The notes under the pieces: generated by a model
The model's database searches: none
Told to the model about the DNA's origin: nothing
What the model saw: the letters and a program-made list of their open reading frames with translations, nothing else
Source of the DNA: Periconia sp. R9002
Taxonomy: Eukaryota > Ascomycota > Dothideomycetes > Pleosporales > Periconiaceae
Assembly: GCA_023627715.1 (NCBI GenBank)
Contig: JAMAHW010000005.1
Location: forward strand, 620,001-684,000
Reading direction: 5' to 3'
DNA length: 64,000 bases
Made by a program: the position numbers and the translations under genes
In this document: positions 1 through 64,000 of the stretch, one piece after another
Numbering within the stretch: position 1 is the first letter of the stretch
Layout of the letters: every line of letters starts with the position of its first letter

Positions 1-779
1 ATTGAGGAAGATCCGATTGTGCTGCAATAGACTTGACAACATTTTTAGACAAGCTGATAGTTTTCAGCTACAAGCAGTCAGTGGTGCATTGATCAGATTT
101 GGCATAAATATGCTACCTTGAAGTATGTTTTGAATTGGAGATTGGCGATGCAGTATACACCCCATTTTCGCGAAGACATGAGGTCGGGGTTCCTGTCTCC
201 TAAGCATAGCGCAAATATACGATTAAAGACTCGAGCGGCCTCTTCAAGCTTCTCATTACGAGGGGTCGAGCTCACAATGTCGTCTTGGAACCCAGAACTG
301 AAGGTCACGGGTTTGGCCTTGGCCATCTGCTCATCCGCTTTGAGAGCAAATTTCCGAAGATGGTTTGCTGTGAAGTAGAGAGTGAAAACGGCCCAATGCG
401 GGAGTGCACCGTTGGAGATGTATTTGATAAAAGTGCTGGTCAAGTCCTTCCAGGCATCGTAGACGTCTATAGCGTGACGCTCTGCAAGCTTCCCTTGGTT
501 TTCAGCCTGTTCGGCTTTGACAATTTTATCGACACCACGCCAATAACCGCAGATCACATCCACCCAGGCATTGATCTCGTTCGGCGACATGAGCCGCCGA
601 AGCCGTGATTCAAGTGCATACTGAACGTCGCTTCCAACTCTGACTTCGTTGGTAGTACGCCAAAAATCATACAGCCGTCCCGGATTTTGCGGTGGTGATA
701 CTGGACTCAGAAAATGAGCAACAGCCACGGCCGAATCTGAGGCATAGGCGGTATAGAATTCGGCGATAGCTTCCTGCAT
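1..779 (-). CDS. PCI-domain protein of the CSN12/PCID2/Thp1 family, 5' part only
   Basis: The ATG at 779 opens an exon that runs to 117. An intron (116-68, GTAGCA...TTGTAG) joins it in phase 0 to a second exon at 67, which leaves the window at the left edge. The joined product starts MQEAIAEFYTAY and carries a segment around residues 195-235 (KWGVYCIANLQFKTYFK, then LKTISLSKNVVKSI across the junction). That is typical of the helical region preceding the PCI domain in COP9 signalosome subunit 12 homologues and PCID2, which act with Sac3/TREX-2 in mRNA export. The PCI winged helix itself would lie outside the window. The gene is divergent from the eL20 gene, with about 270 bp between the start codon and the likely eL20 leader. 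The family call is by sequence recognition. CSN12 and Thp1/PCID2 cannot be separated from this fragment. Confidence 0.8.
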
Positions 780-1048
780 TTTCGGTTAAAACGGTCTCTC
801 AAGCGATTTGCATCTTCAGGAAAGACAATCAAGGACCGCGCGACCAGGTCAATGTTACTGTGCTTCATGGTGGGGAGGAGCTGTAGCTACCTTACGTCGG
901 TGTTTCCGCTTGCTGCGGGCCGACTTCGGGTTAGCGCCAAGTCGAAAGAGACTAGCGCAAAAACTGCCCACACGAGATTTTGGCACCTCACGACCCAGCC
1001 GACATTTCGACTTCGACAACACCGGTACTAACACCACATAGCAGCAAG

Positions 1049-1103
1049 GTATGTGAAACTCATCTCTATCTAGGATCGTTTTTCATTGCTAACTTCATTG
1101 TAG
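1049..1103 (+). other. probable 5' UTR intron ending exactly at the eL20 start codon
   Basis: GTATGT donor at 1049, GCTAAC branch-like motif near 1088-1093 and TTGTAG acceptor whose last base is 1103, immediately before the ATG at 1104. All three signals are of high quality for a filamentous ascomycete. If it is used, the coding part of the next exon is only four bases long. If transcription starts inside this stretch, it is simply leader. Confidence 0.5.
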
Positions 1104-2095
1104 ATGGGTAAGCGCTCCTTTTTCATCCTCCCCACGCCCAACTACAGCAATCCTATTTTCGCACAAGCCGCTTGCAAAACTCGATCCGTGTCAGCTCTGT
1201 AGTCAACCGCGAAGATTGTGAACGGAGGATTTCGGGGATTGGGGTCTCAGCGCAGAAAGATTTTTGGCCAACAGTGCTGGCGGCTGGCTCATTGGAGAAG
1301 AAGCGAGTGGGTTGATGAGCTGGAGTATTTGCGGCTTGACACTTGTTGCTGCGCAATATTCTCCGGACACAGCGCGAATCACACTTAGGACTGCAATTGT
1401 TGGGATCTGTAGTTGACAGCAATGTTTGAGCCGGACTAACGTCAACAGGTCGTCTCCAGGAATACCAGGTCATCGGCCGCCACCTGCCCACTGAGGCCAA
1501 CCCCACTCCCAAGCTCTACCGCATGCGCATCTTTGCGCCCAACGAGGTTGTGGCCAAGTCACGATTCTGGTACTTCCTTGGCAAGCTCCGCAAGATCAAG
1601 AAGGCTAACGGTGAGATCGTGACACTGAACGTGGTACGTGTTGAAGGGATGCGAGCGCTCGCTCGTTTGTCTGCCATGGCATTTACCGGGCCTGGCTGAT
1701 TTTTAGTAGATCCACGAGAAGCGTCCCCAGAAGGTCAAGAACTTCGGTATCTGGATCCGATACGACTCCCGCTCCGGCACCCACAACATGTACAAGGAGT
1801 ACCGTGAGATGTCCCGCACCGACGCCGTCGATGCCCTCTACCAGGACATGTCCGCTCGTCACCGATCCCGCTTCAGGGATATCCAGGTACGTGTATCGAT
1901 GTTCAATTAGTCACACCTTCGCTAACGAAGTAATAGATCCTCAAGGTCGTTGAGGTCAAGAAGGCCGACGATGTCCGCCGCCCCTACATCAAGCAGCTCC
2001 TCACCAAGGGTCTCAAGTTCCCTCTTCCCCACCGTGTCAGCAAGCCCAAGACCGGCAAGATCTTCGCTGCTACCCGACCATCAACTTTCTTCTAA
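1104..2095 (+). CDS. RPL20: 60S ribosomal protein eL20 (L18a family)
   Basis: Structural component of the large ribosomal subunit. Exons 1104-1107, 1449-1633, 1710-1886 and 1937-2095 give 174 residues, matching the usual fungal length (about 172-176). The first coding exon is just ATGG. Joining to GTCGTCTCC gives [15 protein letters not shown], the family's hallmark N-terminus, which fixes the start. The middle reads [20 protein letters not shown] and [20 protein letters not shown], and the end [15 protein letters not shown]. The three later introns are in phases 1, 0 and 0; intron 1 is long (341 bp) and the others 76 and 50 bp. A 5' UTR intron probably abuts the ATG. Codon choice is strongly biased to C-ending codons, as expected for a highly expressed gene. 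Confidence 0.96.
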
Positions 2096-2761
2096 GCGTC
2101 TTCTTTACTGGAGTGGGGTCTGGCTGGTGGGAATGATATGGCTTTCTCGGGCTTTTATGCATAGCTTCAGATATGAAGTGTACTAGGAACGAAATCAAAA
2201 TCTCTGATACCAACCATCTCAAAGCCCGCAAAAGACCAACAATTTATCGAGATACAGCCATAGGTCCATATACTGATCTCAGAGTAGAACCGGGGATTGA
2301 AGTATGCAAAGCACGTCTCAAGCTGTTTTCAATGCAAATGGACCTTGCTGAGCAATTGAGGCTGTAGTAGCGAGAGGGTCATGGGAAATGAAATTATGAA
2401 AAAAGAACCCCTTCATCATCTACCCGATTCATTGCTCTCTTTGAGTGAACAAGATTAGTGATCGAAAACATGAACACTCCTTAGACCGTAAGTCGTGGCT
2501 TGCACCGAAGCAAATTGATTGGCTACGGAGATGAACATGTAATCCAAGCGAGGTCGATCTGTTCTTTGACCTCGGCCTCCCAGGGTGACATGCTTCTCCG
2601 CATCTACACTCCAGCTACGCCGCTCAATATGAATATCAACCTCGATCTGCTCCCTCGGCTACACCGACTAACATTCCCATTCACACTTACATAGCTTCAG
2701 GGACATCTGTCTAGTCTACTACCGCCTCGATAATTTCAATTGAACGTCAGCTCCCGTAACA
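2096..2761. other. intergenic: eL20 3' region and promoter of the enoyl-CoA hydratase gene
   Basis: No gene seen. It holds the eL20 3' UTR and, near 2680-2760, a pyrimidine-rich leader before the next start codon. Confidence 0.6.
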
Positions 2762-3955
2762 ATGCCTCAACCCCTCGAACCCCCAAAGCTACCCTCCTCC
2801 TACAACACACACCCCTTCACCCAGATTAAAACCGAACATTATGAAGCCGACCCATCCATTATCATCCTAACGCTTTACCGCCCCAAGAATCATAATGCCT
2901 TCACCATCACGATGATGCTGGAGCTCGAAGAAGCATATTCCATGTTCGACATCGACGACCGCGTAAAATGTATCGTGTTTACAGGAACAGGCAATATTTT
3001 CTGCGCCGGCGCAGACTTGGACGTAGGATTTGCAGTAGATGCGGAGCCGGTTACTGAACATAGAGATGGGTGAGCTCTGCTTTCCCCTTCTTCACACACG
3101 TTTCCAACGAAATATCGAAATCCGTCGTATGAAGCTGTAGTCAGCCCTGCATTATTAACGTATCTACACAACAACACGCTCAATGCGAATCCCAAAACTC
3201 CCACCGAACAAGAAGAAAAATCTGATACTAACCGCCCCAATCTGTCTCCAACAGCGGCGGCCGCGTAGCCCTAGCCATCCACCACTGCCGCAAACCCACC
3301 ATCGGCGCGCTCCAAGGCTCCGCCGTGGGCGTCGGCATAACCATGACTCTCCCCATGAACATCCGCATCGCGTACGCATCCTCCAAAATCGGCTTCGTCT
3401 TCGCTCGACGCGGGCTCGTCCTAGAAGCGTGCTCGTCCTTCTTCCTGCCACGGCTCATCGGGCACGCGCGCGCCATGCAGGTCGTCACCACGGGGTCCAC
3501 GTACCTCGCGAACGATCCGGTCTGGGGCGGGTTGTTCGCGGAGACGCTGGAGAAGCGCGAGGATGTGTTGCCTAGAGCGTTGGAGATCGCGAAGGATGTG
3601 GTGCGGAATACGAGCGGTGTTAGCACGTATTTGATGAAGGAGATGATGTTTAGGGATAAGGGATCGCCGGAGAAGACGCACCTGCTCGATTCGAGAGTGC
3701 TGTATGAGTTGTTTAGTTCCCCGTAAGTGTTTCCTGTTTTGAATATCAATGGGAGATATGGGGGTGTTGAGAGCATGTGTAACTGATATGCCTGGGGATA
3801 GGGATAATAGGGAAGGTGTCAAGAGCTTCATGGAGAAGCGTGCACCGCAGTTCTCGGGGACGATGGATACGACGACGTTATCTGCTTATCCGTGGTGGGA
3901 TCCTGTGAACGTTACGAGAAGGCCTAAGATTGAAAAAGGTAAGCCAAAGTTGTAA
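2762..3955 (+). CDS. enoyl-CoA hydratase/isomerase (crotonase family)
   Basis: Exons 2762-3069, 3255-3722 and 3802-3955 join in frame to 309 residues. Crotonase-fold enzymes act on acyl-CoA thioesters by hydration or double-bond shift. Visible signatures are the first oxyanion-hole segment (GTGNIFCAGADLD, about residues 75-90) and the second, GSAVGVGITMTLPMNIRIA, followed by KIGFVFARRGLVLEACSS. In the latter the Glu of VLEACSS sits where one catalytic Glu of hydratases is found. Intron 1 is 185 bp and intron 2 is 79 bp. The C-terminus is KGKPKL; PKL is a weak match to a type 1 peroxisome targeting signal, so peroxisomal beta-oxidation is possible but unproven. Substrate cannot be assigned. 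Codon use becomes GC-rich in exon 2 relative to the flanks. Confidence 0.88.
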
Positions 3956-4194
3956 GTGTGTGTATAAGTGTGCAGTGAAGATAGGTATCACACAATATAT
4001 AGCATTGCGCTGTTACTCTCGTGAACGCCCATGGGTAGCTCAACGAGTGTTTTTGTTTGATTGTGATGGACAATAGCTTTTGAGCCAGCCTGCAAGCAAT
4101 TTGTAGGAAAGGCCGTTTAACTGAAGCTGGTCAGGGTATCATTTCCACAATCTAAAACCGAACTACATCCCCAAGATTTTTAAGCCCACTTCCT

Positions 4195-5280
4195 TCAACT
4201 TTCAGGCAAAACCTTCCCCCTCCTCTCCCTCATCTCCATCACCCTCTTCCTATCCCTCTCAAACCCTCTCCTCAACTCTCCCTCCTTCTCCTTCCTCTTC
4301 TCGCGATTCTGGAACCTGTAGAAATCGTCTTTAACGCCATTCTTCTTCTTTCTCTCTTCGAGCTCGTCGCGCTTCTGCTCGGCTTGTTCCAGGCGTGCCG
4401 CAGGAGCAGTGCGGCCACCACCGCGGGTCACGGTTATGAAGCCGTCTTCGTCAGGGACGGCGCGCGATGTAGCGAGGAGACGGTTACGGAGGGCTTGGAC
4501 TTCATCGAATTGAATGAGATAGTTTGTTGCAGAGTTGTGGAGGGCTGCGGGGGCTGGGTATTGGAGGGAGAAATGGGATTTGTAGCCTATGGTCGAAATG
4601 TTAGTATGATAGTTTGAAATGGGACAGCAGCTTTAGCAACTCAGAGATGATTGCCGAGTATGCGAATGCAGAACGAGGAAATGCGACTTACGTTCAACTC
4701 CAACTGTCTCACCGACACCCCACGTCAAATCCAAACCCTCCTTTACTACTCTCTTCACCTCCTTCCAAGCTCCTGCCATACTCTTCCGGTCCACAAACAC
4801 GACAACCGCACTCCCGCCACTGCTTCTTACCTCCCCACTCCACGTCCTCGGCTGCGCACTCTCAGCATCCTCCACCACGCCCTCGGCCACAATCTCCTTA
4901 TCATCTCTCTTCCTCTTCACGCCTGCCTTAGCGCCCGGCGGCGCATTCCCCTTCCACCGTTTATGTATCGGCGCCGCGGGGATTGAGGAGTCAAATTCTA
5001 CGTGCGACACACGGGAGCCGCCTAATTGGTCTGCAAAGAGGGCGCGGATGTTGGACTCAGATGCGTCGATGGGTACGTTGGCTATGAAGAGGCTGCGCTC
5101 GGTTGTAGGTGTTACTTGAGAGGGATTGTGCGGTTGGATGTAGAGGTAGTGCTTTGCATCGTTCACAACTTCTGGGAGGCCTGGGAGTGTGGGGAGCGAG
5201 AGGGGAACGACGGTGAAAGTTCCTGCGGATGTGGGGATTTTGGGACGTTTCGCAGGTTTGGTAGTGGTTTCGGGTGCCAT
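4195..5280 (-). CDS. RRP7: ribosomal RNA-processing protein 7 (Rrp7) homologue
   Basis: Small-subunit processome factor needed for 18S rRNA maturation in the nucleolus. Exon 1 is 5280-4692 and exon 2 is 4586-4195. The 105-bp intron is in phase 1 and the product has 326 residues. The N-terminal half holds an RRM-like segment (RSLFIANVPIDASESNIRAL, about residues 62-81, then SRVSHVEF), interrupted by a basic insert typical of Rrp7 (GVKRKRDDKE). The C-terminus is the diagnostic Rrp7 helix: KKNGVKDDFYRFQNREKRKE through RDRKRVMEMRERRGK. Start chosen at the first ATG, giving MAPETTTKPAKRPKIP. It converges on the upstream hydratase gene, with about 240 bp between the stop codons. Confident family call. 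Confidence 0.9.
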
Positions 5281-6013
5281 TGTAGGTGGGAGTCTGGGAT
5301 CGTTAAGGTGTTGTGCTGGGTGAACAGTCTGATGTGTGGTCTTGAGAAATTTTGGCAGGGGTACTACGGGTGGGGCTTGGCGGAGATGGAAATTCGAGCC
5401 AAGTACTCAGCTAGATTCCTATCCATAAGATTAGAGAATTTCGTATTGATCACAATTCTTTATGGGAGGTTCGATTCAGTTTCTTTAACGTTAAATTTGC
5501 TGTGCTTTAATAACACAAACCTCTAATCATACTATTGATCTCCTCGTCGTTATCTATCATACCGAAAACCTTGTCAGCGACCGACCCACCCACCAACCTT
5601 CTACCATAGATCCGCTGTCGTTGATCAAACCGTCGAAGAAAGAGAGAAAAAATGCAGAATAAATATCATCCAAGAGTATCTCCTGCGTCCCAACCATGAA
5701 ATCCCAGTCCTTGATATCGTACCGTTCGCCAAGATGCAGCAAAGTATCACTAAGCTTGCCGCACAGTTCCGCACGCCTGTTCCGATTAAACCGAATAATC
5801 CTGTGCATGACGTAACATGACGACGATGTTGGAAAACAATGCTCCCTGCGCCATAACCTGAAAGTTGCTCCAATTTGTCCTGTTTTAGAAATTGTATACA
5901 TGGTCTCGCAAACACAGTACGTTAATAAAGTGATGCAGACTGAATTTGAAAAGCAAAGTAATCATGAACATTGCAATGCTGGCGTTCTGGGCATCTGAAC
6001 ATAGAGTATGCAT
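5281..6013. other. intergenic between Rrp7 start and SYLF gene stop
   Basis: Upstream region of Rrp7 and 3' region of the SYLF gene, with one unassigned minus-strand ORF (5557-5901, listed separately). No RNA gene recognised; a GGTTCGATTCA string at about 5467 resembles a tRNA B box but lacks a matching A box or cloverleaf. Confidence 0.5.
5557..5901 (-). CDS. small unrecognised ORF, possibly a relic or an orphan gene
   Basis: A 114-codon open frame from an ATG. The C-terminal half has a plausible protein-like composition (acidic and aromatic, LLHLGERYDIKDWDFMV), unlike the low-complexity shadow frames elsewhere. I recognise no family, and no splice partners are obvious. It lies tail-to-tail downstream of the SYLF gene on the same strand, so it could equally be part of that gene's 3' UTR. 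Low confidence that it is expressed. Confidence 0.2.
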   Translation of the reverse strand: MYTISKTGQIGATFRLWRREHCFPTSSSCYVMHRIIRFNRNRRAELCGKLSDTLLHLGERYDIKDWDFMVGTQEILLDDIYSAFFLSFFDGLINDSGSMVEGWWVGRSLTRFSV

Positions 6014-7998
6014 CTAGCTGAAATTGCCCGGCATGGTTTTCATTGGAGAGTCCGGAAGGGGCGGAAGCTCCTCCTTCTTGTCTTCCTGTTGGCTCAAATT
6101 GTTCGCAGTTCCGGGTGGCAATTGTTGGTTCTCGTGCTCAAAAGCTTCGATGGAAGAGAGTGACGAAGCTGACGAACCGTCTGCCTTGAGTTCTGGGGTC
6201 GAAGTTGGGGAATCAGCTCGAGTAGCGTCATCGGTATTTGGTTCACCAGATCGGCGGGGTCGGAATGGATTCCTGGGAGGAAGCTTAGGAGGGATTGGCT
6301 TCGCGACCTGCACAATGCGAGCTCTTGTGATGGTCTGGGGAGCGGCAGCCTGGTGGATCTCTGCAATGACTGGCTCTTCCTCATCTTCATCGTCCTCTAA
6401 ATCCATCTCATCAAAAGCTTTGGAAAATCGGCTTGGGCTACCAGGCGGAGATGCAACTTCTACAGAATCATTCTTCTGAATCTCAGGAGGAGGTGAAGCG
6501 GCTCTGACTGGGTGTGCTTCGGGAATATCAGCCAGGACAGGACTTGGTGTGTGAGTATTCCTCGGTGGTAATGCTGGTACATGTATCGTCGTAGGCTGCT
6601 CGAAATCAGTCTGTGTTCCCATACTGACCATGGTAGGAGTTTTGGGCTCCAGAACACTGCTGATTGTGCTTGTTCTCCAACTAGACCGCCGACTGCTGGT
6701 TCGCCCGTCATAGCTTGAATGATCCATGCTTTTCCTGAAAGTGGTGTAGACCGGGCTGGTAGGCGAGGGATGGAATTCAAATTGTTCGCTTGTTGGTCGT
6801 TTGTGTGTACCTGCTTCTCGTATCTCTAACCCAGCATTTTCCAATGCTAGAACCCCATATGGATCGGGATCCTCTTTGTCGGGAACACCAAACAATTTTT
6901 CCTCTGCCTGCTCTATCTCATAATCACCAGGTGGTGGCTCGTTTGTGAGCAAGGCCTCATCTACACTCGTATCGCCTTGTGCAGCCTTGACAGTTTCCAT
7001 CAACTTCTTGATTTCATACGGAGGATGCCGTACCTTTCCTGCTAGTATGTCTTTAACGCCTATCCGTTCCTTGTAAAACTCCTCGTTCGCGTCACTTCGT
7101 TCGATTATGATTGTCCCGTCGATTTGGACGCCGGCATAGAATCCACGAGATTTGAGATAGGTGAAGAGGGGAGCCTGTCGCTTGTGAACTTCGGACTCTA
7201 CGATCCCACCCACGCCGATAGGCCCTGCGACAGCACTCATCTCCCCTCCTAGCGTGCATCGAATTGTCGAGAAAGCATCAAGAGCCTCTTGAGTGTTGAT
7301 AACAATGACGCAGTCGTATATGTCTACACCGACCAGGAAGCCGAGCCCCGCTGTGTGTAACATGATGCCAGAAGGTGGAGACCACGTTCCGTCTGGTGTA
7401 CGACCAATCAGTATACCACTGCCACCGGCACCAGATACCCAGAGCCCCGTTCTCATGGTGGTGAATATCGCAAGTCCTTTCGCATTTTTGATGACCTAAT
7501 ACTTTTAGCTGAGGACTTCACGAGCTAGGTAAGTGAACAGCAAAACACTCCATGACGCAATAGCGCAAAAGACGACAGTAGGTAGATATGATGCGAAGAA
7601 CTACAATAAAAAACACAGAACACAGCGCACGATATACAAGCAACGAAGGGCCAAGTTCGACCACATACCTCTGGGGGTATTCTTTTCAAGACTCTCTGCT
7701 TCGACTTCGCATTAGGGCCGTCGGTAGAGGGGCGGTCCTCGTCCTGGTAGAAACCATCTTTGCAAAAGCTTCTGAGGATTCTCGCAGCCTTGTCTGATTC
7801 CTTGTCGAGGGTCGTCGGCCAGCTACATAAACGCGTAAGTTAGCGACCGCTCAACGCAATCAAGCGGAAAGCATACAATGCTTCAGAGCCTAGTTTGTTG
7901 GACATGCGATTGATAGGCTTCCCGAGTTTATCGACCCATCCGTAGACGACATCAAAACCTTGCTTTGAGCTGGTCTTGGTTCGCGACCAGAAGGCCAT
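6014..7998 (-). CDS. SYLF-domain (Ysc84/SH3YL1-like) lipid- and actin-binding protein
   Basis: Exons 7998-7877, 7822-7669 and 7495-6014 join in frame to 585 residues. The N-terminus MAFWSRTKTSSKQGFDVVYG leads into the SYLF domain (about residues 35-260): FWPTTLDKESDKAARILRSF, then VIKNAKGLAIFTTMRTGLWV, SGAGGSGILIGRTPDGTWSP, GGEMSAVAGPIGVGG and YLKSRGFYAGVQIDGTIIIE. Family members bind phosphoinositides and promote actin assembly at endocytic sites. Unlike yeast Ysc84 there is no C-terminal SH3 domain. The C-terminal half looks disordered, rich in Ser/Pro/Glu, and contains a proline motif (PPKLPPRNPFRP, about residue 490) that could itself be an SH3 ligand. Intron sizes are 54 and 173 bp. Start chosen because the exon 1 peptide matches the family's usual beginning. 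Confidence 0.9.
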
Positions 7999-9321
7999 CT
8001 CGGATGGGGTGGAGGGCGATGGAGCCCGGAGGTGAGAAGCAAGCTGAGTGGAGGGGTGCGCGGGGATTTAAGTGATGAGGCGTATGTACTGGAGGCCGCG
8101 ATTAAAGTTATACATTAATAGCAGGGTGGGCGGCGATTCATATGGGAGGCGTCGCACCGCAGCAGCAACCGCAGCCTTGCGACGAAAGATGGATACAAAA
8201 ACAAAACGGCTCGGAGCGGCAGGCGCAATGGACAGAGGACGAGATTTAATAATTAGGTGTGGAGTGCAGCGGAAAAGGCTGCGCGGACAGGCGCGGGACC
8301 TGTCATGTCACCACTGGACCACGTTCAGTGGCCAGGTCAAGAGTCCGGTGTAAGTAAGCGGTGCCATCGTCATAAAGTTTGCAACATGGTACTGACGGCC
8401 TAGTGAATATTTCGGCCCCAGATGCGGGCAACTGGGATATGGCACAGCGGGCACAGTACCAACGCTCGATGGGGAACCAGGAATAAATTGCTTTCAAGGG
8501 GGGCGCATGCGCTGATTCGCCCTCGTTCTTCTCCGTAATCGTGTGGCTCCTCTAGCTGCATCCTTTTGAAAAAGTAACTGGAAATTGTTGAAGCAGACTC
8601 GCACGATGAGAAAGCAGCTGGGCTCTTGTCTCAGCTGGGCGTCAAGTGGCTAAGACGCGTGAGGAATGCCGCTGGACCTCGGAAATGAGCCTTTGCAACT
8701 AGATTGCCAGATACTGACACGCGTGGCCTTGAATTTCTGCACAATCCTTCATTTCGCACTTGGTCGTGGTAAGTATGTACTTCGAGGTGGAATTGCCACC
8801 TGATGCGTCGGCCGGTTCCATGCTGATTAGCGGCTTTCGAAGTTGGAACCAAGGTTGGGGCCAGTAAGACGAGGCGACGAGGCGAAGCGGAAAGCGAAAA
8901 ACGACCGAAGTGAGGTCGGCCTCGTTCCAACACCGACGATCCACGTGACTGAGCGTTCCGCCAAGCACTGACTTTGTAGGTAAGGCGCCCTCGTCCGGAA
9001 CATCCTTCCCCCGAGGCGCGGGACGAGCGCAACAATGCGCGTCTAGGTAGCTTGGGAGCTCTGAACTTTGTCGTTGTTTTGGCATCAACGAGAATTGCGA
9101 AACCGTACCAGGCCCTCCATTCCAACCCCGCATCCACCGAGTAACCCGCCCCGACACGAGCCCATCTTTCTCCACTCGGCTTAAACGCATGTCACTACGA
9201 GATTAACTCGGCCTTGAATGGTCAATTGCGCAACACTCGACCGCCTGGTCTACCTTCACCTGACCCGGTACCCTACGCGCAAATAGTATAGAACTGCTCG
9301 CTCCAGCCAATTTTGGCCATC
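7999..9321. promoter_or_regulatory. shared upstream region of the SYLF gene and NUP85
   Basis: About 1.3 kb between two divergent start codons. Overlapping open frames here (for example 8631-9190 on the minus strand in two frames) have shadow-like composition and no recognisable domain. I see no RNA gene or mobile element. Confidence 0.5.
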
Positions 9322-12300
9322 ATGTTTCGCGTGCCGAGCTCCACGCCGCCCTCAACCCCGGGTCGTGATTCCTCCCGCTCGAATCGACCCTTCCTCTCCA
9401 CAACACCAGCCGGTCCCCCTCCAGATTTGTTCAATCCCAATCCCTCAAGTACCCCAGCAGGGCCTCCACCCGCCTTTCCCACTCTCTTCGGAAACTCGCG
9501 ACCGAGTTTTGACCGCCCAAGCCAAACCCATTTTGATCTATCGGCATATGGCAGCTCGCCGCCTAAAAATGGCGTCTTGGAAGGCATTGGCGAGGGGTCG
9601 ATAAGAAGTTCAACTTCTGGTCGCCCAGGGTCACAGCGTGGGAGAACAACGAGCTCGCTCTTTCGTCCGCAAAACAACCCACCGCTAGCTGCCGAGGAAG
9701 CGGAAGGTAGTGACGATGAGGACGAAGATATGGCCAGTGACGAAGATGCGGATGCAGAAGGCGAGGATGATGAAGACATGGGCGATGAAGACTCAGAAGA
9801 AGAGGAGGGGCCGCTTCAGACGCACCGTCGCCCAACAGTACAGAATCAGGTGTCGCAATTTGCTGCCTCGCGAACAAGCGCGACTGATTCTGTGGTTGGT
9901 CCTAAAATTGTACAACCTGGCGCGAAACAAAAACGATACGATTTGCTTCACATCGCCAAAGGCTTGACTCCTAGTAATGATCGTATAACGCTACATGAGC
10001 CAGACAGCCTTATCCTGGAGACTGAGGAACTGCTGACGACACTGGCTGATTCTTTAACGAGCGATGGACCGGAGCAACGAGTTCGCGTTCTCGGAAATGT
10101 GGCACAGGATTTACTCCGGGTATGGCAGAATTCTCTACCCTCAACATCTCGAGCTATGTCATCAAGTCGGTCGGGGGCTTCTGCAGCGCTTCTGAATGCT
10201 ACGAAGTTGTCAGATCTTCTCATCAATATTCATCATCCCCGTCCCGCCGTGACCCCGGAACGCCTATCAGCATCAACTTTGTCGCTTTCGCGTGTCGGTG
10301 CAGAAAGCTTCACTCCTATACCCAAGGCTTTGCTGGATTGGCTCAACAAATACCGATCAACCGTGTCTGAGATAGACATGGTTCTCAGGGAGACTAGCGG
10401 ATATTCAAAACACCAAAATTTTTGGGATGCTGTGCATACGTCGGTATTTCGCGGGCACTTCGAAAAAGCCATAGAATTGTTGCAAAACGCAAACTTTGCG
10501 GTCGCCGAAACGGCTCGAGCGGATGATCTTGGAGGCTCAGGATACAATGGACACCACCGTAGGTATGCTGAAGAGGCCGCGTATGCCGCCTTGAGTGTGC
10601 TCAAAGATTGTCCAGCCGTGCGCGCAGATGATTGGGACATAAAAGGGCGTGACTGGAGCATTTTCAGGAAGCATGTGCAACAGGCCCACAGCGACTTAGT
10701 GGAACTCGCAGAAGGCGAAAGTGTCAGTCGTCATTCGGTTTTACAGCCTTTCCAAGCGTCACATTTTGGAATATCGCAATCGCAGGCCAGCTTCCATCTG
10801 AGTGTGGCCAGCCGTAGGGCTGAAAGCAAGGTGCCATGGTCAGTGTACCAAAACCTCAGCAGATTTTATCAGTTGCTGCTCGGAAATGAGGAAGAGATCA
10901 TCGCGCTGGCAACCGACTGGATTGATGCCACTTTAGGTCTCACAATATGGTGGGATGGTGAGGAGCCAGAAACTTCTCCGGGAAATTTTGCAGCGAGTCG
11001 TCGCACTCTCGCCTCATCGCAACGGATACGGACCGTGGATATCACTCCAACTAAAGCATATTCCCAGCGGATGGCATCGGCGCTAGCTGCTGTGTTTGAC
11101 AGCGAGGAAGATTTCACGGTCAACATGTCTGACCGCTTCGAGGTCGGAGTCGCATGTATTCTGGATGACAACGTAGAAAGTGCGTTGCAAATTCTCAGGG
11201 GCTCGTCACTCGTATTGGCATCCGCAGTCGCCGAAATTGCGACGGCAGGCGAGTGGCTGGTACGAGCTGATGGCATTTTGGACCAGTTCGACCAAAGTGA
11301 TCTTATGGTCTTGAGTTATACAGAACAACACCCTATCGGAGTTTCTCAGAATGAACTTCTTGTCGCCTATGCCAAGCTCCTCACTTCCAAGGATCGTATC
11401 ACCAGCCAAGACGGAAAGACAGTCAAGGAGGGTTGGGAGCTAGCGATACGAGCCCTAGGAAGAATTGATGATGTGGCTCTGGCGAAAGAGCGTATTGAAA
11501 AGATACTGGATCAACTCGATCTTCAATCGGCCGACCGCGTCGATAAGATCATACAGCTATGTCACGCTATAGGTCTCTCAGAACAAGCCTTTGGAATCGC
11601 ATTGGTCCGTATACATTCTCTATTTATGACATCTAAAACTGACCCTTATAGAAATACGCTGATCACCTTCGCGCCAACACTCAAAACTACGGCGACACCC
11701 TTATGTATTATGCAAGAGCCCATGCGAACGCAAAGATACAAGAAGTTCTCCGGGTGCTTGTCGCTCATTGCCTCGTCAAGTCTATTGCTTACCCTCCCCC
11801 GGCGTCACTCGACAAGTCGTTAGCCGCTCTGGTCACTTCGCCCAAGAAGACACTCACCCAACTCGCAAGCCTTGATTCAGAAGCAGCACAGATGCTCGCG
11901 AACCAATTGAGTGGTTACGCAACGATCCGAAAATACTACGACCTCAGAGACGAAGAGATCCTAGTGCCCAACGGCCAAAAACCAGCACACAGACCAATGG
12001 CGAGGAAGCGCATCGCGGCCAACGCGCTCATGGTCATCATTGCAAGCGCAGCATCGAGCATCCGCGGCGGCCTCTACGATCCGGAAGTGGAAACCGTAGT
12101 CCACGTCGACGTCCTCCTGCCGCTGTTGGGAGAGGCACTGGTCTTCTTGAACCGTAAGTCGTCACCTACACACGGGAGAGAGAGAGAAAACTAACACACA
12201 TCCCAGAACCCAAACGCATCCTCACACTCCAGCACCTCTACTCCCTCCTCGCCGCCATCGAAGACCTAGACACAGCCCCCAGCATGATCCGCCAGCAATG

Positions 12301-12637
12301 CGAAGAAGCGCTCCAAACCACCCTCTCAGCCGCGCACTCATCGTCATCCCCTACCGCCCCCAACCTCCACAAATCAACCTCAAACCTCACAACCGCGTCC
12401 TCGCAGTTCTCCCTCATCAACTCGGTCGAGCTCGGCTCCACGGACGCGCAGAGCACCGAGGGCTCGGCTGTCCTTCTCTCGAAAGATGGGAACGTAGATG
12501 ATGCGCGACGCGGGTGGGATTGGCGCAAGGGGTTTGCGAGGGGTGGGGTTAAGGGGGAGGATTTGGTGAGGTTGTTGAGGCTGGGGGTTGCGAGGGAGGT
12601 GGGGAGGGCGTTTGGGGATGGGGATGTGGTTGCTTGA
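9322..12637 (+). CDS. NUP85: nucleoporin Nup85 (Y-complex scaffold)
   Basis: Exons 9322-11604, 11652-12153 and 12207-12637 give 1071 residues. Nup85 is an alpha-solenoid (ACE1 fold) member of the Nup84/Nup107-160 Y complex of the nuclear pore. Seen here: a Pro/Ser-rich N-terminus with repeated STPAGPPP, an Asp/Glu-rich stretch at about residues 130-160, then helical repeats including LLDWLNKYRSTVSEIDMVL and FWDAVHTSVFRGHFEKAIEL. The C-terminal exon ends with GWDWRKGFARG, characteristic of fungal Nup85. The first intron has an unusual GTCCGT donor; the frame is preserved only with it (ALKYADHLRANTQNYGD across the join). The ATG at 9322 is preferred, giving MFRVPSSTPPSTP. The large N-terminal extension exceeds the animal protein (about 650 aa) and is fungal-specific. 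Confidence 0.85.
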
Positions 12638-13176
12638 TTTTGATTTCGTGTTTGGGAAAGAAAGGGAGGGATGAGGAGACTTTGGTCTTGGGGGGAATGT
12701 GGATGTGGGTGGGGAGTAAGCGATTGATTGGCGGGTTTGGGTAGAGAGAGCGGTGCCGGTGGTGGTGCGTTATGAATGTATCAGACTCCCTTTTTTTCGG
12801 TCGTGATGGTGGTGGTGGTGGTTTTTCCTTCTTTCCCTCCCTCTGCTGTAGGATATACGGAAATACAAAAAAGATTTTTTGGGGGGGTGGTTGCGAATGT
12901 TCATACTCACAAAATCCTTGTCCGTCCCCTTCCCCTGTTGACGCATCACTCACTGCACCCTCCAAGCACACATCTACACCACATAACATATCACGTTATT
13001 TTAACATGTATTTACGTAGTTACGTACGTAGTATCACACCTCTCCACCCAAATCCCACCCCATTGCTACCTCCCCCCTCCAGGTGAAGTAGAATTTACAT
13101 ATATACAACTTCTTAAAAAAACCCCAAGTCTAACAAAAAAAAGGTTTCCTATCTAACAACCACCGTCCCAACAACC
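12638..13176. other. intergenic between two convergent genes
   Basis: 3' regions of NUP85 and of the low-complexity PPxY gene. Runs of G/T then C/T and T homopolymers are present; no gene seen. Confidence 0.6.
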
Positions 13177-15354
13177 TCACACCCCTAACCCCCCCCAATC
13201 CACCAACCCCAAACACTCCAACGCAATCCTCACCGCCAACCCCTCCCTCCCCTTCTTCTTCCCACCCTCGCCCCTCTCCCCCGTCTCACCACTATCTGAA
13301 CCTTCCACAACGATCCACCACTCCTCCTCTTTTTCCTCTTCATCCCCATCCTCTATCTTTTTCCCTTTCCCTTTGTTCTTCTTGCCCTCTTTCTTAGACT
13401 CCTTCCTCGCTCGCTTCCACTCCTTCTTCTCCGCCTTGTACCGCGCGCGCTCGAGTTTGCGGGTTTGTTTACTGAGTTTGGGTTTTTGTGTGTTTGTGTT
13501 GTGGTATGATGCGGAAGAAGAAGAGGAAGAGGAAGAAGAAGAAGACGAGGAGGAGGAAGTAGACATCCGACGACGACGAGAGGACGAGTAAGTGTTTGTT
13601 TCCTCCTGGTGGCCGTTTCCGTAATTCTGACGTGCATTACATGCGTGCGTGTGATCCGGTGGTGGTGATGATGTTTGGGTGAACGCCGCCATGCCTACAC
13701 CTACACCTGTACTCCTCTTCTCGAAATCCCTCCCCCATTCCTCGGCACGTCGTCCAAAGTCCTGACCCCAAGCCTCCATTCTCTTCCCGAACTCCTCGCC
13801 CCATTTCTCGATGCTGGAGCCGAGGGCGGTCCATTCGTTTGTGTGGGAGGTGTGAGGACCCGTTGGATCAGAGCGGTGGGGAGGGAATGGAGGGTGATGA
13901 TGAGGGTTTTGTAAGCCCCAAGGTCCGCGTCGACCGGGGCCGCCAAAGGGGCCGTGGCCGGGAGGACCGAAAGGTGTGTGTCCTGCTGGGCCAAAAGGGG
14001 TACGTCCTGCTGGGCCAAAGGGGGTGGTGAAGTGGGATGGGAAAGGAGGTCGATTCGTTGAGGGTCTTGGGTGTTCTCGTTCTCTTGCGTGATGGTGATG
14101 ATGATGTTGATGATGAGTACGCTGGTTTTGAGGACAACACCCGGCTCCGTACTCCTCCTGCAGTGGTGCTTCTTCAGGCGGGTCATCCGCATTCTCACGA
14201 CCACCACCACGATCACCGTCACTACCCTTGCTTCTAAACTGCTGTGGAAACGCACTGGGAGTGATACCTGAGTACGAGGGGTCCTGCTCGCTGCTACGAC
14301 CAACCCCCTCACCCACCCACTCCACCGCCCAAACCCTCGGATACAACGCCCCAACCTTCCCCTCCTCCGTCCTCGCCTCACGGACACGCTTCATCAACTT
14401 CCCAATCGTTTTCGCTTCCTTCTTCTTCTCCTTCTTCTCATCATCGTCGTCGACGCAGCGCGTGTCAGCGAGTATCAAAGTGTCGAGGAGGGAAGGTAGG
14501 GTCGCGAGGGAGACTTTGAGATTGCGCGGGGCGAAGAAGACGGCGTTGGCGATGTGGAGGTAGTTGCTTATTAGAGGGGAGGTGAAGGGAGAGGAGGAGG
14601 AGAACGTGGTGGTAGGAGTGGATAGAAGGGCGTTAAGGCCATCGATGAAGGCGAGGAAGTCGTCGAGGGAGACGGAGCGTGCGTTCAGGACTTTTGCGTA
14701 GGCTCTTGGGAAGCGGGTGGGGGGTTTGTGGATGGGTGGTGGTGGTGTGTCGTTGTTGGCGTTGTCGTCGTCGACGACGAGTTTTTGCTTGCCTTTGCCT
14801 TTGGTCTTGTCTTTGGCTTTTTCTTTTGGAGTGGAGGTTTCAGCGGTGCCGGTGTGGAGTTTCTGAGGTATGGCAATGCACCGTCCAAGGCCCTTGACAG
14901 ACCTTCCTCCATCTCCAACAGCAGCATCCCGGGAAGACGGCGGCGACGGTTCATTGCGCACAAATTGTAAAGCAGTGCTCAACAGATGACCCATCTCCTC
15001 GATATCTTCGTCAACACCGCCATCACGAGCAGCGCTCTCCCCATCGTCACTCTCTCGGCTCCTTGTCTCATCCCTGACTCCACGTACATCCTCACCTTCT
15101 ACCCTTTTCTCCTCTCGTGCGTTCGCCCGCGTATCTATTTCTGCATCACCACTACCAACCCCTGCGCGCATTGCCTCGTCATAACTCGGTGGCAGGTCCT
15201 CGTACGCAGGACCACCAGGTGGCGAGTCTGGAGGCGTTGGCACTGCTGTTCCATCGTCGCCATCGGAGGAGTAGAAGTCTTCGGGAAAGGTAGTTGAGCG
15301 TGGTGTGAAGGGTTGGTAAGACGGAGATTCCAATGGCGGTTTCTCGCTCGACAT
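13177..15354 (-). CDS. low-complexity protein with PPxY motif, function unknown
   Basis: A single 725-codon frame. Near the N-terminus LPPSYDEAM (residues 54-62) is a PPxY motif, the kind bound by WW domains of Rsp5/Nedd4 ubiquitin ligases. Residues of about 215-320 form the only segment with ordinary globular composition (AYAKVLNARSVSLDDFLAFI, then NYLHIANAVFFAPRNLKVSL). The rest is Gly/Pro/His-rich (four imperfect repeats of FGPAGHTP type near residues 440-470), then a Ser homopolymer, and a basic Lys/Glu tail with EEEWWIVVEGSDSGETGERG. I do not recognise a named family; it resembles hypothetical proteins of filamentous fungi with a conserved central helical block. No membrane segment or signal peptide. 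Confidence 0.7.
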   Translation of the reverse strand: MSSEKPPLESPSYQPFTPRSTTFPEDFYSSDGDDGTAVPTPPDSPPGGPAYEDLPPSYDEAMRAGVGSGDAEIDTRANAREEKRVEGEDVRGVRDETRSRESDDGESAARDGGVDEDIEEMGHLLSTALQFVRNEPSPPSSRDAAVGDGGRSVKGLGRCIAIPQKLHTGTAETSTPKEKAKDKTKGKGKQKLVVDDDNANNDTPPPPIHKPPTRFPRAYAKVLNARSVSLDDFLAFIDGLNALLSTPTTTFSSSSPFTSPLISNYLHIANAVFFAPRNLKVSLATLPSLLDTLILADTRCVDDDDEKKEKKKEAKTIGKLMKRVREARTEEGKVGALYPRVWAVEWVGEGVGRSSEQDPSYSGITPSAFPQQFRSKGSDGDRGGGRENADDPPEEAPLQEEYGAGCCPQNQRTHHQHHHHHHAREREHPRPSTNRPPFPSHFTTPFGPAGRTPFGPAGHTPFGPPGHGPFGGPGRRGPWGLQNPHHHPPFPPHRSDPTGPHTSHTNEWTALGSSIEKWGEEFGKRMEAWGQDFGRRAEEWGRDFEKRSTGVGVGMAAFTQTSSPPPDHTHACNARQNYGNGHQEETNTYSSSRRRRMSTSSSSSSSSSSSSSSSASYHNTNTQKPKLSKQTRKLERARYKAEKKEWKRARKESKKEGKKNKGKGKKIEDGDEEEKEEEWWIVVEGSDSGETGERGEGGKKKGREGLAVRIALECLGLVDWGGLGV
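13514..13559 (-). repeat. trinucleotide microsatellite encoding a poly-Ser run
   Basis: GAA/GAG-type triplet repeat on the plus strand, read on the minus strand as a run of about 15 serine codons inside the low-complexity PPxY protein. In-frame triplet repeats of this kind are prone to length change. Confidence 0.85.
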
Positions 15355-16414
15355 TGTTTCTCCCGTCTCCCTAGTAATTTTGCTTTAATATGTTCCTTTT
15401 GGAGGAGGTGATGACCTCGTTTCGTGACGCAGTCAACGCCGCTCAAAGTGAGCCTATGGAACAAGGAGAATGTAACGAATAAACACGGCCCGGTCCGGAT
15501 TGATATTTCGTGGGTCCAACTGAGGCAATAAATACTCGAATACGGTTAATAATTGATTTTATAGTGATGGATGATCCAAGCGCAAAATCGCGATGCACCT
15601 TCAAGCGTTCGTTACCAGTTATATATGGAGACTACCCAGATAGTTATCCAGTCCATGCACTGCAAGCACGCACGTTACACGCCACACGCCTACTTCCAAT
15701 CACATTAGCTCTGCCTCACGGTACAGACAGAACTTATCAGTCTTCTGTTTCTCTGAGCTAAGATAGATACGGTTCCCTACAAGTCAAAGCCATGCCCAAA
15801 GGGACAGAATACTGCTGCCTAGTGATGGTCGTAATGTTGGGCCAATCGCATCTTATACTGTAATACGGAAGGTGGGCAGGCCACGCGTTCCCACACATTA
15901 GCGATAGGTGGAATGCGGGAGCTGAAAGATGATTTCCAGGGTTGCAAAGTGCTTGGCTGTGGCTGTGCTTGTTTGATAGCGTTGAGTGCTCAGCGTAGGA
16001 CCAAACCTTGAATGAGCTACCAGTTAGAGAATTTGCCAATATGCTTCCGTCAAGCTGGGGGTTTTGTACAAGGTAGTATACCAGGTAAATGAGCCATTGC
16101 TTTTCCCATTCACCGTTTCTGAGAGGCGGGATCACCGCTTTGATGGACATACCGTGACGTCAGCTTACCAGCCGTCGGAAGACAAAATTGTGATTTTCAG
16201 ATTTGAGAAGAGAAAACAATCTATTACGGAGAGCGTCTTCATTACCCTCGCTCAACTATTAAAAAATATCCTTCTATCACCGAAGATTATTGCACAGCTT
16301 GTACTGCACCAAATTGTGCAAGATCAACCCAGTAAATACCATCTTAATGGAAATTTGGCTTCCCAACAAGCAGATCCGTAATTTGCACAGATCCGATGTA
16401 GCGTTACCGTAGTC
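15355..16414. other. intergenic, about 1.06 kb
   Basis: Upstream of the PPxY protein gene and downstream of DMC1. Composition is moderately AT-rich with no long credible frame; the short frames here lack recognisable domains. Nothing further seen. Confidence 0.55.
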
Positions 16415-17838
16415 TCAGACCTTTTCTGGGTCGTTGATACCGCCATTGGTGATGATATAAGTTGCCTCCTTCTCAGGCATATCTAGCAGTCTCGTTAGGC
16501 GTATCCTATCAAGGAATACATGGACACGCACCTGGGGAGTCTTGGATCTTTGCAACACGCTCTTCATTTCGGCCTTTTCGAAGCAAGATACGGGTTGCAG
16601 ATGCGTGTGCAAGTATGTGACCGCCTACCGGCTTGCGACCATCTGCACTGGCAAACAGAGCACTTGCGCCCGGATCACTCTGAACTTGGTTTGTCATGAG
16701 TACAGCAACATTGAATTCTGGTAGATTGTGTTAGCATTTGACAACCCCGATGGCCGGTGTCTGCGCAGCCTACCTTCAGCAACATGCGTCAATTTAGAAA
16801 GGAACTGGTTGAGTTTCTGCTGACGCTCATTTAGCTCACCGCGCCCGACGTAGTCGACACGAAACAGTGCCATGATGCTGTCGATAACGAGAAGACGGTA
16901 CTCGTTCCCGACAAAGAACTCCGCAATCTTGTTTAGCAGCTCCATCTGGTGCTCCGAGTTGACAGCGCGAGCGTAAGTGATGTTCTCCTGAGCTACACCC
17001 CATTAGTTCTCATTCAGCCCGGCTCCAGTCAGGAGACATACCCGTCTCAGGGTCGATTCCAAACCGCTCTGCGATCTGCGCAATTCTCTCAGGTCTGAAT
17101 GTTCCTTCCGTGTCTAAACAACCAGATCAGAAAGTTTCACACAATATTCACAACCGCAGCTCATACCGATGTAGGCCACCTTGCCCTCCGCACCGCCCAT
17201 GTCTTTAGGTAGCTGCGCCATGACTGACATCGTGTGAGAGAGTTGTGTCTTTCCGCAGCGAAATTCACCGAAGACCTCGCTGATACTCATCGTCTGAAAA
17301 CCTCTGCGTGATGTCAGCATTTATATTCAAACAAAGGGTACCAATATCCACCCTCCGAGAATGGCATCAAACTGTTTACTCCCCGTCGAAATCTTCGTAA
17401 CCCTCTTCCGCTGCTGCCCCAACTCCTGAGCAGTCTGGAAGCCACCACCAGCAGGCTGTTATACTCAGTCAGCCATCCAGTTCACTTTGCCTTCCCTGGA
17501 ATTGCCTAATCCAACTCCACAACATTCAGAGGCAGCAAAAATACCTGACACTTAGCAACAGCATCCTTGACCTTATCCACCTTGATCTCGCTGAACCCCT
17601 TGATCTTGGCCAAGCTGCGCCGCGTGGCGGCATGCACGGCAGCGATGGTGTAGTATCCGTTTGCCTTGAGCTTTGCGATGTCTACAGCGCCGATGCCGTG
17701 GGCTTGGATGGCGTCAATGTCGACGATGAAGGAGCCCTAGGCGCCACGAGAGTTAGTTTGCAGCGTTCTTGAGGGGAGGTGCAGGAGGGATGTTACATCG
17801 TTACCCGAATCATCGCTCGCGACGGAAGATGCACCCAT
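16415..17838 (-). CDS. DMC1: meiotic recombinase Dmc1
   Basis: RecA-family strand-exchange protein that pairs homologues in meiosis. Eight exons (17838-17797, 17736-17545, 17455-17352, 17303-17167, 17113-17042, 16992-16774, 16717-16532, 16482-16415) join in frame to 339 residues, the normal Dmc1 length. Order: helix-hairpin-helix N-domain ([39 protein letters not shown]); Walker A GEFRCGKT at 125-132, where the Cys is typical of Dmc1; Walker B LLVIDS at about 216-221; L1/L2 region [39 protein letters not shown]; and the C-terminal Dmc1 signature [20 protein letters not shown], ending GGINDPEKV. The first exon ([14 protein letters not shown]) is chosen because only the second of two nearby donors keeps the frame. 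No Rad51-type N-terminal extension. An intact copy suggests retained sexual capacity. Confidence 0.95.
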
Positions 17839-18785
17839 AGTAAGGCAGAATATAGCGAAATGATACTGGGGAGTGAGCAAGCGAGCGTGGAAAATGGTTT
17901 GGCAATGAGAAGGGAAAGGGTATGGGGAGGGATCAAAATTCGAAGGTGAGGGGTGCGTGCTTGGTCACCCTGAGGAAAGGGGAAAGAACGATGCAGGATG
18001 GTACCGACATGGCAGGCACGCGGTGGGCAACTCCCACCACGCGTCAAGCCAACTACCTCTGATTCTGTTCTCTCGCGGCGGTGTTGGCTAGCTACATCAC
18101 TAATTTAACGAAAAGGATAAAATATATAAACAGGTGATATTGTATAGATGCCATGCTATGCAACCCTGCAAAGGGCAACGACAGGTTCAAGGAAAAGGGT
18201 GACGGGTAGACAAAAAGTATAAACCAACGGGGAAGGGGGATCAACCGACCAACACATCTCCGACAAAAACCTCACACAAACTACTCTCCGCACTCGAACT
18301 CGAGTTCTCATTTCCTCCTCCCCCATTCCCAATCCCTCCGATCGATCTTTTCCACTACCAAACCACGACGGCCGCCTTCCAGTATTGTAGTCCCCGGCCA
18401 TCTCTAGTCTATCCAAGTAGCTTGGTCTTGGCGTTTCCCGAGTCTGAGACGATCCAATCCGAAAATACATGGCAGAACAGAAACCGCCGTACTCAAAATG
18501 TCGCCAAGCAGAATTGTCCAAAAGTAATGGTAAGGTGTCCGCGTAAAGGGATATAACGTTCGTGGGTATCAGCGTAGGATTTCGTGAAAACTTTTCTCTC
18601 TTTCTCGATGACAGTAACTCGTAATTGCGTGAAAGTTGCCGGAAGGTGCCGAAAGGCGAATGAAGCGATTGTAAAGGGTGATAAGAAAATAGGAAATTTG
18701 GCAAAAGGATAGCATTGTTGGCCGTAGAAATGTCATGGCAATGTCACTCGCCAGACATGTGTTTGTGTCGTGGGCTTCAACGGAA
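17839..18785. other. intergenic: DMC1 promoter and 3' region of the CCHC gene
   Basis: About 950 bp. A 182-codon minus-strand frame at 18156-18704 overlaps the expected 3' UTR of the CCHC gene and has no domain I recognise; I leave it unannotated. Confidence 0.5.
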
Positions 18786-19675
18786 TTAAGCCACGGCAGT
18801 GGTGGGAGCGGGCGCAACGGGGGCAGCAGCAGGAGCCGCGTTGTCGCCGTTGACTTCGGCCTGGGTGCATTCGCGAGAGATATGGCCCGTCTCGCCGCAT
18901 CGGTAGCAGGTCTTACCGGCAGTGTTGAGAGGACCGCCGTTGGGAGCAGTGCAGTCGCGAGAGATGTGACCAAGCTTGCCACAGGCGTAACACTTCATGG
19001 CTTGAGCTTGGCAATCGCGAGCAAAGTGGTTGGGCCCACCACACTTGTAGCAGGTGGCCGGGCGACCTCCTCCAAAGCCACCTCGGAAACCACCACCGTA
19101 TCCACCACGAGGGGCACCGCCGCCGCGCATAGCACCGGCACCAGGGTTGGGGCAGTTGCGGGCCAAGTGGCCGGAAAGACCGCAAGAGTAGCATCGACCG
19201 CTCGTGCCAGCTCCGCTCAGGCGCAGAGTTGGGCAGTCAGCCTGGACGTGTCCAAGGCCCTGGCAGTGGTAGCACTGCTTGGTCTCGGTGGTGCGAGGGT
19301 GGGGGCATCCGTTGGATTCGTGGCCGGGCTGTTTGCCTGTGTAATCGTGGTCAGAGCCAATGCTGGGGAATGGTGGTGAAAGGTTTGGGAGGGGAGGCTT
19401 ACAGTTGTAGCAAAGCCTCTCGGAAGACGAGCAGACCTCTGCCAATCCATGTCAGTCATGTATCCTAGGCTAGCTCACGTCGCACAACTTGCGCAGAAGC
19501 TTGCGCGCACGACGCAGGAACGAAGCGCCAGAGCACCGTGTCGCGACAGGGGCGCCTGAAGCATGCCACGACGGCAGCGCAAGCACAAAGCAAACAGAGG
19601 AAAAGGTGCAAAAATACCAGCATAATGTCCAACGTTTCCGCACTTGAAGCACGCACGGCGAGATAGAGAAGACAT
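18786..19675 (-). CDS. CCHC zinc-knuckle nucleic-acid-binding protein (Gis2/Byr3/CNBP type)
   Basis: Exons 19675-19618, 19438-19403 and 19336-18786 give 214 residues. Seven C-x2-C-x4-H-x4-C knuckles can be read in order: CFKCGNVGHYAEVC, CYNCKQPGHESNGC, CYHCQGLGHVQADC, CYSCGLSGHLARNC, CYKCGGPNHFARDC, CYACGKLGHISRDC and CYRCGETGHISREC. The first two are each split by an intron, which confirms the exon joins. Between knuckles 4 and 5 lies an RGG-like Gly/Arg segment (GGYGGGFRGGFGGG). Members bind single-stranded RNA/DNA and act in translation and stress granules; yeast Gis2 also has seven knuckles. The C-terminus is Ala/Pro-rich. A 179-bp first intron and a long GC/CT-rich leader region precede the second exon. 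Confidence 0.93.
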
Positions 19676-21024
19676 GTTGATTTTTGTTCTTGGGCGTAAT
19701 TCTGTGGAGGGGAGAGGTAAGCGATTTGTCTCCAAGGCACGGGTATAGCAAGCAGTGTATGTGTACGAGTAGGTGTGTTGAGGATTCGAGCGGGCGCAGG
19801 AGGGAGAAGAAAGGGGTGGGCGTGCGCGACTGCCTCTCACCACGGGGGAATGCGGCGTGGCGTGGTGTGGAGTGGTATGGTGGAAGGTAAGTAGGGGCGT
19901 ACGGACCTGGTCTTCAGTTCCTTCACCTATTCAGAGGGTTAGTGAGGGAGTCGAATATTGAAGCGGGTGAAAGGACGACTAGGGACGGAGAATGCGCGGG
20001 AGAGTGGCGCGCAAACGGCAGAGCAACATTGAGTGGATGGAAGGAATGGGATGGTGGATGGAGCGGGAGGGTGGTGAAGGCAGGCAAACATGTATCGCAA
20101 AGGTAGCACAGTGGTGTAACGTACAGGTCGACTTTCTTTCTTTCTTTCTTTCCAAACCTTCCCTCAGCAACTCAGCTGCGTCCGTCGTTCGTTCGTCTGA
20201 TCGATTGTGCGTGTGCGGGCGGCCAGAGTGGTTTTATGGCGTGTCTGTGTGGTGTCGAGGATTTCAACGCCAGGGCCAATTGGGAAGCTACCACCCCTCG
20301 CCGCCCGGGCGTGCGTAATTTTGGGCCAACGGCAAGCAATACCTCACCCTTAGTTTAGCAAACTTGCCGGCCATGCCACGTTCAGAACCTTGCCCCCCCC
20401 TACTGCCTGTCCCCCCCAGAGCCCAATCCCCTCCCCATCTTTTACCCTTTCTTTGAACAAAATATGCTTTGCTTTCTTTTTCCATCACGCACATCATGAC
20501 ACACTTCGCCCTGCAAGGGTGTTCCGCCCCAATCATACCAGTCCCTTCTGCCCTCCCCTTCTTGTCGACTACCCGCTTCAGCCGCCACCAACTAGCATGC
20601 CGCTTCCCTCATCACTAACATTCCTAGCGGCAATGCTTCAGCGCGCAATTTTAGTTCCATCCCACTTCGGCGTCATCTGGAAAGGGATGCTTGGCGCCCT
20701 CCATTCAGACGACCCGGACCCCTGAGCCTCCTCTTCGCTGAAAGCTTCATCAACTCTCCTCTGCAACCCCTGCATGCCATGGTATCGAATGAGGAGGGGT
20801 CGCCATGCTGTTTAGATGGCGGCCACCTGACATCATGGAATGGGGGCCAAATAGCAATTAAAACACAAAAAAAGTACTGATTCCAGATGGGCGTCAAATG
20901 TTCACATTATCTAGTGGGAGTCGTGTACATAAATGTTTCCCCATCGTCATAATAGTCGTGTTTTATTTTTCGATTCCCCTCGCCTCAAACATTTCGCTGC
21001 TCTTGTAGCGACAATTCGACGCTC
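19676..21024. promoter_or_regulatory. upstream region of the CCHC gene and 3' region of UAP1
   Basis: About 1.35 kb with pyrimidine-rich tracts, a TTTC microsatellite and runs of C near 20394-20418. The first 250 bp upstream of the ATG are purine-rich and may be a long 5' UTR. No gene recognised. Confidence 0.5.
20132..20152 (+). repeat. (CTTT)n microsatellite
   Basis: About five copies of CTTT in the upstream region of the CCHC zinc-knuckle gene. Confidence 0.9.
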
Positions 21025-22676
21025 TTAGTCTTCCGACTCAATGACTGCCGGCGCCTTGATGGTACGGCTCTTGAGGAACTCGAGGCCCTCACCACCCTAC
21101 AATGCTGGTTAGGACCATGCGGCAAAGGAAGGGAAGGGGATCATGTAGAACTTACATAGGAGATCAAAGGAGAGACCTCGATGCCATCATCTGAGTTCTC
21201 CGTGACTACCGTCGCACCGGCTGCTTGCACCCACTTCTTACCCTGAGCGGTAATGTCCCGCTTGCTCGTGTCCGGGTCATCCTCGCCCGTGCCCCTCGCG
21301 TTCTTCAATGGCGAAAACTCGTCCTCGCGCTTAACCTCCATGCACGCAAACTTGTCGAGTGACAAGAAGGGGAAGCAATCGAAGACAAACTGCTCGAGCT
21401 TGACGCCGTTGGGCTTCTCGGGCTTGATGGTCTCGCCGCTGTCCGTGTTGACGTAGGGGATCTTTTTGCGTGCGACGTGGTGCGGGAGCTTCTTGGCCCA
21501 CACAGGGATGCTCTCCAGGAAGCTGAACGAGTAGTAGTGGTTGACAATGTTGGCAGCGCGGAACTTGAGAAGTTCGGGGTCCTTGCTGTCCTTTGCCTCG
21601 GCGTCTTCGGAGGAGATTTCAGAGTATTCAACCACGTCTGGGCGTCCGTTCTTTTGTAGGATCAGACCGACAGACTCTTTGGCGTTGCGCTTGCGGACGA
21701 CCTTGGTGGCAATGTCGACTTGCTTGGAGGCGGCGAAGCCAATGAAAGCGGGGTCAGCAACCTTGACCAGGCAGTTGTCGACACAGTATGCGTGAATGTG
21801 CTTGATGCCACGCTTGCCCATATCGGAAACAATGCCTGCATTGATGAGAGCTTGGTAAAGACCGCCATTACCATCGGGAGCAACAGCAACCTGTCAAGTT
21901 AGCACTTCCCGTCAAACTTGCGTGGAATGAGTTGCCGTCTATACCTTTGACTTGCTCTCCATGAGGATCTTGCCCTCGTTGGAAATGCACGGCAATACAC
22001 CTTGCTCAAAGACAATCACGTTCTCCTTCTTCAACCCAAAGTATTTGTTCTCCTCGAAAAACTTCTCGGTGGGCCCGCGGGTCGGTCCGCTGGTCATGAC
22101 ATACCAAGGAATGGTGACGCTCTCCTTGCCGTGCTTCTTCTTTGCCAACAGCTCCGCCTTTGCAATCCGCTCACCTTGGAGCTGGAAAAGCGACTTGTGG
22201 CTGGGCAGGCCAATATCAAAGCATCCCTTGGGTGCTGAGCTGCCCAACCTTGTACCCTGTCCACCGGCCATCAACACAACGGCGACCTGGTTCTCTGCAA
22301 TCAGCGAGAGGCCGCTGTCGTACCATGTTTGCAAGTCTTCGGGTTTGGAATCGAGGACGGAAGATGTGGCGGTTTCGGGAAGCGGCTCGAGTTTCGCTTC
22401 TGTGGATTCTGTCTTGGGGGGGTTGAGAGCCTTGTCGGCGAGTTCGTTGATGTAGGAGGGGTCGAAGTTGGCAAGTTGCTCATAGAGCCCCGCCTGTTCG
22501 GCGGTGGAGAGTTTGTCGTAGAAAGCAAAGACCTGTTCCTGTCCAGCCTTTTCGTACTTGGACTTGAGCTCGTTCAAGCGTTCTTCGGTGGGCTCTTGTG
22601 CAGGAGCACCTTGCTGACCGCCTGTCAGATGGAGCTTCTCGAGCGTGGAGTTGATGGTGTCCTTGACGGCCTCCAT
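21025..22676 (-). CDS. UAP1: UDP-N-acetylglucosamine pyrophosphorylase
   Basis: Converts UTP and GlcNAc-1-phosphate to UDP-GlcNAc, the cytosolic precursor for chitin, GPI anchors and N-glycans. Exons 22676-21945, 21890-21156 and 21096-21025, all phase 0, give 512 residues, close to other fungal enzymes (about 480-510). The nucleotide-binding signature [11 protein letters not shown] sits at residues 135-145, followed by [20 protein letters not shown]. Further on are [53 protein letters not shown] and [11 protein letters not shown]. The ATG at 22676 is preferred over the longer open frame because family proteins begin near here. The last exon encodes only 23 residues ([20 protein letters not shown]...). 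Confidence 0.95.
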
Positions 22677-23338
22677 GGTGCAAGTGAAGCGGGGTAATGC
22701 AGATGAGCGGTGATGAAACAGAGATATCAATTGAGTATGTGATTGAAAAAAAGATGGAAGGGAGGTAAAGAGATTTTAAGCGCGGCGTGGGTTCAATAAA
22801 GGTTGATCAAGTAATGCAAGCTCAGCTGGCAGTGTGTATGTACTAACAAAGCCACTATACCCCACTTGATGTGCTCACAGCGTCCCTGGCCCTAGAGATG
22901 CACGGCGCGCGGACGGAGGGGAGCCTCCTGAAACCAGTGGTCAGTGTCATCAATCAACTAAAAATAGATGAACATTGTATGTGTACAAAAGCAAGTCTGA
23001 ATTCCACATGAAAATTCATTATTCATAATTAATTGAGAGTGAATTGATCGGCTGGGCGCGACGATGGCCATGAGCATTTCCCAAGCCCAGCCATATACGT
23101 GTAACTCCGGACCAGTGACGTATGCCAGCCAAATGCAATCATGAAGGAAGATCCTACTGTACATAGAAGGCAATATGCAAGTGACTATGTACCATCTCTG
23201 AAAAGCTGAAAGCGCCCCAAACCAGAGAAAGAGGGAGATGCCAAGAGAAAAAAAAATAATATGCACTGCTCATGAAGCGTGGCCGTTTGTCTGCAATCCA
23301 TTGGTCGCCGGCTCCGAAACCTGCAATCTTCCCACCTT
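22677..23338. promoter_or_regulatory. UAP1 promoter region and 3' region of the rhamnonate dehydratase gene
   Basis: About 660 bp; no gene recognised. An AT-rich patch lies at about 22960-23035. Confidence 0.5.
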
Positions 23339-24707
23339 TTAAATCTTTGACTTTTCTTGTGACTTTGGCTCTTCTAACTTCAGAGGTTTGGATGGTGCTG
23401 GGTTGAAAATGCTTGCAGCGTCAATGAGTCGAGCATTGGGGTTCAGTTCCAGCCCAAATCCAGGCTTGTCCAGAATGGAGACATCCAGGTATCCTTTGGA
23501 CGGGATGGGCTCGTTGATGAAGAGATCACCGAATACAGGTAGAACAGACTTTCCATCGGGGGAATTGGCGAGGTACTCCTGGAACGGCGAGTTGGACTGG
23601 CTGACTACAAAGTGATACGAATAGGGTCCGCTGGCATGTGGAACAACGGGGATATCGTAAGCTGCAGCCATAGCCGCTACCTTTAGAAGCTCTGTCATAC
23701 CACCTACCCACATCACGTCGGGCTGGAGAATGTCAAGATTGCGGCCTTCGATCAGCTTTCGAAAACCATATCTTGAGTACTCGTGCTCTCCGGTCGTAAA
23801 CTTCATCCTCGGATGCGCACGCTTGATTTGCTCGAAGCCATCGGTGTCGTCGGGCGATAGGCACTCCTCCCACCAATTCAGGTTGAGATGCTCGGTGGCC
23901 TTTACCACCTCAATGGTATATGGGACGTTCAAGCTCATGTAGCAATCAACCATGATGGGAAAGTCGGGCCCCACGCTCTCTCGGTGTTTGGTGAGAAACT
24001 CGACATTCTTCTTTAAACCTTCTACGCCTTCACCCGGACCATATGGAAGTGGAACCTTGGCTCCAAAGAAGCCCATCTCCTTCGCCGCTGCAGGTTCGGG
24101 ACCAGTGCAGTAGAAGTCCAGTCTCTCCCGAGTTGCTCCACCGATCATCTTGTACACCGGCTCATTGCGAATCTTGCCAAGCAAGTCCCAGATGGCCAGA
24201 TCGATGACGGATATCACAGCAACCGGAAGTCCTTTGCGACCGTAGAACATAGAGGCTCGGTACATTTGCTCGAACAAATGGTTTGTATCTCGGGGGTCTA
24301 TGTCCTGTCAGACTCTTGCTTACATGTATCGACAGAGTAGGTTGGTTGTATCAATATAGAAATCTACAAATGTACGTACCTTGACCGAGAAGAAAACGCT
24401 CGAAATGCTCTGCCACAAGCCAACAAGCTGGGGGGCCTCCGAAACCAGTAGCAAAGCCCTTGGTGCCGTCCGAAGCTTCGATTTCTACACAGAACGAACC
24501 CAAAACGTTGATGCCCCAGCTTGTTCGTGATTTTCTGTACTTTTCGTACTGGGACATTGGCGTGGAGATCTTACTATCTATCAACCAGTGGCCGCCGTGG
24601 ACGTTGTGGTAGTCCCCTCCAGATCCAGGGCCCTGGGTGACGAAGGTCCGAACATGTTTAATGGTAGGGAAGCTGCGAACGGAACTGCTCCCAGTGGTAG
24701 AAGACAT
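23339..24707 (-). CDS. lraC: L-rhamnonate dehydratase (enolase superfamily)
   Basis: Dehydrates L-rhamnonate to 2-keto-3-deoxy-L-rhamnonate in the non-phosphorylative fungal L-rhamnose pathway. Exons 24707-24380 and 24297-23339 (82-bp intron, phase 1) give 428 residues. The N-terminal cap shows GSGGDYHNVHGGHWLID and SRTSWGINVLGSFCVEIE, both typical of rhamnonate dehydratases. In the barrel the metal ligands fall at Asp227 (IMVDCYMS), Glu253 (WWEECLS) and Glu280 (TTGEHEYSR), and the catalytic His at about 330 (VPHASGPYSYHF). This spacing agrees with what is known of bacterial RhamD. Of two possible acceptors only the one at 24298 keeps the frame. It is divergent from a Zn2Cys6 regulator, which supports a rhamnose role. 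Function is inferred from the family, not shown. Confidence 0.88.
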
Positions 24708-25420
24708 GGTGAAGGATAGCCGCGAGTGAAAGTTAAAAAGATGATAGGATTTAAACTTTGGCAAGTCAAGGAGTGTCGGAGGGGCGCAATGTTAAATAGT
24801 CGCAGCAGTCAAATTGTTCAAGGTCGGTTGGAGTCGGATGGTAAGGATGGCTTGATTCGTAGTTTACTATTTCTCGGTCTATCGGATGAAATAGTTGCGA
24901 GTTCGAAGCCGAGAACACATATCGTGATAATGCAAGCCACTGGGACTGTGGGTCTTTTGGTCTGGTGGTGAGGGTCGGAAGGGAAGATGGCCAATACAGG
25001 GCTTTAGATTCCGATTACAAGATACATTTCCGACGTATAATGCAACTAGGCCAATAGGAATGATGAACAAATACGGGACCGGCTATGCCTAGTGAGTAGT
25101 ATCGGTCCTTTCTCACATCTGTACCTTGAGTAATCTCCAAAAATGTTACTAGATTTCCTTGTGTTGTACAATATGTTCGATACTGTCCGCCGTTATAGCG
25201 TGCTAATGTGGGCGTCTAATTATCAATTGGCCACTCGTACAACGATACTCACCTCCCATGTTTGTACCCGATCCTTTTTTTACCGTACGCGAGCGAGGAC
25301 CAGTTCAGTGTATTGAGCCTCGGCAGCTGGGGTTCGCTAGCTCCAACTTTTGGGCGGGGGATTCACAGCCTTCGGTAGAAAGAACCCCGACTCCAGATCG
25401 CGCCGCAGCTTTCGCGCACC
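24708..25420. promoter_or_regulatory. divergent promoter between the rhamnonate dehydratase gene and the Zn2Cys6 regulator
   Basis: 713 bp between two start codons. CGG-containing strings occur (for example near 24773-24780 and 24822-24840 on the plus strand), but I could not define a repeated pair convincing enough to name an operator. No gene seen. Confidence 0.5.
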
Positions 25421-28239
25421 ATGGACGATACTTCGCAAGTTTATGGCAGTCCACAAGGGCTCAGAAAGCTGTCTCAGCAGTCGCCAGCTGCCAACGACGA
25501 CCATGATAACTGGAGCTCAAGTGGAGATGAAGCCGATAGAAGCCAGAGCGGTTCCTCCAAGCGCAAGCGGCCTCTCTCGGTGAGCTGTGAGACATGCAAG
25601 CAACGCAAAGTGGGTTTTTCATCATTATACTTTTCTCACAAATCCATCTTATCAGATATCAATTCGTGCTGACGGAGCTTACAGGTCAAATGTGATAGGG
25701 GCCAACCTGCTTGTGGGTGGTGCACCAAGAACCACTCAGTTTGTGTAAGTGGAACGTGCAACGTGCAACGTGCAATCTGCAACAACTACCCCGATAATTA
25801 GACTCACAGCGCTCCAGATATATCTACCGCGCAAAAAGCCAGGGCTTCGCGCGGGATATGGTAGAGAACTGGAATCACGTTTGGGTGAGTTGATCTTTAC
25901 TCATGCTTCCATTTTTTGCAAGAAAGTTGGATGCATTTCCGTCGCATCATTTCAAGTATAGGTAAGTCGGACACCCGGATAGAGAGACGTGTTTGCTCAT
26001 ACCCATTAGCCCGATCTTTTCGAATGTGGATCATCAGTCATGCTCCTTCAACCATCGAACCTCTTTCGGACTCTATTTGAACGTGAGCGCCTGACCTCTC
26101 CAACTGACTAGTGTCGTCGTACAGATAAGCTCGAGTCGCTTCTGCACCATCAGCAACAACAAATCCACCAGCTTTCCAAAGCTCAACTTACTCCCGCTGC
26201 GCCATCTTTATCATCAGATGGCTCAACTTTCCGTAGTCCACCAACTCTGCAGCAAACCCCCCATATTCCGCGTGCCGAAACCGCCCTCTTTCTACAAAAG
26301 CCCGGCTCATTCTCTTCTCAAACTCCTATGCAATCCACCTATGCCGCTCAACTATCGGATTCAAGGCAAATGCCACCCGCTGCTTCCAATGGCTATCATC
26401 CTCCACCACCGCCGCAGCCACCCGACGAAGGCCGTCCGTCACTGATGGGAATCAGGCGTGACTCGTATGCGCCTGCCCCTAGACTGACATTTAAAGATGC
26501 TGTGATTAATGGCGATTACCCCGAGTTCCCCCCTTATGACCTATTATATAGCTTGGTAGAACTCTTTTTCAAACACGTGTATCCATGGTGCCCTATTCTA
26601 CATCCTTCGGCCACCCTACTTTTTGGGGAATCGAACTTGGAGGAGGCAGATCGCATAATTTTACATGCTATAGTTGCTACCACCCTCAGGTTTTCTACCG
26701 ATCAGCGCTTAACCGCAGAAAAAAGAAGCAAATTTCATCAGAGTTCCAAGGAAAAGGTTCTACTTCATGGGATCGAAAACAGCTCAGTCAAGTCATTGCA
26801 GGCTTTAGTCATTCTTTCACTCGACGTTATCGGCTGTTCCAATGGGCCTCCGGGCTGGAATATGCTCGCCCTCATCACCCGGTCGGTCGTTCAGCTAGGC
26901 CTGGCAATGGAAACTTACTCGCCCATGGTCGCTCCTCAATACGCCTCCATCTACACTTTGCGTGCCATTGTTCTTCCCGAACCAAGAGATTGGATAGAGG
27001 AAGAGAGTCGCCGCCGTTTGTTCTGGATGATTTATGTACTTGATCGATATGCAACCGTGGCCACAGCATTTGAGTTTGCGCTGGACGACAAAGAAATAGA
27101 TCGCAAGCTTCCATGCCGAGATGAATTCTATATGCACAACATGGCGGTTGAGACGAAATGGTACCATACCTCCTCACGGTCCGACAATAACCTGGATCGA
27201 CCGGACAATCTAGGGCCTTTCTCATACTATGTGGAGATCCTAGGGATTTTGTCCCGCGTTCATAATTTTTTGAAGCGGCCCGTCGATATCACATCGTTAT
27301 CAGACGTGGAAAAATGGCAAGGGGAATACAGAGAGCTTGACAGCGCCATTGAGCAATGGAAATACGACTTGCCAGCAGAATATGGCAACTCAGCACGTGT
27401 CTTTCCAGGCTCTGCAGGTGCCGCGAATCAAAACCTCGATAGTGGTTTAGTCATGCTGCATGCTGCATTCCATACGTGAGTTGAAGACTCATTGCATTGA
27501 TTTCATCGAATACTAAAACGGTATCAGGACTGTTATCCGTCTCCATTCCTCGGCGGCTTATCCCACATATCGATCTCCCATCTTTACACCATCGTTCAGC
27601 GCCAGCCAAAGATGCCTCAACGCGGTCGAGAGCATCGTAGCGCTCTGCGGCTGCATCCGCGAGAGCGCCCTCTTGACACAGCTCGGCCCACCTTTTGCAT
27701 TCTCTCTTTGGGTAGCCGCCCGCGTCCTTCTTGTCCACGGCTCAACCATCGACCACCGCGTCGACCCGTCAATCAACCTCCTCGTCAGCACTCTTCAAGA
27801 TATCGGTCAGTACTGGGAGGTAGGTACCCGTTATGCCAGCCTCCTCTCCCGAGTACTACAAGAATACCAAGAATCGCAGCGCACCCCCGCCGGTGTCAAT
27901 GGAGAGCGTGTTACACCCTCCACTGTGAAAATCCTAGCCGACATGCGCCGTTGCGCCTTCGATCTTGACTTTCTCATCTCGCGACAGCCCAAGGCCAATA
28001 CGAGAGCTGTGTCGGTTACTCCAGCGAGAACCCCGGGTACCAACGAATTGGAGTACCTTGATGTATTCGACTTTTTCAACATGCCTCGCCTGCCGGTATC
28101 GACGGACGACACTGCTGCAAATTCTTCTGCGGCTGACGGTTCCCTCCAGATACCCGATGGCGGTATCGCTCAGAACGAATTCAACATTACCAATTACATG
28201 GTCGATGCCAGCTCTGATTGGTTCATGAAGCCTTCATGA
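25421..28239 (+). CDS. Zn2Cys6 transcription factor, candidate L-rhamnose regulator
   Basis: Exons 25421-25609, 25685-25744, 25818-25884, 26125-27475 and 27528-28239 give 792 residues. The binuclear zinc cluster is canonical C-x2-C-x6-C-x6-C-x2-C-x6-C at residues 56-83, split by intron 1 after Lys63, with intron 2 directly after the sixth Cys. A linker YLPRKKPGLRAGYGRELESR leads into a short coiled coil (KLESLLHHQQQQIHQLSK). The fungal-specific TF domain spans about residues 230-600 (YSLVELFFKHVYPWCPILHP, GWNMLALITRSVVQLGLAME, ESRRRLFWMIYVLDRYATVA). Intron 3 is 240 bp, far longer than the others. Its divergent neighbour is L-rhamnonate dehydratase; a linked regulator of this kind (RhaR in Aspergillus, Trc1 in Scheffersomyces) is known for L-rhamnose catabolism. 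The TF family is certain; the rhamnose role is inferred from context. Confidence 0.85.
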
Positions 28240-29939
28240 GGTATATCATCCAGAATCGCATGCTCTAACAATTATCATCCCTTTTCACTCCGGGGCAGTG
28301 GGAATTCGTTTCCTCTGCGCGCTTGGTAACTTGTCACGGTCCTTTCAAGGAGGAAGTCAGGGTTCATTAACAGTCGTCTTCGTTTCTATTTTACCCCTCT
28401 GCACACTCTCGGGTACGCTTACTTCATACACCACCCAACATATCCATCCTTCAACACACTTCCATGCAGAATACCCCACTTCACAATTACCGTAATATAT
28501 CACCATATACAGCCCAAAAACTATCTACTTAGTTGATCTCTTCAAATCATCTCTTGCCCACTTCCCCTTACAAATGGATTGGGTACATCATCGGTTGGAT
28601 GGCAAGCCAGCCCTGTTGGAAAAACCTGTTTCTCCTTTCTCCTCTTACTCACATTAAAATCCAATTCATCGATGAATTCGAGATAAATAGTACACTTATC
28701 TACCTCGCGACAACACGAAACACACTTTTTTTTCTTTGTCTATTTTCCTCTAGGAGCAAAAGTAGCTTCATAAAGCAAACAAAGAGGCGAACATGGCTTG
28801 TTGTAGCTCAATATTCTTACGCACACGAGTCTTGGATAACAGAATAGGTATATCTATTTCCTTGTCCTTGCGACCAAGTTTTACTTGGGGAAAAAGAAAT
28901 ATAGCCTTGCCTACCGTACTAAATAACGACATACTACATTTCCCTTGGACTTGAAATCTTCTCAATACTTTGAAGTCGGAAGTGTAAATAATAAAATCAT
29001 CTTAAATGGGTGCCGCCCTTTTACCAGATGGATCGGGGGTACCGTTAACGTGCGACGGCTAGCGCGTCATAGCCTCAACCAAGCCACACTCCTCCCCCGT
29101 CCCATCTCACCGATTTCCCCAGCCAACCAAGAAACTCCACCGGTGAGGGCACTGCCATGCGCAAAAAAAGGGCTGCGGGACTTTTAGTGCTTACTTGTGC
29201 AGCTCGGATTACGTATTTAATCGTGACTAAGAAAAATATCACTTCTACGCATGATAGGGCTTCGTGTGCAAGAGTCAACTGGTACTACTTGGGAGGAGAA
29301 CTAGAAAGGTATAGTGGGTTATGGACTGTGAGATGAGAAGAATGAAAATGGGGGCTATGAGCTACTCTCTATGGCTGTGCTTTTTCAAGATTGGCGAGTT
29401 GAATGTCCGCTGTGTAGTTTCTAGACGGATGGTCCCATTTTATACGGTACTCTGTTAATTTTCCGAAAAGGAACACCGCCCCTCTACCCTGCGCGACTCC
29501 GCCCTTCTCTGGGAAGTGTTATGAAGCACCCCCAAACGAACTCTCCAACACTGGCTCCGTGGTAAGATTACCGGAAAGCTAGAAATAGGGACTTATAGCG
29601 CTGATTGAGTTGCAAGATAGAGGAATCGGATTGGTTATAAACATTAGCGCACATTTTTTTCTTCTAGCGCTTATCCTAAGGGATGATAGAGGTTCCGAAT
29701 ACATTTTGTGGGGACTGCATGTAATACCTGCCCTTCCTCAGCCGCAAGGGCGCTTGACCCAACCTTTGACTCAAACGTTGGCTCCCCTGCCCTGCCCAGG
29801 CCTCATGGACTAAAAGCTCCAACATCCGGCTTAGGTTGACTCATTTTCAACCCATCTTGTTCGTCCTTGGGAAATCCCAAAGGTCTAAACCATAACACAC
29901 AACCTGAATTAACGACGCGCCCTTTCGTTTTCGCAATTC
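28240..29939. other. intergenic, about 1.7 kb
   Basis: 3' region of the Zn2Cys6 gene and upstream region of the kinase-HET gene. Short frames only, none with recognisable content. AT-rich patches alternate with CT-rich tracts. This is where the window changes from housekeeping to accessory character. Confidence 0.5.
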
Positions 29940-32900
29940 ATGGATTCTCAGGGCGGCTTCAAGGACTTCAACGCCATGGATTTCAACGCCGGCTTCACCA
30001 CTATGCCGCAACAGGGGTTTAACCCTCACAAGACTTCCGCCGGAGAGGATAACACTTCTCCTGCCTTCTTCTTCGCTGATGAGGGCATCGATACCACCAC
30101 GGGCGATCTGGGTCAGGAAACTTTCGACTTGTTACTGGCCGGTCTGGATAACCCGGATCTCACAATGCAGCAGCAATCACTCGTAAGTCCATTCCTCCTT
30201 ATATGTCTAGATCGTGATGACAAATTGAAAAATCTTGAGTGTCCATTCTGACAGGTCAAATAGGGTTTGGGTAACACCTCCGGGAGCTCTTCATGGATAG
30301 ATCCCTCCATACACATCAACAATACATTCACTCCTACCCCAGCACAGTCCTTCAACATGTACACCCCGCAAATGACTACGAATTCATTGGGTAAACGTCC
30401 ATTGCAACTTGATGTTCAGGATTTCCCCCAGCCCAAAAGGCATGAAGGGCTCTCAGGTACCGACCTGGATTTTTCCCCTTATCCTATGTCTACGACGGCA
30501 TCAAGCTGGACCGTCGAGACGCAGCCCACATCATTGTCTACCTCTACCGATTCGATAGGACTCAGCGATGAGGCTGCTGATGTATGTGCGACATGGTTCA
30601 GCAAGTACAACGTCCTGCCAAGTGACAGGCACATTGACTCGCTTGCACAACTCACCGGCGAATCTGCCACCGCTATACGACAATGGTTTGGCCAGGCATT
30701 GAAGCAGGGTCTTGGCCACGACTCTGCGTACAGGTCCCAAACCAGTGGCTTCATACAAGCACCCTTCTCCTATCACACGTCGCACACTACACCGGATTCG
30801 TTAGACCAGACGACCTACTCAGACCTCCTTACCCTTACCGAGGGACAGAGTACCTCTACCGCGCAAACTACTGCCACTACCGCACAGGCTCCGCTTCGAG
30901 GTGGTCGCAAAGGATGCAATCCTACAAACGACCCCGAATTATTGAAACGGGACCCTAAAAAAATCTACCAATGCACCCGAAAGTGCGGCAAGCGGTATGG
31001 AAGGAAATGCGACTGGAAAAGGAATGAGGAAGAGGGTTATCCCTCCAAGTCCTGGATCTGCTCACTATGCGTTGAACAGGGTGTGGAGCGTGTGAAACCC
31101 TGCTTCAGGAAATACCACTTCTCTCAGCACTTCCGCAATGTGCACCCGGGAATCGATTGCAACAACTTTGAGGAAGCTAGTGTGGTCCACTCGGACACTG
31201 CCTTCCCTAAGAAGTGTGGCTTCTGCACTCATCACTTCGTGTCAAGGCAGGATCGTATCGACCATATTGCAGAGCACTTCAAAGAGGGGAAGAGCATGCT
31301 CGAATGGAACGATAACGACAACAACGACTCCGATAACACCGATGATGATGATGACAGCAACGATGACCGGCCAGATAGCGGTGGCTCTGGTGGTAACCAT
31401 CCTTTCTTCTCGCCTGGCAAAGATGATCAATCCGGCGGGTCTGGCTCCAAGGATGGCGGTAGTGGTGGTGGTGGTGGTGGCGGCGGTGGAAATAGCAGCG
31501 GCTCTGGTTACCAAAAACTGACTGAGGGTGGCTTCTTCCAGTTCCAGCTTTCACAAGCCAATGTTGCCAATGCTGGAGGGGAGAAGTTGGATGATGGCGC
31601 CTTGCTTCGCCCCGACAAGCCGTGCGTTCCTAGTGCCCAACAAGACGACACAGAAGCAAGCTCCACTGGAAAACAGCGTATTTCGACGTCGCCAGAATCG
31701 TCGGAAGACAGAATTATCAATAGCGATTCCAACGAAGAGCTCATCGTTTGGGAAGATAGGCAACTCGCAGAACGATTTGATAGAAAAGCAGAGCCGATCG
31801 GTGGTGCAAAGGATGTGGACCCGACGACTGTGGCCCGAGATGCTTTCTCCCAGTCCCTCATGAAAATCTCCAACTTGGAAGGCATTGATATGGAATTGAT
31901 CAGCAGATCGAAGATTGATGGGTCGAACAATTCGACGACTCGCGCATTGAACGCACTGCTTACGCTACTCAACCCTATACCCAGGGCAGCGCCAGCGCTT
32001 CCACCACCTCTTCAACCATCTGACAGTCTAGGAGACTCGTCGTCATCATGGCTGGCGTCCGAGCGTTCATTCCTAGAAGGATTTATTTCGTCTCAAAGTG
32101 CCCTAACAAAGCCTTCGAGTGCTAGTCTACAGGTAGCATCGCCTTCTCTTTCCTTCTCGTCAAGGCAGAAATTGACAAATGAACAGCAATACTGGAAGGG
32201 CATTACAACACTGCTCGACCAGCAATCGTTCGTCAGCATCAAGCTCCTCGGTACGGGTGGATTTAGTACAGTCGACGAAGTACTGCATCGCGAAACAAGC
32301 CTCCGCATCAGCCGAAAGACCCTCAAGAATCGCCGTCAATCAGCGCTCGAGGAACTCAAGAAGGAGGTCAATGTTCTCCAGAAACTCCGCCACCCGCACG
32401 TCATCCGCTTCCTCGGAGCATACTCAAAGGATGACAAGATGTCAATCCTGCTCTCACCTGTTGCTGAAACAACGCTCGCTGTATGGCTCGACCAAAAGAG
32501 TCTGGAGCAGCCAGCTGGCCTGACTCAGACCATTGTCAAGATGCTAGGATGCTTGTCGTCTACGCTACGCTACCTTCACGAACAACGCCCTGTTGTGAAG
32601 CACATGGACATCAAGCCCCAGAACATCCTAGTAATGCAAGGCAATCAAGATTTCCCACACGTTGTTCTGAGCGACTTTGGTATCAGCTCGGTCGAAGACA
32701 CGAATCTGGACGACAAGCACAAACCACTTACACGCCAGTATTGCGCTCCCGAAATCATGGGAGGCGTTCGTGCCGAACAAGCTTCTGATATCTGGAGTTT
32801 AGGATGTGTGTTTGCGGAGATGGCAACGTTTGCTTTTAGCAAAGACAGTCCACACTGGAATGACTTCCGTGCCAAATATCACGGTCGCAAGACCAACTAC

Positions 32901-34367
32901 TATTGGCAAGATATTCCTGCGCTTCAGACTATGCTGACACAATTCCTCGAGGGATCGTCTAGCTCAACCGAAGCCACCGTGGTGCAAACCGTCAAATCGA
33001 TGCTGAATGCTGATCCAGCTGAGCGGCCAGACGCTGCCATGTTGGCAATGATCTTTACACCCGCACCCTGCTGTCTGAGCTGGCCTAATGAACAAGCCTC
33101 CTACCCCGGACCCGACCAAGAGATGGAGAGTGCGCACATGTATGCCCATGAATTTGGCCATGACCATCCCGCGAATGTCAAAGCCTCCCCTCAAGAAGGC
33201 TCATCAGACAGATTCTCGCAAGTCTCCGCTTGGCTCGATGAATGCTCATCTGAACACGAGGCTTGCCACCACCACGAACAGTCAGGTAGTACCAGAGTTC
33301 TGCCTACACGTCTCATCGACCTTCGTCCAGACGGAGTCGAAGGTGCGAACGTTCGAGTCCTAGACAGCGCGCTACTGGAGAACAACGCAACTCCGTACGC
33401 CGTGTTGAGCTACACCTGGGACCGTAGCGACATCACCTTGACAACTGATCGTGCCAACGCCGACCAGATTAACATACCTCGTGACCTACTCTCTGACAAT
33501 CTAGAGAACGGCATCAAGGCCATGCAACGCATCGGCTTCCGCTACATTTGGGTCGACTCACTCTGTGTCCTGCAGGACTCAGCAGAAGACAAGGAACGCG
33601 AGTGCATTGCAATTGCGAATGTCTATCGCAACGCCGATATCACCGTGTTACTAGATCATCTGGAAGATACCCAGCATACTAAACCGCCAAACTTTATAAG
33701 AGACGGTTGTAGTAGGAGTAGTACACCAAGCACAAATCACGGCGCAAAGAGCGACTCAACAGAACAGGACCTATCATTCTTCCTTCGAAAATCATTGCTT
33801 CGAAAAGACCCTGTAACCGCTTCCGTCAGCCCGCTCACTTTTGACTGGGCCCAATGGGACACTCCCGGCTTTTCATGGGATACACGCGCCTGGTCACTCC
33901 AAGAACGCCTCCTCTCACGACGCATCCTGCACCTCGGTGCGCCACAAGTCTACTGGGAGTGCAACGGTCTCAAAGCCAGCGAGACGTTCCCGCGTGGTAT
34001 GCCGCCTCTCCTTTGGGAAAAGGTACATACGAAGGATGTCGCTGCCGCCGCCGACAAGCAAAGCCGCCGCCTGTTGAACGTTCGTTTCGAACAGGACGAC
34101 GGCCCCGACGCGGCCGCCGCAGCTCACAACACTGCATCCTTCATCGCGGAAACATGCACTGCCGCTGTTGCTACGGCGCTTGAAAAGACAAACGAGATGA
34201 ACACTTGTGAAGGGTGCACGCCTCAGAAGTTGAAGACGTGTCAGTGGATCAAGAGGGAAGGGGATGGGATTGGAGATTCGATGGAGGCCGCGCAGATGTC
34301 GCTCTCGCTGCACGCTACCGTTACCACCACGCAGTCCGCTCCCTCCGCACATGCGGAAACGGACTAG
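29940..34367 (+). CDS. homeodomain-like / C2H2 / protein kinase / HET-domain fusion protein
   Basis: Exons 29940-30182 and 30264-34367 give 1448 residues. Four regions follow each other in one frame. (1) Residues about 182-232 form a helical homeodomain-like segment (DEAADVCATWFSKYNVLPSD then ATAIRQWFGQALKQG). (2) Residues about 317-422 carry Cys/His pairs of C2H2 type (YQCTRKCGKRYGRKCDW, FRKYHFSQHFRNVHP, KKCGFCTHHFVSRQDRIDH). After a Gly/Asp-rich linker comes (3) a Ser/Thr kinase at about 725-1015: Gly loop LLGTGGFSTV, Lys766 in ISRKTL, HMDIKPQNIL with Asp863, DFG at 885, APE at 909. (4) A HET domain lies at about 1125-1340 (PYAVLSYTWDRSD, RYIWVDSLCVLQD, NVYRNADIT, WDTRAWSLQERLLSRRILHL), preceded by a HET-protein lead-in (WLDECSSEHEAC, LPTRLIDLR). 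HET domains trigger incompatibility cell death. A promoter or substrate is unknown. Confidence 0.85.
31460..31494 (+). repeat. GGT/GGC triplet repeat encoding a poly-Gly linker
   Basis: Run of glycine codons within the Gly/Asp-rich linker that separates the zinc-finger region from the kinase domain of the fusion protein. It lies just downstream of an Asp/Asn-rich triplet run (GAT/AAC) at about 31307-31370. Such in-frame triplets may vary in length between strains. Confidence 0.8.
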
Positions 34368-35402
34368 AATTTCTGTCCCGTCTGTGGGGGTGTTCATATG
34401 TTTTTTGTTTGTTTTCGTTTTCATATAGTTCTGTATCTTGATTTATCTGCTGGTAATGCTATTCTCGTTTGTTTGCATGGGCGTGTTTTGTTTGCGATGT
34501 TTCTTACCGTTCGACGTGAAGCTTGCGTGTATATATGTGTGTGTGAGTGATGCGTGTCTTGTCATTCTTCAACGCCTTTGATTGCCGTTGAAACATACAC
34601 ACGTACAACAAGCTACGTAGCCGTTATAAGTCCGATGAGTATTGAAAAAGTGATGACTAGATATGGTGAAAACAAATTGTACAAGGTGCATTTTGCGTGA
34701 TCGAGTAATCACCATCCAATCCCTTCACTCAACTCAACTCAACTCAACTCAACTAGCACACCATTCATCCATCTATCTACCTATCACCACAACTACCTCA
34801 TTCCCTCCCGTTGCCTCCCGTCCCGTCCCTTCCCTTCCCACAACCACAAGGAAAATCAAATCATACAAGTAAAACATACACATAACATATCCATATCAAT
34901 ACAACAAACACGATTTTCTTCATCTCCGCTCTGCTTCCCTTAGTTCCCACACATAAACTCCTCTTTCCCTCATCTGCGTCGTGTGTGTAATCTCCTTAAC
35001 TAGGTACTGACCTGCGCTTCCCGGCCTTTGGGCTACCAGGTTGGTATGATATTATACACACAACAGAAAATATTTGTCGCAGTGCGAAGGGTGCAAGGAT
35101 TTCTCCAGCACCGCGCTTTTGCTTTTGTTGCATAGATACCCTCCTACTCATTCTTCTGTCGTTGAACACACATACACACACACCCATGAACCCCATGAGC
35201 CCCAACCCTGACATCTCAATCCATCACTCCACTCACTCCACGCGCCGAGCACTCAACGAAAGTCGTATCTCAGTCTTTCGGCGTACAGCGTCACGTCCAG
35301 AAAATACATAGGATTAGAGGAACAGTAGGGAGGGAGTGCGTGCGATGTCGTACCGCTCCTCCCCCTCTTTCCCACACACCACAATCTCCGCGACCAATCC
35401 AA
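34368..35402. other. intergenic, about 1.0 kb, with simple repeats
   Basis: 3' region of the kinase-HET gene and of the low-complexity ORF that converges on it. Contains GT-rich stretches (34530-34560), a CTCAA tandem repeat and CT-rich tracts. No gene recognised. Confidence 0.55.
34728..34754 (+). repeat. CTCAA pentanucleotide tandem repeat
   Basis: About 5.4 copies of a 5-bp unit in the 3' intergenic region after the kinase-HET gene. Confidence 0.9.
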
Positions 35403-36011
35403 TCACGTCCCCGTCCCCGTCGTCGTCGTTACGATCGTACTTCCTCCTACACCTGAAGAGGATGAGGAGGAGGAAGGCGAGGAGGAAGAAGACGGCGGTG
35501 GAAACGGCATGAGCGCTAGCATAGGACGTGGGAGTTGTTGCTGGTGGTGGTGGGTGTATGTAGTTTGTTCCTGGGGCTGTTGTTGGTGTGGTTGTTGGTA
35601 TTGGTATTGCTGTTGGTGTTGTTGGGGTATAGACGGGATGTTGGTGGTGGTGGGTTGTTGTGTGGTGTAGGTGTAGGTGTCGGCGTATGTGTATGTGTGT
35701 GGGTAAGAGGTGGGTTCGTAAGAGGTGGTGGGGTATGTGGAAGTTTTGGGGGTGGAGTGGTAGTAGGGTGATGTTGAGGTTGAGGGTGGTGCTGTGTAGG
35801 AGGGGGGCGGTGGGGGGTAGGATGATGGTGTTGTGTAGGAGGGTGTTGGGGTGTAGGATGAGGATGAGGGGCTAGAGTATAGCGATGAGGAGGTTGTTGA
35901 TGTGTAGGATGACGTTGATAGGTTGGAGTATAGCGATGAGGTGGAGGGTGTTGTGGAGAAGTTTCCTGGCGTTGAGAACGGTTGGGAGCTTGGGGCTCTG
36001 GGGTTTGTCAT
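35403..36011 (-). CDS. Ser/Thr/Tyr/Pro-rich low-complexity protein (202 aa), doubtful
   Basis: An uninterrupted 202-codon frame from ATG. The product is almost entirely Ser, Thr, Pro, Tyr and Gln with repeated SLYSxxSTSSYTxT units in the first 50 residues and PPPPPSYTAPP (a PPxY-like motif) near residue 70. The DNA shows imperfect tandem repeats of about 55-60 bp at 35875-35955. No signal peptide, membrane helix or known domain. It could be a real disordered protein, or an ORF kept open by repetitive DNA. Its neighbour across 1 kb is the kinase-HET gene. Confidence 0.4.
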   Translation of the reverse strand: MTNPRAPSSQPFSTPGNFSTTPSTSSLYSNLSTSSYTSTTSSSLYSSPSSSSYTPTPSYTTPSSYPPPPPSYTAPPSTSTSPYYHSTPKTSTYPTTSYEPTSYPHTYTYADTYTYTTQQPTTTNIPSIPQQHQQQYQYQQPHQQQPQEQTTYTHHHQQQLPRPMLALMPFPPPSSSSSPSSSSSSSGVGGSTIVTTTTGTGT

Positions 36012-38006
36012 TTGTGATGTTTTTTTTTGTATTGTCTGAATCGTGTGTTTCCTTTTTGGATATTTTTTGGGGGGTAAATTCGACGGTTTGGTATTTCTAC
36101 AAGTTGGGTCGTGAGGTGCGACGGCGGATGGTCTTTAGGTTTTCGGAATGTATAGGCTTTGGCTGGGAAATGCTAACTTGGTGAATTTATCGAACCGTAT
36201 TCGCCATATTCGAATTTATATTCTTTCAGACTACTATAGACGATCAGTACTATGCCTTATTTATTGTTTTTCTTCTTCTCTGTGTATGCCTTAACAAAAC
36301 TTGGATCTCGTACAATACCTAATCTGGAAATGAGTAAGAGCAATTCCGTTGAACCAAACACCAGTATTGTGAGTTTCTTCATCTAATAGTCCATGGTATG
36401 AGGAAATGGTTTCGCAATAGGAATTAAATCGCTAGCGGTATCGACACAAGGCAAGTCAACTGGTATTACAAAGAAAATATCCTCAACTGAGACATCTGGT
36501 AGTCCGTAGTTATACGAGTCTATCCGTGACCCCGGTAACAATTAACATGATTAACACCTACAATGCCATCTCCATGGACCTACCGCAACGCACCCCAGAA
36601 CGAGAGTTACGATTCTGAGAATTTACCTAAGCATCCGTTTGGGAGTCGTCAGCGTGAGCAGACAGCCAATGACAGACATTTACGAGCTGCATACCTAGCT
36701 AGCGCTAGCGGGAACCCACAGTTTTGGGGGCCTTCTTCTGAATAGTATCTCCCTAAACGCAGGACTTTGCGAGAAAGCACGCTGAGCCAACGGAAACTTC
36801 GTCCGAGGTTGGCAAGCCAGGCGTCATTGCTTCGGAAAATATAATCCAACACAGTATTGTAAACGAAATACTTGTACCAAAATTTTTGAGAGTAACCGAA
36901 ACCGACCCCGAGTGCGCGGAAGTGCGCCTTTGAGGCACACGTACCCTATACAAGGTCAAGCCGTAGAAGCTTCCTTTTCTAGACCATGCGTTAAATGTTT
37001 AATAGACATGGCAGCAGCATGTCAGAATCGGCACCCGTAACCCTCCGAGACTATGAGTAACACCGAATCTAAGCAAATGATGATTGATGCTCTAAACTGG
37101 AAATGTAACCCTCACTTGCCACATACGCTCAACGTGACATCACCTCTCATGGAGCTATTGACAATACAGATTCTACATTACAACTAACGTTTCCATGAAT
37201 GGGGTCACTAGCTTAGGCGTTATCCTGCCATCCCTATTTTTTTGCACACACCACAGACAATTGGATTAGACATACAATGAAAGATCTGCTTCTTCTTTTC
37301 TTCTTCTTCAAAGACTCGAGAGACAGCCAATACTAATTTTCATTGCGTTGAAAGTTTGATAGCATTCACATACTAAAGGCACGATAGCGCAGATCCACAT
37401 GTGAAACTTGCTGAAGTCATTCCACCGTGCAACTAGCATGTCAATTGAAACCAGCAGGAGTCTTTCATCTATCCTACCTGCCGAAAGGCATCTCAGAACA
37501 AAACCTGATAAAAAAACACAATAACGTATGATGTTCCCAACGCTCTCACCCTCTACCCCTACCCTCTTCCAGAACCACTGCTCACGCAACTCGTTTCGGA
37601 ATTCCACCCGCTTGATAGAAAAACTGCCTTGCGCATCACTGGCCTCCACGCCAAATTCCGGATTCTCGGAGCATACATCTCAATCAAGGGTCGTGTGGGT
37701 TATCGCTAATTGCTACGGCTTCCAGCCACAGTAATTTACAAGGATCGCGTGGATCTCGGTGTCTCGCTAACTAACTCTCACCGCTTTCCGACATGGTGAT
37801 CTACTTTTAGTTTGATGCTTGCGCCAAGGTAACCTTGGCCATGTTCTAACGTCTAGACACTATATCTTGTGTATAGAGAATCCTACCACCTACCTACTTC
37901 AAACTCAGATTTGTTTTAGGAGTCGGAGCTAAGTCAACTCTTTATATCCATGGCCACGTCAGCGAGGGTCTCGTGTTTGTCGCAAACTCGATCGAGATCT
38001 GATCAC

Positions 38007-38041
38007 TGACGGCATTAACGTCAGTCCCGTTAATGCCGTCA
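38007..38041. repeat. perfect inverted repeat, 14-bp arms, 7-nt loop
   Basis: Left arm TGACGGCATTAACG (38007-38020) and right arm CGTTAATGCCGTCA (38028-38041) are exact reverse complements around the loop TCAGTCC. It could form a stable hairpin in DNA or RNA. No flanking tRNA or poly-T terminator context. Confidence 0.9.
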
Positions 38042-39733
38042 TTGTGTTCTGGTAGTACATGTTGGCCCATCTGTTTAGTCGATCTTCTTTTGTTACAAAT
38101 CTACGGGCACTTTTTGGTCTCCAAGTAGGAAATGTCGATACCCCTATAGAAAGAACAACAATATTGTTACATAGGTAATTGAATTGTCTACGGCACTGAG
38201 TATCAATCATAGATATGTACATCAATTGTTCGAGACGAATAACCCCATTAAGCTAAAAAAGGAAATTTCGTCCGTAGAGACCGACCCAAACATTTCGGAA
38301 GCAAGTTATTCGACTTGTCCGATCAAGTCAAAGCTCGAGTCGCTGTTATCATCCCGATGCTGCTATCATGACAGTAGGTAGAGACCCTAGTTTCCGTCTA
38401 TACCAGCAGATATCCGTCCGGAAACACCCTACCTATCGACAGCACACGTCGCACGGTGAAACACCTAAACCAGAAAAAGGGCGCCCATTGTATAGGTTAG
38501 CTGACACTCAAAAGTTGGTGCGTCGCATACACTCACTAATCATTCGCTCCCGCTTTCGTAAGTCAAGTTCGTCTGAACCCTTGGCATTTTGACCGTTGCA
38601 CTAACACATCTCCCCCCTAATCACACTATTTCCATGGCACCCACCCCTGGTTCAATTACTAATTGCAGGTTTACTTCTCTTCCCAGTACTTTTTCCACCC
38701 CCCACTACCCCCCGGCTGAGAAAATGCTCCGCGTAAACTAGTACGGATTCGTTCGCTGCTCTTGGGGGGTATTCTTCAGCATGCACACATGATTTCTTGT
38801 TAATACTTCCTATTGATTTTGAGGGCGGTGTTTGTAATGGCTCCGCCCTTTGATCAGTAAATAAGTTTTGTCTTTGTTTTTGGCATTCTTCTGCGAGGTG
38901 AATCCCTATCCAAAAATATCAAAGATCGTACTGTAGTTCTCATATGAATACTCCAAGCGATATATCCACGGAAATATGCATTCAGAAACGTACGTTTGTT
39001 ACAAATAAAGAAGGTACGTAAAGTTCATGTTTTTTTTTTCATTTGGGGGCCTACTACATACGTCCAGGTCGAAACTACCTACCCGGCGACACTGCCTCGC
39101 ATCGTTTACTTACACGTTTCCTTACCATGCGATTTTTGATCTGCATTACGAATCTCAAATAGACACAGTAACAAAGGACATGGCTCAGCATATGAGAGCT
39201 GAACTGCATGAATGCCCAATCGAACCCCTTTCCACTCGGCCTAGCATGGTTCGATTATGCCACCTACCCAAAACCCTACCAAATCAGTAAGTATTCCTTG
39301 AATTCTCCATGTGCACGACACGCGCGAATTGTCAAAGTTAGTTCTTTCTACTCGTTGTTGATGCTGTACGTCGATCTTCGCAATGATAGATGGAACTTCA
39401 TATCGAAAGTGTTTACTTCTTCGCAATTGATTGGCGTAATCAGGCACGATTAAACTTTATATACTGGACTGCGTTACGCGGCATTCTTACCCAATTTTTC
39501 TATCGCGGCAGCTAATACAGTCATCACAGCCACCCCTTCTATCCCTCATGATTGGCTATATCCCCCCTTCGTACGATTACGACACCCTTATACCCCCCTC
39601 AACTTAATCCTCGAACAAGAGTGACATTCATATATACCTATTAATACCCAGAATGCCGATTTTCCCCGAGTTCTTGAAACATAGAGATGTATGCACATAC
39701 GTACGCATCGCCTATACCGCGTAGAAATAAGTC

Positions 39734-39770
39734 TACACGCGTACACGCGTACACGCGTACACGCGTACAC
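39734..39770 (+). repeat. TACACGCG octamer tandem repeat containing ACGCGT sites
   Basis: 4.6 tandem copies of an 8-bp unit; each unit junction creates ACGCGT, the core of the MluI cell-cycle box bound by MBF-type factors in yeasts. No gene start lies close by, so it is more likely a simple repeat than a promoter. Confidence 0.9.
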
Positions 39771-41194
39771 AGCTATATCTATACATATCAATGTCTTGGC
39801 AAATCGAAGGTCAGCAGTGGATAATGCAAGCAAGCGTACACTAAGCTTTTTTGGGCATTTTCTATCGAGACTGGGATTGGATGCTACAGGTGGCTTGCTA
39901 TAGTGTAGGGAGTTTTGTGTAGACGGCGGGCACGGTGGTGGAGTAGGGAGATGGGGGGTTTGGGGTTATGCTGGTGACAGGTTTCACCAAAATTGATTTC
40001 GTGATTGAGATTTGGGTAGGAGGGGGATGGGGGATACTGTGATTGGGTCATGATTTTGTGGGATGATATACGAGGTTGCTTGAGTAATCGGCTGACTGCT
40101 CGAATAGTCTACAAATGAAAAGGGAGGTGTACTTTTTATAGTCCACCCCGTCTCTCAACGCTCTACCCTTTTCCCTACAGAGGGGCCAAGAATGTTGTAG
40201 ACCTGTAGGACGCAAGAAAATCACTTAGTCACCGGTGATCATATTAGTAGATATTTTTTATCGAAGAGTACTTACCATACGATTAGCTACACCAGGCACA
40301 GATATATCGATGTTGATCTCCGGTGCTAAAAGCAATCAGGTAGTCACTTACTTAACTCACCATCCCCTCCTTTCCAACACCATTCAAACCAAGAAAAAAC
40401 GGGTAAACAAAAAAAAAGGGAAAAAACCTACGCTTCAAACTCTACACCCCCGGAGTCTCCGGTAAATACTCCTTCCCTATCAACTTTCAAATCTGCACAC
40501 TACACATAAACCCACAAATTCCCCTTACTACGCAATCTCACACCTTCCTCCCTCCCACCAACCACTCTAAAACCATCTCACTCTCCGGCTCTCCATCCCA
40601 CTTAGAAAACGCTCAGTTGTCGAGAGGGAAGAGTGCTATTTGTGTAATTACAGCTCTACGATATAGAGCTAGGAGATGTAAACATTGGAGATGGTTTGCC
40701 CCGCGATTATGGGGAAGTAGGCGCTGGCTGGGTCGCCGGTGGCGTTGCACGCGAGCGAGCTGTTGAGTGCGGAGAGAATGGGGAGGTGGAGGTTGAATAT
40801 TGCTAATATTGTGTGAAGTTTTGTAGAAACTTCAAACAGTACTAGTTACGTTAAACATCACGACAATCGCAGCGAAAGCGCACTAAGCTAAGTACTCACC
40901 CAACCTTCCTACCACATACCTTCTTTACCCTAAAAGATGATCGCGATGGATAGGGAGGGAGAGACAAGCAACGATCGACACAAATACGCACAAACTACAT
41001 AAAAATAATTTATATTCTAACGAACTTTTCGGTAGGTATGCTTAGAGGACTATGTCTAGGAGATGGACATGTCGAATTTCCCCACGTCGTTCGATGTCGA
41101 ACATAATAATCTACTGTATATTCGATAGGTGGGTGAGATGAAGTTATCCATAATGTTTCTTGTTCGTTCTAGAATTAATCAATCAATCCCGACT

Positions 41195-41212
41195 CGGTAA
41201 TATATATTACCG
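41195..41212. promoter_or_regulatory. 18-bp perfect palindrome with CGG/CCG ends
   Basis: CGGTAATATATATTACCG reads identically on both strands. CGG and CCG half-sites separated by 12 bp have the layout recognised by some Zn2Cys6 dimers. It lies about 270 bp upstream of the esterase start codon. Binding is inference only. Confidence 0.5.
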
Positions 41213-41234
41213 GCGATTGCTCTGCTCTATTTCA

Positions 41235-41240
41235 TTAGCC
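41235..41240 (-). promoter_or_regulatory. GGCTAA motif, XlnR/Xyr1-type site (candidate)
   Basis: TTAGCC on the plus strand is GGCTAA on the minus strand, the core element of the xylanase activator XlnR/Xyr1. It lies about 240 bp upstream of a CE1 acetylxylan esterase start, where such a site would make sense. A 6-mer occurs often by chance. Confidence 0.35.
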
Positions 41241-41379
41241 TAAGCTGCATACCTTCCACACACATACCACTTCCATCTAGAGTGAAAAAATCCTCGAGTC
41301 CCCCCAAAAAATGCAATGGAGAATAGTTATCCCACGAATGAGACATTGCTGCTGCCCCATACGAGAGAGGACCGTTGTG

Positions 41380-41389
41380 TATATATAAG
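41380..41389 (+). promoter_or_regulatory. TATA box of the esterase gene (candidate)
   Basis: TATATATAAG about 90 bp before the ATG at 41479, a position suiting a TATA element with a short leader. Confidence 0.5.
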
Positions 41390-41478
41390 AGGTGTTATAA
41401 AGCGTGTTTTGGAAGATGAAGATGGATCTGGTTTGGTAAGGGATTGTGGAGTAGATTTTTTTTATGATTAATATTATT

Positions 41479-42482
41479 ATGGAGTTGAAGATTGTTCTTA
41501 CGCTGATGACGCTGTGTGTTGGAGCTGTGTCAGGAGCTCAACTCACGCAGGTTCCGAATTATGATAACGATGCGAGGGCGAAACCCTCCATGTACGTTTC
41601 CTCCTCCCCAATTTCCCACCCACTCCATCACCCTAACGTCCCAGGTACGTCTACATCCCAGACAAAATCCAGTCCGACGCGCTCGTAGTAGCGATCCACT
41701 CGTGCCAATCGAGCGCGCAAAAGTACTTTGCGAATGCCAAGATCCCGTGGCACCAGGGGGCGGATCGGAAGGGGTACGTGACGGTGTGGCCGTCGTCGAC
41801 GACCGAGTGCTGGGATGTGTCGAGTAAAGCGAGTTTGAGTCGCGGCGGGGGCGGGGATAGTACTGCGATTGCGAATATGATTCGGTATGCGGTCGCGCGG
41901 TATAAGGTGGATCCCGGGAAGGTGTTTGTTACGGGAGGCTCGAGCGGTGGTGAGTTTGATCCTTTTCTATGGAAGGTGGGTAATGGAGGGGGAAATGGTT
42001 AACGTGTGATTTGTGGATGTACAGCGATGATGTCGAATGTACTTGCAGCGACTTATCCGGACCTCATCTCGGCCGTCTCTCTATACTCTGGTGTTCCCGC
42101 CGGTTGTTTTGTATCGTCCTCAGGCGCCGCTGCAGCCTGGAACAACACGTGCTCGAGCGGGCAATCGATCGCGACGCCGCAAAAATGGGGTGATGTGGTG
42201 CGCGCCATGTATCCAGGCTACAACGGCACGCGGCCGCGGATGCAGATCTGGCATGGGTCCGTCGACGCGACGCTGGCGCCGAGGAATTACGAGGAGACGA
42301 TTAAGCAGTGGACGAATGTGTTTGGGGTTAGTGGCACGCCGACGAGCTCGACGCCGGATAGTCCCGAGAAGAATTATCGGAGGGATGATTTTGGGGGGAG
42401 CGTGGAGGGGATTTGGGCGGTCGGGGTCGGGCATTCGGTGCCGTCGCATTTGGATGCTTCGGAGGCTTGGTTTGGGTTGTGA
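41479..42482 (+). CDS. secreted acetylxylan esterase, carbohydrate esterase family 1
   Basis: Removes acetyl groups from xylan outside the cell. Exons 41479-41591, 41645-41949 and 42025-42482 give 291 residues. Signal peptide of about 20 residues (MELKIVLTLMTLCVGAVSGA). Alpha/beta-hydrolase features of CE1 (PHB-depolymerase-like): ALVVAIHSCQSSAQ, nucleophile Ser137 in GGSSG (split from AMMSNVLAATYPD by intron 2), Asp in WHGSVDATLAP and His in VGVGHSVPSH, which together can form the triad. No cellulose-binding module is attached. An ATG 15 bp upstream, in frame, would only add five residues before the hydrophobic core; the second is preferred. GC content rises sharply in exons 2-3 against the AT-rich upstream stretch. 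It converges on the HET gene with only 106 bp between stop codons. Confidence 0.92.
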
Positions 42483-42588
42483 GGGTGAGAGACGGTGCTA
42501 GGTAGAGATGTAGGTTGGGTGATGTGGTTTTGATCAGAAAGAGGCTGTGAAGACGTATCATTCTTTTGTGGTGCGACGTCTTGTCTCG

Positions 42589-44954
42589 TCAATCAATAGT
42601 GATGTGTTGGCGAGGAAGTTCCAAACCCTGGATTTCCCCGTGCATGACTCCGTACACAAACGCTTCTCCAATGAGTTGATAGTTCCCATTGGTTCGTTTT
42701 CGGAGCACTGTATATGGATACAAAGTCAGTTAAGCTCAGCCAGAATGTAGACAAAATGCAATACACGTAGAATGTACGTACCAAGCGGAACATCACTACT
42801 ATGTAATATCCAAACCTCGTCTCCAACACGCAGAGAGCGCGGACCTGTTCCTAGGTACCCTCCTCGGGTCTTGAACAGACGGCGGTTTTTCCCTCCGCTC
42901 TGGTCGAATTCGTGCTGGAGTTGAGCTAAGCCAATGGGTGAGTACGTTCCATTAAACATGTCTTCTACGACGGCCGATAATCGCCGCCTGTAAATATCAA
43001 TACTGTATGGAGAATCGGGACCTTCGAGTTCCAGTAATGTACGCCACTCGGGATAGATGGACTCTGAAAGCGGTGAGTGATGAGGTTGAAAAGCATCGGC
43101 GCTTGACCATGGCTGTAGACGATGTCGGATTTGTAAGTTCAGGATGTAATCAATGAATAGGGATCCTGTTTGATTCGGTGCTGGGTATATCTTATTGTAA
43201 ATGTCTGTAGTCAAAGTTCTCCATAGCACTTCGACACGCCCTGATGGATTGTTCTTTTTGTTTAGGTTCGGGTACGGTGGATTGAGGGAGAGGGCGAGTT
43301 GGACAATACTAGCCCAAGAGGCGCTTGGATCCGAGGATTCGTTCTGCATCACTGCCGCCTGCTCAATTACATCTAGTTGGTAGCCTTGCACTTCCAGCTC
43401 GCCATTTGCCATGCTGTAAACATTGGGCTTCCAGGCCATACTTCCCGAGGCATTCCAATAGGTTAGTCCGCGGTATCGAAGAGGATAAGGGTCAAGCTTG
43501 ACGCTGTAGTCTGGAACCCACGAGGGAAGGTTTGGAAGACTTGTTTTAGAAGGATCTTGGACATGACAAAGCAGCGTGAGATTCTGATACGATGACAAAA
43601 GCACGCGTGATGTCTCCGTGTATACCTCTTGAACGCTAAGATGGTAATTGGGTGTCAACGCAGTCGGATCGTCGCGGAACGGTGCCATGTTTCGGTCTGC
43701 CAGTCCTAGAAAAGCATATATTTTGTCGCGTGGATCGGTTGATTGAGAAAACCGAAGCGTTTCCAAAAGCTGACGTAGCGGAGGCTGTCGGTTCCTCTCA
43801 AAGGGAGAAATTTGAGATCTTCCCGCCAGTTTTAGGCGTGTAGAATCGAGATACAATGGTCCGACGCCAGCATGTAACTTTGATTGCAGAACACGCTTGT
43901 AGATTCCTGGATTCTGCCGAAGCGTCTTAATATGCCGTAGCTTCTCGGTGTCGAGATGGCGATACCATTTGGATATCCTGAGGAAGGATAATGTCCTAGA
44001 CAACTTGTCCCAAGGAAGTATTCTGTTGCCACATACAACAATGGCTTGTTTTGCAAGTGCAATTTCTTGAACGACCTGTTTGTATAAGCCTCGAATACCG
44101 GAACGATTGAAAGACTTACCCATGCACGCTTGAACCAGGGACGGTTGATCAATGCAATGAATCCAAGCCAGTTGTGATAAGATACATCAGGATGATTGTA
44201 TCCGACTGCTTGCGATGGATCATAGAACGAGGTGTATGGTACCATTGACCAAAACTGTTGGGGAAGAGCGAATATCTTGTCGATAGTGGTGAGAGCGTCC
44301 ATTGTATAGTCCTGGTGGAAGGCGAGACTTAGTATCATAGCATCACTTCGCTTGAGATCTTATTGCTCTAAACGTTTTTGGGGATGCGACGAGGATATGA
44401 CTTACATCTTCTTTTCCTAGCCATACAATGACACTTGATGCCCTCTCGAATATTTCTGCCATTTTCGCTACTTGTGTGTTCCGCTCTGAAAGATCTTCTT
44501 GATTCATGCATAATGAGTCGATCCAATAGTACGATGGAGAAGATTCTACAGATTGGGAGGGGAACACTCTTGGAAGCATGCGAAGAGCATCTTTCAAATT
44601 ATTAGTGACTTTGATGATTTTATCATCACAAATGATGGAGTGCCTCCGTTTTACTTTGGAGCTGGTAAGGTCGCTCGATGGGCCTCGAATGGTTGATGCT
44701 GGTTCTGTCGCATTGGCCGATTTCAACCGCAACGAGGGCTGACCCCACGTGTAACTGAGGGCCTGAAATGGCGGCGCATCGCGAAGCTCGAATGTGGTTA
44801 GTGAGCAGCAGATGACTCTCTTATCGGAGGACGGTTCAAGCTGCAGAAGTCGGATGCATGTGGGTGACGGCAAAGGAGCGTATTTGTAGTGGCCCAGGAG
44901 GAGCTGCAGGTTCGGCGTAACGGCTGCATGATTGAAAACAGACCGGAGCCGCAT
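42589..44954 (-). CDS. HET-domain (heterokaryon incompatibility) protein
   Basis: Exons 44954-44406, 44311-44120, 44075-42782 and 42707-42589 join in frame to 717 residues. The N-terminal HET domain shows PPFQALSYTWGQPS, then YYWIDSLCMNQEDLSERNTQ, MAEIFERASSVIVWLGKED and, across intron 2, NRPWFKRAWVVQEIALAKQA. The middle holds a common HET-family element (DPRDKIYAFLGLADRN, then LPSWVPDYS), and the last short exon the usual C-terminal strand pattern (NGNYQLIGEAFVYGVMHGE). HET proteins cause growth arrest or cell death on encountering non-self partners. No NACHT, WD40 or ankyrin part is attached. The last exon (39 codons including stop) is easily missed: without it the frame runs on into intron sequence. 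Intact, no frameshift. Confidence 0.9.
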
Positions 44955-45710
44955 CAGTACGAGAGCGCCACTCCTATGGTCGGAGTAGGAAGATCATTTT
45001 CTCGGTTGTGGTTGATGTTACACAGGTGGGAGGAGTGCAGTGATGGATGCTCTAGACGGTGAGCTGTGGGGCTGACCACTCCCGCGATTGATCCTGCAAC
45101 ATCAAGAGAGATCGACATGGTTTCCTCTGCTGAGCATGTTCCACTACTACACGTTAAGAGCATTACTACTTCGTAATTCTATTTCGTGATTTCGGATGCC
45201 GTCTATGAATCATGGGGTTACTATCAAGGAGGACTTTCACTACTGCAAGGGGGATGGATTTAGGGAAGAGTCGGCTCCAGTGCTTGGCTCGGGTAGATAT
45301 GCGAAAGCGTGCTAACTCAACATTTGTTGAATGGCTCAGAGTAACTTTTGCATGATGTTGACATCACTTATCATGAGAAATTCAGCCAATTGAGAATTTG
45401 GGGACCGTTCTTCAAGCCAGGCCAAGTGTATGTGCTGTGTTCGGTGGAGGTTTATACGCGTGTTATACGCTTTATTGGGCATTAGCTCGGCGGGACATGG
45501 CCCGGATGATAGCATGTTTTCACGCGTCAAACGATGACTAAGATTTGAACCATGGGGTCAAACTCTAGACTGCGAACCATATACCTTTCACAATGCGCCA
45601 GGGCTGCCTCGATCACGGGCGCTGGGCTTATGTCGTAATGTGCGCCTCTCATGTATACATATGAGCCACGACCCCTCGAATAAAATGCTTTTGACCATGT
45701 GCCACTGACT
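44955..45710. promoter_or_regulatory. divergent upstream region of the HET gene and the 249-aa gene
   Basis: 756 bp between two divergent starts. A tRNA-like pair of strings on the minus strand near 45540-45600 (TGGCGCATTGTG and GGTTCAAATC) was examined, but the stems do not pair. No gene seen. Confidence 0.5.
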
Positions 45711-46460
45711 ATGGACTTTTCACAGCGATGCGACGATCTGCTCGACATGGCCGCCATCCACGACGATGAGCTTCCTGACTATGAGCCCGCAACGGCTCCC
45801 CAATACAGCATCGATGATGCTGCCATTCCGCTGCATACGTACCATCTGCGGCAGATGGACCGAAAGCACCAACTCTTCGTGCCGTACGGGCCATCCACGT
45901 CGTCGTCATACCGAGTTTCAGCTCGCAGCGCGCGCCTCTTCTCGAAGAAGGCAGACACCGATGTCTGGCGGATAGCCCCCGGAAGTGTGCAGGAGGAGCA
46001 CATGGCTGGGATATGGTTCGATAACAATGGTCCGTTACCATGGTGTCCGCGCGCCCACTTCAGCTACCAAGGCGACCAGGGACTCAGCACACATGGCATG
46101 GAGTCTCGCAACTTCTCCGACTGGAGCATAGTGCTGGGTGGCTCCAAGTGCCTGTGGATACTGGAAGGGCATGGCGAGTACAAAATGGCTATGAAGGAGC
46201 AGTCCTCGGGCCAAGTGATGGCATGCTTCCACTTCTCGGTCGAGGGGACTGCTGCAACCGGTGGGGCTGAAGCGGGATGCTTGACCATCTATGGAAATGC
46301 TTTGTCCTTGGAGAACGCGGGTAGTGTTGCAGAGAAGATTTTGTGTGGACTTGTCGTGGCTTTGGCGAACTTTAGGAAGATGGGCAAGTACCACAAGAGT
46401 TTCGAAGGGTGTGAGTGGTCGCAGGCGAGGACGGTGTCAGTGGTTGATGTTGGCATCTAA
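45711..46460 (+). CDS. conserved-looking fungal protein of unknown function, 249 aa
   Basis: Single-exon frame beginning MDFSQRCDDLLDMAAIHDDE, then LPDYEPATAPQYSIDD (Pro/Tyr-rich, arrestin-adaptor-like acidic head), a distinctive TYHLRQMDRKHQLFVPYGPS and ARLFSKKADTDVWRIAP. A beta-rich C-terminal half follows (FSDWSIVLGGSKCLWILEGH, MACFHFSVEGTA, AEKILCGLVVALANFRKMGK). No signal peptide or membrane segment. It has the look of a genuine conserved protein of filamentous ascomycetes, but I cannot name a domain. Neighbour of a HET gene, divergently placed. The GTG 12 bp upstream is in frame but ATG 45711 is the natural start. Confidence 0.65.
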   Translation: MDFSQRCDDLLDMAAIHDDELPDYEPATAPQYSIDDAAIPLHTYHLRQMDRKHQLFVPYGPSTSSSYRVSARSARLFSKKADTDVWRIAPGSVQEEHMAGIWFDNNGPLPWCPRAHFSYQGDQGLSTHGMESRNFSDWSIVLGGSKCLWILEGHGEYKMAMKEQSSGQVMACFHFSVEGTAATGGAEAGCLTIYGNALSLENAGSVAEKILCGLVVALANFRKMGKYHKSFEGCEWSQARTVSVVDVGI

Positions 46461-48037
46461 TCAGTCAGACATGGCGCGGATGGTTGCGGTTATGTTTGTG
46501 TCTCGGCGAGCCTTGGTTGCGAGAGGTAACTAGTCGCGTCTAGCAGATGATAACTAGTCTCAGCCATGGTAGGGCATGTGGGTACCTGATATGCCAAACA
46601 CCAACGGTCGGCTAGCGGCACGTGACAAGGCGACGGTTTTCCGGGCCGCTGTTTAGCTGCAACGGGCTTGGGTTTAAGATAGGGGATGGATGGATCAAAG
46701 GACGGATGATGGGTCGTTTCTGGCAAATGTTCACATGTATGCAGATGTCTGTACACATTCAATGCGTATGTCTCTTTCATTGAATTTGTTTCTCGATGCG
46801 ATGGGCGTGAGGATCGATCGTGGGGTCTTTTTTTCTCGCTTCCAATATTGATTTCTTGGCCCAGAAAGCGGGTACTACTACTAGTAGCTTACTATGCTTG
46901 AGAAAATTTAGGGTCAGAGATGGGATCATCGTCTGTCCCTGTACGTTTGTCTATCTATGTAGTTACGAATGAATGCAAGCTGCCCATGTGTGAAATGGGA
47001 ATGAATGAATGGACTCGTATTGGGTTACAGGGGTTAGCAGGCCACGGCGAGTGTAAGATGAGGGATGGGTATGCGAATTTGCAGAATGGCATGGTGTAGT
47101 GCGATTGCATTATTAGTCAGAGGGTCTAGTGGAGATTGCTGCTGGGTTTGGAGATAACATGGAGCGAGAAGGAAAAGGATGGAAGATGGGATGGATGAAT
47201 GAACGCGGTCGATGCCATCAGCCCTGGTGGCCATGGCGTGGGGACTAGTCGCTAGCGGGTTAGCAGCAGCCGCACAGGTCTTGCCATAAGCCGCCTAGCG
47301 TGGGTCTGGTGTGCAGTCTAGAGCTGATGGGTGGCAGGGGGGAGAGGCGGAAGAGTCGGTTTTTGTTTCTCGAGGACGGTTGAAGACATGCATGTGTTGA
47401 TTTGATTGTTGCATGGCATCCATCCATGGCATCCATAGGCATGCCTCCCTCTCCGCTTTCGTGCCTGCCCAGCTGTGCCTCCGCCTCCGCCCTAGTCCGT
47501 CCTTCTCCACCATCGCCTGCATTCTCCATTCTCCACCACCTCCACCACCGCTACTGTACCATCACCCATCCTTCCCTCCCTCTTCTTCTTCTCACCCGTC
47601 TCATGGCCCAAATATTCTAATTAATACCGACCCCAACCCGCCCTGCCGGTACTTACACCCCCCCTTCCACGCGACGTCGCCTCGAGCCCAGTCACGCTCG
47701 TCCTCTCTTTCCATCAGCTGCTGAGCTACATATCGCGACTCCCCTCGTACGACCGCGGAACATCTCGGGAGCCCCATCCCCCAGCCCTCAAATTTCGCCC
47801 ATTCACTGCATCCACCGGAAAACACTTCCACCGCACCTTTGCTACATTCACCAATCCCTTATCCGCCACTGGGTCGCATGCGTGGTCAGCATCGTTAAGC
47901 ATCGTAGAGGAATGGGAGGTACATCACGCCGAGGCTCCATTACGACCCCCACCGTACCACCTGGGCCGCTCCGTTCAAACACTCCCAACTTGTCGCATCC
48001 ACGGTGAACCATCAACACATGCTTCTGGGTATCAGGC
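46461..48037. promoter_or_regulatory. long upstream region of the SLN1-type kinase gene
   Basis: About 1.6 kb. The last 600 bp are pyrimidine-rich (CT tracts at 47450-47600), as in long fungal promoters and leaders. No gene recognised. Confidence 0.5.
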
Positions 48038-51000
48038 ATGGTCAAAATGCGGGTTCCTATCCGTGAGCAGTTGGGCTGTTTGGTCTTGCTCGCGTCGCTC
48101 ATTGGCCTGGCCGTCATCGCAATTGCAACATGGGTACTTGCTCCATTTCTCTTGCCTAGTCTTCCGGATCGTACGCACAAGAATGCTTACATGGTGTAGA
48201 TAACAAACCACAATTTCGTTCTCGACATTAGATCTTCCCGTCTGTCTCTGACAGCTTCGCTCAAGTCGGCACAGTTGGCCTCGAATCTGCTTGTAATGCA
48301 AACCACCGTTCGCCAAACAGCTTCCCGTCTGGTTATCCAATCCGCCTTGCAACGCTACGCCGATCGCAATTCTTCATACGATCCCACGACCAACTTCCTT
48401 CGCGCCAAGGACGACTTTGACGCCGTCTTCACCGGCGATGGAGATGCCCGTTTGGCATTGCAGACAAGGCTATACCCTAAAAACACGTCCGATGTTATCC
48501 TCGTCAATGCCTCCTCCCAGAGCATGCAAGGCGTGCGTATGCCGGAAAACGATCCCTCGGGAAACCCTGTCTTCTTTGGCGACGTTCCATATGGTTACCC
48601 CGCGGTCTTGTATCCCAACTTTACTACCTTTGAGCGATCCGTCACTGCCAACGGCCAGACCCGCAATCAACGATTTGCGACATATAATGGGAAAGAAATC
48701 AATAGCGCCAGCCTCCTTCTAAACGGTCCTTATCAGGTGAATAGTTCGCTCAGCCTCATCTCGATTACCATGCCAATCATCAACAACACATCCAGTATAG
48801 ACACTATGGGATGGCTAACAGTGGTGTTGGACGCAGGCCTGATCACAAGAGTAGTAAATGCTCTGGAGGGATTGGATGATTCTGGCCTGACTATGGTGTT
48901 TGCACCGGATAATTCAACTAATAAATTTGCCAGCAGCGTGTTGAACCCTGATACTACCGCAGATCAGAAGGTTCATTTTATCGTGCCTCCTACAAACAGG
49001 TCCACGGGCGACCGGCACAAGCAGTTCGGCACGATTTCAAAACTGACCCCTTTCTCTTGGAGCTTGTTTCCCGCTGTCAAGCGCGGTTTCACCGAAAAAA
49101 GCAATCAAAACAACAACGCCGGCAGCATCGTTTCAACTACGAATGAAGAAGGTGCTCATGTTGCTGTAGGATACGCAACAGTGAATAATCCAATGGTAGA
49201 CTGGTTAGTTGTAATTGAGCAAACACATGCCGAAGTCTGGGCTCCTATCAACCGCCTGCGCAACGTCATTCTAGCTTGCGTTTTTGGCACTATGGGAGCT
49301 ATGCTGGTTCTTACATTCCCCGTGGCACACTACTCGAGCCGCCCGATCCGTCGTTTGCGAGATGCTACAAAGAAATCAGTATCCCCTCACTTGTTTGAAG
49401 ACGATGGTTTGAGCTCGCATCCCGATGACGGTCACGATGATTCGGATGTTGCGCTCGCAAGGAAGGAAGGCTTTTTGGGATCCATCGTACACTACAGGCG
49501 GAATCAGAAGGCCAGCAAAGCAGAAAAACGAGAAGCCGAAAGACGCCGCCAGTTCCGCATCCCCTCCAAAGTCAAAGACCGTAAACACTTCATTCATGAC
49601 GAACTCACCGATCTTACCAAAACATTCAACGAAATGACAGATGAGCTCATGATGCAATACGAAAAATTAGAGGAACGTGTGCAGCAGAGGACCGCCGAAC
49701 TCGAGCAGAGTAAAAAAGCCGCCGAAGCTGCCAACGAGAGCAAGACACTCTTCATTGCTAACATCTCGCACGAACTGAAAACACCACTTAATGGAATCCT
49801 GGGCATGTGCGCAGTTTGTATGTCTGAGGATGATCCGATCAAATTGAGAAGAAGTTTGGGCATCATTTACAAGAGTGGGGATTTGCTTCTCAATCTCCTT
49901 ACCGACCTTTTGACCTTTAGCAAAAACCAAGTGGGGCAACATTTGAGTCTGGACGAGAAAGAATTCAGATTACGGGACATCAGCTCTCAAGTCCTGGCCA
50001 TTTTCGAGAAGCAAGCCAAAGAAGGCGGCATCAACCTCAATGTCAAATTCGAGGGCCCTTATGATGCCAATCTCGATGCGAATGGAAGGCCAAATGAGCG
50101 TGGCGACCTGGGTCCATTCGGCCTAGGCCGGCTCAAGGACATGGTGCTATACGGCGATCAGCATAGGATACTCCAAGTCGTGATTAATCTCGTCTCAAAC
50201 AGTCTCAAGTTTACCCCTAAAGGCGGCTACGTCACCATCTCAATCAGGTGCCTAGGATCATCACAGATGACAGACACGAGGAAAAATTCCCTACAGTCTA
50301 GGAATAGCTCGTTGCGGGGTTCAAGAACTCGCACTCGTGCGTCCGCATCGGAAATAGGCTCAATATCTGTCGCTACACAAGACCGGTTCGATACCGCTAA
50401 CGTGATAAATCCACTCGAAAAAGGATCCTTGGCGCACATGACAACTCAAGAACGACCTGTGACCCCTCCTGCGGGACGCTGGTTGGCGTTTGAGTTCGAA
50501 GTGGAGGATACCGGGCCTGGGATTCCGGCATCGCTTCATGACAAGATCTTCGAGCCCTTTGTACAAGGCGATCTTGGCCTTAGCAAGAAATATGGAGGTA
50601 CCGGTCTCGGGCTCAGTATCTGCTCCCAACTGGCTGGACTGATGAAAGGTACAATCTCACTCAAGAGCGAGATGGGTCAAGGGAGCGTTTTCACCATGGC
50701 GATCCCGCTAAAACACCTCACAAGCCGCGCGGACAGTACGGCGAGCTCAAGCAATGTCAACTTGGGCAATAATAGCGCGAGAGCAAGTTTACAACTAGAC
50801 GATACATCTGCGATTCCTAGAACCGACGATGCGTTAGCGAGCCCATCCGCTGCCAGTGACCAGGCAGCTGCTCAATCTGCGCCTCCAACCGCTGCAGGGC
50901 CAGTGGCTTTCGAGTCAGACTCTCAACCGCGTCTGGTGGGTCTCAGCCAACCGTTCTTTGCATCCAACCCACCTTTGGAATCACCAAACTCGCAGTCAGC

Positions 51001-51658
51001 CGCAATGAAACGAGTGGAAGCCGAAGCAGCCCAACGAGGCATCAAAGTGCGTGTACTGGTTGCGGAAGACAACAAGACAAACCAGGAAGTGGTATTACGA
51101 ATGTTGAAACTCGAAGATATATACGATGTAACTGTGGCCAAAGATGGACAGGAAGCGTTGGACAAAGTCAAGGAAAGCATGGAAAACCAGACACCCTACA
51201 ACCTCATCTTTATGGATGTCCAGATGCCTAATCTTGATGGGCTGCAATCGACAAGGCTAATACGAGAGTCCGGATTTTCGGCGCCTATCGTAGCCTTGAC
51301 AGCGGTAAGTCTTTGCAGAGTCGAAGTAATAGTACACCCACTAATCATTCCTCAGTATGCGGAAGAGTCGAACATTAAGGAGTGTTACAACTCCGGCATG
51401 GACTTTTTCCTTTCCAAGCCTATCCGCAGACCTGCCCTCAAGCATGTCCTGAAAACATACTGCGCACCGATCCCCGAGGAAGACGGCGAAGTCACCCCAC
51501 CACCTGTCGCCGGCGCATCAGCACCTCCATTCTCGACGAATGGCGCCTCGGCTCCCTCTGCAGCGCAATCCAACGCAAATGTACCTGCTTCTTCTGAGTC
51601 ACAGTCAAATGACGATGCTGTGAGTCCCTTCTCACAATCAGTACAACCTTCGACCTAG
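48038..51658 (+). CDS. SLN1: SLN1-type hybrid histidine kinase (group VI osmosensor)
   Basis: Plasma-membrane sensor that feeds a phosphorelay to the HOG MAP-kinase pathway. Exons 48038-48133, 48200-51304 and 51356-51658 give 1167 residues. TM1 at about 12-32 (LVLLASLIGLAVIAIATW) is encoded by exon 1, followed by a large extracellular region to about 384 and TM2 at about 385-408 (VILACVFGTMGAMLVLTFPV). A HAMP-like linker and coiled coil precede the H box ANISHELKTPLNG with phospho-accepting His556. N, G1, F and G2 boxes follow (VINLVSNSLKFTPKGG, VEDTGPGIP, FEPF, GTGLGLSI), then a receiver with Asp1038 (FMDVQMPNLDG) and Lys1088 (LSKPI). The last intron splits the receiver after ALTA. All phosphotransfer residues are present. 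Extra Ser/Ala-rich sequence joins kinase and receiver and extends the C-terminus. Confidence 0.93.
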
Positions 51659-52671
51659 GCGGCGAAGGCATACTGGCATCTTGCCTTCCTACATCAACCA
51701 CCATTTGCTTCAATACGTTCGGCTTATCATATTAGCCGGATATCGTTATCTCGTAATCATCTTGTTAGCGTCTCGTATTCCCTCTTTTTTCATCTTTTCA
51801 GTCTATAATCTTGGCAAAGCATGGCGCTGGTAAGGAGTCCTCAACGAGATGTTGATGTTGCAAGGACTTTCTCTTCAATTATTTCTTTTGGGGCAAAAAG
51901 TCAATCAAGTTCGTCAGCATATTGGATCGAAAGGCGTTTTTTTGGTTTATTATTCTCTTTTCCCCTAACTTGGGTAATACTCATTTCCATTTTTTTCATT
52001 GGGACATTACTACATTTTTGGGTATCGGTATCTATGTAGTGTACACGTATTTTTTAGTTTATTTTGTTGGCTCATTGAGGGAGGTTGCGGAGGAGATTGA
52101 GAGAAGCAGAAGTCTTGTCTCCTTCAGTTTTTTAACCAGCAAGAAAAGCAAGAGAGGAGAGAGAAGAGACATATCTACACGAACATACACACGAGGTTCT
52201 CACCTCCTTCAGCGGAGAGTCAGAAGATTTGAGAAACATAAGGAAAGCAATTTCACCATTTATTCCATTGGGGCTTCAACATGAAACCCCCGTATATGTA
52301 TTTGTCTCTTGAGGGAACTGAAGTGACCTGGTGGGGTGATTGATATGAGTGAGTGAAAAGTGTACGATTGGAGGTGAAGACAGTCTCATATGCATATCCT
52401 TGAGATGATCATCTACTGTACTGTAATTCTGCTGCTATATGAACTCATGAGGTTTGGTTGAACATTGAATGGCTGCTTTAGCGTTGGCGTGCGGCTCAAA
52501 ATAGCGGGTCCCACAAGGCGACCGGTAGATCGGCGGGTTCTGCGTCATGGCCTAAACTATGTAAACACCGCGATCAACAACACCAAGATCGTCTTCACAC
52601 CCTATAGATAGTTTTTATGTCCTTGGTTACTATAATAGCGCAATAACCATTGGCGCTTTTCTTCAGACACG
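51659..52671. other. intergenic, about 1.0 kb
   Basis: 3' region of the SLN1-type gene (T-rich, 51780-52080) and upstream region of the TM9 gene. No gene recognised. Confidence 0.55.
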
Positions 52672-55317
52672 ATGCGTGTCGATGCGCGTTATGGTGCATT
52701 GCTGTGCGCAACAATTGGAGGCGTGCATGTAGCTGTTGAGGCAGCTTGGGTACCTGGTACATCCTATCCCATTCTCCTTCCCCCCAATTCACGAGGAAAG
52801 CACAACAGATTGGAAGGTACAGTAAACCTTAAGTACAAATTCAACTAATGCACGGGTCGGTATCGATTGTTAGGTTTCACGCCTCAAATCTATCGCGACG
52901 GCGACATTATCCCGCTCCTTCAATCCCGCGTCTTTCCTCCACACCGCGCCTCCTCCAACGAAGCTCGATCCCTTACAGCCAAACAAAAAACATACGTCTA
53001 CGCATACGATGACCTTCCGGTAGCATGCCCTCCTTCTCCACGTTATACCGGATCCTCCTCGCGCATCCCCATGTCCCTCTCACACATCGCTCGCGGCGAT
53101 CGTATCAGCGTCTCTCGTCACGAACTGGTGTTTGGTATTGATGAGGTAGATAAGGTCCTCTGTACCCTCGAGCTAGACACAAACGCATTGCGGCGTACCA
53201 AGGAGTTGATCTCACAAGGATACCGGGAAGAATGGATCCTAGATGGGCTGCCTGGCGTGCGAGCGTGGCTGAACACAACAGGCACAGGACGCTACTACGA
53301 TCAGGGCGTAGAAATTGGCGCGAGAGTGAACGAGGAACACAATGGAGGTCTCGTGAGGAAGGTGGAGCCGCCAAAATATGAGATATATAATCATATCTCG
53401 CTGCTTGTCCGGTACCGCACGCTGGGACGCAAACACGAACGAGATGTCCTGTTTACGCTGCCGGAGACACATTGGGCAGACGAGGTGAGGAAGGCACAAG
53501 AGATGAATTGGGAGCGAGTGATTGTAGGATTTGAGTTGTTTCCCAAGAGTCGCAAAGTATCCAAAACGATGACAAAAGGAGCAAATGTGGAGAAACACGT
53601 GCAGATTTGGCCTGTACCTACCGCTACTACGGGTAGAACAATACGCAAAGGGAAGAAGAAACAGGACGTAGAGGAAGAGAAGCTAAAGATCCCGTTTACA
53701 TATTCTGTGTATTGGAGAGAAGAAAAAGAGGAGGATGAAGGCGGGCTTGAGTGGGGAGATCGTTGGAAACCGTTTTCTGCAGCGGGGGAAGGGCCTGAGA
53801 GGACTGTTCAATATAAGTTCAGCGTCTGGCTGTGGGCGCTCTGGGGCTTGTTAGGATACTGGTGGGGAACTGGACAAAAAAATGATGCAAAAGAAGAAGA
53901 AAAGAAGGACGGAATCAAGCTCTCAACCGATTCACCTCGGACGACAAGAACTCCTCAACGGCAGCCATCCAAAAAGACAGGCAAACCCAAGAAGACTTAC
54001 GGCCTCTTATCCCAACAGCACAAAGACGTAACCTCACCATCGTCATTATCTGACGACGAAGACGACAAACATCTTACAAATTCCCCTCTATCCCAACAGC
54101 GTCCTCACGCTCCAACCTACAAAAGTATCCTCCTCCCTCCCTTCCTCGGTGCCGGAATCCAACTTCTCGCCCATCTCATAACTATCTACCCTCTCTACAC
54201 CCTCAAATATCTCCACGCGCCCTACTTCAGCCACTTTCTCACCCTCGCCATCCTCATCCATCTCTTCCTCATCCCCCTTTCTGGCTACATCTCTTTCCAC
54301 GCGCACACAGTGTCGTCCTCCTTACCTGGCCAACAATACTCCTCATCATCATTCCGCCACCACCTCCCTCAACAAAACACCCTCCTCACAATCTGCGCAC
54401 TCCCTGCGCTTGTCTTCACAGCCACATTCCTCGTAAATCTGAGCGTGTGGTGGCAGGCCGGCGGGACAGCGCTGCCGTTTACTACACTTAGCCTAACATG
54501 CGCCACATGGATACTTATCCAAAGTGTGCTGGTTTACGCAGGGTCGTGGTATGCCGCTATCGAACTGACCGAAAACAACATCAACAGCAGCAACACCACC
54601 ATCCAAAAAACCTTCACCCTCGCCTCAGCAGCTCGAGCCGTCTCCATGGGCCTCCCCATCTCCAACATCGTGTCCCCGCATGGAAGCAGCGTCATCACCT
54701 CCTCATCCACACCCCGTCGTCCCAAACCCAACAAACCCTCCTCCCTCGCCCTCGCCCTCGCAAAACCCACACTCACCCTCCTCCTCGCCGCAACACTCCC
54801 CTTCGTCCTGGCCTTGCTCGCCGCAAAAATAACACTCCTCGCTTCCTCGTGCACCATCACCCAACTCCACACCCACGGCTCTTTCCTCCATTTCACCCTC
54901 GACACCGAATCATCGTGCTCGGGCGGCTACGGCACCATCAATCCATCAACACCCGCCGGCCTCCTCTCCCTCGGCACCGCATCTCTAACTTTCACGTGCA
55001 CCATCGTACTCACCTCTTTCTTGTACACATCCAAATCCGCACCCACCACAACAACTTCCACCCATCCATTCATCCTCTCCACATCCCCTACAATCCCCCT
55101 CTTCCTCGCTACTTTATACGCGTACGCTACGAACCCCCTCCGACCGTCTGGCGTCGTGGCTGCGGGGTTGTATGTCGGGTTGGTGGTGGTGGTCGGGTTG
55201 GGGTTCGCGATGGGGTGTGCGGCGTTGGGTGTTGTGTGGGTGGGGTTGAGAGGGTGGTGGGAGGGAGAAGGGATGGTGGTGAGGGGGAGGGAGGGGGAGG
55301 GGGGGAAGGAGAAGTGA
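52672..55317 (+). CDS. EMP70/TM9 superfamily (nonaspanin) membrane protein, divergent
   Basis: Endosome/Golgi multispanning protein family linked to sorting of membrane proteins and metal homeostasis. Exons 52672-52756 and 52874-55317 give 842 residues. Exon 1 supplies a short signal sequence ending AAWVP; the phase-1 join creates VPGFTPQIYRDGDIIPLLQS, the family's N-terminal signature. The luminal domain continues with YAYDDLPVACPPS, RGDRISVSRHELVFG, EEWILDGLPGVRAW and IYNHISLLVRYR, then FTYSVYWREE before the first hydrophobic helix. About eight to nine membrane spans follow (for example ILLPPFLGAGIQLLAHLITI, FLTLAILIHLFLIPLSGYIS). It is more divergent and longer than typical TM9SF proteins (about 600-700 aa), with a charged insert at about 370-440, and it lacks an obvious KxD/KxE-type tail motif. 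Probably the fungal Tmn3-like branch. Confidence 0.82.
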
Positions 55318-56426
55318 ATTGAGGGAAGTGAGGAGGGGGGGGAAGTTTGTCTGCTTGTTTGTTTGTATGTGTGTGTGTGGATAGGTATGTATGTATTCAA
55401 ACAGGACAAGCAGCAACGAAAAATTACTTTTTTTTCTTAAATAAAAACATTTTGGCACAGTGTATGTATGTAAGTGCAAGTGCGAGTTCAATCACGCACG
55501 CACCCATGATGCATGCCATCTAAACCTTTCATTCTCTCGTTTTCAAATCACCGTCCGTCTTAAACTTCCTACATATGTATACACGTCATGCAACGTTCTG
55601 TACGTGTGTAGCACATGCACAATCTTTATACCCAAAACATCAATCTCACTCTGTACATACCAGTGACATGTACATAAATTTCCCTACTCAGAGCGGCTCC
55701 GGCTTACCGCGCTAAGTGGTGTTGGGCTTAGTCCCTATCTCACAACGCAAACGAGGCACTTTCTCTCGTATGTACCTGGGAGGAGGATCCACTTTCCATG
55801 ACATACATACGTAGTATATATGTATGTGTGTAGGTGTTGAAGCAACGATCGAGAGGTATATGTATCCGCGCTTTTGCTTATCCCCTCTGGTTTTCCTGTT
55901 TTGCTTTTGCGTCTTTCACTCGTGATTTCGCTGCGTCGTTACCCGTCACAAAAAATAAAACATACTACCATGTCGAATGAATAAATAAAGGAAGGAAGAT
56001 GGGTCTAACTAACGCATCACCATCGACTCTACCATTAAACAAAAAGAAAAGCAAAAAGCTTCTCGAGGATATGTACGTATGTTTTATTTCTTAACGGAGA
56101 GAGATATCAACAAGTCTTAGCTAAATGACTAAAAGGACGCACGGAGGATTCGGAATGGCCTGATTACTACTTCCTACCTATGTACCTATGGTCACAAACG
56201 CACACAAACGTACACACACATCCGCTCGATCCATCGTATTCGCCATAACATCATGTCGTGTCATACCATTTCATCCGTGAAACCCAACTCCATGCACCAT
56301 CATCATCATCTACACACAGGGGCGGCTATTGCTATCACCGCAAATAAAGCAACATGAGCAAGCAACAAATAATGAAAACAACAGAAGAAGAAGAAGAAAA
56401 AAATCAAAAGATAAGGAGAAAAACAG
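55318..56426. other. intergenic, about 1.1 kb, between convergent genes
   Basis: Rich in short GT and TATG simple repeats (55355-55400, 55800-55840); contains 3' regions of both neighbours. No gene recognised. Confidence 0.55.
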
Positions 56427-58033
56427 CTATCGATGCTTCTCAGGCGGGAACCCGTACGCCGACTGGCCCTGGATCGGCTCGCCAACGCCCGGGCTATAAC
56501 TCGGGGGCGCCGCGTTCCCGAACCCAACCTGCGCAGAGGGGGTAGAACCTGTCATCCCAGCGGGAACGCCCGTGTTACTCGCGCCGCCTTTTTGCTGGAG
56601 ATCAGCATCGAGGACGCCACCGTCGCCGCCACCGACAATGACATTCTGTTCGACACCCTTCTTGTCGCGCACGCGTCCGACGACCATGCCTTTCGCGACC
56701 GACGTGATGATGGCCCTGCGCGAGACGCCCGTAACGTCAATGTAAACGAGACCAACGTTTTTGACGCCACCCGCGAGATCAGCAGTGAGGCTGCCGGCTT
56801 CAGCGCCATACTTGTGGCCGATGGCGGCTGAGACGGCGGTGCCGCCCGTGGTGAGGAGGGTCCTGCCCGAATGACTGATGCCGTCGGCCACGGTGGAGAA
56901 GGCAATCATGGACTTGTTGAGTAGGCCCGGTTTGTACTCGGGGTTGGGCGTGCCGTCGGGGAGCAAAGCCTTGGATTTCCTAGGGCCGTGGCCTAGCGCG
57001 CTCGCGGTGAAGTTTTGGGCATGCTTGGTGATTTGGCCGACGGTCTTTGCGGAGAAGCCTGCGACGCCCGTAGTGAGAGCGTTAATCTTGCGCACGCGCT
57101 CGTGTGTCGCGGGTTTGAAGACCATGGGCTTCTCGTTTGGCTTCGTCTTGTTCATGAATGTCTCTGCACCGGATACGAGCATATTGCCTATGTAGCTGGA
57201 GCCGGTGACGATGAGCCTGGAGGCGGCAGCCGAATTCTGCACCAGACCGGACTTTTGGTAGGCTGGGAGGCGGGCCATCTGGAGATAGTCCTCCGAGGCC
57301 GGTTGAACCCTAATTTTCTTCCCGTCTGGAGAAACAATGATTTCCACCGGGCCTGCGTCTGGGTTAGTAAGTTGTCAAAAGCTATCGCACTGGAATTGGA
57401 CTCACTCTTGGATCCCGGTTTCAGCTTGGGGTCTTCCACAATCTGGGCACCCTCTGCTAGCTCGCCCACAACGCTACCGTTATCCTCGTCAACCAGCACA
57501 ATCTCACCATGTCTGCCACTCCCCACATATCCCTCGCCTGGGGCGTAGTCAGCGGGGTTGTATGGCTTGGCAGCGCCGCCTTTGCTTTGCTGAGGAGCCT
57601 GTGCGCGCTCAAGGAAGGCTGTGCATTGGGCGAGAATGGTCTCAAAGGTGTCAATATCTTCTTGGGTCACGCCATTGGAGCCCTTTCCGAGGGGTGGGAA
57701 CTCGATTCTTGTGAAGGCACCGCTGTCTGGGCCAAGGTCCCACCGTGGGATCAGGTAGCTGTGAGGCGGCTGGTGGTAGATCTGGGTCGTGGCAGGCAGA
57801 GGCAGATCAAGCTCGGGAGGAAGGTTCAGGTGGAGGTAGAAGTCTTCGGCGGGTGCTTCGTTCTGGGGGGTTGTGTTGCTGAGGTCTGCAAAGGGCGAGT
57901 TGGTGGGTACCATCAACAGAGAGAGTGTTTGTGCCCCCGAAGGTGTGAGGGGAGATTCTTCGCCCTGTTGGATATGGTAGGCCCTGATGCCTCCGATCGA
58001 GTAGAGAAGACGGGGTTCGGCGTGACCGCTCAT
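56427..58033 (-). CDS. spartin-like senescence-domain protein
   Basis: Exons 58033-57406 and 57352-56427 (53-bp intron, phase 1) give 517 residues. The C-terminal half is the senescence/spartin domain: RLIVTGSSYIGNMLVSGAE, VRKINALTTGVAGFSAKTVG, GLLNKSMIAFSTVADGISHS, ALIG-type helices (AVSAAIGHKYGAEAGSLTAD) and VGLVYIDVTGVSRRAII. Relatives (animal spartin, plant ERD7) associate with lipid droplets and endosomes and take part in lipid turnover. The N-terminal half (LLYSIGGIRAYHIQQGEE, SYLIPRWDLGPDSGAFTRIE) also matches fungal members. No N-terminal MIT domain is evident. The C-terminus is Gly/Pro-rich with PPSYSPG, a PPxY motif. The start is the first ATG; the frame continues upstream without one. 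Divergent from the TRK transporter. Confidence 0.85.
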
Positions 58034-58722
58034 GCTGATGTTATGAGGCTTTGTGAGCTTGTAGGAGGGGTAGGTGGTCAAAGGGAGAGAGAGGAGCGTC
58101 GCGATGTTGCTATAGACGACTCTTAGTCTGTACAGCGAGTTTGGGGGGTGAGGATGTCTGAAGGGGGAAGAAGAGGGTCCGTTGACTGGTGGACTCGTTT
58201 GATTGCTGTTTCTTTTTAAAGCAAGCCGTCACGCATCCATGGCAGCAATGTCGCGCGCTTAAATGATGTCAGCGAGACCACCAAGCTGTGGGCTGGTGGC
58301 TGGTGGCTGGTGGCGGTGCACCGCCACATCATGGCAAATTCTCCCATCTCACATGTCGCACCTCGCTCTCGCACTCGCTCTCCATCAGTCTTGTCTCTCA
58401 TGCTAACGACCATGTATGGGGTTGGGCCGTCATGTCGCATTCATGGGACCGAAAATGTGACGATGCGTTCGCTCTCCGTCGCCCCTTGCAAGTAATAAAT
58501 GAAGTTACTGAACGCCCCTGCCTATACCCACAATCATTCTTTCTCCAATCCGCCGAACTTTCTCCTGTGGGATTGCTGCATTCGGTCCAAAATGGCCAAG
58601 TTATCCATGTATCGCTCTAGCCCGCTCTTCGACTACACCGCCGTTGCGACGTTCCCTTCATCTTCGTTCTCAGCGCACCACATATCAACCCTATTGTTGT
58701 GAAAGCCCTCGGGGCTCGAGAT
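58034..58722. promoter_or_regulatory. bidirectional promoter between the spartin-like gene and TRK gene
   Basis: 689 bp. Holds a GCTGGTG tandem repeat (58291-58310) running into an 18-bp perfect palindrome at 58310-58327. No gene recognised. Confidence 0.55.
58310..58327. promoter_or_regulatory. 18-bp perfect palindrome in a divergent promoter
   Basis: GTGGCGGTGCACCGCCAC is self-complementary. It sits near the middle of the divergent promoter and directly follows three copies of GCTGGTG. It may be a dimeric regulator site or a chance hairpin; its function is unknown. Confidence 0.5.
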
Positions 58723-60851
58723 ATGCTCGCTACAGTCCCAGCGCTCGGCCCTCTTCGGCGAGTTGGTCGAATTCTTCGTCGCAATCTTCCCTCTCTGGAT
58801 TTTATCACCCTTCATTATCTTTACTTTGTGGTGACATGTTTATTGGCTAGTATCATCTTCTGGGGTGCTTCGACACCCGCACGAAGTGTTAGCTACACAG
58901 ATGCGCTCTTCCTTACTGTCAGCGCCATGACACTGGCGTGAGATCAAGCAATGTCTTGTATGCATAATCTGATACTGACTTTCGCAGCGGCCTGAACACT
59001 GTGAATCTATCCACTTTGAATACTTTTCAGCAGTGGATGTTGTGCCTCTTGATCATGATTGGGTCAGCAATATTCGTGTCTGCATTCGTGGTCCACGTTC
59101 GTAAACGAGCTTTCGAACACCGCTTCGCTTATATTATGGCCAAACGACGAAGGAGAGCGGAGCGGAGAAGCCTGCCCTCCTTGCGACGTTTGTCACGAAG
59201 TAGATCCAGGCCGGGGACTCGGCATGTTGAACGCGATAATCGAGGTCCATATGAACATGTCGCCGAGTCTTCTGACCCACGGAATCATGAAACCGCAATA
59301 GCAAATGCCAATTCCGTGAGCGAGAAAACCTCACCACCACAACAGACACTGCCCGGTGCCGATGTAGAAGACGAAATACATATCAGTTCAACGTATCCTG
59401 CTGATGCTGCCCCTTCGCATATTACTTTCGACTCCAGGACGCTTGGTCCTCACCACTTCATCTTCACGCAGCATGCTCGGAGGAATAGCGCCCATGGAAG
59501 TATTGGACGACATTCCTCACCCAGCACATCTCATGATATAGGTGGAGCTCAATCCGAGGTTGTCGACTCAGCTGAAAATGATCCGGCGTGCACAACTACG
59601 ATCAGGACTGTTTCTCGGAATTCTAATTTCCACCACCTATCCGAGCAAGAGCGTCAAAAGCTAGGCGGTTACGAGTATCGCGCCGTATGTTTACTCTCAT
59701 GGATAGTCCCCCTGTACTACATACTGTTCCAACTATTTGGCTGCATTGGACTCGGGGCGTACGTCGCAATGAACAGACCTTCCACGGCTCGCCGGAACGG
59801 TCTCAACCCGTGGTGGGTGGGCGCTTTCAACGCAGTCAGCGCCTTTAACAACTCCGGTATGAGCCTCCTAGATGCCAATATGATCGCATTCCAAACATCC
59901 GTCTACATGCTCCTCACAATGGGCCTCCTTATCCTTGCTGGAAACACATGCTACCCCATCTTCCTCCGCCTCATCGTCTGGACGCTGCACAAACTTCTTC
60001 CCGCGCACGACGAGCGCTGGGTAGACCACCGCAAAACCCTCCAGTTTCTCTTAGACCATCCCCGCCGCTGCTACACGAACCTCTTCCCGTCCCAGCACAC
60101 GTGGTGGCTAGCGGCGTGCGTTATTTGCCTCAACGGCATCGACTGGATGGGCTTCGAAGTCCTAAACATTGGCAACAAAGCCATTACCTCTCTACCGGCC
60201 AACATCCGGGCCCTCGACGGCCTTTTCCAAGCCCTCGCTGTCCGCAGCGGTGGCTTCTACGTCGTGCCGATCCCAAGCGTGCGCATCTCGCTGCAGGTCC
60301 TGTACGTGATCATGATGTACATATCCGTGTACCCGGTCGTAATCACGATGCGCAACAGCAACGTCTACGAAGAGCGCAGTCTAGGCATCTACCCCGTCGA
60401 CGAAGAACACTGCGGTTGCCCATCATCCACCACCACCACCAACAATGACAACCCCCACCAACATCCCGCCGTCCCCACCAAGCCACTCCCAAACACCTAC
60501 TTCGTCCGTTCCCAACTCCGCGCCCAGCTCGCCCACGACCTCTGGTGGATCGTCCTAGCCGTGTTCCTCATCACCATCATCGAAGCACGCAACTTCGAAC
60601 GCGACCCTGTACTCTACAGCGTCTTCAACATCATCTTCGAGACGGTCTCAGCGTACGGCTGCGTTGGCGTGTCCCTCGGCGTTCCGAACGATTCGTACAG
60701 CTTTAGCGGGGCCTTGGGGACTTGGAGTAGGGTGGTGCTTTGTGCGGTGATGCTGAGGGGCCGGCATCGCGGGCTGCCGGTTCGGATTGATCGCGCCGTG
60801 TTGTTGCCTGGGGAGGAGGTTGATGAGGAGGAGGATGGGAGGAGGGTTTGA
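58723..60851 (+). CDS. TRK1: TRK-family potassium transporter
   Basis: High-affinity K+ uptake protein of the plasma membrane. Exons 58723-58937 and 58988-60851 (50-bp intron, phase 2) give 692 residues. The four M1-P-M2 units are visible by their pore loops: MTLAGLNTVNLSTLN (completed across the intron), AFNNSGMSLLDANM, AVRSGGFYVVPIPS and SAYGCVGVSLGVPN, each with the selectivity-filter Gly. Between units 1 and 2 is a hydrophilic cytoplasmic loop of about 190 residues beginning with the basic cluster KRRRRAERRS. That is shorter than the roughly 600-residue loop of yeast Trk1 and typical of filamentous fungi. The C-terminus GRHRGLPVRIDRAVLLPGEE is the family's conserved end. Start at ATG 58723; the frame upstream has only a GTG. 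Confidence 0.93.
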
Positions 60852-61990
60852 TCAATTGGTCTGTTGGTATTTTTACGGGGAAGAAAGACATCAGCTGAGG
60901 TAGCTAGCTCTTTATTGTTCCAGTCTATAGTTACCTCTATTTGTGTGATGGACATGGCTACGTAATTAACTCTATCCTGTTATACTCTCTAAATGGTCTT
61001 CTTAGTCTTATTTTGATATTATTTACTCCCCGTTTATGCCTATTTACCCTCGCCACTTCATAGCCTCGTCTGTACTACTATCATCGACTCCCATTACCCT
61101 ACCGTACCTTATCTCCCTATTTACCTAAACACGTATCCACGTGTAGAACGGACGGACGTGTAAGACTCCATGATGCATGCATGTACCGGATCCGTGGGTC
61201 TGGGGCTGGGGTTGGGTGTGGTGTTGTAGTGGATTTTGTTTCATCAATGTTTTATGAATATTTTGCGTACAGGCTTTGGAGAGTGTATGTTGTTATTGGT
61301 AAGGGTACGTTGGTGAAATGGAGGAGAGGGGGAGGATGGAAACGAGTTGTGGTGGTGTTTGAATTTTACTTGGTTAGATACACGTACGTATCACCACACG
61401 ATAGGTAGGTAGGTATGTATGTCGAGCCTACATACGTCAGGACTCCTCACATACGGTGTATGTACTCATTACATACATACATATCTTCGATCATTAAGCC
61501 TTCCCTGGTTCGTTTCCAAAGACATGGGGTCGGGGAGGCACGCAACTTACTCACTTAAGAATAAAAAAACGGACGCAGGAAGCACACACAGCCTAATCCA
61601 CTTCTCGAGCTTACCCACTGAATCACCTACTTATGTACGCAAATGAGCGGTGTAGATAAGTGACCGTGTATGTATGACGAGGACATCTCTATTCGTGTGT
61701 TCATGATGTAGGTAGATATCTAGAGGACCTGTCCCACTACCATTACCAGCGCTGGGCCAGCACTTATCTATGTATTCTGTGGCGAGAATAGAAAGGGAGG
61801 AAAAGGCTGAGTCGACTTTACCTTGCCTTACCTTAGGTCAAAACACGTACCCCTTTTTGAAGTTCCCTTGCTGGAAACAAAGGGAGGGAGAGAGAGAGAG
61901 GGAAGGTTACGACAACGTCACGGGTACAAGGAATCACAGAAACAGACACACGCGGGATCACAGCTACCTTGCGCGCGCGCACACATCTAG
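60852..61990. other. intergenic, about 1.1 kb
   Basis: 3' region of the TRK gene and upstream region of the next gene. Short simple repeats (GTAGGTAG near 61403, GA tract at 61884-61902). No gene recognised. Confidence 0.55.
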
Positions 61991-63772
61991 ATGGTGGAAA
62001 AAATGGAGGAGGACGAGGGGGAAAGTGCTGCGAGGAGAGCGAGTGCCTTCCCCCGCCCAAGCGCAACAAGCAGCAAGTGCACCCAGCAGCCCGAGAAAAA
62101 AGGAAGGAGTGGCGTGCAAGTACATACCCCAAAAGGCTTGAACACAGATCCTCACACTGCTTGCACGTACACACACGTATCCTCATCACGCTCACCATCA
62201 CACTCTGCGCCGGGGGATCCGGCACCTTTGCACTCTCGCTCGCACTCGTGCTCACCGTCGTTGCAACCTCCACTATCCTCATCTTCGACCCCGTCCCGCT
62301 TCGCCGACCGCCAACCTCTCCAGAGCTCGCTCTACGACATCGCCACCAGCGTAACGGCCATCCAGACCCAAGTAGAGTCCCTGCAGGCGCTCCTCGCACC
62401 CGGGGCGCGCACTTCGGCCAAGAAATTGAAGCACGCCATGAAGGAGGCGCACCGTGACCTGGAGAGATTGCAGGGCGCAACGGAGGTGTGCGGCGATGTG
62501 ACGATTGCCATGGGAGAGCTTACGAGGCAAGCATGGCGCACGTATCGGGCGCTTGTGAGGATGGAGGAGCGGGTGCTGAGGTTGGGTGCGTTGGATGGTG
62601 CGGGTGGAGATGGGGGTGTTGAGAGGAAGAAGGCGACAGAGCGGGCAAGTGAGCAGGTGGTGGAGGAACAGAGGCGCAATGGTTGTGGAGATGAAAACGT
62701 GAACCGTAATGGGAACCATAAAGTGAAGGGGAAGGGCAAGGAAAAAGCGAAAGAGCCGGAAGTGCGATTTGAAGCGGAGATGGAAGAATTGAAGGCTCCG
62801 GAGCCACCATCGACGTACGTGCCTACTGGAGCCAATATTGCCAATATGTGGAGGGTGAAATCGGCGCCGGCATCGACAAGTCTTTATGCGATACAGGGAA
62901 AGGCTCAAGAAGAGGAGAATGTGCATGGAAGTTCACCATTGGAAGGGCCGACTTCTGAGAGCTCTTGGGTGGATGCTAGTATGGAAGACCATTACGAAAA
63001 TAGCGACGAGAGAGCTCGTACATCAAGCACGGTGGACAGGGAAGATACGTTCACACAAAAAGACTGCTCGGGGGCAGTGAAACCAATCAATATGGTGTCA
63101 CAATCCGGACCAGTGCTGGTTCGAGGTCGCACCGAGGTCGAGCGCAACTGTGAGTACGAGGAGCGGACTGGGCGACCGATACTGCGCTCTCCCGACCGGC
63201 GGCGCGAGGGCAGCACAGCAAACGGATACTATGCAACGATGCTGGTGGTGCAGGGCAACAACGACGAGCGGTTTGTGATGCCCAAGCTGCGATACATCAA
63301 GATGCACGAGGTCAAGCAGTTGCACAAGTGGCTCGCGGAGAAGAAGTACCTGAAGCGGACAGGCAGCATGAGCCGGATGGAGAAGCTGTTGCAGCTACTC
63401 TTTCTCCTGCAAGAGGGCTGCCGGATTGAAACGATAGCAGTCTTGTTCTCGCGGACGCCCAGGCAGGTGCGGCAGGCGTGCAAAGAGGTGATGCAGGGGC
63501 TGCTGGAACTTCACAGCGAGACGTCGCTGCCTCGACGACAACCGACGTGCGATGGGCTCTGGAACATCAGCGTCATGTTCTTCAACGAGGAAGACAAAGT
63601 CAAACGGGCCGAAGGGTACTACGGGTGGGAGATGTGGGATATCATCAAGGTGCTGGTGACGGTGAACCTGTTCATAGGGAGGTTCCGGCAGCAAGGGCGC
63701 TTCTCGCTGGATGGGGCGTGCTACCACTGGTGGCGGGCCTTTGGAGATGGGCAGGGAAGCGTCAGACAGTGA
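61991..63772 (+). CDS. protein of unknown function with a possible helix-turn-helix C-terminal domain
   Basis: A single 593-codon frame. The first 110 residues are Ser/Pro-rich with no conserved look and the true start may lie further in. Residues of about 115-200 form a heptad-like helical region (SLYDIATSVTAIQTQVESLQ, MKEAHRDLERLQGATEV). A charged linker follows. The last 190 residues are compact and aromatic: NGYYATMLVVQGNNDERFVM, PKLRYIKMHEVKQLHKWLAE, MSRMEKLLQLLFLLQEG, CRIETIAVLFSRTPRQVRQA (which has the spacing of a helix-turn-helix), GLWNISVMFFNEEDKVKRAE and ACYHWWRAFGDGQG. I do not recognise a named family. No transposase triad is visible, so a domesticated-element origin is only speculation. 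Confidence 0.6.
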   Translation: MVEKMEEDEGESAARRASAFPRPSATSSKCTQQPEKKGRSGVQVHTPKGLNTDPHTACTYTHVSSSRSPSHSAPGDPAPLHSRSHSCSPSLQPPLSSSSTPSRFADRQPLQSSLYDIATSVTAIQTQVESLQALLAPGARTSAKKLKHAMKEAHRDLERLQGATEVCGDVTIAMGELTRQAWRTYRALVRMEERVLRLGALDGAGGDGGVERKKATERASEQVVEEQRRNGCGDENVNRNGNHKVKGKGKEKAKEPEVRFEAEMEELKAPEPPSTYVPTGANIANMWRVKSAPASTSLYAIQGKAQEEENVHGSSPLEGPTSESSWVDASMEDHYENSDERARTSSTVDREDTFTQKDCSGAVKPINMVSQSGPVLVRGRTEVERNCEYEERTGRPILRSPDRRREGSTANGYYATMLVVQGNNDERFVMPKLRYIKMHEVKQLHKWLAEKKYLKRTGSMSRMEKLLQLLFLLQEGCRIETIAVLFSRTPRQVRQACKEVMQGLLELHSETSLPRRQPTCDGLWNISVMFFNEEDKVKRAEGYYGWEMWDIIKVLVTVNLFIGRFRQQGRFSLDGACYHWWRAFGDGQGSVRQ

Positions 63773-64000
63773 TGAGAAATTGAGGATGAAGGCATCAGTT
63801 GATGATGGTGTCGCAAGCAATATCCGGTGGTGTGCGGTCAGAGTCCGAGGGAGGCAGCGCGAGGCTGCTATTCTCGGCAGGCTGGGCAGGGAGTGGTGTG
63901 GGGTGGGGTCATTGGTGGTTCAACCGGCACCGGCAGTGACACACAGGATGGAAGGGAGGCCAGGAAATGACGATGGGCATACAGTGCTGGTAGTGCAGAA
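63773..64000. other. 3' region after the last gene, to the window edge
   Basis: 228 bp, G-rich; nothing recognised. Confidence 0.5.

What the first reader, a model, noticed from the sequence alone, without database searches (positions are those of the whole stretch)
29940..34367. One gene fuses a homeodomain-like segment, C2H2 fingers, a protein kinase and a HET death domain
Seen directly: exon 2 (30264-34367) is one open frame of 1367 codons carrying all four regions, so the fusion is in the DNA and not an annotation artefact. HET domains usually sit at the N-terminus of incompatibility proteins or NLR-like receptors. Here a HET module follows an apparently complete Ser/Thr kinase and a transcription-factor-like front. 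Inference: a signalling protein that senses through its DNA- or ligand-binding front, phosphorylates itself or a partner, and fires the HET domain to cause cell death, a possible fungal immune or incompatibility receptor.
Basis: partly seen in the sequence, partly recalled or inferred. Interest (0 to 1): 0.88.

Follow-up and report, generated by a model that had tools for sequence, protein, structure and literature searches.

The report
Conserved sensor-kinase-HET fusion in fungi
One fungal gene joins a homeodomain-like stretch, zinc fingers, a protein kinase and a HET domain in a single reading frame, and that order is kept in dozens of related species; it likely works as an all-in-one switch whose front would sense a signal and whose HET end would then trigger cell death.

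Summary
The fusion is real. Exon 2 (30264-34367) is one open frame with Pfam matches to a protein kinase (2.6e-42) and a HET domain (6.5e-20). It is not a one-off: in the 120 listed homologues (of 185) kinase and HET segments were found in all 120, the zinc-finger block in 119 and the homeodomain-like block in 102, always in that order. The named ones are Dothideomycetes, mostly Pleosporales; a second search added two Mytilinidiales. One copy was found in the window's own genome. The kinase keeps its catalytic residues, but none of 125 relatives has the Arg of HRD (here HMD: a non-RD kinase). The homeodomain-like helix lacks the usual DNA-contact residues. The kinase-HET spacer is nearly constant (median 69 aa) while the zinc finger-kinase linker varies fivefold. 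Kinase and HET trees agree on the early branches. Best reading: a conserved input-kinase-HET cell-death switch rather than a polymorphic incompatibility gene.

The parts
29940..30182 (+). Exon 1, 81 codons, N-terminus
   Evidence: Aligns to N-termini of P0002 and P0003
30183..30263 (+). Intron, 81 bases, GTAAGT...TAG
   Evidence: Junction aligns without a break to P0002 and P0003; the nearer CAG acceptor (30252-30254) leads to an in-frame TAG; no transcript seen
30264..34367 (+). Exon 2, 1367 codons plus stop
30393..30440 (+). Conserved KR-12 residues-KR, possible bipartite nuclear signal (inference)
   Evidence: 97-100 of the 98-100 relatives with a residue at these columns; 22-24 of 122 are gapped
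30552..30713 (+). Homeodomain-like segment (exon-2 residues 97-150) without Asn51/Arg53 equivalents
30972..31277 (+). Zinc-finger block: finger 1 degenerate (Cys237, Cys241, Asn in place of His); finger 2 at 31059-31145; finger 3 at 31215-31277
   Evidence: Ligand columns; block found in 119 of 120 listed homologues
31308..32219 (+). Low-complexity, fast-evolving linker
   Evidence: Median pairwise identity 26%; 154-785 aa between the zinc-finger and kinase matches, n=122
32235..33041 (+). Protein kinase domain (Pfam Pkinase), catalytic residues present
32601..32609 (+). HxD motif = HMD (non-RD)
   Evidence: 0 of 125 relatives with a residue here have Arg
33042..33395 (+). Stretch between the Pfam kinase and HET matches, with an invariant Cys-Cys pair (33069-33074)
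   Evidence: Distance between kinase and HET BLAST matches median 69 aa, 52-168, n=123; Cys-Cys 122 of 122
33396..34049 (+). HET domain: Pfam match 33396-33905, conserved extension to about 34049
33600..33602 (+). Glu1113, conserved HET glutamate, candidate for the TIR-like functional Glu (inference)
   Evidence: 121 of 126 rows; 8 of the 9 other HET proteins in which the motif was found, of 10 tried
34050..34364 (+). Poorly conserved C-terminal tail
   Evidence: Median pairwise identity 20%; no Pfam match

Best explanation
The gene's reading frame joins a homeodomain-like segment and zinc fingers to a non-RD protein kinase and a HET domain, and its product likely works as a conserved all-in-one switch in which the front would sense a signal, the kinase would relay it, and the HET domain would then start regulated cell death. 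Shown by sequence: the order, the kinase's catalytic residues, the HMD motif, the conserved HET core with its Glu, the near-constant kinase-HET spacing, one copy found in its own genome, and shared inheritance of kinase and HET within the family. Inferred: that the front binds something (a protein or nucleic acid; classical homeodomain DNA reading is unlikely), that kinase and HET form one regulated module, that the HET part acts like a TIR-type enzyme or signal, and that the output is cell death, more likely in response to an outside agent or stress than to a genetically different partner strain.
For: Domain matches. Kinase then HET in 120 of 120 listed homologues. Of the 120 listed (of 123) hits to the front alone, 119 carry a Pfam kinase, 118 of these also a Pfam HET; one, P0124, has neither. 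Catalytic residues in 125-126 of 126 rows; Arg of HRD in 0 of 125. HET columns W1052 123, D1098 124, C1101 124, E1113 121 of 126. Kinase-HET distance 52-168 aa, median 69, n=123, against 154-785 for the front linker, n=122. Chosen family members form one clade in the kinase tree (100/99) and in the HET tree (99/99), with the same early branches. Literature: a HET domain of about 220-240 aa is stated to suffice for death when overexpressed (PMC12881547, passages); non-RD kinases are stated to be associated with innate immune signalling across kingdoms (PMC8463890, start of abstract in a listing).
Against: No expression, structure or death assay. HxD without Arg is common in related fungal kinases without HET, and 7 of 9 own-genome kinase loci found by similarity also lack HRD, one of them by a stop at that codon, so non-RD is a trait of the wider group and no sign of an immune role by itself. 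HET evolves faster than the kinase (median pairwise identity 51% against 66%). Conservation with one copy also fits a housekeeping or developmental role. HET-TIR homology is remote and how HET kills is unknown (PMC10890737, passages). P0178, the nearest kinase-HET protein outside the family, has Gln at the Glu1113 position.
Confidence: 0.42

Rival explanations
1. A conserved developmental or gene-regulatory kinase: the front places the protein in the nucleus or on a partner, the kinase is the output, and the HET part has been turned into a protein-contact or regulatory module without killing.
For: Front blocks and kinase are the most conserved parts (median pairwise identity 76-78% and 66%, HET core 51%); one copy found; KR...KR pairs conserved.
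Against: HET motif residues are kept in 121-124 of 126 rows, more than a mere scaffold would need; I know of no HET domain with such a role (recall; not searched for specifically).
Confidence: 0.3
2. Heterokaryon incompatibility receptor: allelic variants of the protein tell self from non-self at hyphal fusion.
For: HET domains occur in several het genes (PMC10890737, passages); 2 of 5 same-named species pairs differ in the HET core (89% and 71%) more than in the kinase (98% and 89%).
Against: 3 of 5 pairs are 99-100% identical in HET, though these may be the same or close isolates; the order is conserved across many genera; [quoted passage not shown]
Confidence: 0.1
3. Kinase with a defunct or drifting HET passenger left from an old fusion.
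For: HET is the fastest of the four blocks. A C-terminal SWSWA-type motif is absent in 127 of 127 aligned proteins, but it is also absent in 5 of 10 other HET proteins checked, so this weighs little.
Against: Core residues kept in 121-124 of 126 rows; kinase-HET distance kept.
Confidence: 0.1
4. Two genes merged by the reading, not one protein.
For: No transcript was available.
Against: No stop or frame change between the parts; the same order in 120 of 120 listed homologues, which come from many separate assemblies.
Confidence: 0.03

Closest known systems
HET-domain incompatibility proteins (HET-E/D/R NLRs, het-B BH)
   Same: HET domain (PF06985) with core residues kept
   Different: HET lies behind a kinase, whereas it is N-terminal in HET-E/D/R and BH (PMC10890737, passages); no NACHT or WD40 match; one copy found and order conserved across many genera
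Fungal kinase/pseudokinase proteins carrying HELL domains, likened to MLKL
   Same: Kinase domain in the same chain as a cell-death domain (PMC12881547, passage)
   Different: HET (TIR-related) in place of a membrane-targeting domain; transcription-factor-like front
Plant non-RD immune receptor kinases (EFR; FLS2 and XA21 by recall)
   Same: Kinase without the Arg of HRD
   Different: No receptor ectodomain match in the Pfam scans (transmembrane segments were not sought); the trait is widespread in related fungal kinases
Other kinase-HET proteins found here: P0178, P0181, P0182, P0186 (Endocarpon pusillum)
   Same: Kinase followed by HET; P0182 also has a stretch matching the zinc-finger block (38 bits)
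   Different: 29-33% identical over parts of the query. P0181/P0182 fall apart from the family in both trees; P0186 was in the HET tree only, apart, and P0178 in the kinase tree only, next to the family. Separate fusions are suggested, but one clade of the family with P0178, P0181 and P0182 is not rejected (p-AU 0.066)

Membership tests
HET domain (PF06985) | Profile match over the curated cut-off, full length | tested here: met
   72.4 bits, cut-off 22.5, profile 1-146/146
HET domain (PF06985) | Induces cell death when expressed | not testable with these tools
   Needs an assay
HET domain (PF06985) | TIR-like fold | not tested
   Structure prediction switched off; no PDB sequence match up to E 10
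Eukaryotic protein kinase, active by motif | Gly loop, beta3 Lys, alphaC Glu, HxD Asp, Asn, DFG, APE | tested here: met
   All present; 125-126 of 126 rows at these columns
RD kinases | Arg before the catalytic Asp | tested here: not met
   Met here; Arg in 0 of 125
Homeodomain | Profile match over cut-off | tested here: not met
   Homeobox_KN 14.5 bits against 24; best PDB profile match TGIF1, E 0.044
Homeodomain | Asn51 and Arg53 equivalents (numbering recalled) | tested here: not met
   Asn in 1 of 105, Arg53 equivalent in 0 of 106 relatives with a residue there
C2H2 zinc finger | Two Cys and two His in order | tested here: met
   Fingers 2 and 3 by ligand columns; finger 1 not met (His in 1 of 114)
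C2H2 zinc finger | Profile match | tested here: not met
   No Pfam match to the block up to E 10; only chance-level PDB matches
Heterokaryon incompatibility (het) gene | Incompatible alleles, balancing selection | tested here: inconclusive
   3 of 5 same-named pairs near identical, 2 of 5 diverged
NLR/STAND | Nucleotide-binding domain and repeats | tested here: not met
   No such Pfam match; short P-loop-like stretches in the linkers of a few relatives only

The most novel reading that the evidence does not exclude
A new class of fungal immune receptor: a conserved, probably nuclear sensor in which a decoy-like homeodomain and zinc fingers detect foreign nucleic acid or a targeted host factor, a non-RD kinase acts as the trigger, and a TIR-like HET domain executes or signals cell death, all in one chain and independent of NLRs.
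Probability: 0.15. Interest if true: 0.88.

Novelty: new variant of a known kind. Interest (0 to 1): 0.62.

Why it matters
HET is among the commonest and most variable domains of filamentous fungi, and its role beyond incompatibility is called a significant gap (PMC10890737, passages). A HET domain kept in one chain with a kinase and a definable input gives a tractable case: whether phosphorylation controls HET, what the input is, and whether HET kills outside allorecognition can all be asked of a single gene found in many genera of Pleosporales.

Tried and rejected
The HET part has no PDB sequence match up to E 10; the zinc-finger block gave only chance-level PDB matches. The idea that the linker hides a lost NACHT domain was tried: P0014 has an NPHP3_N match there (E 1.4e-13), and a Walker-A pattern gave 8 hits in 7 of 127 proteins, of which those in P0080 and P0109 look like real P-loops and the rest look like chance. 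The P0014 and P0109 pieces match no other of the 244 proteins held, and the P0080 piece matches three others, so no common ancestral domain is supported. Non-RD as proof of an immune kinase was rejected: of 70 other proteins (P0175 on, a few family fragments and HET-only proteins among them) the pattern shows HMD in 27, HKD in 18, HRD in 2, other letters in 13, none found in 10. One single origin of all kinase-HET fusions is neither shown nor excluded (p-AU 0.066). Not done: dN/dS (no DNA of related Periconia was at hand), population data, expression. The 65 hits, 3 and 453 below the listings were not seen.

Papers: PMC10197012, PMC4986451, PMC10890737, PMC12881547, PMC9815663 and PMC5910433 were seen as passages; PMC8463890 as the start of its abstract in a listing. 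Paoletti and Clave 2007 is not held. No paper on this fusion stood out in the listings of searches (one search listed 8 of 416); the library holds open-licence papers only, and the listed papers other than those above were not opened.

Full report
What is there. Exon 2 of the gene, 30264-34367, is open for 1367 codons; with exon 1 (29940-30182) and an 81-base intron it gives 1448 residues, and the N-terminus and junction align with Periconia macrospinosa and P. digitata. P. macrospinosa is the nearest listed relative, 81% identical over 99%, so the window is likely from a Periconia or near kin.

Domains. Pfam finds a protein kinase at exon-2 residues 658-926 and a HET domain at 1045-1214. The front is weaker. 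A homeodomain-like stretch at about 97-150 scores below Pfam's cut-off. Its profile has 11 PDB matches up to E 10: 5 are named homeobox proteins (TGIF1, ZHX3, ZHX1), 2 are alpha-fetoprotein enhancer binding protein (homeobox by recall), 4 are unrelated; the best has E 0.044. The best matches stop at the Trp-Phe of helix 3. Beyond it, the position of the Asn that contacts DNA in homeodomains (recalled) holds Arg in 50 and Gln in 47 of 105, Asn in 1; the position of the second contact, Arg53, holds no Arg in 106. The zinc-finger block has two fingers with near-invariant ligands and one whose first His is Asn in 100 of 114.

The family. A full-length search gave 185 hits among 7986 scored candidates, 120 listed. 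Of these 120, kinase and HET segments were found in 120, the zinc-finger block in 119, the homeodomain-like block in 102, in the same order throughout. Several of the 18 without the homeodomain-like block begin close to or inside the zinc-finger block, so truncated gene calls are likely. For one, P0105, annotated as partial, only a piece of HET was matched and Pfam lists none. Of the 120 rows, 66 bear an organism name, 61 different ones by my count of the listing. Seven of the 61 were looked up: 5 are Pleosporales and 2 (Zopfia, Lizonia) Dothideomycetes of uncertain order; the others I take for Pleosporales from recall. A search with the front alone gave 123 hits, 120 listed. It added two Mytilinidiales with the full set (P0122, P0123) and one protein, P0124 from Eremomyces bilateralis (Eremomycetales), with the front, a second and clear homeodomain, and neither kinase nor HET. 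In the own genome one full match was found; the other 35 listed matches are to a kinase part or a HET part alone, in a genome with at least 152 HET matches.

Function marks. In 126 aligned relatives (P0124 included, which has no kinase) the kinase's Gly loop, Lys685, Glu701, Asp782, Asn787 and DFG are kept in 125-126; the residue before the catalytic Asp is Met in 103, Leu in 17, another in 5, never Arg. The HET core keeps W1052 (123), D1098 (124), C1101 (124) and Glu1113 (121) of 126; other motif columns vary more, such as Tyr1050 (His in 72, Tyr in 48) and Glu1214 (Glu in 94, Asp in 25). A functionally relevant Glu shared by HET and TIR is reported (PMC9815663, passage); that it is Glu1113 is my inference. 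Thr823 ahead of the APE motif and a Cys-Cys pair just behind the kinase are invariant in 122 of 122.

Evolution. Median pairwise identities in P0001-P0123 are homeodomain-like 76, zinc fingers 78, kinase 66, HET core 51, linker 26, tail 20%. The kinase-HET distance is 52-168 aa with median 69 (n=123), the zinc finger-kinase distance 154-785 (n=122), which suggests that kinase and HET work as one mechanical unit. In the kinase tree (89 rows) 23 chosen family members plus the kinase-only protein P0176 form one clade (100/99), with P0178, another kinase-HET protein, next to it (99/94). In the HET tree (42 rows) 22 of those 23 plus P0175 and P0177 form one clade (99/99); P0086 and P0178 fell out by the length filter, and P0186 was left out of the kinase tree by the same filter. 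P0115, the Mytilinidiales pair, P0106 and P0110 branch early in both trees; the finer order differs in places and is partly weakly supported. P0181/P0182 stand apart in both trees and P0186 in the HET tree, so kinase-HET fusions probably arose more than once, although a clade of the family with P0178, P0181 and P0182 is not rejected.

Interpretation. Conservation of one architecture across many genera, with one copy in the genome examined, is unlike the usual HET picture, in which such genes are poorly conserved between distant species (PMC10197012, passages) and vary most in copy number (PMC10890737, passages). I therefore read it as a conserved switch, with HET as output and the kinase as its controller, rather than an allorecognition gene. 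This is inference; the main rival is a developmental or regulatory kinase whose HET part no longer kills. Against the immune reading: HxD without Arg is general in related kinases, the HET block is the fastest of the four, and strong conservation also fits housekeeping.

Noticed in passing
window 42726-44993, minus strand: A second HET gene (Pfam HET in 44343-44993, profile 1-97 of 146, E 1.2e-22), apparently spread over overlapping frames, about 8 kb downstream; introns or decay not resolved.
   Followed up: partly
P0014 591-639, P0080 about 660, P0109 about 970: Short P-loop/STAND-like stretches inside the zinc finger-kinase linker of a few relatives (P0014: NPHP3_N, E 1.4e-13); the P0014 and P0109 pieces are not shared with the other proteins held.
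   Followed up: partly
P0124 (Eremomyces bilateralis): Same front without kinase and HET, but with a second, clear homeodomain (PF00046, E 2.9e-10).
   Followed up: partly
window 33069-33074: Invariant Cys-Cys pair just behind the kinase, 122 of 122 relatives, meaning unknown.
   Followed up: no
P0188, P0197: Related kinases fused to arrays of C2H2 fingers, without HET.
   Followed up: no
window 6014-60851: Ten neighbouring frames scanned match Ysc84, Nup85-type nucleoporin, CCHC zinc knuckle, UDPGP, enolase-like, Fungal_trans, HET, hybrid histidine kinase, EMP70 and TrkH families: an ordinary gene-rich stretch.
   Followed up: partly
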